From a virus: 33,071 nt of DNA. Location: IMG/VR virus record IMGVR_UViG_3300042397_000302, positions 1 through 33,071 of that record. One strand, 5' to 3'. Both the position numbers and the translations under genes were made by a program. The notes beneath the pieces were generated by a model. It worked only from the letters and a program-made list of their open reading frames with translations. It was not told the DNA's origin and did not search any database. Below, one piece after another: positions 1-33,071 of this stretch (the stretch's first letter is position 1; each line of letters starts with the position of its first letter).

Positions 1-167
1 TTGGACGAGCCAGCACATTAGGAATTAGTTTACCAGAAATATTTAAGACATATGTTGGCACAAATAAAACAATATTTGATGACAGCAAGGGAATGTCACT
101 ACTTGGTTACCGATTTAGGACTTATAAGAGAACAACATCTGTTTCATTTACCAAGAAGCCATCATAA
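1..167 (+). CDS. 3' end of an unidentified gene (partial)
   Basis: This reading frame is open from the left edge (first full codon at base 3) to a TAA at 165-167, giving 54 residues that begin GRASTLGISLPEIF and end FTKKPS. Both other forward frames stop within the first 30 bases, which supports this one as the coding frame. The tail end is basic (RFRTYKRTT). I do not recognise the family. It lies two genes upstream of a portal gene, a common place for the large terminase subunit, but no terminase motif is visible in this fragment, so that is only a guess from gene order. Confidence 0.5.
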   Translation, partial: GRASTLGISLPEIFKTYVGTNKTIFDDSKGMSLLGYRFRTYKRTTSVSFTKKPS

Positions 168-169
168 TA

Positions 170-178
170 TGGTATACT
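170..178 (+). promoter_or_regulatory. Extended -10 promoter, leaderless type
   Basis: TGGTATACT is an extended -10 element (TGn followed by TATACT at 173-178). No -35 box is visible 17 bases upstream. Counting seven bases from the hexamer puts the transcription start at about 185-186, which is the A of the ATG at 186. The mRNA of the next gene would then be leaderless. Confidence 0.5.
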
Positions 179-185
179 ATTGGTT

Positions 186-563
186 ATGAATAATGAAAAA
201 CCACGCTTCCCTGGTCAAATTGGTGACTCAAAGGTAACAGTAATTGACAAACAGTATGATTGGGGCATCTATGTTTGGATTAAAGAAAACGGAAAGCCCT
301 TTACTGACGGTCAGGGTAACGTCCTGAACATCCCTTCACACCGTGGAGATGCCATTCAAATGGAAAAGTTAAAGAGAGAAGCCTCTGGCCTTGGGCAGCC
401 AAATGGTCGCCCAGAGTTTTATCCAGGTATGGCAAGGATTTCAGAAGAAGAATACTCCGAGCAGTTGGACAGAATGAAGCAGGGACTTATACCAAACCTT
501 AACGATCTAGGTGCTGTGCAAGCAGCGAAAGATACTATCGCTATGTATGGAGATGAAGAATAA
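186..563 (+). CDS. Unknown small protein upstream of portal
   Basis: This is a 125-residue protein starting MNNEKPRFPGQIG. I chose the ATG at 186 over an in-frame TTG at 180 because no Shine-Dalgarno sequence is present and the ATG coincides with the expected transcription start of the TGGTATACT promoter just upstream. The stop codon overlaps the portal start by one base (TAATG), so the two genes are translationally coupled. The protein is soluble-looking, with an aromatic YDWGIYVW segment near residue 25 and a charged helical C-terminal half. No family is recognised. Position suggests a head-associated or packaging-related protein, which is inference only. Confidence 0.8.
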   Translation: MNNEKPRFPGQIGDSKVTVIDKQYDWGIYVWIKENGKPFTDGQGNVLNIPSHRGDAIQMEKLKREASGLGQPNGRPEFYPGMARISEEEYSEQLDRMKQGLIPNLNDLGAVQAAKDTIAMYGDEE

Positions 564-2206
564 TGTCAGAGCAATACATCCGTGACCTAGGACTTGACGA
601 ACTGCAAAAGCAGGATGACACCTTTAAGGCACAAGACCCATTTAATCGTTCTTGGGACGAACTAAAGAACTTCTCTGGTATTGAGAAAAACTTTAAGCGT
701 AGAACAGACAGAATTGAGAAACTCAACAATGACCCAGTTGTAGAGTCAACCTTGCAATATAACAATGTTGACGTAATGTCTCAGGGATACCAGGACAGTG
801 CTCTTGCTGTAAGAGGCGGTATTAACGGAGCCTCATCTAAGGAGATCAATCCTGGAAGAGTATACCGTAATGGCTATGGTCTATTTGACGTAATCACTCC
901 ACCATGGAACTTGTATGAATTATCAAACTACTACGACAGATCTTTTGCAAACCACGCAGCCATTGATGCCAAGGTAGAGAATATCGTTGGACTAGGTTAC
1001 GAAATGCAAGCCACACAGAGAGTACTCATGGCACTTGAGGCATCTGATAATGTGTCCGCAACAGAAAAGGCACGTAAGCGTATTGAACGTGCTAAGGTAG
1101 AAGTTAACGAATGGTTTGAGTCGCTAAACTCAGATGAGTCAATGACATCTACGTTTATGAAGGTTTGGACAGACTACGAGTCAACTGGAAACGGATACCT
1201 TGAAATCGGTAGAACCGTAAACGGAGAGATTGGTTATGTGGGACACATTCCTGCAACTACAATGCGAGTTCGTCGTCTCCGTGACGGATACATTCAGATT
1301 ATTGGTAACAAGGTTGTTTACTTTAGAAACTTTGGGGCAAAGAACGTTAACCCAATTACAAGCGACCCAAGACCAAACGAAATTATTCACATCAAACAGT
1401 ATTCGCCGTTGAACTCTTTCTATGGTGTCCCAGACATCCTTGCTGCCATTGGAGCATTGCAGGGAGATCTTCTCGCATCGCAATACAACATTGACTACTT
1501 TACGAACAAGGGTGTACCTCGTTACATCGTAACTCTTAAGGGTGCAAAACTTTCAGAAGAGGCAGAAGACAAGATGTTCCGCTTCCTTCAAACAAGCCTA
1601 AAGGGTCAGAACCACAGAACCCTATACATTCCACTTCCAGCAGACTCAGACACCAACAAGGTAGAGTTCAAGATGGAAGCAGTTGAAAGTGGTACACAGG
1701 AAGCCTCGTTCAATGAATACAGGATTAGAAACCGTGATGATATTCTTGTTGCTCACCAGGTCCCTCTGTCAAAAATCGGTGGTGGAGATTCTGCTCAAAT
1801 TGCTGCAGCACTTTCACAAGACCGAACTTTTAAAGAGCAGGTAGCAAGACCAGCCCAACGCAACTTTGAAAAGGTCATTAACAAGATCATAAAGGAAAAG
1901 ACAGATATCGTTGAACTCAAGTTTAAGGAACTAACCCTAACAGATGAGATTGCACAATCTCAGATTATTGAGCGTTATGTTCGTAACCAGGTTATGACCA
2001 GAAACGAAGCAAGAGAGACTCTAGGGCTTCCTCAGATGGAAGAGGCAGACGAGTTTCTTGAACTGAACGCAAGGCAGGCAGCAGATGCTACAGCCAATAC
2101 AGGACAGACTCGTGAGCGAGATGCAGAAAGAAGTTCAAATTCTTCGGACAATACTGCAACCGTTTCTGGAAGAAATCCAAAAGGTGAAGGACGCTCTGTT
2201 CAATAA
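563..2206 (+). CDS. Phage portal protein
   Basis: The 547-residue product looks like a PBSX/HK97-type portal, the dodecameric ring at the capsid vertex through which DNA is packaged and ejected and to which the connector attaches. Evidence is the overall character of the central region (residues about 100-400), the segment DILVAHQVPLSKIGGGDS around residue 393 (the H-x-VP motif typical of these portals), and the following helix-rich segment with AALSQDRTFKEQVARP. The C-terminal 60 residues are Ala/Asn/Ser-rich and probably disordered. Start ATG overlaps the previous stop by one base. Gene order (portal, protease, capsid) supports the call. Length is at the upper end of the usual portal range. 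Confidence 0.9.
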   Translation: MSEQYIRDLGLDELQKQDDTFKAQDPFNRSWDELKNFSGIEKNFKRRTDRIEKLNNDPVVESTLQYNNVDVMSQGYQDSALAVRGGINGASSKEINPGRVYRNGYGLFDVITPPWNLYELSNYYDRSFANHAAIDAKVENIVGLGYEMQATQRVLMALEASDNVSATEKARKRIERAKVEVNEWFESLNSDESMTSTFMKVWTDYESTGNGYLEIGRTVNGEIGYVGHIPATTMRVRRLRDGYIQIIGNKVVYFRNFGAKNVNPITSDPRPNEIIHIKQYSPLNSFYGVPDILAAIGALQGDLLASQYNIDYFTNKGVPRYIVTLKGAKLSEEAEDKMFRFLQTSLKGQNHRTLYIPLPADSDTNKVEFKMEAVESGTQEASFNEYRIRNRDDILVAHQVPLSKIGGGDSAQIAAALSQDRTFKEQVARPAQRNFEKVINKIIKEKTDIVELKFKELTLTDEIAQSQIIERYVRNQVMTRNEARETLGLPQMEEADEFLELNARQAADATANTGQTRERDAERSSNSSDNTATVSGRNPKGEGRSVQ

Positions 2207-2209
2207 ATA

Positions 2210-2218
2210 TGTTACAAT
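2210..2218 (+). promoter_or_regulatory. Extended -10 promoter with overlapping inverted repeat
   Basis: TGTTACAAT starts four bases after the portal stop codon and fits the extended -10 pattern (TGn-TACAAT) seen elsewhere in the window. The same bases begin an inverted repeat, GTTAC at 2211-2215 and GTAAC at 2222-2226 with a six-base spacer. The predicted transcription start is near 2225. There is no -35 match. Confidence 0.35.
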
Positions 2219-2243
2219 AGAGTAACAAAGTTTAAAAAGGGCT

Positions 2244-2255
2244 TATAATTATACT
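2244..2255 (+). promoter_or_regulatory. -10 promoter element, near-leaderless type
   Basis: TATAAT at 2244-2249 runs directly into TATACT at 2250-2255, immediately before the ATG at 2259. Counting seven bases from TATAAT gives a start near 2256, leaving a leader of about three bases. The only purine-rich stretch (AAAAAGGG, about 2234-2241) lies about 17 bases from the ATG, too far for a normal ribosome-binding site. Confidence 0.4.
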
Positions 2256-2258
2256 ACT

Positions 2259-3593
2259 ATGACTATTTCAAAAGTACATTGGGACACCGAAGGCGAGAAC
2301 GTTCGCCTATCAATGCCGTTCAGCAAAGTGGACAAGGAACGAAGAATCGTTTCTGGATTTGCCACTCTTGACAACGTAGATCGTCAATCAGACATCGTAA
2401 CGGCAGAGGCTTCTGTAAAGGCCTTTTCAAAGTTCCGTGGGAACATCCGTGAAATGCACCAGCCACTAGCAGTAGGCAAGATGGTATCGTTCAAAGAAGA
2501 TAAGTATTTTGACCCAGAGTCAAAGAAGTTTTATTCTGGCGTTTACGTATCTGCATACGTTTCAAAGGGAGCACAGGACACCTGGGAAAAGGTTCTAGAT
2601 GGAACACTCTCGGGTTTTTCTATTGGCGGTAGAATGAACAAGTACGAAGATGCGTACGACGAAAAGATGGATGCCCCTATCCGTATTATTAAGGAGTATG
2701 ACCTGATGGAACTTTCTCTAGTAGATACTCCAGCAAATCAATTTGCAAATATTCTTTCAGTTCAAAAAGTAGATGGTGTTGATACCATCAAGGGTGAATC
2801 AATCAATGTAGAGATTGAGAATGTATTCTGGGATCCAGAATCTGGGATCGTAAAGATTTCAGAAAACGAAACTGAGGTTAGCCCAGCCACAGGAAACCAG
2901 ATGCAAAATATAGGTTTTGTCGAAAAATCAGATAATGAAAAGATGGACATGATAAAGTTCTTAGTTGATAGTGCTAAAGGCATTAATGCTAAGATGAATA
3001 AGGAGGCTAGTCCTATGAATGAAACAACAACCGAAGTAGCAGTTGAAGAAACTGTTGCAGTTGAAGAAACACAGGTCGCTCCAGAGGCAGATGCTGTCAT
3101 CGAACCTGGCGTAGAAAAGTCAGAAAACTACATGGACGAAGAAAAGTCTATGAAGGAAAAGATGGAAGACGAAGAAGAAGAAATGAAGACTGAGAAATCA
3201 GACGACATGGATGAAGATGAGTCGGAAGACAACAAAGGATATAAGAAATCTGAAGTTGCCGAAGAGGTATCAAAAACAGATGCTGTTGCTGAATCAGTAG
3301 CAGAAATCAAGAACACTCTAACATCAGCCTTTAGCGATCTAACATCAACTATCAAGTTCCTACAGGAGCAAGTTGATGCACTAAGTAAGTCTGTAGATTC
3401 AGTAAAAAATGAGGTAACTGAATCAAAGCAGATTTTTAACGAGTTTGGAAAGAGAGTTGACGCTGTTGAGGCTGACACTGCTTTCCGCAAGTCTGGCGAT
3501 CTAGGCGAGATCGTACAGGAAAGCGAACCAGAACAGGTTCGTAAATCCCTATGGGACGGACGTTTCCTCAAAACTGCCGATCTATTTAGATAA
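2259..3593 (+). CDS. Prohead protease fused to scaffold domain
   Basis: The 444-residue product has an HK97-like prohead protease (peptidase U35 type) at residues about 15-170 and a C-terminal scaffold region. Protease hallmarks are RRIVSGFATLDNVDRQSDIV near the N terminus, EMHQP with the candidate catalytic His at residue 67, LSGFSIGG at 117-124 containing the candidate catalytic Ser, and YDLMELSLVDTPANQF near 150-165. Residues about 250-340 are strongly acidic and Glu/Lys-rich. Residues about 345-415 have the heptad pattern of a coiled coil (EIKNTLTSAFSDLTSTIKFL onward). In this family the protease cleaves scaffold and capsid N termini during maturation. The capsid gene follows 34 bases downstream. 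The start has no good ribosome site and appears near-leaderless. Confidence 0.88.
   Translation: MTISKVHWDTEGENVRLSMPFSKVDKERRIVSGFATLDNVDRQSDIVTAEASVKAFSKFRGNIREMHQPLAVGKMVSFKEDKYFDPESKKFYSGVYVSAYVSKGAQDTWEKVLDGTLSGFSIGGRMNKYEDAYDEKMDAPIRIIKEYDLMELSLVDTPANQFANILSVQKVDGVDTIKGESINVEIENVFWDPESGIVKISENETEVSPATGNQMQNIGFVEKSDNEKMDMIKFLVDSAKGINAKMNKEASPMNETTTEVAVEETVAVEETQVAPEADAVIEPGVEKSENYMDEEKSMKEKMEDEEEEMKTEKSDDMDEDESEDNKGYKKSEVAEEVSKTDAVAESVAEIKNTLTSAFSDLTSTIKFLQEQVDALSKSVDSVKNEVTESKQIFNEFGKRVDAVEADTAFRKSGDLGEIVQESEPEQVRKSLWDGRFLKTADLFR
2999..3006 (+). promoter_or_regulatory. Internal ribosome-binding site within protease gene
   Basis: TAAGGAGG lies eight bases before an in-frame ATG at 3015. 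Its strength is comparable to the site of the capsid gene (AGGAGGTG at 3614-3621). It falls at the boundary between the protease domain and the acidic/coiled-coil scaffold, which makes chance occurrence less likely. Confidence 0.5.
3015..3593 (+). CDS. Candidate independent scaffold protein (internal in-frame start)
   Basis: Translation from the internal ATG (codon 253 of the protease-scaffold gene) would give a 192-residue protein starting MNETTTEVAVEE. It would consist only of the acidic region and the C-terminal coiled coil, without the protease. Lambda makes its scaffold Nu3 from an internal in-frame start in the protease gene C, so there is precedent for such nesting. What is seen here is the strong AAGGAGG at ideal spacing and the start at a domain boundary. 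That the product is actually made, and acts as scaffold, is inference. Confidence 0.5.
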   Translation: MNETTTEVAVEETVAVEETQVAPEADAVIEPGVEKSENYMDEEKSMKEKMEDEEEEMKTEKSDDMDEDESEDNKGYKKSEVAEEVSKTDAVAESVAEIKNTLTSAFSDLTSTIKFLQEQVDALSKSVDSVKNEVTESKQIFNEFGKRVDAVEADTAFRKSGDLGEIVQESEPEQVRKSLWDGRFLKTADLFR

Positions 3594-3627
3594 CAAAAAA
3601 CAAAAAATCACTCAGGAGGTGAACAAT

Positions 3628-4776
3628 ATGTCGGAAGAAATTATTAAAAATCAGCCAGGAACAAGTGGCAACATCGGCGGAACCGCTCCAGGTCTATACC
3701 AGGGGCAAGGTGCATTTGCATCAGGTTCTGACGCAGCAGACAACATTCCAGGTAACTACACAGATGGCGGTGCAATTGGAAACATTCCAACAGCACTGAC
3801 AGGTGTGACAAACGGTGCAAACGCTGTCAATCCTTCGGGAGAAGCAGGGAGCGGTATCCTTCGTCCAGAACAGGCAAGACGTTTCATTGATTACGTATGG
3901 GATGCTACTGTACTCGCCAAGGATGGTCGCCGTGTGACCATGAGAGCAAACACTATGGAACTTGAAAAAGTTAACGTAGGTGAGCGTGTAATCCGTTCTG
4001 CAACACAGGCAATTGGTGACTACACCAACGCAGGTGCTGCATTCACAAAGGTAGAACTTACCACCAAGAAAATCCGTCTTGACTGGGAAGTATCTGCTGA
4101 AGCACTAGAAGATGGTATTGAAGGTGGTGCTCTAGAGGACCACCTAGTACGTCTAATGACAAATGCATTCGCAAATGACATTGAGGACCTTGCAATCAAC
4201 GGTACTGGAGACAGTGGCGATGGTGCATTCCTTGGTATCATGGAAGGCTTTGTTAACAAGACCAAGGAGAACGGCGATGCTCACGAATCAGTTGTAACTG
4301 TTTCAGGCAACGCATGGACTCCAGAAGTTATGCAAGACATTATCTTGGCTATGCCACGTAAGTACCGTGCCCTTAAGAGCAATCTTAAGTTCTACGCAGG
4401 TACTGACGCATTCCAGGGTATTATCAAGAATAACGGTACACTTGCAGACGCAATCGCAGAAGCATTTGCTGGTACTCCAGCAGGTACTCCAGCAAACCGT
4501 CAGGCATACCTAGATGGTGCAGGTCAGACATTCGGTGGAGCACGTACTACTCGTGTTCTAGGAATTGACGTGCAGGAAGTTCCATACTACCCTGCAGGTT
4601 ACGTTGACCTAACATTCCCTCAGAACCGTATCTGGGGTTTCCAGCGAGACATCACTGTAAACCGTGAATACAAGCCAAAGAAGGACACAATTGAATACAC
4701 AGTATTCGTTCGTTTTGGTGTTCAGTGGGAAGAAGAGGATGCAGTTGCATTCGCAGACGCTGGTGCAGACTCATAG
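3628..4776 (+). CDS. Major capsid protein (HK97 fold)
   Basis: The 382-residue product forms the icosahedral shell. It sits directly after the protease-scaffold gene. Its first 75 residues are Gly/Asn/Ala-rich and low in structure, like an N-terminal extension or delta-like region that may be cleaved. The rest shows HK97-fold features: a long mid region with RRVTMRANTMELEKVNVGER, an A-domain segment with VLGIDVQEVPYYP, and a C-terminal strand pair ending REYKPKKDTIEYTVFVRFGV. I chose ATG 3628 because AGGAGGTG at 3614-3621 is correctly spaced for it; a GTG at 3619 lies inside that ribosome site. Codons are strongly biased toward CGT arginine, as expected for a highly expressed gene. A strong terminator follows. 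Confidence 0.9.
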   Translation: MSEEIIKNQPGTSGNIGGTAPGLYQGQGAFASGSDAADNIPGNYTDGGAIGNIPTALTGVTNGANAVNPSGEAGSGILRPEQARRFIDYVWDATVLAKDGRRVTMRANTMELEKVNVGERVIRSATQAIGDYTNAGAAFTKVELTTKKIRLDWEVSAEALEDGIEGGALEDHLVRLMTNAFANDIEDLAINGTGDSGDGAFLGIMEGFVNKTKENGDAHESVVTVSGNAWTPEVMQDIILAMPRKYRALKSNLKFYAGTDAFQGIIKNNGTLADAIAEAFAGTPAGTPANRQAYLDGAGQTFGGARTTRVLGIDVQEVPYYPAGYVDLTFPQNRIWGFQRDITVNREYKPKKDTIEYTVFVRFGVQWEEEDAVAFADAGADS

Positions 4777-4796
4777 TCTGTAACTACCACTTAAGA

Positions 4797-4835
4797 GGGG
4801 GTGGGGCTTAGGCCCTGCCCCCTTTTTATTTTATT
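4797..4835 (+). terminator. Rho-independent terminator after capsid gene
   Basis: A GC-rich 11-bp stem pairs 4797-4807 (GGGGGTGGGGC) with 4812-4822 (GCCCTGCCCCC), including two G-T wobble pairs and a TTAG loop, followed by a T-rich tail (TTTTTATTTTATT). It is placed 20 bases after the capsid stop codon and just before a new promoter, so it should uncouple capsid transcription from the connector genes. Confidence 0.9.
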
Positions 4836-4836
4836 C

Positions 4837-4845
4837 TGCTATAAT
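4837..4845 (+). promoter_or_regulatory. Extended -10 promoter for the connector operon
   Basis: TGCTATAAT is a perfect extended -10 element directly downstream of the terminator tail. The predicted start at about 4852 leaves a 13-base leader containing AGGAGGT (4854-4860) ahead of the ATG at 4865. There is no -35 match. Confidence 0.6.
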
Positions 4846-4864
4846 TGTAATTTAGGAGGTCATT

Positions 4865-5233
4865 ATGTCAAATGAACTATTTAACGAAGAAGAAGAGTTT
4901 CTAGCCCTTCTTGAAGAAGAGGCAGCAGAACTAGCAGCAAAGACTGACGAAGATGTTTTGGAAACTGTTTCTGAAGAGGTAGAAGAACCAGCCGTTGGAA
5001 AAGAAGAGGTTCTAGAAGTAGAAGACAAGCCAGCAAAGACACCAAAGGTAGAGAAGAAGCCAACAGAAAAGACTGTAGCCCTACTATCTACAAGAAGCGT
5101 TAGTTGGAATGGCGTAGGTAAGGTAGAGGTTGGTTACAACATTGTTACCGAAGAACAGGCAGAAAAGTGGCTTACTCGTAATCACATTACAGTAGCAACT
5201 CCAGAGGATGTAGCCAAGGGGTACGGCCTGTAA
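4865..5233 (+). CDS. Small acidic structural protein
   Basis: This 122-residue protein has two parts. Residues 1-75 are extremely rich in Glu, Ala and Val with Lys/Pro patches (probably disordered). Residues 68-122 look like a compact mixed alpha/beta domain (starting TVALLSTRSVSWNG, ending ATPEDVAKGYGL). It has its own promoter and a consensus ribosome site, AGGAGGT. The next gene starts immediately after the stop codon. Small proteins of this layout right after the capsid gene can be capsid-decorating or connector-associated, but I do not recognise a specific family, so the role is inferred from position only. Confidence 0.75.
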   Translation: MSNELFNEEEEFLALLEEEAAELAAKTDEDVLETVSEEVEEPAVGKEEVLEVEDKPAKTPKVEKKPTEKTVALLSTRSVSWNGVGKVEVGYNIVTEEQAEKWLTRNHITVATPEDVAKGYGL

Positions 5234-6145
5234 ATGGAGATATTGAGAATTGCTGAGAACATTACTTCAGAAGGTATTGCGGTAACTATTCAGGTTCCTG
5301 GGTCTCACTCAGAATCAGACCACATTCTTTCTATTGTGGATCTCAGCGATCTCTCTATATCAGAAACAACTGTAGAAACATCTGGCGGAGAAGATCTAAC
5401 TTTTCACCTTGACAAAAACTTTGATAGCGAGTATGAGGTAGAACTTTTTCTAGATGACGAAGTTATATTCTCAGAAACCTATACAGTAGTTAGACCATAT
5501 GTGAATCCAAACACACTTGGAACCACTGCTTCAGAAATCACGGAATACACAAAGTTGGAAAGAATAGCCAGAGCAATTATAGACTCTGTAATGGAACCTG
5601 TGGACTTCTACAACAAGAAAAGCATCTATGAGGTTACAGGAAACGGCCTAGACCTTATGCCTGTATGGAAAGACACTAACGCCGTTCTAAGAATATACGA
5701 AAACAACGAGATTGTTTACGATGTAACAAACGAAACTAATGTGTTTACTTATGGTGTAACAAAAGACAAGACCGCTATCTACAAGTTGTCAACCGAACTA
5801 GAGAATGTTATAGATACCTTTGGTGCCTATATCCCACTATCTCCAACAGACTATGCATATCTCAACACAAGATACGGCAACTTTAAAATAGGAAACGACT
5901 TTGCATTCATTCTTGACTGTGGATATAAAAGACTTCCAACCTCAATTGTAGATGCAGCGACAATGCTCATAGATGACTTAAAGTGTGGAAGATTGGACTA
6001 TTACAAAAAGTTTGTAACTTCGTATAACACCGATCAGTACAGAATCCAGTTTGACAAAAAGATGCTAGAGGGAACAGGTAATTTGGTTGTAGATAAGATA
6101 CTTGATAAGTATGCTAAGTCTATTACTAGAGTTGGGGTGCTGTAA
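5234..6145 (+). CDS. Head-to-tail adaptor with N-terminal beta domain
   Basis: This is a 303-residue protein. Residues 1-95 have a repeated beta-strand pattern typical of an immunoglobulin-like sandwich (strands such as GIAVTIQVPG and YEVELFLDDEVIF). From about residue 105 it becomes helix-rich (SEITEYTKLERIARAIIDSV), then a beta-rich middle (about 130-230) and a final helical part. The position, after capsid and before the other neck genes, matches the head-completion adaptor that plugs onto the portal. ATG follows the previous TAA with no gap. The fused N-terminal beta domain is unusual, because adaptors are normally short helical proteins. Function is supported by gene order more than by motifs. 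Confidence 0.65.
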   Translation: MEILRIAENITSEGIAVTIQVPGSHSESDHILSIVDLSDLSISETTVETSGGEDLTFHLDKNFDSEYEVELFLDDEVIFSETYTVVRPYVNPNTLGTTASEITEYTKLERIARAIIDSVMEPVDFYNKKSIYEVTGNGLDLMPVWKDTNAVLRIYENNEIVYDVTNETNVFTYGVTKDKTAIYKLSTELENVIDTFGAYIPLSPTDYAYLNTRYGNFKIGNDFAFILDCGYKRLPTSIVDAATMLIDDLKCGRLDYYKKFVTSYNTDQYRIQFDKKMLEGTGNLVVDKILDKYAKSITRVGVL

Positions 6146-6146
6146 A

Positions 6147-6596
6147 ATGGCTACCTGCGAAACTACCGACTTCACCTTTCCGCTTCTTGCAGATATCTTC
6201 TACCCCATAGTTGAGCAAACCTCTCTGGGTAGCATTAAAAAACAATGGGTTCACGACAAAACTTTAGCCTGTAGCCTTACCACAGCAGGCTCGGCATTTG
6301 GAGAAGACGTAAAGCCAAATGTAAACATTACAAAAGAACTATTGCTTCTAGGCAGAATTAGATCAGATATTCGTATATCAAGTTCAAGCACTAGGAATGC
6401 CATAACAAACATCCTGATAACCAACATTAAAGATGTTAATGGAAATGAGATTTATGTAGAAACTTCTGGACCAAGATCTGGAAAATCTACGCTATTTGAA
6501 ATTGCAACAAACGAACCCTTTATCAATCCATTTGGATCTGTAGAATACTACAAGGTAGTTTTGAGAAGGTCAGAAAACCAAGGGACTGATGTATAG
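6147..6596 (+). CDS. Probable head-to-tail stopper
   Basis: This is a 149-residue, beta-rich protein starting MATCETTDFTFPLLADIFYP. It is the second gene of the neck block, the usual place of the stopper, which closes the connector after packaging. Length and predicted beta content fit that family, but I see no diagnostic motif. ATG 6147 is preferred over an upstream in-frame ATG at 6102, because 6102 lies inside the preceding gene, while 6147 is one base after its stop and has GGGGTG upstream. Cys at positions 4 and 42 are visible; a metal or disulphide role is not implied by the sequence. Confidence 0.6.
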   Translation: MATCETTDFTFPLLADIFYPIVEQTSLGSIKKQWVHDKTLACSLTTAGSAFGEDVKPNVNITKELLLLGRIRSDIRISSSSTRNAITNILITNIKDVNGNEIYVETSGPRSGKSTLFEIATNEPFINPFGSVEYYKVVLRRSENQGTDV

Positions 6597-7261
6597 TGCT
6601 AACAATGACAACTAACCTAAAAAGTTTTAACAGAGATATGAAGTCTATCATGGCTTACTCTAATGGATTTCTGGAAGGAGCAGAAAAGGCAAAGCCTGCA
6701 CTTCTTTCACTATTTGGAGAAAGATTCTCTAAAATGCTAAAAGAATTTATTGACTCAAATGCTAGAGTTAATCCAGAAGCACTTCACCACGTATACGAAT
6801 GGCACAAGACTGGAAGTCCAGAAGCAAGATTGTTCGATATTAGTTATTATGTAACTGGAAATGGCCTGTCTATATCATCATCCTTCACACAGTCTAGAAG
6901 TGTAAAATCTGGATCAAAGGTAGCCTTTTATGACAAGGCTAGAATTATGGAAGAGGGCATTCCAGTAACAATTGTTCCTAGAACTAAGTTGGTTTTTGAC
7001 GTAGACGGAGAAACAGTATTTACACCAAATGCAGTTAGAGTAGAAAATCCAGGGGGACAAACTCAGGGAGAATATGAAAGAGTTTTTGACCTATTCTTTA
7101 ACGTATACTTAAGACAATCAGTTCTAAATCAAACTGGAATATTTGGCAAGTTGAGCAAGATAAATGATTTTGACAACAACTTCTCTTCGGCTAAAACTGG
7201 CGGTAGAACTCTAGGGCTAGCCACAGGATATGCATGGATACTAAAGGCAGGACAAGACTAA
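6596..7261 (+). CDS. Probable neck / tail-completion protein
   Basis: The product is 221 residues if GTG 6596 is used (TAGTG overlap with the previous stop, suggesting coupling), or 218 from ATG 6605. It opens with a long helix (LKSFNRDMKSIMAYSNGFLE to about residue 60), includes a segment HHVYEWHKTGSPEARLFDIS near 75, and ends in a mixed region containing SAKTGGRTLGLATGYAW. This layout and position resemble HK97 gp10-like tail-completion or neck proteins that join the stopper to the tail. Identification rests on position and overall architecture. The next gene overlaps its stop by one base. Confidence 0.6.
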   Translation: MLTMTTNLKSFNRDMKSIMAYSNGFLEGAEKAKPALLSLFGERFSKMLKEFIDSNARVNPEALHHVYEWHKTGSPEARLFDISYYVTGNGLSISSSFTQSRSVKSGSKVAFYDKARIMEEGIPVTIVPRTKLVFDVDGETVFTPNAVRVENPGGQTQGEYERVFDLFFNVYLRQSVLNQTGIFGKLSKINDFDNNFSSAKTGGRTLGLATGYAWILKAGQD

Positions 7262-7827
7262 TGGCAAAGACATATCCACCAGTATTTATTAACAACTATC
7301 TTAAAGAAAAGATCAGTGAGCACTTTAAGTCAACCCCATTTGACGGCGTTTTAAACGAAGTAAATATCCCATTTTTCCCTACCGCTCCAACAGACATAGA
7401 CGCACTGACAGAAACATTCCCGACAAGCCAAGGTACTTTTGCGGTATACGATAGAATGTTTAAGTATCGCAGAACCCCATTCCCACACATTAAGTCAGAA
7501 CAACTACTATACTACTTCTACAAGATGCAGGGTGACTCAGAACTTATGATGGAAATATCTCAACTAGCATACGAACTTCTAGACCGTGAGGACGAGTCAG
7601 CCCAAGAACTAAATGAGTGGGTTAGATCTAAGGTTGTTGCGGTAGATGGTAGCAAGGTCGTCAATTTTGGAACAACAGATCGCCCAGACTACTTTTATCC
7701 TGTATTCTTCCACAAAATTAAGATGTACCAACTAGAAGAAACCAGGGATATTATAGACTTTGGAACAGCCAGAACCTATGCTGGTAACAAGATAATCATT
7801 GACTACGACTATCACCAAATTGTTTAA
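7261..7827 (+). CDS. Probable tail terminator protein
   Basis: This is a 188-residue protein starting MAKTYPPVFINNYLKEKI. ATG 7261 overlaps the preceding TAA (TAATG) and is preferred over an in-frame ATG at 7234 within the previous gene. It is the last gene before the tail tube gene, the standard place for the tail terminator, which caps the tube when it reaches tape-measure length. It shows an N-terminal helix, a mid segment with paired aromatic residues (EQLLYYFYKMQG), and a C-terminal beta pair ending KIIIDYDYHQIV. No diagnostic motif is visible, so the call comes mainly from synteny. Confidence 0.6.
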   Translation: MAKTYPPVFINNYLKEKISEHFKSTPFDGVLNEVNIPFFPTAPTDIDALTETFPTSQGTFAVYDRMFKYRRTPFPHIKSEQLLYYFYKMQGDSELMMEISQLAYELLDREDESAQELNEWVRSKVVAVDGSKVVNFGTTDRPDYFYPVFFHKIKMYQLEETRDIIDFGTARTYAGNKIIIDYDYHQIV

Positions 7828-7833
7828 AAAGGC

Positions 7834-7842
7834 TGGTATACT
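7834..7842 (+). promoter_or_regulatory. Extended -10 promoter for tail tube gene
   Basis: TGGTATACT lies seven bases after the tail-terminator stop codon. The predicted start is near 7849, giving a leader of about 49 bases with the ribosome site AAGAGGTG before the ATG at 7898. No -35 box is visible. Together with the terminator at 8583 it makes the tube gene a possible single-gene transcript. Confidence 0.55.
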
Positions 7843-7897
7843 TGGTTTTGAGGAAACACGCCCCACAATTCCATAACGAAATAAGAGGTGAAAAATT

Positions 7898-8566
7898 ATG
7901 GCATACAGCAGAGGTAGCAATACCAACATTATCGTAGGTGCAGCAGCACTCTTCGTCTACAAAGAGGGAGAACTAGTTGACACCGACCTACCAGCATATG
8001 CAGATGAGAAGTCATTCCGTGACTCTCTATCTGGATTTACTGGACAGGCATCAGGAGATGCAGCAAAGGCAGCAAAGTTCAAGAACGTAGGTTACACCAG
8101 CAATGGTCTAGAACTACAGTTCCAGCCTGACTTCGGAGAAGTACAGGTTGACCAACTACTTGACGTTGCTAAGTTGTACAAGCAGGGAATGCAGGTTAAC
8201 CTGAACACATCATTCGCTGAAGCGACTCTAGAGAACCTTCTTTACGCAACCGCAGGCACAGAGACTGACTGGGACAACGGCGACACCGACCCAGACCTAT
8301 CAGTCTTGAACTTGTCAGCAGGTAACTTGGGTGAATGCCCAATCGAACGAGGAATCGTTGCGGTTGGTCCAGGAACAGGTGACTGTTCTCCAGAAGAGCA
8401 AATCGAACGTATCTACGTTGGTTACCGTGCACTCTCAATTGAGAATGTTACAGTATCAGCAAAGCGTGACGAGGCAACAATGTTTGAAGTATCATTTAGA
8501 ATGCTTCCAAACAACGATGCATCGTACGGTAAGATCATCGACCGCACCATTCCAGCAGCATCTTAA
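7898..8566 (+). CDS. Major tail (tube) protein
   Basis: This 222-residue protein polymerises into the tail tube. It begins MAYSRGSNTNIIVGAAALFV and has the alternating beta-strand character of tube proteins. Typical features are an N-terminal statement of a spatial marker or offset (VGYTSNGLELQFQPDF), the segment ATLENLLYATAG near 108, and a C-terminal strand EVSFRMLPND-like end. Placement between the tail terminator and the tail-assembly chaperone genes is diagnostic. It has its own promoter and terminator, and it prefers CGT codons for Arg, consistent with very high expression. The ribosome site is AAGAGGTG, seven bases upstream. Confidence 0.88.
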   Translation: MAYSRGSNTNIIVGAAALFVYKEGELVDTDLPAYADEKSFRDSLSGFTGQASGDAAKAAKFKNVGYTSNGLELQFQPDFGEVQVDQLLDVAKLYKQGMQVNLNTSFAEATLENLLYATAGTETDWDNGDTDPDLSVLNLSAGNLGECPIERGIVAVGPGTGDCSPEEQIERIYVGYRALSIENVTVSAKRDEATMFEVSFRMLPNNDASYGKIIDRTIPAAS

Positions 8567-8582
8567 TAACTTAATATAGGGG

Positions 8583-8618
8583 AAAGCCGTCTAGTTCACA
8601 CTAGGCGGTTTTCTTTTT
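8583..8618 (+). terminator. Rho-independent terminator after tail tube gene
   Basis: The stem pairs AAAGCCGTCTAG (8583-8594) with CTAGGCGGTTTT (8601-8612) across a six-base loop, giving a 12-bp stem with two wobble pairs. A T-rich tail (CTTTTT) follows. It separates the abundant tube transcript from the chaperone genes. Confidence 0.85.
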
Positions 8619-8626
8619 GGTATACT
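8618..8626 (+). promoter_or_regulatory. Extended -10 promoter, leaderless type
   Basis: TGGTATACT overlaps the end of the terminator T-tract. Its hexamer (8621-8626) is six bases before the ATG at 8633, so the expected transcription start is exactly the A of the ATG. No Shine-Dalgarno sequence could fit. This is the clearest leaderless start in the window. Confidence 0.6.
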
Positions 8627-8632
8627 TATAAG

Positions 8633-9307
8633 ATGCCAACAAAAATATATAACACAGCGGTAGTCTATTTACTAGACGATACAAAACTCTACTTAACACC
8701 ACTCAAGATTAGATATCTGAGAGAGTTTATGGATGAGTTTGAAAATGTTCGTGCTGTCAGCGGAGACAGTGACGCAATTGGCTACTTGTCTAAATGCGTG
8801 GTTATTGCTATGCAGCAATACTGTCCATCAATTAAAACGGTAGAGGATCTTGAAGAAGTCGCAAACTTGCCAATAATTTACAAGATTCTAGAAATTGCGG
8901 CAGATATAAAAATTAATGAAAAATCAGAAGAGCCAGTAAAGAAACAAGCAGAAACAGGCAGTTCGACATGGGATACCCTAAACCTAGCAAAAATCGAATC
9001 AGAAGTATTCCTGATGGGAACCTGGAAAGACTATGAAGAACTTGAGTTATCCCTATCTATGCCAGAACTAACAGAAACTCTAAATGCCAAAAGAGAACAA
9101 GACTATGAGCACAGAAAGTTTCTGGCAGCAATCCAGGGTATAGACATTGAGTCAAGTAGGAAGCAAGAAGAAGATCCCTGGGAGAAGTTAAAGAACAAGG
9201 TGTTTAATAATGGAGGAGACCCAAACGACGTAACATCACTAAGAGGCCAAAAGGCAGCAAGGGCTGGATTTGGTATTGGCATGGGCCTAAGTTACGAAAA
9301 AGTTTAA
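8633..9307 (+). CDS. Tail assembly chaperone, long (gpGT-like) form in one frame
   Basis: This is a 224-residue protein. Residues 1-100 match the short chaperone gene just downstream in layout and motifs (LTPLKIRYLREFMDEFE here, VRPLKISLLRPFMEKFEK there; LPIIYKILEIA versus LPTVYKIVEEA). Residues about 115-224 add a second domain with MGTWKDYEELELSLSMPEL and an EHRKFLAAIQGID segment, the kind of extension that most phages reach only by a programmed frameshift (lambda gpGT). Here it is encoded without a frameshift. Chaperones of this type bind the tape measure and tube protein during tail assembly. Transcription appears leaderless, suggesting lower output than the short form. Confidence 0.8.
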   Translation: MPTKIYNTAVVYLLDDTKLYLTPLKIRYLREFMDEFENVRAVSGDSDAIGYLSKCVVIAMQQYCPSIKTVEDLEEVANLPIIYKILEIAADIKINEKSEEPVKKQAETGSSTWDTLNLAKIESEVFLMGTWKDYEELELSLSMPELTETLNAKREQDYEHRKFLAAIQGIDIESSRKQEEDPWEKLKNKVFNNGGDPNDVTSLRGQKAARAGFGIGMGLSYEKV

Positions 9308-9324
9308 CCAAGCAAATTCGTTTG

Positions 9325-9333
9325 TGTTATAAT
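9325..9333 (+). promoter_or_regulatory. Extended -10 promoter for short chaperone and tape measure
   Basis: TGTTATAAT is a perfect extended -10 element, 18 bases after the long-chaperone stop. The predicted start is near 9340. The leader carries the strong site AAAGGAGG before the ATG at 9361. No -35 match is seen. This transcript could continue through the tape measure gene, since no terminator is visible at 9673-9706. Confidence 0.6.
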
Positions 9334-9360
9334 AATATAGACCTTTAAAGGAGGAACAAA

Positions 9361-9672
9361 ATGACAACAACAATTAACGAAGAAAAGACCATCACACTTA
9401 TCGATGGTACATCGTTTAAAGTAAGACCACTGAAGATTTCTTTGCTTCGACCATTTATGGAGAAGTTTGAGAAGATCTCTGAGGTTGCAGATGACAACAC
9501 AAAGTCTATGGACTTGCTTCTAGAATGTGTGCTTATTGCTCTTAAGCAGTATAAGCCAGAGTTGGCTGAAAAGCCAGAGGCTCTAGAAGAACTCCTGGAC
9601 CTTCCAACGGTTTACAAGATTGTGGAAGAGGCTTCTGGTATTAAACTATCAGAAACCAGTGGACTTAGGTAG
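9361..9672 (+). CDS. Tail assembly chaperone, short (gpG-like) form
   Basis: This 103-residue protein corresponds to the N-terminal half of the preceding gene's product, with the same order of segments: an N-terminal beta hairpin, VRPLKISLLRPFMEKFEK, a helix with CVLIALKQY, and LPTVYKIVEEASG. It lacks the second domain. It has its own extended -10 promoter and a consensus AAAGGAGG ribosome site, so it is probably made in excess over the long form. No slippery sequence precedes its stop codon, and only 34 bases remain before the tape measure start, so it cannot be extended by frameshifting into a T-like domain. It is best explained as a paralogue arising by duplication. Confidence 0.8.
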   Translation: MTTTINEEKTITLIDGTSFKVRPLKISLLRPFMEKFEKISEVADDNTKSMDLLLECVLIALKQYKPELAEKPEALEELLDLPTVYKIVEEASGIKLSETSGLR

Positions 9673-9706
9673 TCCAAAAAAAATAAATTAAAAGAGGTGT
9701 TCCTGG

Positions 9707-12700
9707 ATGGCTGATTCTCAGACTAATATCAATATTAATATTGATACCAGTCAGGCGTTAGCCAATCTTAAGGCTTTACAGTCTCAGATATCAGCCTTCC
9801 AAACATCCATGGCAAAGGGTTCAGCAACCCAGGCAGCCAACGCAGCAAAAATTCGTCAAAACTTGATGAATGACATTAATGCTACAAACAAATTTGCGGC
9901 AAGCATTAAGACAATCAAAACTACCGCAGAATCTTTTACAGAATCACTTGAGAAAAATAAACTCTCAATGGGCCAGTACTTTAAGTACGCTGGCGGTGCT
10001 TCTAAGAGTTTTGGTAAACTCTTTAAAAACGAGATGGCAACCATCGACAAGGTTGCACGTGAACGTGTCAAGACACTACAAACCCAATACATTCAACTAG
10101 GCCGTGATGCAAGCGGTGCAATGAAGTCGATTGCTGTTCGTCCACTTGTTTTGGACATGGACAACTATGCAACTAAAACAGCGATCGCTGCTCAGAAACA
10201 ACAAATCCTGAACCAACTTCTCAAGCAGGGTTCTACAAACCTACTAAACTTTGGTAAGAATACTCAGTGGGCTGGTCGCCAACTTATGGTTGGTTTCACT
10301 GTTCCACTTGCTATGGCAGGAACAGCAGCAGCAAAAACATACATGGAGATGGAAAAGGCTGTTGTTAAGTTTAAGCGTGTTTATGGAGATCTTAATACTA
10401 CTGGTGCAGAAACTGCTAAAACCCTAGAAACCCTACGTCAACTATCTGGTGAGTTTACCAAGTATGGTATTGCAGTAGCAGACACAATGGATATGGCTGC
10501 TCAGGCTGCAGCCACAGGTAAGATGGGTGCTGACCTAATTGCCCAGGTACAGAATGCAACTAAACTTGCAGTACTAGGTGGTGTTGAGCAGTCGCAAGCA
10601 CTTGAAACAACAATCTCACTAACGAATGCTTTTGGTGTCGCTGCAGAAGACTTGTCTGGAAAGATTGACTTCCTTAACGCAGTTGAAAACCAAACTGTAA
10701 CTTCGATTGAAGACCTTACAATTGCTATTCCAAAAGCAGCACCAGTTATTCAGCAACTTGGTGGAGACGTAAAGGACCTAGCGTTCTTCCTGACCGCTAT
10801 GCGTGAAGGTGGTATTAACGCATCTGAAGGTGCTAACGCACTTAAGTCTGGTCTTGCCTCTATGATTAACCCAACCAAGCAGGCATCTGAATTCCTTGCT
10901 GGCTTCGGTATTAGCGTTAAGGGAATTGTAGAAGGCACAAGGGGAGATGTTAAGCAAACAATCCTGCAGATGGCAACAGCGTTTGACACGCTTGACCCAC
11001 TAAACCGAGCACGTGCAATTGAGCAGATGTTTGGTAAGTTCCAGTTTGCACGTATCTCAACACTATTCCAGAACGTAATTAAAGAGGGTAGCCAGGCACA
11101 AACAGTTCTGGACTTGTCTAGAAACACAGCAGAAGAACTTGCTGTTCTATCTCAACGAGAACTAGGTAAGATTTCAGAATCTCCAATGTTTAAGTTCCAA
11201 AAAACACTTGAGGATATCCAGGCGAAGATTGCTCCAATTGGAGAAGCCTTCCTTAAAATGATTACCCCAATCATTGAGTGGGCAGGAACCCTCATTGATA
11301 ACTTCAACAACATGGGTAAGGGAGTTAAAGATTTTTGGCTAGGCCTTGTTGCTGGTGTTGCTGGACTTGGTCCAGTATTGCTTATGGGATTTGGTCTAAT
11401 TGCCAACGGTGTAGCAAACCTTATAAAGTTGTTTGCTAACATAAAATCTTGGTTTAACAAAACATCAGACTCCACCACAACTCTAGGTATGCAAACCTCA
11501 TACATGAGCCAAGAGCAACTTGAGGCTGCTGCGGTTGCGGCATCTTTGGATCAGGCACACTCAAGCCTTGTGCAAACCTTTACCTCCGAGGCCCTGGCGG
11601 TAGACAAACTAAGAACTGCATACGAGAAAGCCATCCTTGCACAACAACAATTCTCAAATACAAATGTAATTCCAACAACAGTAACACCAAGAAACGATGA
11701 TGTTGATGGATATGCTGCTGGAGGTATTATTCGTGGTAGAGGAACAGGAACCTCTGACTCAATTATTGCAAGAGTTTCAAACGGAGAGGCTGTTATTCCT
11801 GCTAAGTCCGTTGCGAAAAACAGGGGTCTTGTCCAGGGTCTAATTGCTGGAGACCTTCCTGCTTATGCAGAGGGTGGCTTTATTGGAATGCCAAAGTCTT
11901 ATGCAAGAGTTCAGAATGAAAGAAACAGTGCAAACGCAGTTTACGAAAAATTCCTACAAAGCGAAAGATTTAAGAACCAGCCACCAGAAAACTATGTTGG
12001 TCAGAAGAGTAGAACAACTGGACACAGTTTCCCAATTTTTGGAATTGGCGGTATCTGGCACAAGGCAGACGGTTCTGACGTATTCGTAAAACCAGTAATG
12101 GACGAACTATCTGCAATGGCAGAACTTCGTGGAACAATTATTGCAAGAGATGCACATGGACTAGTTACACCACAACAGCGTGTTGTTGTAATGAAAGACC
12201 CAACAGATAGAACTGGAGTCAGAAAGTTCCTAGCACTAGAGTCACCACTTGACCCTAGACTTTCAGAACCTACTGGTAAGTTTACCAAAGCAGAGTATTT
12301 CCAACAACTATTAGCATCTACACTTCGTGGAGACAAAGACCTTTCAGCAGATAACATATTTGGAAACATGCTTCCAGACGTTGGACCTGCTGGTGTATTT
12401 AATCGTGCATCTGGACTTCGTGAGTACGAGCCAAACATGCCGTCAATTGCCGAGCAAGCAACTATCAACCTTTTGGGTGTTAAGGGTGGAGCCAAGAAAG
12501 CATTTGCCCAGAACACAGCAGACCTAGTTAGGTCAATGACTCCAGAAGAATACTCTGTGGGCATGAGAGCAGAAATTGACAGAGTTCTTCCAAGACTAGA
12601 ACAAACCATTAACTCTCTAGGATTGAACGAGGTAGAACTTCCAATCTACAAGGCAATGATTACAAGATTGCAAGAAGCAAAGACCCTTGACTGGACAAAG

Positions 12701-15700
12701 TTCTACCAGATGCACACCAATGTCCAAGCACCAAAACCATCACAATCAGAAATTCAAAGTTTTGCTAAGGGTGGAATTGTAGGAGAGTCAGTAGATCCAT
12801 CTTCTGCTGTAGTCGCCTTTGGTGCTCACCAGCCATTCACTACTGCACATGAAATGATTGCAAGAATGGGAATGGACCTAGCAGCAAAAAAGGGTTCACA
12901 GTTTAAGCAATTCTCAACGGCCCAGGGCAAGTCAAAGAGGTCGCTACTATCCGATGCACTAAAAACAAAACTAATTAGCGAGTCAATTGGAATAACTCCA
13001 CAGATTACAAGAGACCCATATAGTTTGATGGAATCTTTGGCACTGCAAGGTATTAAAGATGTAACTCTGCTTCTTGGTCAGGACAGAATGACAGCAGGCG
13101 TGTTTGACCTTGCTGCTGTAGAGCATGGAGTTAAGTTAACTAAGATTGCAATTCCTAGAGAGCCAGGATCTCCATCTGGCACAGAGACCAGGCTAGCAAT
13201 TTCAAACAACGATACCAGAAGATATCAAGAACTAATCGCTTCTGGTGCAACCCAATCAACTAAGGACCAAGTCTTCAAAGAGATGAAGGCTGCGATGGAA
13301 ATTCCGAAGTTGGCTCAGGGTGGCTTGGTAGTTAATGGCAAAATTGCAGACCCAATTGAACTTGCAAAGAGCAGGATGAAGAACAATGACCCATCCAAGA
13401 AGAGAGATCAACTTTCTTATAGATACTCTGTAAAGACCAACCCAGAAACAAATGGACCAATGCATGCAATTGAAGCAATTGACATAATGGGCGTGACACG
13501 AGGCAGTCTTGATTGGGACCGAGACAGTGGAGAAATTCTTATGGTCTGGGTTGAAGAAGGACTTCGCCGTATGGGCATTGCCTCTGATATGTGGCATGCA
13601 GCAAATCTAGAAGCCCTTAAAAATCCATCTGCCATTATACATCCAGTTCACTCTTCAGAGATATCTGCCGACGGAGCAGCCTGGAGAGACAGCGTAAGCG
13701 GTGCTAAACTTAGAGATACAAACTGGGTAAGCGACAACAACACCGTTAACCCACGTGAAGAATATCTTAAGACATTAGTTAAAGACAACAAGTTTGCTAG
13801 AGGCGGTATGGTTTCTGGCCCTGGTACAGGAACAAGCGATTCAATCTTTGCAATGCTTTCAAATGGCGAAGCAGTCATCCCTGCTAAGTCAGTAGCAAGA
13901 AATCCAGAACTAGTTAAGTCTCTTATTTCCGATGACATTCCTGGATTCTCTCAGGGCAAGATGCCAGATTATAGACAAAAGCAGGAACTTGCACCATCGA
14001 CACGACTTACTCCAACCTGGGAAACCCTCCCACAACTAGACAAGGTATCGACAGAGCAGACTGCTAGAACAGAGCAACTTCTTGGTTCAATAAATGCTAG
14101 CCAAACAAATGCATCTAAAATAGTTGTGAGCCTAGTCAAGTATGTTGGAGATAGCGAAGAACTTTTCAAACAGGCAAACGATGCCATGGCACAACTCCTA
14201 GATTCTGGTATTACTGACTCAAGAATGCTTAAGGACGAAATTAGAAAAGTTCTAGGCATAACATCAAATAACCAAGGGGCAAAATCACTTACACACATTA
14301 GCGAAGGTTATACAACAACTAGAGAAAAGGCCTTAGAACAAGAAAAACAAGGAAGCCTAGCCCTAACTGCAGGACAAAGAAAAAAGATAACAGGTTTGCC
14401 AGAAGGTTCTCCTGTACCACTAAAGCATGGCCTTGGAGTAGTCTTAGAACCTAATGCCGAAGGTGTTCCATTCAACTCACAAGAAATGAACAGAAGGCTA
14501 GCATCCCCAGGTAAAAACTTTGACAAGGCACTTTCTGCCGAAGAATTTTCAGCATTCTTTAATGCAAATGGAATTGAAAAATGGAGCGACTCAGTTGAAA
14601 TGGGTGGTGGCAACCTACAAGAATTAGCAACACAGGCTGAAATTCTAGAAAATGCCTTTAGGCAGGTTATTGCAAGTCTTCCTGCAGGTACAAAAATATT
14701 TGACACAGAAGAACTAAAACAGGCATACCTTGGTGCAAATCCAGATGGAAATGCCAGAACAGTAACTGAAATGTATTCAGAAGCCAGGACATCAATACAG
14801 GGCACAAAACTTGAGTCTGTGCTAGACAGATCTGGAACTTTGGTTGCAGAAGAAAGGTCTGGAGAAAGCAGATCTCCTGGTAGACCTAAGCGTATAGACA
14901 TGGCAAAGCGAAGTAGAAACCTTCAGCCAGATCCAGAGTTAGTTGCCATGGCAGAAGCATCGGGAATGGCTGGTGCTGGTGCAAACGCCATGAAAGAATA
15001 CATTGATGGTGCAAAGTCTGTAGGCTCTAAAGAAGAAAACGACCCTGTCCACATAGCAAGATCTGAAAAGCGTAACAGCCCTCACCCACAGGCTGGTATT
15101 GACGGTGCCGACGATGCAAACGCATACTTAAAAACTAGAAATGAAATCTTAAAATCTTCAGCATCAGCCGAAGACATGTATGTCGCAGGGTCGCCACAAC
15201 AACCAGCCGAGAAACTTGGTCTAGCACAACGTGCAAAGATCAAGATAGCAAGCACGGCTGCTGGTGTTGCTGGACAAGTCTACGGCACAAGAGCCTTTGG
15301 ACCAGCAGGTGGCGTAGTCGCAGGAGAGGCTGCATCAGCAATAACAGATAAAGGTCTCACAATGCTTTCGAACGGCTTTGAGAAACTAAAGACAAAGATT
15401 GGTGCATTTGGACAAGCATTAACAATTAAGGGAAATAATAGTCGGGATGTAGTCTCATCTATAAAAGCAGGCTTTGACAGTAGACTAGACGTAACAGAAC
15501 AACTACCAGACCTTGACCCTAAGATTGCAGGCAAGATAACTGACAAGAACCTAAAGATTATTTCAGCAGCAGTTGTAGAACAAGAAAATACCCTTTCAAG
15601 ACTAAGAGACAAAACAATAAAAGTTGTTGATCAAACTTCTGCTGCTCAAGAAGAGATGGTTACAAATACTAAAGATAGTCTCCTAAACCTATCTGACGAA

Positions 15701-18700
15701 CTTGAACAAACCCTTGCTGAAGCAGAGAAAAACTCTTCAGACATTAAAGATTCCCCAAGTAACAGAAGAAACCGTCTTAAAGATTTCTTCAGCGAAACAA
15801 ATGGTAGAGATGAAGAAGGCAATAGAAAATCTGGAATCGTCAATCGAATGGGTGGAACCCAAGGCATTAAGAGAAGCATGGGTGCAGTTGCTGCTGCAGT
15901 TGGTATGGCAACAATGGTTCCAGGAGCAATTGGTCAGGCAGCCCAAGCAGCAATGGGGCCAATCTCTGCTGCAACAGCAGCAATGTCTCTAATTCCTGGA
16001 CCTGCAGGTTTGGTTGCTGGTGGCCTTGCCCTAGTTGCAACAACAACCATGGCAGTAATCGACATGCTAAACAAGAACCGCAGAAAAGCAGCGGAACTTC
16101 AAGAGAACCTTTCTACTAGCAACAAGGCTATGGCAAAGTATGCAGAGTTCTCAAAGAAGGTAACAGGATCAGAAGTAATGAATAAGAGGAGAGAGTCTGA
16201 ACTAGGATTGTTTAACTATGCTCCTGGAAAGAAGTCATTCGGACTGTCGTTCATGGAATCTGATGCTGGAAAGCAGTTGCTTGACTCAGTTGGACAAGAA
16301 ATGAAATCCGATAGAGGGGCAGAGTCTGCTCAAACACTTGTAACAAACCAACTACTTGCTGCGGTAACGTCGGGTGCTCTAACCTCTGCTCAAGCAAGAA
16401 GCGTTGCAGCAGCCCTTGGAAAAGAAATGAAAGACCAGACATTTGCAATGTCGGTAACTGGGAATCTGCTAGAACTTTTGGGACCAGATGGAGAGAACCT
16501 AACTAAAGATCCACTGAAACTAAGACTTGAAGTCATAAACCAAGCATCAGGAATTCTTGGTGAGATTCAGACAGACATGGAAGAGGCAACCGCAGCAGGC
16601 ACAAACGGCTGGGACTACGTTCTTGATATTGCAACACTTGGAATTTCTGCAGCAGTCAGGTATCAAGATAATCTTGGTAAGGCCGCAGGTAGGTGGCAAG
16701 CACAGGCCCAGGCATTAATTGAAACTGGACAACAGCAATTAGACGCACTTGATTTAGAATATGAAAAGAGAATTAAGAATCTTTATGCTGCTGGCAAGAT
16801 TGCTGAGGCAGAAGAATTAACCAATAAGCACATTCAAGATAGAAAAACTTTGATGGATGTCAACGGAGATCAAATCCAGGCAATGATTGATGCCGTTAAT
16901 GCAGCAGATAATGACTTTGGTTTCTTTGGTGGTGGACAGCAGAATGCAATGTCAAACTCTGCAAATGACGCAATTGCAAAAGCATACGAAGGCTCGGCGT
17001 TCTCTGCTCAGGCAGAAGGACTAAGAAACGACATAGACGCTACCAAGGGAGACAAGGGACAGCAGGTAACACTTAAGAGCATAGTAGCAAGCAAGACGCT
17101 GGGTCTTAATCAGGCAGCACTCGGTGTCGAACTATTTGGTAAAACCTCAGAGGGTATGGACCAACTTATGGCTCTTCTTACTGAAATGGGAGATCCAGCA
17201 GCAGCGAATACAGCACTCAGCCTTGCATCTTTATTTTCAGATAAGGCTACCGCAAAGCAATTTATTATAGATGTTCAGGCTAAGGGTACTGAGGGCAAGG
17301 CTCTAGTTGATGCCATGGCTCTAGTTCAAAGAAGTGGTGTCAATACAGACATGAATCTTATTGTTACCTATTTCCAAAAGAACCCAGCCGTAGCCCTAGA
17401 TATCAAAAAACAAATAGATGCTATTAAAAACGAACCAGAGATTACTCGTACCGTTATTACAAAACATCTAGGACAAAAGGCCATAGACGCTATCAAGACA
17501 GACCAGAAATACTTCGACTCTCTAGACAAAGAAAATAAAATTGTTTATCTAACAAACTTGCAAACAACAATTGCATTAGATGCAGACCCAGAATTCTTGG
17601 CTGATAAAGCACTTTATGAAACAAGAATGGGTACAGGAAAAATTAGCAATGCAGAATATCACGCAATTCTTGCAAATGAAGTTACTAAAAATAGAATTGC
17701 CGTAAATGCCCCTGGTATGGCAGGCGACAAAGGTGGCTCTGGTGGCAGCGGTCCATCTGCTTCTTGGTTAGATGAAGTTGTAAAAAAGACTCGTGACCTA
17801 TACAAGGCTAACCAGCAACTAACAATTGGGTATAAGGCATCTGGAAATGCTTTGGCAGCATTCTACAAAAAGGGAAAGATAGCCCTTACAGAAATGCAGG
17901 GTATGCAGATGCAGTTGGCAAACGCAGGTCTTGGAAGAGACATTATAAGCAACATCCTTGGAATGCCAAAAGAAGAAGCAGAAAAATGGATGAAGATGTT
18001 CTTGAAGAAGGGTGTCGTTACAGATTTTGCCAAAGAAGTTAATGCAATTATGTATGCTAATAAAGCAGGAGACTACATAGCAGAAACAAAACTTTTGACC
18101 AATGAATACAACAACCAAGTTAAGGCCACCTCTGCCCTGACCGCTGCTGGTATTGATGGTGCTCATGCTCAGTCAATGTTAAATGACGAGAACATGAGGT
18201 CTATCCTTTATGGAGTCACTCTGTCTGGCAGCATTGCCGAACAAACCGAAAAGGTCAAAGCCCTAACTCGTGCCAACATTGAAAACTTAGCACTTGAAAA
18301 CCTCAAGAAAGATCCAAGACAAAGAGAGATTGATCGTGCAGGAATACAAATTGATGCTATTCAAAAAGAAAATGCTATCTACCAAAACGGTCTTGAGATA
18401 ATTTCAAAGCAAGAAGAGAAAATTTCTGCGGTATACGATAAGCAAATTGCTGCTCTCAATGAAGTTAAAACAATCAATGATCAAATCTCTAGACAAAAGC
18501 AGGGAGAACTAGACCTTGCCGATGCTCTATCACGTGGAGATATTGGTGCTGCAGCAAAGGCTGCTCAACAACTTAGAACACAAAATGCACAAGATGCAGC
18601 AGAAGCCCAGACAAAGGCACTAGAAGATGCAAAGAAGAGAGCACTTGCAGCCATCTCAGTTGAGATTGATGGAAAGAGATATACAAGGCTAGAACTTACC

Positions 18701-20695
18701 GACAAGATTGGGGTAGGCGAAGAAGCAATTCTTAAAATCCAAAAAGACCAGATCGTTCAGCAAGAAGCAGCCCTTGCCAATGATAGACTTCGCTTAGACT
18801 ACCTAGTAAAAATTAAAGAAGCCGAACTGGCAATTGCTGGTGCACAACAGTCTGGACTACAAAACAATAAGCCTGGAGGAGGTGCTAAGGGTACTGGTGT
18901 TGGAGGTTCTGATAATAGTGGAACTGTTACTCCAGTTGTTACTCCAACCGTTACCCCAACAGTAACCCCAACGGCAAGTTCATCAACCTCAGCACTTGCA
19001 GGTTTACAAAAATTTGATAAAACGGTATTAGACAAGCAATTCGGTGGCCGATTTAATTCGTTAATGAATTCCGCATCTATAGCAACTGAAGTATCAAGCA
19101 GCATTACTGGAAGCAATGCCCTTAGAGGTATACTTCAAGAGGGCATACGTAATCAATTTGTAGACATGAACACAAACAGGTTCCTTGACAGATCAAAAAT
19201 TGCAGCGAACAAAAGAGGAGACTACGATGCTTTAAAGTTAAGGTATGACGAACAGTTGGCAGTCAATGAAGGCAGAAAGGCTGATTTCGCTGCAAGGAGG
19301 CAAGACCTTGTTTCAAAACTACCACAAGAAATTAAAAATGCATTAGATGTTTTAAAAAATAGAAAAACCGAAATCGCTCCACTGATTACAGCCGAAGCAG
19401 CAGCAAAAAGAGCATACACTTCAACAATAGAAAAACAACTTGGCTTTGATAAAAAAACTGGAAGACCAATTATTGGACCACAAACAGAACAACAAAAAAA
19501 GGATGGAACTTCAGATCAACAATTTGCCGATGCTGCTTTTGCTAAATACATGGACAATGGTTTAAGAGACCTAAATGTATTTAATGGTAGAATTGCTCAA
19601 ATTGAACAACTTCTTGCAAGTAATGGTTTTTCAAAAGATAAAATTATTAGTCTTATAGGCGAGTACGCTTCTGGTGGATACATTTCTGGCCCTGGTACTC
19701 AAACATCAGACTCAATTCCAGCAATGCTTTCAGATGGAGAGTATGTAGTAAAAGCATCTTCAGTAGATAAGATTGGTACCGCAGCCCTTGACTACATGAA
19801 CAAAACAGGCAGAGTTGCCAAATTTGCTATAGGCGGAATGGCTGACAGAAGAGATGCTGCTATGGCTAGTCGTGCACCAAGCAAACTTCAGCAGTGGGCT
19901 GCTAGTCGTATGGGACGCTTACTGGGCAACTCCGACTGGCAGAATGCTGGCAGAACTCGCTTCGGCCTAAGCCGTGCACAAATGGATGCTTACATTGAAT
20001 CTCAAAAAGCAAACCAAATCTCAGCAAACTCTAGAACTTCAACTGGCAGTCTTCAGTTGGGGGCATTGGCAAACGACAAGAGCATTTCAATGGAGGCTGC
20101 AAGAATTATGGCTTCGTTTGTTCCAGTCATAGGTGCAGGATCTGCTCTAGCGAATACTGCCACAGGAGTGGCAGGTGGAGACTTGCAGTCTGCAGGCTTT
20201 AGTGCTTTGGGTGCTTTTGGTGGATTTGGTGGGGCACTAAGACTTGGATCAAAAACACTAAATGCTGTAGAAGGACTACAAAGAACAACTACAGCCGTTG
20301 CTAAAGCAGACAATATGTTTGGAAAGTTTAACAAGAAGGCTGGCCTATCTGCCAACATTGCTGGAACATCTAAAGGATATATTGAGTCATATTTCACAAG
20401 TGGGCAATTGCCAACATTCCACAAGGGTGGAATGGTTCCTGGAAACTTCGATATGCCAATTATGGCTAAGGGTGGAGAGTTTGTAATGAGTGAGTATGCT
20501 GTTAAGCAATATGGAACAGACACAATGGGTGCAATGAATTCTGGAAATGCTGCGGTACTTGGCGATTCAGTGTATAATTATAGTGTCAACGTAAACGTTG
20601 CCAACACAGGTGCAAATCCTAACGATATTGCAAGAACCGTAATGGCACAAATTAGGCAGATTGACTCACAGCGAATTAGGAGCAATGTTCTATAA
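9707..20695 (+). CDS. Tape measure protein with embedded enzyme-like domains
   Basis: This 3,662-residue protein sets tail length and is normally expelled into the host envelope during DNA entry. Residues about 195-470 match the TP901-type tape measure core (TIGR01760/PF10145 style: VKFKRVYGDL, MAAQAAATGKMGADLI, ALKSGLASMINPT). Hydrophobic segments lie near 195-212, 543-580 (the strongest, hairpin-like), 2057-2125 and 3468-3515. Inserted at 735-1345 are kinase-like, nucleotidyltransferase-like and GNAT-like domains, listed separately. An unrecognised possibly globular stretch lies near 1540-1725. A long coiled coil spans about 2873-3055, and a TPTV-type linker about 3073-3093. Gly-rich modules recur at 669, 1363, 3320 and 3571. 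The start has AGAGGTG upstream. The first about 600 codons prefer CGN arginine, while later parts prefer AGA. Confidence 0.92.
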   Translation: MADSQTNININIDTSQALANLKALQSQISAFQTSMAKGSATQAANAAKIRQNLMNDINATNKFAASIKTIKTTAESFTESLEKNKLSMGQYFKYAGGASKSFGKLFKNEMATIDKVARERVKTLQTQYIQLGRDASGAMKSIAVRPLVLDMDNYATKTAIAAQKQQILNQLLKQGSTNLLNFGKNTQWAGRQLMVGFTVPLAMAGTAAAKTYMEMEKAVVKFKRVYGDLNTTGAETAKTLETLRQLSGEFTKYGIAVADTMDMAAQAAATGKMGADLIAQVQNATKLAVLGGVEQSQALETTISLTNAFGVAAEDLSGKIDFLNAVENQTVTSIEDLTIAIPKAAPVIQQLGGDVKDLAFFLTAMREGGINASEGANALKSGLASMINPTKQASEFLAGFGISVKGIVEGTRGDVKQTILQMATAFDTLDPLNRARAIEQMFGKFQFARISTLFQNVIKEGSQAQTVLDLSRNTAEELAVLSQRELGKISESPMFKFQKTLEDIQAKIAPIGEAFLKMITPIIEWAGTLIDNFNNMGKGVKDFWLGLVAGVAGLGPVLLMGFGLIANGVANLIKLFANIKSWFNKTSDSTTTLGMQTSYMSQEQLEAAAVAASLDQAHSSLVQTFTSEALAVDKLRTAYEKAILAQQQFSNTNVIPTTVTPRNDDVDGYAAGGIIRGRGTGTSDSIIARVSNGEAVIPAKSVAKNRGLVQGLIAGDLPAYAEGGFIGMPKSYARVQNERNSANAVYEKFLQSERFKNQPPENYVGQKSRTTGHSFPIFGIGGIWHKADGSDVFVKPVMDELSAMAELRGTIIARDAHGLVTPQQRVVVMKDPTDRTGVRKFLALESPLDPRLSEPTGKFTKAEYFQQLLASTLRGDKDLSADNIFGNMLPDVGPAGVFNRASGLREYEPNMPSIAEQATINLLGVKGGAKKAFAQNTADLVRSMTPEEYSVGMRAEIDRVLPRLEQTINSLGLNEVELPIYKAMITRLQEAKTLDWTKFYQMHTNVQAPKPSQSEIQSFAKGGIVGESVDPSSAVVAFGAHQPFTTAHEMIARMGMDLAAKKGSQFKQFSTAQGKSKRSLLSDALKTKLISESIGITPQITRDPYSLMESLALQGIKDVTLLLGQDRMTAGVFDLAAVEHGVKLTKIAIPREPGSPSGTETRLAISNNDTRRYQELIASGATQSTKDQVFKEMKAAMEIPKLAQGGLVVNGKIADPIELAKSRMKNNDPSKKRDQLSYRYSVKTNPETNGPMHAIEAIDIMGVTRGSLDWDRDSGEILMVWVEEGLRRMGIASDMWHAANLEALKNPSAIIHPVHSSEISADGAAWRDSVSGAKLRDTNWVSDNNTVNPREEYLKTLVKDNKFARGGMVSGPGTGTSDSIFAMLSNGEAVIPAKSVARNPELVKSLISDDIPGFSQGKMPDYRQKQELAPSTRLTPTWETLPQLDKVSTEQTARTEQLLGSINASQTNASKIVVSLVKYVGDSEELFKQANDAMAQLLDSGITDSRMLKDEIRKVLGITSNNQGAKSLTHISEGYTTTREKALEQEKQGSLALTAGQRKKITGLPEGSPVPLKHGLGVVLEPNAEGVPFNSQEMNRRLASPGKNFDKALSAEEFSAFFNANGIEKWSDSVEMGGGNLQELATQAEILENAFRQVIASLPAGTKIFDTEELKQAYLGANPDGNARTVTEMYSEARTSIQGTKLESVLDRSGTLVAEERSGESRSPGRPKRIDMAKRSRNLQPDPELVAMAEASGMAGAGANAMKEYIDGAKSVGSKEENDPVHIARSEKRNSPHPQAGIDGADDANAYLKTRNEILKSSASAEDMYVAGSPQQPAEKLGLAQRAKIKIASTAAGVAGQVYGTRAFGPAGGVVAGEAASAITDKGLTMLSNGFEKLKTKIGAFGQALTIKGNNSRDVVSSIKAGFDSRLDVTEQLPDLDPKIAGKITDKNLKIISAAVVEQENTLSRLRDKTIKVVDQTSAAQEEMVTNTKDSLLNLSDELEQTLAEAEKNSSDIKDSPSNRRNRLKDFFSETNGRDEEGNRKSGIVNRMGGTQGIKRSMGAVAAAVGMATMVPGAIGQAAQAAMGPISAATAAMSLIPGPAGLVAGGLALVATTTMAVIDMLNKNRRKAAELQENLSTSNKAMAKYAEFSKKVTGSEVMNKRRESELGLFNYAPGKKSFGLSFMESDAGKQLLDSVGQEMKSDRGAESAQTLVTNQLLAAVTSGALTSAQARSVAAALGKEMKDQTFAMSVTGNLLELLGPDGENLTKDPLKLRLEVINQASGILGEIQTDMEEATAAGTNGWDYVLDIATLGISAAVRYQDNLGKAAGRWQAQAQALIETGQQQLDALDLEYEKRIKNLYAAGKIAEAEELTNKHIQDRKTLMDVNGDQIQAMIDAVNAADNDFGFFGGGQQNAMSNSANDAIAKAYEGSAFSAQAEGLRNDIDATKGDKGQQVTLKSIVASKTLGLNQAALGVELFGKTSEGMDQLMALLTEMGDPAAANTALSLASLFSDKATAKQFIIDVQAKGTEGKALVDAMALVQRSGVNTDMNLIVTYFQKNPAVALDIKKQIDAIKNEPEITRTVITKHLGQKAIDAIKTDQKYFDSLDKENKIVYLTNLQTTIALDADPEFLADKALYETRMGTGKISNAEYHAILANEVTKNRIAVNAPGMAGDKGGSGGSGPSASWLDEVVKKTRDLYKANQQLTIGYKASGNALAAFYKKGKIALTEMQGMQMQLANAGLGRDIISNILGMPKEEAEKWMKMFLKKGVVTDFAKEVNAIMYANKAGDYIAETKLLTNEYNNQVKATSALTAAGIDGAHAQSMLNDENMRSILYGVTLSGSIAEQTEKVKALTRANIENLALENLKKDPRQREIDRAGIQIDAIQKENAIYQNGLEIISKQEEKISAVYDKQIAALNEVKTINDQISRQKQGELDLADALSRGDIGAAAKAAQQLRTQNAQDAAEAQTKALEDAKKRALAAISVEIDGKRYTRLELTDKIGVGEEAILKIQKDQIVQQEAALANDRLRLDYLVKIKEAELAIAGAQQSGLQNNKPGGGAKGTGVGGSDNSGTVTPVVTPTVTPTVTPTASSSTSALAGLQKFDKTVLDKQFGGRFNSLMNSASIATEVSSSITGSNALRGILQEGIRNQFVDMNTNRFLDRSKIAANKRGDYDALKLRYDEQLAVNEGRKADFAARRQDLVSKLPQEIKNALDVLKNRKTEIAPLITAEAAAKRAYTSTIEKQLGFDKKTGRPIIGPQTEQQKKDGTSDQQFADAAFAKYMDNGLRDLNVFNGRIAQIEQLLASNGFSKDKIISLIGEYASGGYISGPGTQTSDSIPAMLSDGEYVVKASSVDKIGTAALDYMNKTGRVAKFAIGGMADRRDAAMASRAPSKLQQWAASRMGRLLGNSDWQNAGRTRFGLSRAQMDAYIESQKANQISANSRTSTGSLQLGALANDKSISMEAARIMASFVPVIGAGSALANTATGVAGGDLQSAGFSALGAFGGFGGALRLGSKTLNAVEGLQRTTTAVAKADNMFGKFNKKAGLSANIAGTSKGYIESYFTSGQLPTFHKGGMVPGNFDMPIMAKGGEFVMSEYAVKQYGTDTMGAMNSGNAAVLGDSVYNYSVNVNVANTGANPNDIARTVMAQIRQIDSQRIRSNVL
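11711..11872 (+). repeat. Gly-rich tape-measure module, copy 1
   Basis: Residues 669-722 of the tape measure read as YAAGGIIRGRGTGTSDS followed by a NGEAVIPAKSVAKN segment. This is the GG-x-GPGTGTSDS-I-a-x-LSNGE-x-V-I module that recurs in many phage tape measures. It lies immediately before the enzyme-like domains and is closest in sequence to copy 2 (same NGEAVIPAKSVA core). Confidence 0.8.
11909..12736 (+). other. Kinase-like domain inside tape measure
   Basis: Residues about 735-1010 have the order of elements expected of a protein-kinase-like or PI3K/HipA-like fold. A glycine turn (GIGGIWHKADG) is followed by VFVKP with candidate ATP-binding Lys 795, then AMAELRG with candidate salt-bridge Glu 806. 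A hinge-like FLALESPLD comes next, then GDKDLSADNIFGN at 875-887, where Asp 876/883 and Asn 884 fit a catalytic-loop and metal-binding role. The C-terminal part is helical. Substrate is unknown, and the match is by motif order only, so it may be a divergent or inactive member. Confidence 0.45.
12800..13291 (+). other. NMNAT/cytidylyltransferase-like domain inside tape measure
   Basis: Residues about 1032-1195 start with a beta strand leading into GAHQPFTTAH (1039-1048), which resembles the nucleotide-binding GRFQPFHxGH motif of the HIGH-type nucleotidyltransferase superfamily, with the second His kept (His 1048) and His 1041 present. Near the end SGTETR (1157-1162) resembles the ISSTxxR motif. 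Between them lies VTLLLGQDRM, matching the usual strand with a Gly. The pairing of both motifs at normal spacing makes this the best supported of the three domains. Substrate is not predictable. Confidence 0.55.
13394..13741 (+). other. GNAT acetyltransferase-like domain inside tape measure
   Basis: Residues about 1230-1345 show the GNAT order: strands LSYRYSV and HAIEAIDIMGVTRG, then GEILMVWVEEGLRRMGIASD, in which RRMGIA (1287-1292) fits the acetyl-CoA-binding R/Q-x-x-G-x-G/A motif at the start of a helix. It ends with SADGAAWRDSVSG, like the C-terminal segment of small phage-encoded GNAT proteins. The acceptor substrate is unknown. Confidence 0.55.
13793..13960 (+). repeat. Gly-rich tape-measure module, copy 2
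   Basis: Residues 1363-1418 begin FARGGMVSGPGTGTSDSIF and continue with NGEAVIPAKSVARN, closely matching copy 1 at the protein level. Nucleotide sequences have diverged (many synonymous changes), so the duplication is not recent. The two copies bracket the three enzyme-like domains. Confidence 0.8.
18923..18985 (+). repeat. Thr-Pro-Val tandem linker in tape measure
   Basis: Residues about 3073-3093 contain repeated TPTV/TPVV units followed by a Ser run. This is a flexible or extended linker separating the long coiled coil from the C-terminal region. Confidence 0.7.
19664..19840 (+). repeat. Gly-rich tape-measure module, copy 3
   Basis: Residues 3320-3378 begin YASGGYISGPGTQTSDSIP and continue with SDGEYVVKASSVDK, then end FAIGGM. 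This is the same module as copies 1 and 2, here in the C-terminal region where it is usual in tape measures. Confidence 0.8.
20417..20551 (+). repeat. Gly-rich tape-measure module, copy 4 (shortened)
   Basis: Residues 3571-3615 begin FHKGGMVPGNFDMPIMAKGG and continue with EFVMSEYAVKQYG. The GPGTGTSDS part is replaced, but the GG-x-V opening and the GE-F-V-x-x-x-A core are retained. Confidence 0.6.
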
Positions 20696-21354
20696 TGACC
20701 ACATCAGCGTATATGGCAGGCAGAAAAAAGTGGGGCAGACCACAGGCCATGCTACTCTCAGATGCCCCTGGAACGCTCACTGACGACGGATTCTACGTCC
20801 CTGTAGGTTATGAACTAGGATCCAATGGCGATATTGTTGCAGAGTCTCCAGAAGAGGCTGGGACCTTTCTAGTGCTATCTGACCACAACCGTCAAGAAAT
20901 ATCCTTTAAACCCCTAAGAATTGAAAAGCGTGAGCGTATGGTAAATGGTCGTATGCGTTCATATCACATTGCAGATAAAATTCAAATCTCTACATCTTGG
21001 CAAAGATTGCCATCTAGAGGCTATGCTGCTTCACCAGAATTTGACGAAAACGGAATTGCTATTTTGAGAAGTTCTTCAACGGCTTCTGCAGGAATGAGTC
21101 AGATGTATACTGCCGATGGCGGTGCTGGCGGTATTGAACTACTAGACTGGTATGAAAACCACAGAGGTTCATTTTGGCTATTCCTATCGTATGACAGATA
21201 CGACAATTTTGAAAATCCAGTAACCAAGTATAACAATCTAAATAACTATTCAGATGTTATAGAGGTTTTCTTTTCAGACTTTTCTTACTCAGTAGAAAAA
21301 AGAGGACAGGGTCACGACCTTTGGAGTGTATCTCTAAGCCTGGAAGAGGTGTAA
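20695..21354 (+). CDS. Distal tail (Dit-like) protein
   Basis: This is a 219-residue protein whose ATG overlaps the tape-measure stop by one base (TAATG). In siphoviruses the gene after the tape measure encodes the distal tail protein, a ring at the tail end connecting tube and tip hub. The sequence is beta-rich, with HIADKIQISTSWQRLPSRGY, a mid segment LLDWYENHRGSFWLFLSYDR (a common feature of these proteins: indentation of tail with bulky aromatic residues) and a C-terminal strand ending DLWSVSLSLEEV. The assignment rests on position and general character. Confidence 0.75.
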   Translation: MTTSAYMAGRKKWGRPQAMLLSDAPGTLTDDGFYVPVGYELGSNGDIVAESPEEAGTFLVLSDHNRQEISFKPLRIEKRERMVNGRMRSYHIADKIQISTSWQRLPSRGYAASPEFDENGIAILRSSSTASAGMSQMYTADGGAGGIELLDWYENHRGSFWLFLSYDRYDNFENPVTKYNNLNNYSDVIEVFFSDFSYSVEKRGQGHDLWSVSLSLEEV

Positions 21355-21355
21355 G

Positions 21356-24300
21356 GTGTTTGTTAATCAACAACTTCAGGACCACCTAGAGACCTCATCC
21401 TCTGTTAAGAATAGATCTTTTATATCAGCCGAATGGAATATGAATGTTCCAGACAATATCTCCATGGTTGGAAACTATCGCTATCGCAAAGACTCTACAA
21501 ACTTCAGACTACTACCAGTGCAGTTTGATGAAGATGATGTTACCCACAAAAATGCAACAGATTCAGACACAACCATTGATAATGGTTTTGATGAAGTAAA
21601 CGAGCCAATTGCATTTTCCACTGTAAACGAAAAGGCAAAACTATATTTTTCTCTAGATGAGTGTCTGGGTAAGTTTAGACCAAGATCTGGAATCAATAAG
21701 GCTAGATATTTTAAGGTTGAGGGTACTCACTATTTTAACGGCACAACAATTAACGGACTAGGGCAATCCTTTCTTGACACAAACAGGCCAAGATATTATG
21801 CTGCAGATAGAACTGATAAATTTAAATATTGGACATCATTTAGAACAGAGGGTGGATCAGAATACGGAATAGCAAACAAAACACTCGGAGGTTTGAGCGA
21901 ACACACTATTGACGATGCGGTTCCTTTTGTTGTCTATAAAAATGCTGTTCCAGTAAACAGAGTAGTTGTAAAGATGCAAACCAATGTGGGAACAATTAAC
22001 CAGGGAAACATTGCTACAACAAATGGAACTATAGCAGACCCACTATTTGGAAGAGAGAATCAAAGCACACCTGTTAAGTGGAAGGTTCAAGGTCTTGTTG
22101 GAAACAACTGGGAAGACCTAAAAACATTTGATGCAAACTCTGTAAGAAGAGATGGCTCTCCAATAATTGGTGCAGATGGATATGTAGAGTTGTCTTATGG
22201 ACTAATTGTTCCAGAAAGGTATAGAGACATCTTTATTCAGGCGGAAACGTATTCAACCGCAGCACTATTGCCTGCAAAGGCTGTAAACGGATACGCCTAT
22301 CTGATCAAAACTTCTTCAACAGATATTGGAGAGTATTACATTTGGATTCAGGAAGAACAAGAATACCAAGTTTTTGCTCCTGAATATGGCTGGGTAGTTG
22401 CAGAAGAAACTGTAAATAGGTTTACTCACTTTGTTACAGATACCACTAACCCAGACAAGTTTATAAACACATCTAATCAATTTAGGGAAACATTCAGAGA
22501 ACTCGCATACCTTAAGGGTATAAGGATTGTTGTAGAAACAATGAACAAGTTTGACTCAACCTTTGACCTAATTGAAATGTCTACTCGTCTTGCTGTAAAT
22601 ATGACAGACAAAACGAAATCAGTATCTGCAAAAAAGATAGCATCTGATCTAGGTATTAGTGGTTTGCCAGTAGGACAACTACTAGTCTCAACAGGATCAA
22701 TAGAGATCTTTGACTTTGACGATTCCTTTAATCAAAACAATCAATCTAGCATCATTGCAAAATATGCACCTAATCAGATTCAGTTTAAAATCTATGATGT
22801 TATTGCAGAGGTATTAGAAAACGGAATATACCATGACTACTTTGTTCCTATTAAGACCATGTATGGAGATGGATTTCCAGAGACCTCTGTAGATTCTAGA
22901 ACAGTGCGAATTAATTTAAGAGACATGTTCTCACACTTTGAATCATTCTCAGCACCCCAGGTGCTTGTTGCAAATGCCTCTTTAAGTTATGCGGTATCGT
23001 TTCTTTTGGACAATATTGGATTTAGCAATTACGTTTTTAAAAGGGTACCAGGAGAGCCAGAGCCAATCATTCCATTCTTCTATGTCGAACCAGACGTAAC
23101 GGTAGCAGAAGTATTAAATGAACTTGCAAGATCAACCCAAACAGCCATGTTCTTTGACGAATACAACAATTTTGTTTTAATGTCAAGGAACTACATGCTA
23201 CCAAAAGAAACTGACAGAAATATTGACCTTACCCTATATGGTTCTAAAGATTCGGTTAAGGATGGCGTAGAAAGAAACTCAACAACAAAGCCAAAACTAG
23301 CAAACATTGTCAGCATTGCTAGTCAGAATACAGAGGTCTACAATGACGGTAAGATTAACTTTACCACCAGGTACATTGAGAAATCATACTCTTCACTAGA
23401 GCAAGCCAACAAGTTGGACCGTGACAAAACCTGGACATACAAGCCATCACTACTTTGGGAAGTTTCTCCGTCAGAAGCAACTAAGAAACAGGGTGGAGAT
23501 AACGATGGATCTCTTTCAACCTATGCACTGACTGCAATACCATTAAAGACAACGCTTTCAAACAAGGTCCCATCTGTAAACTCCCAAGGAATAGTTCAAG
23601 ACAACATTCTTGATTTTGGAGATGCTGCACAATGGGTTGGCAGATACGCAGGATACTTTTACGCAAATGGCGAGGTAATAAAGTATGATGCTGTGCAATA
23701 CAAGGTACTAGGAGAAACCGCAGATGTATGGATTAGTAGCCTTGAGGAATATGAGGATTACTTTTCAAAAATTCCGTTTAATGGCAAGATGTATCCAACA
23801 GGTTTTGTTCGCATATATTCAAAACCATTCTATAACAAAGAAACTGGGAAGCCTGTTCCAGGCGTTGTAGAGATTCACGGTCGTGGACAATTTGGCACAA
23901 AGATTGTGGAGCACAAAGCAGGACTTGACACTGCATCTTGGGCACAAAATGTGTCTGGCATAACTATGGATTCAGACTACCTGTTTAGTGCTGTTGGAAA
24001 CTTTCAATTAAAGGATGCCTACATTCCACACAAAACAGATGTTCCAATTAAAACATTTAGACTTGGATCAGGTTCTTTGGACTGGACACTAAATGCTCCT
24101 GGAACCCTCTCCGCAACAACTGGAACAGGTGACACCACCATAACTGCAAATAATTTAAAGAGCACAAAAGAATATACTTATTCTCTAACCATGGGAAACA
24201 AAAAAGTGTATTCTGTTGTTCAGCCCCTAGAAGAAAAAAAGAACATAGACACCATTACGTCACTTGGAAAATTAAGCATTACAAGTATTGTCCCAGGCAC

Positions 24301-26803
24301 AACGTCATCAGTTGTAACTCTTAAGGTAGAACTTCCAACATTCCTATCGTTCTACAAAGATATTCCAGAGGCAGAGAAATCTAAGGCATCATCATTCGAT
24401 TGGCAAATTGCTGGAGTCACATTGGCTGGGAGTGGCGGTAACTCTGGAACAATTACCGCTAAGTATACTGCTGCCACAACTAAGCCTAAACAAAAAGAAT
24501 CGTACGATGTCAACACTTCAGTCTTTAAAAGGGGAAGTTTTGTAATTGATCGATCGCCAACATTCACAGCAACAGTGCCAAATGATACCCCAACTGAAAT
24601 CTCTCTTGTTGTCAGGGGCACAATCGTAAAAACAATAATGATTAATACAGGAGCAGTCTGTGGAGTGCTTGGAGATATAGTTACATCGCTTGCATACGAC
24701 AACAGAACAATTCATGTTGAAGATACTAGCGGAATCAAAGTTGGTCAGGAAGTACAACTTATAACAATAGAACGCTCTTTGACACCATCTAAAACAGACT
24801 TAGTTATAACCAAGCCATTTGAAAAAGACAACCAAAATAACTTGAGGGTTGAGTCTATTCAAAGTAGCAATCTTTTCAAAATTAAACATAAGGGAGATAC
24901 GTCTTCACCACTAAAAGGAATATCTCAAGAAAACCTTAAAAAAGATATTGAGTCTATAAACTTTATAGATCAAAGGTTCTTGTCATCAGATGTTACAAAA
25001 GTTGCAGGAGGAAAGACAAATCCTTCTGGTACTAAAGATAGTTCTAGGCTAGGAAAAGCATCCTCTATTACTGGAGTTATTAAAAACTTTTTGAGTTCTG
25101 ATACAACTAGCAATAACAATGGAATTACTAACCCACAAACTGTTCCAAGTGGAAGTGTGCAATCTTCTGCATTGGTCATGTCTGGTCCACCCTTTACAGA
25201 TACCAATGACCCAAACAGCGTTGACTTTCTTTCATACACATATAAAAATCTTGGCTCAGACGCTGCTAAGTACAAGTACTTTGGAACTAGGCTTAGACTT
25301 ATTGGCAAATATGGATACAACCAAGAACAGTCTGGGGTGGGAGAAGATTCTTGGTACACCAGCAAACAGTTGTCACCTTCTGGTAACGAAGTCACTAACG
25401 TACTCAAAGCATCCTCTGGCGGAATCGCAGTGCTGCTAAATCCACTAACAAACAACGGATACTACTTTGAGATTGCAGCCCTTTCCGACACAAGCATTTC
25501 TAGAAAACTTGCAAAATACACAGACGATGGCAAGTTAATTGAAGACCCAATTCAGAATCTTTTGTTTTATAAGATGAACGTTGGCTTAGACGAAGACGGA
25601 GAACTCCTGTCCAGCCAAAAGGCAACTCCTGTAAAACTGTGGGGAGGCCTAACAAATGTTTCTGTCGATAACGGTTTGTTTACTGGACAATCAAGAATGA
25701 CATCCATTGACTCAGCAACAACCGTATACGATCTTGCAGTTGAATATGAAATTGTTAACCAAAACAGTTTAAGATTTTACCTATACGTAAACAATGTCCT
25801 TGTTGGCACCGTTGTAGATTCAGACCCATTCATTGACGCAACAACCAAAAAACCAATCATTTATAACAACATGGCTCTGTTTATTCGTGGAAAAGCAAAG
25901 TGCATGTTTGAGCACGTATTCGCTATCGCAGCAACCCCAAGCCAAACATCAGAAACTGAGATTATTTCTGCTGCCTCTGTTCCAGAAAATGGAATTTTTG
26001 GATCTGGGTCAATAAGCCTAAACCAAGTGATGCGTAAGTATGCACTTAGTGGAATTATTAATGAAGCATATCTTAGCGGAATTGGTCCGTCAGGCCCCAC
26101 ACAGAACTTGATTTACTATGAAGAGTTTGGAACTATTATGCGAGAGGCTGCCTACTTTGATGTTAGATATGACAAATCATATCCAGCACTAACAGCACAA
26201 ATTGCACCTACATATAATAACAATAGGGGATACACAATATCTGGATTCTTGCCAGGCCCATATTCTGCAGAGTTTATGATATTTAATTCAACAGATTCAG
26301 TATTGGTTTTGGACGGTACAGGAGGAAACTATTTAAGAATTCAGGGTGTCACATTTACACAGCAGGCAACACACGAACTAACCGTAGACGAGTATTACTC
26401 AATGAGATCAAGTCTTTCAGACCCACAGACTCCAACAGGATCCTCCCTAGTGTCTTCGCCACTAAAAGAGGCACAGGAATACAATAGGATTAGAAACAGC
26501 CGATCAGCCTATGGCAAAAAAGAATTCACTCTTGAATCTAGATATATTCAAAGTCAGGACATGGCTAATTCGTTAATGGATTGGATTACTGGTAAAATTA
26601 TGAAACCTAGAAAGTCTATTGGTGTTAGTGTGTTTTCTATGCCAACTCTCCAATTGGGCGACATTGTCAACATTGATATGAAAGATGAAGATGGAGTAGA
26701 TCAGGTTGCCCCCGATACCTCCAGGTTTGTTGTTTATCAAATTGACTACAACAAAACTAGTCAAGGACCAGAAATGTCTGTATACTTAAGCGAGGTAGTG
26801 TAA
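21356..26803 (+). CDS. Tail hub / Tal-like protein with large insertion
   Basis: The 1,815-residue product begins with GTG one base after the preceding stop. Residues about 429-616 look like the gp27/Tal hub core: SIEIFDFDDSFN, a segment ending LLDNIGFSNYVFKR, then TVAEVLNELARSTQTAMFFD, typical of actinophage minor tail proteins. The hub pattern returns only at the C terminus (about 1722-1815) with MDWITGKIMKPRKSIGVSVF and LQLGDIVNIDM. About 1,100 residues separate the two parts. This insertion includes a Thr/Ser-rich beta region (about 900-1200) and a LamG/concanavalin-like candidate at about 1275-1530 (RLRLIGKYGYNQ, YYFEIAAL, LRFYLYVNNVLVGTV). Such a sandwich could bind cell-surface sugars, so this may be the host-recognition protein. 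That is inference. Confidence 0.82.
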   Translation: MFVNQQLQDHLETSSSVKNRSFISAEWNMNVPDNISMVGNYRYRKDSTNFRLLPVQFDEDDVTHKNATDSDTTIDNGFDEVNEPIAFSTVNEKAKLYFSLDECLGKFRPRSGINKARYFKVEGTHYFNGTTINGLGQSFLDTNRPRYYAADRTDKFKYWTSFRTEGGSEYGIANKTLGGLSEHTIDDAVPFVVYKNAVPVNRVVVKMQTNVGTINQGNIATTNGTIADPLFGRENQSTPVKWKVQGLVGNNWEDLKTFDANSVRRDGSPIIGADGYVELSYGLIVPERYRDIFIQAETYSTAALLPAKAVNGYAYLIKTSSTDIGEYYIWIQEEQEYQVFAPEYGWVVAEETVNRFTHFVTDTTNPDKFINTSNQFRETFRELAYLKGIRIVVETMNKFDSTFDLIEMSTRLAVNMTDKTKSVSAKKIASDLGISGLPVGQLLVSTGSIEIFDFDDSFNQNNQSSIIAKYAPNQIQFKIYDVIAEVLENGIYHDYFVPIKTMYGDGFPETSVDSRTVRINLRDMFSHFESFSAPQVLVANASLSYAVSFLLDNIGFSNYVFKRVPGEPEPIIPFFYVEPDVTVAEVLNELARSTQTAMFFDEYNNFVLMSRNYMLPKETDRNIDLTLYGSKDSVKDGVERNSTTKPKLANIVSIASQNTEVYNDGKINFTTRYIEKSYSSLEQANKLDRDKTWTYKPSLLWEVSPSEATKKQGGDNDGSLSTYALTAIPLKTTLSNKVPSVNSQGIVQDNILDFGDAAQWVGRYAGYFYANGEVIKYDAVQYKVLGETADVWISSLEEYEDYFSKIPFNGKMYPTGFVRIYSKPFYNKETGKPVPGVVEIHGRGQFGTKIVEHKAGLDTASWAQNVSGITMDSDYLFSAVGNFQLKDAYIPHKTDVPIKTFRLGSGSLDWTLNAPGTLSATTGTGDTTITANNLKSTKEYTYSLTMGNKKVYSVVQPLEEKKNIDTITSLGKLSITSIVPGTTSSVVTLKVELPTFLSFYKDIPEAEKSKASSFDWQIAGVTLAGSGGNSGTITAKYTAATTKPKQKESYDVNTSVFKRGSFVIDRSPTFTATVPNDTPTEISLVVRGTIVKTIMINTGAVCGVLGDIVTSLAYDNRTIHVEDTSGIKVGQEVQLITIERSLTPSKTDLVITKPFEKDNQNNLRVESIQSSNLFKIKHKGDTSSPLKGISQENLKKDIESINFIDQRFLSSDVTKVAGGKTNPSGTKDSSRLGKASSITGVIKNFLSSDTTSNNNGITNPQTVPSGSVQSSALVMSGPPFTDTNDPNSVDFLSYTYKNLGSDAAKYKYFGTRLRLIGKYGYNQEQSGVGEDSWYTSKQLSPSGNEVTNVLKASSGGIAVLLNPLTNNGYYFEIAALSDTSISRKLAKYTDDGKLIEDPIQNLLFYKMNVGLDEDGELLSSQKATPVKLWGGLTNVSVDNGLFTGQSRMTSIDSATTVYDLAVEYEIVNQNSLRFYLYVNNVLVGTVVDSDPFIDATTKKPIIYNNMALFIRGKAKCMFEHVFAIAATPSQTSETEIISAASVPENGIFGSGSISLNQVMRKYALSGIINEAYLSGIGPSGPTQNLIYYEEFGTIMREAAYFDVRYDKSYPALTAQIAPTYNNNRGYTISGFLPGPYSAEFMIFNSTDSVLVLDGTGGNYLRIQGVTFTQQATHELTVDEYYSMRSSLSDPQTPTGSSLVSSPLKEAQEYNRIRNSRSAYGKKEFTLESRYIQSQDMANSLMDWITGKIMKPRKSIGVSVFSMPTLQLGDIVNIDMKDEDGVDQVAPDTSRFVVYQIDYNKTSQGPEMSVYLSEVV

Positions 26804-26804
26804 A

Positions 26805-27413
26805 ATGGCAAAACAAAGATTTGGATATGACCCTACTGGAACAGGAAAGTATGGAGTAGGAACTTTATACAATGGAGTTAGTGGAGTAAACGTTCTAGCA
26901 GATGGAACAAAGTACTATGGAAATATTAAGGATTTGGTTGACGGCAAGGTTCCAATTAGTGCAAGTTCAGAATCGACAGTTATCTTAGGTCCAAAACCTC
27001 TTAATCTAAAAAAACTACCAGTTGCAATCTCGGTTCCAGGAAACATTATTACTGAAGATTTTGTTGGTTCCGAAGCACAATTAGTTGAAGAACTGTTTGA
27101 AGACCTTTCTCTCTTTGAGTTAATGGAAATGGGCAGAAGCGAGGCGGTACTTGGTTTAAACATAAACTATCAGCCAATAAAGAATCTGTCAGACATATAC
27201 TTTACCTATAGCCCCAAAAGAATCTTGGCATTGTCTGGATCATTTTCAGACTCAGACGAACCCATGGGAATAGGTCTGAATCAATATGTTGTGGATGGCT
27301 CGGTAAGTATAGATCCGCTAACAGGGGATATGATAATTGCCGTTGAAGATATTAAAAATGGGCTTGTCATTCAGGTTGAAATACTTTCTGGCGGAGAAAT
27401 CCAAGACAGTTAA
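26805..27413 (+). CDS. Putative tail tip protein, unknown family
   Basis: The 202-residue protein starts MAKQRFGYDPTGTGKYGVGT one base after the hub stop, with GAGGTAG upstream as ribosome site. The N-terminal 45 residues are Gly/Tyr-rich. The rest is an alternating hydrophobic pattern consistent with beta strands, and it has an acidic middle (VEELFEDLSLFELMEMG). No recognised motif. Its place directly behind the hub gene suggests a baseplate or tip component. A promoter begins immediately after its stop. Confidence 0.7.
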   Translation: MAKQRFGYDPTGTGKYGVGTLYNGVSGVNVLADGTKYYGNIKDLVDGKVPISASSESTVILGPKPLNLKKLPVAISVPGNIITEDFVGSEAQLVEELFEDLSLFELMEMGRSEAVLGLNINYQPIKNLSDIYFTYSPKRILALSGSFSDSDEPMGIGLNQYVVDGSVSIDPLTGDMIIAVEDIKNGLVIQVEILSGGEIQDS

Positions 27414-27422
27414 TGGTACAAT
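27414..27422 (+). promoter_or_regulatory. Extended -10 promoter
   Basis: TGGTACAAT begins directly after the preceding TAA and fits the extended -10 family. Start is predicted near 27429, within the GAGGAGA ribosome site (27425-27430) of the ATG at 27436. The RNA leader would therefore be very short and the Shine-Dalgarno may be partly lost. Confidence 0.45.
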
Positions 27423-27435
27423 AGAGGAGATACTT

Positions 27436-28677
27436 ATGATTACAAATACTGGAAAAAACATTATGGCTAAATACCTTATTGGTCAGGCACCAGCCTATGC
27501 GTCCTACATTGCTATTGGGTGTGGGGCAAAGCCATTGCCAACTAACGACGACCTCGGAGACTACTCAAATAAGCAGTCTTTAGATTTTGAAATGTTTCGT
27601 GTTCCAATTATTTCTCGTGGTTTTGTCAATGAAGACAACGCAACAAAGGTAGTATTGACAGCAGAACTTCCAACAGCAGATAGATATGAAATAAGTGAAA
27701 TTGGTGTATTCTCTGCACGAGGAAACTCTCTTGCATCTAATTCAGATAGTAGATCATTATATTCATTTTCATCAAACGAGGGATGGGCATACCACTCAGC
27801 AGAAGACAACTCGGTAATTCAAATTCCACCCATTACAAAAAAACTAGATAACGGAACAGACACTAATGACATTGTTGACGAGGTCATAACAATACCAGGC
27901 TCACAAGAAACTTATAACGCTTTTGAAGCAGCAGCAAGTAACTCTATATTCTTAAGTGACCGCAGAACAGAAAGATTTGAACAACCAAGATTCTTAGACA
28001 ATGCAATCTTTATGTCTGGTAGTTCTGCAAAACTTGACGTAACCAGCAATGGGGCTATGTCTGTAGACTCAGAGTGGACAAATGGAGACACCTTTAAGTC
28101 TAGTCATATCCACCTTACAAGTGCAAGGCTTAACTTTGACAACAATGCAGTTAATGACGAACTTAGATTTGCCTTTTCCGTGGTATCAAAAGATGAAGAC
28201 TCGGTAGCCGTTCCATCAAACGTAAGGGTTATGATTGAGTTTACATCTAATGACACTTATGACGAAGGACAGTACGCTAGACTTGAGGTAGACCTATACG
28301 ATACTAACGCCACAATTAATGTTGCAAATGATCCAATCTCTAGAAAGAACGTTACAGTTTCTGACCTATCTTTAAATAGATATTTTGTAATTAATAAAAA
28401 AATGCAGGACCTCACAAAGTCCCCAGGATTTTCTTGGGAGATCGTAAAGAATGTAAAAGTTTATGTAAGCGTATTGGGTAGCAATGCAAACCCAACAGGC
28501 CTCTATTACGTATGCCTTGATGGACTTAGATTTGAAAACGTTTCAACCCTAAACCCACTATATGGCATGACAGGATACACTGTTGTCACAAATAACATAA
28601 ACGACCAGCCACGTACAATCATTAAGTCACCAAACTCTACCAACTATGTTGAGTTTAGGTTTGAGGTAGATGTATAA
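27436..28677 (+). CDS. Putative minor tail / baseplate protein
   Basis: The 413-residue product starts MITNTGKNIMAKYLIGQAPA. I chose ATG 27436, with GAGGAG six bases upstream, because the longer in-frame start at 27337 lies inside the preceding gene. The N-terminal 110 residues (IGCGAKPL, YEISEIGVFSARGN) resemble the domain common in actinophage minor tail proteins, where a short conserved opening is followed by variable modules. Residues about 190-410 are beta-rich and look like a carbohydrate-binding-type or jelly-roll module (SSHIHLTSARLNFD, LYYVCLDGLRFENV), which would suit surface attachment. Stop codon overlaps the next start by one base. Confidence 0.72.
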   Translation: MITNTGKNIMAKYLIGQAPAYASYIAIGCGAKPLPTNDDLGDYSNKQSLDFEMFRVPIISRGFVNEDNATKVVLTAELPTADRYEISEIGVFSARGNSLASNSDSRSLYSFSSNEGWAYHSAEDNSVIQIPPITKKLDNGTDTNDIVDEVITIPGSQETYNAFEAAASNSIFLSDRRTERFEQPRFLDNAIFMSGSSAKLDVTSNGAMSVDSEWTNGDTFKSSHIHLTSARLNFDNNAVNDELRFAFSVVSKDEDSVAVPSNVRVMIEFTSNDTYDEGQYARLEVDLYDTNATINVANDPISRKNVTVSDLSLNRYFVINKKMQDLTKSPGFSWEIVKNVKVYVSVLGSNANPTGLYYVCLDGLRFENVSTLNPLYGMTGYTVVTNNINDQPRTIIKSPNSTNYVEFRFEVDV

Positions 28678-29252
28678 TGGCAGAAAGAAAGTTTATAAGG
28701 ATACCTGCTAAAGATTTGCCAGATTTATTTTATGTCCCAGATGACAAAAATGCTCCAGAAGATGGTGGCAAGAATGTTTATTTTGCTAGATATCGCATAG
28801 CCTCGGAAGACGGAGTGCTTGCTTCACGATGGTCTCCCAAATTTGAAGTTCCTACAGGGGTAAGTGGATCAAACATTGCTCTTTATACTGGAGCGGTCGT
28901 GGGACAGCCTGCAGAATATAGTGTTACAAAGGGTAGTGGATCCCCAAAGATTCTTTCTATTACTTGGAACGTAGATAGGCTATTTCTAAACAAAAAAATT
29001 TTTACAAACAGATTTCACGTTTATGTAAGATTTCACAATAATGAAACAGAAACTGCTGCTCCATGGTCTTTTATGGGCGAGACGACATCCACAAACTTTT
29101 CAACGGTTGCCCCATCTGGCAAAAATAAGGTAGATGTTGCAGTTCTAGTCCCAACATATCGTGGACTAGATGCAGCCACAACCTCAACAGTCTCGCCAGA
29201 AACCTTATACCCAGAATCAGTTTTGCTTGTAAAAACAGACTTTACACTTTAA
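28677..29252 (+). CDS. Putative minor tail protein, beta-sandwich type
   Basis: This 191-residue protein starts MAERKFIRIPAKDLPDLFYV and overlaps the previous stop (TAATG), so it is coupled to it. Residues about 30-165 look like a fibronectin-type or related beta-sandwich (YFARYRIASEDGVLASRWSP, ILSITWNVDRLFL, RFHVYVRFHNNET). Two such beta domains are common in tail-tip accessory proteins. No specific family recognised. It is the last gene of its operon before the promoter at 29253. Confidence 0.7.
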   Translation: MAERKFIRIPAKDLPDLFYVPDDKNAPEDGGKNVYFARYRIASEDGVLASRWSPKFEVPTGVSGSNIALYTGAVVGQPAEYSVTKGSGSPKILSITWNVDRLFLNKKIFTNRFHVYVRFHNNETETAAPWSFMGETTSTNFSTVAPSGKNKVDVAVLVPTYRGLDAATTSTVSPETLYPESVLLVKTDFTL

Positions 29253-29261
29253 TGCTATAAT
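29253..29261 (+). promoter_or_regulatory. Extended -10 promoter, near-leaderless type
   Basis: TGCTATAAT begins right after the preceding stop codon. Its hexamer (29256-29261) is nine bases from the ATG at 29271, giving a predicted leader of about three bases. No Shine-Dalgarno sequence is present, and no -35 box at the normal distance. Confidence 0.55.
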
Positions 29262-29270
29262 AGTAATACT

Positions 29271-29735
29271 ATGGCTAAAACATTAAAAGAACCAACAAGA
29301 GGACAACCAATTGACGCTGCCTTCCTTTCTGACATTGTCAGGGCATTCAATGAAATCACCAGGAGTCTAGATCTACGTAAAGGCAAGACCTACGTAAAGG
29401 GAACAGGCAATCAGGCTTTGGTGACAACTAGAGCAACAGCAAATACTTCATTCTATGCAACTACGGCATTGATAAAACCTGACTCTGAAAATGTTTCTAC
29501 ATCTACAAAAGCAAGTGCAGAAATAAAGTTTTCAGAAATAGCCTTTGACGGACCTCCTGTCGTTACAGCAACAATAGTTGTTCCTACCGATAGCACAACT
29601 GGTGTAGAGCAAACGGCTATTGTGACAGTGTCCGACATTAACAAAGCAGGCTGCAAAGTTAATGTAAGATTTGCTGGATCTGGAATAGTCAAAGAACTAT
29701 ATGTGCAAGTAATTGCCGTAGGTCTTACCTCTTAG
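29271..29735 (+). CDS. Small putative virion-associated protein
   Basis: The 154-residue product starts MAKTLKEPTRGQPIDAAFLS. Residues 1-40 form a probable helix (AAFLSDIVRAFNEITRSLD); residues 55-154 are beta-rich (SAEIKFSEIAF, VTATIVVPTDS, GCKVNVRFAG). A short helix followed by a beta barrel is typical of trimeric tail-tip or fibre end pieces, but nothing diagnostic is visible. It is separated from the other tail genes by its own promoter and lies next to the helix-turn-helix gene, so it marks the boundary between structural and replication modules. Confidence 0.68.
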   Translation: MAKTLKEPTRGQPIDAAFLSDIVRAFNEITRSLDLRKGKTYVKGTGNQALVTTRATANTSFYATTALIKPDSENVSTSTKASAEIKFSEIAFDGPPVVTATIVVPTDSTTGVEQTAIVTVSDINKAGCKVNVRFAGSGIVKELYVQVIAVGLTS

Positions 29736-29743
29736 GACTAGTC

Positions 29744-30286
29744 TTGTCAACTAAAAACAACAACCTTGCTGCTGTTGGATATAATAGTAAGCCAGTAATT
29801 TCTGGGAATAAAAAAGTCTGGTTCTTAAACGGAGACCTTGTTCGTGTTCACCATCTTAACAAGTCTAATGGAATTATGTCTGTTTATAACATTGTAAAAG
29901 ATCAGATTGAAAGTTGTCTAATTAGCGATTTTAAAAAGAATAGAGAACGTGCTTATACCGTAGGTCAAACTGCAGATCTAGTCAACAGGCACAAGAAGTA
30001 TATGCCATCATTAATGAAACGAGGAATCATTCCTCACCCTACAGGTTCTCAAAAGGGGGGTAGCACAGGATGGCAGGTAAGAAGTTATTATTCAGAGTCG
30101 CAAGTTTTAGAGATTCGTGATATACTTGCTACCTACCATATTGGTAGACCAAGAAATGATAAGTTAATTACTAATGACATTACGCCTACAAGACAAGAGT
30201 TGACACGGCGTATGGGAGATGGTATACTTACATATACAAGGACTGAAGATGGACGGTTTATCCCTATCTGGTCCGAATCAATTTAA
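29744..30286 (+). CDS. MerR-like helix-turn-helix protein
   Basis: The 180-residue product starts at TTG 29744 (no better start; AGGA precedes it, overlapping the upstream stop). Residues 1-65 form a small beta-rich region (KKVWFLNGDLVRVHHLNKSN). Residues about 70-135 look like a winged helix-turn-helix of the MerR/excisionase type: YTVGQTADLVNRHKKYMPSL for the helices, then RGIIPHPTG, a wing GSTGWQVRSYYSES and a following helix QVLEIRDILA. Such proteins bind DNA and switch operons. It could regulate the module boundary. The C terminus is polar. A strong promoter is embedded in its last 30 codons. Confidence 0.72.
   Translation: MSTKNNNLAAVGYNSKPVISGNKKVWFLNGDLVRVHHLNKSNGIMSVYNIVKDQIESCLISDFKKNRERAYTVGQTADLVNRHKKYMPSLMKRGIIPHPTGSQKGGSTGWQVRSYYSESQVLEIRDILATYHIGRPRNDKLITNDITPTRQELTRRMGDGILTYTRTEDGRFIPIWSESI
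30200..30228 (+). promoter_or_regulatory. Near-consensus sigma-70 promoter for replication genes
   Basis: TTGACA (30200-30205) is followed, after exactly 17 bases, by TATACT (30223-30228), with TGG in the extended -10 position. This is the only promoter in the window with a full -35 box. It lies within the 3' end of the helix-turn-helix gene and should give a leader of about 75 bases before the ATG at 30309. It is a candidate early promoter, in contrast to the -35-less promoters of the structural genes. Confidence 0.7.
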
Positions 30287-30308
30287 TTGTTCTTGAAAGG
30301 AACAGGGT

Positions 30309-30518
30309 ATGAATAACGAAGACACCAAGGTAACTGTTGGGCTAGGCTATACGCTCAACCTAGGCAATTTTCAATCATTGAGAATTGATGTATCTGTTAC
30401 AGATAACAAGCGTGATGGTGAGAACACCAACGAAGCATTCGATCGTGTATACTCTTTTGTTGAAGCCAAACTTCAGGAAAAGGTTAACGAAGCCCAAGGC
30501 GAGATCGAAAGCAAGTAA
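30309..30518 (+). CDS. Small conserved-looking phage protein of unknown function
   Basis: The 69-residue product starts MNNEDTKVTVGLGYTLNLGN, with AAAGGAAC upstream of the ATG. The N-terminal half is beta-rich (VGLGYTLNLGNFQSLRIDVS), and the C-terminal half is one charged helix (EAFDRVYSFVEAKLQEKVNE). Small proteins with this beta-then-helix pattern sit near replication genes in several phages, but I know no assigned function. It is the first gene behind the strong promoter, and its TAA overlaps the next ATG by one base, so it belongs to the replication operon. Confidence 0.7.
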   Translation: MNNEDTKVTVGLGYTLNLGNFQSLRIDVSVTDNKRDGENTNEAFDRVYSFVEAKLQEKVNEAQGEIESK

Positions 30519-30829
30519 TGGCAGATCGCAAAGACCGAATGGCTTTGCTTTCAAGATACTCTAAACTACATACCCAAAAGTTTGAGGCAAAGCCATTATT
30601 GAATTTAAACGTAGAGCAGTGGGCATCAGATGCCCTAATCGAATCTTACACTTTACCTTTCTGCTACGACCTGCTAGAATATTACTTTAGTGTTGCACAA
30701 AATCCAACATGGAAATATTTTGCAAACTATGCTCACGACATAATTACCAAACGTGAACAACTAGAACTAGACAATAAAGAGAGAGCCGAACGCCGTAGAC
30801 TGGCTAAGGAATGGTTAAACAATGAGTAA
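30518..30829 (+). CDS. Small helical protein before helicase
   Basis: This 103-residue, all-helical, charged protein starts MADRKDRMALLSRYSKLHTQ. It has an aromatic mid segment (LPFCYDLLEYYFSVAQNPTW) and a basic-acidic C-terminal helix (NKERAERRRLAKEWLNNE). It overlaps the previous stop by one base and the helicase start by eight bases, so it is tightly coupled to the helicase. Helicase loaders or accessory proteins are often placed here, but no motif proves that role. Confidence 0.65.
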   Translation: MADRKDRMALLSRYSKLHTQKFEAKPLLNLNVEQWASDALIESYTLPFCYDLLEYYFSVAQNPTWKYFANYAHDIITKREQLELDNKERAERRRLAKEWLNNE

Positions 30830-32042
30830 TACAGAGGCTAGACTACTAACAGCAGTCCTACAAGACAAACAGGTTCACGTATTGCTGCAGGCAAACGTAG
30901 AGAATCTTTTGCGTACCCACAAAGACATTTGGCAGTTCATTAGAAACTATTCAGAAGCCAACTCTTCAGTGCCACCAGTATCCCTAGTGATCGAAAAGTT
31001 TCGTGACTTTACCCCAGCAGAAAACATTGGTGCTACCAAATATCACCTAGAAGAACTTCAGAAAGAATTCCTAAACGACAGCGTTAAAGAACTTCTTCGT
31101 AATGCTGCTTCCGACGTTCAGGCTGGTCACAGTGCAGAAGCCCTAGAAACAATCATTGCCAAGACTTCAGAACTCAAGAAGAACACTGCAACTATCCGTG
31201 ACATTGATGCCACCGATCTTGATTCAGCAGTAGCATACTTTGAGAACCTAGCAAGACAGCAAGCACTTGGCTCAATCGGTATCAAGACTGGCCTACCAGG
31301 CTTTGACAACTACCTACCTGCTGGAATTACTCCAGGACAGTTGGGTGTCTTCCTAGCGTATCCAGGTATCGGCAAGTCTTGGTTTGCTCTTTACATGGCG
31401 GTACAGGCATGGAAGCAAGGTAGGTCGCCACTCATCATCTCTCTTGAAATGAGCGAGACAGAGGTTCGTAATCGTGTGTTTGCAATTATGGGCGAGGGCC
31501 TTTGGTCACATCGTAAACTATCTAACGGTCAGGTTGAGATTGAGGACCTAAAGCGTTGGCACTCTAAGGAACTTGCTGGCAAGCCAGAGTTCCACATCAT
31601 CTCAAACGATTCTGGTGGAGAAGTAAACCCATCAGTTATTCGTGGTAAGATTGACCAGTATAAGCCAGACCTAGTTATCGTAGACTACCTACAGTTGATG
31701 TCGCCTAACCAGAAGTCAGACAATGAGACGGTACGCATGAAGAACCTATCTCGTGAACTTAAACTTATGGCTATTAGCGAAGAGATGCCCATCATTGCTA
31801 TTTCATCTGCTACGCCAGATGACGTTACCAAACTAGACACAGTTCCTACACTAGGCCAGACCGCATGGTCTCGCCAGATCGCCTACGATGCTGACTGGGT
31901 TCTGGCACTAGGTCGTGCTACCAACTCAGACATTCTAGAGTGTGTCTTCCGTAAGAACCGTAATGGCTTTATGGGTGAGTTCTTAGTGCAGGTAGACTTT
32001 GACAAGGGCTGGTACAAGTACAAGGACTTTGAAGATAACTAA
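30822..32042 (+). CDS. DnaB-type replicative helicase
   Basis: The 406-residue product is a RecA-fold, DnaB-family helicase. It would unwind the replication fork as a hexamer. It has an N-terminal helical domain (about 1-130), a linker, then the motor: IGIKTGLPGFDNYLPAGITP, Walker A PGIGKS at 181-186, PLIISLEMSETEVRNR, Walker B LVIVDYLQLM around 284-293, and IIAISSATPDD as the sensor-like segment. The final part, FRKNRNGFMGEFLVQVDFDK, is typical for the family, with the Arg/Lys-rich nucleotide-sensing motif. Its start overlaps the upstream gene, and a primase gene follows nearby. CGT-rich arginine codons suggest good expression. Confidence 0.92.
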   Translation: MSNTEARLLTAVLQDKQVHVLLQANVENLLRTHKDIWQFIRNYSEANSSVPPVSLVIEKFRDFTPAENIGATKYHLEELQKEFLNDSVKELLRNAASDVQAGHSAEALETIIAKTSELKKNTATIRDIDATDLDSAVAYFENLARQQALGSIGIKTGLPGFDNYLPAGITPGQLGVFLAYPGIGKSWFALYMAVQAWKQGRSPLIISLEMSETEVRNRVFAIMGEGLWSHRKLSNGQVEIEDLKRWHSKELAGKPEFHIISNDSGGEVNPSVIRGKIDQYKPDLVIVDYLQLMSPNQKSDNETVRMKNLSRELKLMAISEEMPIIAISSATPDDVTKLDTVPTLGQTAWSRQIAYDADWVLALGRATNSDILECVFRKNRNGFMGEFLVQVDFDKGWYKYKDFEDN

Positions 32043-32050
32043 AAGAAAAT

Positions 32051-32060
32051 TGGTTATAAT
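32051..32060 (+). promoter_or_regulatory. Extended -10 promoter, leaderless type
   Basis: TGGTTATAAT contains TATAAT at 32055-32060 with TG one base farther than ideal. The GTG at 32066 is five bases after the hexamer, so the transcript would begin at or next to the start codon. There is no Shine-Dalgarno sequence. Confidence 0.45.
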
Positions 32061-32065
32061 AGAGT

Positions 32066-32410
32066 GTGGAAAATTTACACCATAAGTCTATTAAGCGGTT
32101 TTCATTTAGTGGAGAGATTCACGATGATTCGGCAATTCCAAGATTAAAAACAGAATACACTAGGTTGTTGAGACAACAAATGCGAGACTCTGGATATGCT
32201 GAAAGGCTTGACATTGACTCAGACTTTACGATCAGGTATAATAGAAAAACAGAAACCTTTATATTTAAAATATCAATATACGGAACATACATAGGAAAGA
32301 AGAAGATTGAATGCGTAGTGGGGATAGACGGCACAACAGTGATTTATACACAGCCGAGCAAATCCAGCGAATTCTTATTGGGTCAGGAATCGACATTGAA
32401 TCAGAAGTAG
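32066..32410 (+). CDS. Unknown small protein, leaderless-type GTG start
   Basis: The 114-residue product starts at GTG 32066. I accept this start because the promoter hexamer lies five bases upstream and no ATG lies between that promoter and IHDDSAIPRLKTEYTRLL. The order is a short beta segment, a helix (RLKTEYTRLLRQQMRDSGYA), then strands DFTIRYNRKTETFIFKIS and KKIECVVGIDG. I recall similar small proteins between helicase and primase genes in actinophages, but no function is known to me. Its last 100 bases overlap the primase start in another frame. Confidence 0.68.
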   Translation: MENLHHKSIKRFSFSGEIHDDSAIPRLKTEYTRLLRQQMRDSGYAERLDIDSDFTIRYNRKTETFIFKISIYGTYIGKKKIECVVGIDGTTVIYTQPSKSSEFLLGQESTLNQK

Positions 32411-33071
32411 ATTCTGATTACATTATCTTTTGCCCATACCACAACAATTACCGTTCGCCTGCTGGAGAAATCGACAAGATAAACGGAACATTCTTTTGCT
32501 TTTCTTGCCACCACGTTGCTAGCCTACCAGAGTTCATCATGCACACATCTGGAAGATCTTATTTCGAAGCAATCCGATATATCAAGTCTAAAGAAACAGA
32601 AACTAACATTGAGCAGATAGTTAGTAAGGCTTTGGTCACTAAACCAGAATACACGCAGTATGATCAAGTTTTGATTAAGCGTTTAAACCAACAAGCATTA
32701 GATTCACCACGTGCCATGCGTTACTACTCTGGCAGACTTGTCTCAGAAGATTCTGTAAAGAAGTTTGGACTGGGGTTCTCCGAGAAGCAGGACATGGTAA
32801 CTATTCCAGTCCACTCGCCTGACGGCACAGAGGTTGGCTTTGTTGGAAGATCAATCGAAGGCAAAGATTTTAAAAATACTCCAGGACTTCCCAAGAGCAA
32901 AGTCCTATTCAACCTACACCGTGTAAAGACATCAAGCAAGGTCTATGTTGTCGAATCATCATTCGATGCCATCCGCCTTGACCAGTGTGGCTTTCCAGCG
33001 GTAGCGACATTAGGTGCTAACGTATCTAATTTCCAAACAGACCTACTACAAAAATACTTCAATAACATTAT
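32311..33071 (+). CDS. DnaG-type primase, 3' truncated by window
   Basis: At least 253 codons are present, with no stop before the right edge. It starts MRSGDRRHNSDLYTAEQIQR. A zinc-binding motif C-P-Y-H (Cys 41, His 44) is followed by C-F-S-C (Cys 63, Cys 66), spaced like a CHC2-type primase zinc finger. Residues about 130-185 form the start of the catalytic core (FSEKQDMVTIPVHSPDG, VGFVGRSIEG), and VYVVESSFDAIRLDQCGFPA at 211-230 is the TOPRIM segment, with catalytic candidates Glu 215 and Asp 219. It would make RNA primers alongside the DnaB-type helicase. The only usable upstream start in frame is ATG 32311, which overlaps the previous gene by 100 bases. Confidence 0.85.
   Translation, partial: MRSGDRRHNSDLYTAEQIQRILIGSGIDIESEVDSDYIIFCPYHNNYRSPAGEIDKINGTFFCFSCHHVASLPEFIMHTSGRSYFEAIRYIKSKETETNIEQIVSKALVTKPEYTQYDQVLIKRLNQQALDSPRAMRYYSGRLVSEDSVKKFGLGFSEKQDMVTIPVHSPDGTEVGFVGRSIEGKDFKNTPGLPKSKVLFNLHRVKTSSKVYVVESSFDAIRLDQCGFPAVATLGANVSNFQTDLLQKYFNNI

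Follow-up and report, generated by a model that had tools for sequence, protein, structure and literature searches.

An exchangeable slot for enzyme domains in the tape measure protein of an uncultured siphophage-type virus, with a possible role in effector delivery

Known tape measure proteins (TMPs) undergo ejection and possibly membrane insertion. The enzymes that they are known to carry are mainly cell-wall hydrolases, and head-packaged or conjugative proteins are the presumed carriers of the injected effector arrays known so far. The closest known concept to the cargo described here is that of the polyvalent proteins of phages and conjugative elements, large mobile-element polypeptides that each combine several enzymatic conflict domains, with kinases, GNATs, nucleotidyltransferases and ARTs among the listed activities; they vary in a cassette-like manner and are thought to be delivered with the DNA (Iyer et al. 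2017, PMC5512222). The TM4-type mt3 domain is an enzymatic domain located in an actinophage TMP: this peptidoglycan hydrolase acts on the cell wall, its activity affects DNA injection and it is dispensable for viability (PMC1796659). TMP-like carriers with exchangeable functional domains are also found in Actinobacteria, as the Sle1/Tme effectors of contractile injection systems (CIS); these modular, TMP-related proteins are packaged in the tube, packaging and ejection were shown for Sle1, and an adaptable fold inside the tube was suggested (PMC13277306). We found no report of TMPs with an enzyme slot of the kind presented below in the open-licence literature.

We analysed a virus record of 33,071 bases, hereafter the window, whose TMP holds a kinase, a nucleotidyltransferase and a GNAT-like domain. 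Like polyvalent proteins, which combine at least two different enzymatic conflict-type domains, it carries several of them on one large polypeptide, in a slot with cassette-like variability. However, the carrier is a tape measure, a phrase absent from the main text of the polyvalent protein paper (PMC5512222), the nucleotidyltransferase is of the HIGH type and not of the Pol-beta type, the kinase lies outside PF18762 (Kinase-PolyVal), and the processing peptidase (MPTase) that pervades the polyvalent class was not detected in the window TMP with Pfam. Like mt3, the cargo lies within a TMP, but its domains need cytoplasmic cofactors. It resembles Sle1/Tme in its exchangeable domains, whereas the latter belong to contractile injection systems and bear their effector domains at the C-terminus, and the window TMP belongs to an infectious siphophage-type virus and has an internal slot.

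The gene order of the window is of the siphophage type (portal, protease, major capsid, tail genes, two small genes, TMP, minor tail proteins, DnaB helicase). The TMP gene (9707..20695, + strand) encodes 3662 residues and matched TIGR01760 (2.9e-31), PhageMin_Tail (1.5e-25) and phrog_10030 (1.4e-92). This TIGR01760/PhageMin_Tail core and the position of the gene, between a pair of small genes and the minor tail genes, identify it as a TP901-type tape measure, the chaperones being recognised by position only. The two small genes in the tail-assembly-chaperone position (8633-9307 and 9361-9672) have a common match to phrog_10504, which suggests a duplicated or frameshifted chaperone. The portal shares 47% identity with its counterpart in Streptomyces phage NootNoot, indicating that the phage is a distant uncultured relative of the Stanwilliamsviridae, and its host is likely actinobacterial. 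Of the nearest cultured relatives, two were checked, the Streptomyces Stanwilliamsviridae NootNoot and Gilson; their TMPs consist of the core and an M23 peptidase only, with none of the enzyme cargo. In the window TMP, Pfam detected no peptidase or peptidoglycan hydrolase family (mt1-3, M23 etc.). Degenerate-pattern scans found no match to the TMP core or to the kinase in bacterial genome contigs.

The conserved N-terminal core of the TMP (residues 1-662, 9707..11692, + strand) includes a hydrophobic segment at 542-567 and is 56-76% identical to that of most surveyed TMPs, and 37-38% identical in a distant group. Behind it, the initial annotation had described three enzyme-like domains between two Gly-rich modules. 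This observation was confirmed with refined boundaries, and proved larger than claimed. The region 11711-13960 corresponds to residues 669-1418. A profile (HMM) survey located the modules at residues 669-720 (11711..11866, +) and 1362-1414 (13790..13948, +), with 63% amino acid identity to each other, and a third, partial module near the C-terminus (residues 3320-3355, 19664..19771, +). The three enzyme domains lie between the first two modules within a single open frame, a short GG linker leading from each to the next: FAKGGIVG (12761..12784, +), similar to linkers that divide the cargo domains of a related TMP, L004, and KLAQGGLV (13307..13327, +), where GGLVVNGKIADPI is conserved with L004. 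According to hydropathy, the slot is flanked by the hydrophobic segments 542-567 and 2092-2111, a position compatible with placement on one side of a membrane. Downstream of the second module, 13949-15706 is related to the first cargo of another TMP, L028 (32% over 299 aa), so that the mosaic extends beyond that module. In named phages, kinase and GNAT domains had no relatives at E<=1 and the nucleotidyltransferase had weak matches only, which leaves these domains without a cultured model; the matches to 11711-13960 fell on the Gly-rich module (best 50 of 159 records). Searching PDB sequences with profiles of the domains gave no real match. Structures were predicted in two jobs, as a joint alignment of the three domains misplaced nucleotidyltransferase fragments. 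Prediction and fold search, which the initial annotation had proposed as a check, recovered kinase and nucleotidyltransferase folds.

The kinase-fold domain (residues 728-1018, 11888..12760, +) was modelled by AlphaFold from 25 homologues with a pLDDT of 92.3 and a pTM of 0.90. The listed PDB matches of the model were kinases or kinase-fold proteins, with VIA Z scores of 11.7 for CotH, 10.8 for CtkA, 10.0 for PI4K-II and 8.8 for HipA, in agreement with the kinase-like call made from sequence. K795, E806, E845, D876, D878, N883 and D891-x-G893 (K68, E79, E118, D149, D151, N156, D164 and G166 in domain numbering) were invariant in 47/47 kinases, drawn from sequences with widely differing TMP cores, and correspond to the kinase-type positions VFVKP Lys, AExR Glu, LES, RxDxDL, N and D-x-G. 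The fold, together with the Lys, Glu, catalytic Asp, Asn and D-x-G, assigns the domain to the CotH/HipA/PI4K-type superfamily. It thus shares fold (Z 8-11.7) and K...E...D-x-D...N...D-x-G residues with the CotH/CtkA/HipA/PI4K-type atypical kinases, but differs from them in that, at the level of sequence, it matched none of the Pfam kinase families, not even CotH: the CotH model PF08757 did not match at E 10, nor did PF18762 among 7 records. The best viral structure matches of the fold were large phage proteins of several domains, named ADP-ribosyltransferase or portal, which, with the kinases, GNATs and ARTs listed for polyvalent proteins (PMC5512222), reinforces the parallel to such virion proteins drawn at the outset.

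The nucleotidyltransferase domain (residues 1028-1200; 12791..13306, +, for residues 1029-1200) displays the motifs GAHQPFTTAH (1039-1048) and SGTETR (1157-1162). Its model matched CoaD (Z 14.2), NadM (13.1) and NadD, all at Z 13-14, and phrog_3041 cytidyltransferase matched the domain at 1.2e-6. The Pfam CTP_transf_like cut-off was passed by two homologues (L026 and L022), the window copy falling below it. In domain numbering, H20, the last His of GAHQPFTxAH, and S129-x-T131-x-x-R134 were invariant in 7/7 nucleotidyltransferases. Fold and HxGH-like and SxTxxR-like motifs are those of the HIGH-type superfamily, which supports the original nucleotidyltransferase-like reading.

The domain at residues 1205-1358 (13319..13780, +) is probably an acetyltransferase of GNAT type, the least secure of the three enzyme calls. 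Its Pfam Acetyltransf_1 score was 20.5 bits for a cut-off of 20.7, while the 82% identical L004 copy reached 22.0 bits; both copies contain the acetyl-CoA-type R/Q-x-x-G-x-A motif (RRMGIA at 1287-1292 in the window, RRQGIA in L004). The structure model of this part was poor and the assignment was made by profile only. Pattern scans yielded no further GNAT homologues beyond L003/L004, and in L156, a C-terminal TMP segment of the phage of L022, GNAT matches were sub-threshold only. In this segment, GNAT-like and ART-looking segments precede the final Gly-rich module, and the C-terminal end of the TMP may hold a second cargo site.

Other enzymes were seen in the same slot in uncultured lake-phage relatives; according to a profile survey, most TMPs of the clade carry one Gly-rich module at ~662-690. 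The survey for swapping or loss of domains was clearly positive, with empty, single-cargo and multi-cargo slots. One module with none of the profiled cargo behind it was found in L010, L017 and L014; two modules flanked a nucleotidyltransferase in L005 and L006 and a kinase in L027, L030, L033, L036 and L052; three modules delimited two inserts in L028 and L035, and separated a DUF3626-like insert from a nucleotidyltransferase in L020. The L003/L004 slot comprises a kinase, a HAD phosphatase (Pfam 1.6e-11), a helical segment, a GNAT-like domain and one further domain, with short GG linkers between them. The HAD motifs DxDDT, T71 and DD were invariant in 4/4; the extra L004 domain, a candidate ART, had no Pfam match. 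Module bracketing is common but not universal, since another group (e.g. L037-L039) has a kinase without a second module. To estimate frequencies, 68 distinct TMPs were picked by their N-terminal core alone and six domains were profiled: a kinase was present in 25/68, DUF3626-like domains in 5 (one near the C-terminus), HAD in 4, and nucleotidyltransferase and GNAT-like domains in 1 each; 37/68 had none of the six. In the scans made, kinase- and GNAT-bearing frames were all TMPs wherever the contig included the TMP start, as were HAD-bearing frames of at least 60% identity; over all scans seeded with kinase, HAD or GNAT, three distant short HAD proteins were the exceptions.

Several further segments were observed. 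The L168 TMP (L168:7454-9631, +, TMP residues 1581-2306) has a cargo bay of ~1,580 residues with a kinase, a HAD and then two related G-x-G-x-YF-type segments, like the extra L004 domain and possibly ART-like. A C-terminal TMP insert (L132:14493-16496, +) combines a HEIVHHF metallopeptidase-like motif with an ART-looking segment and has no Pfam match. One cargo family (L020, L102, L108, L114, L117) weakly matches DUF3626 (1.1e-4 in L108); conservation in it falls on RPxYG, YG, D and E positions. In L040, L043, L045, L048 and L054, whose cores are only 37-40% identical to that of the window, the kinases are 47-51% identical to its kinase and lie at residue ~1280-1375, with no strong Gly modules nearby.

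Kinase, nucleotidyltransferase and GNAT-like domains were seen in this order in the window record only. Rather than a fixed system, the trio suggested as an effector system represents a single state of an exchangeable slot. In the TMP-core tree the window pairs with L004 (97/96 support), whereas in the kinase tree it groups with L027 and L084 (100/99 support). Forcing kinase and core trees to agree was rejected three ways (AU p 0.0086, 0.0021 and 0.0003), and closely related kinases were found in TMPs whose cores stand about five changes per site apart. This conflict indicates that cargo moves between TMPs. Identities between window and L004 (82% for GNAT, 74% for the core, 54% for the kinase) likewise reveal unequal histories. 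Homologous recombination at the Gly modules is a possible route of exchange. Recent recombination through near-identical modules was not supported, the copies in one TMP showing 48-79% DNA identity, only slightly closer than between TMPs.

Given the computed folds (least securely that of the GNAT), the catalytic-type residues that never vary in the kinases and nucleotidyltransferases compared, and a cargo that keeps to one site, is present or absent there and is exchanged between TMPs, we favour, at a probability of roughly 55%, a polyvalent-protein-like effector array of kinase (CotH-type), nucleotidyltransferase and GNAT-like domains delivered by the TMP. The invariance of the kinase motifs makes the domains look like working enzymes, and their need for ATP, NTP or acetyl-CoA, cosubstrates confined to the cytoplasm, predicts that compartment as their site of action. 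In the proposed mechanism, the slot just behind the conserved core and first hydrophobic segment would receive interchangeable enzyme domains delimited by Gly-rich modules and short GG linkers, in the window a CotH/HipA/PI4K-fold kinase, a HIGH-superfamily nucleotidyltransferase and a GNAT-like acetyltransferase. These domains would ride extended inside the tail tube, exit with the TMP before the genome and refold at the cytoplasmic face of the host membrane. Their action would fall early in infection, on proteins or metabolites of the host that they modify for takeover or counter-defence, as thought for polyvalent proteins. Delivery at infection is, on our analysis, somewhat better than an even bet. 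It is tempered by the dimensions of the tube: several copies of a folded ~32-kDa domain (~4 nm by mass) should not fit a lumen of ~4 nm, so that unfolding would be needed for passage. The lack of a Pfam-detected processing peptidase in the TMP and of a PF18762 match also count against it.

The main rival to delivery is that the cargo acts in the producing cell, the enzyme segments of the late-made TMP modifying proteins of host or phage as the tail is assembled or earlier, and perhaps then being cleaved out. The cofactors are present in that cell, internal TMP processing has been reported for other phages (noted in PMC1796659) and the tube is a poor fit for a folded domain; but it is hard to explain without delivery why effectors are kept in a tube-packaged protein and not encoded by separate late genes, and no peptidase domain was detected in the TMP by Pfam. 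We regard this rival as possible but rather unlikely. That the cargo consists of non-catalytic inserts, tolerated as spacers or with a part in assembly or tip binding, would fit the tolerance of TMPs to insertions and deletions and their freely varying content, but is improbable in view of kinase motifs kept through 47 divergent copies and of invariant HAD and nucleotidyltransferase motifs. We give slightly less credit still to enzymes that modify the phage's own tail proteins and so self-regulate assembly or ejection: they do sit within a tail protein, but the 37 TMPs without any profiled domain imply that assembly does not need cargo, and the varied chemistries suggest varied outside targets. 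The occurrence of the exact trio in one record could point to chimeric assembly or chance resemblance. However, the frame is uninterrupted and each of the three domains recurs at the same TMP site in independent contigs, which excludes these as general causes and makes them very improbable here.

Extending the delivery reading to a large uncultured clade of aquatic siphophage-type viruses, we see about an even chance that their TMPs serve generally as delivery vehicles, fitted with an exchangeable slot whose cargo would be unfolded in the tube and refold in the host. If so, the slot repertoire would include kinase, nucleotidyltransferase, HAD phosphatase, GNAT, DUF3626-like and possibly ART domains, and TMP cargo would resemble polymorphic toxins but serve infection takeover or counter-defence. 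The passage of folded enzymes through a tail tube would become testable, and the pattern of N-terminal core, Gly module, cargo and Gly module would guide the search for early-infection effectors in uncultured phages. With a TMP slot in which ATP-, NTP- and acetyl-CoA-type enzymes can be exchanged, the tail itself would become a device that delivers effectors.
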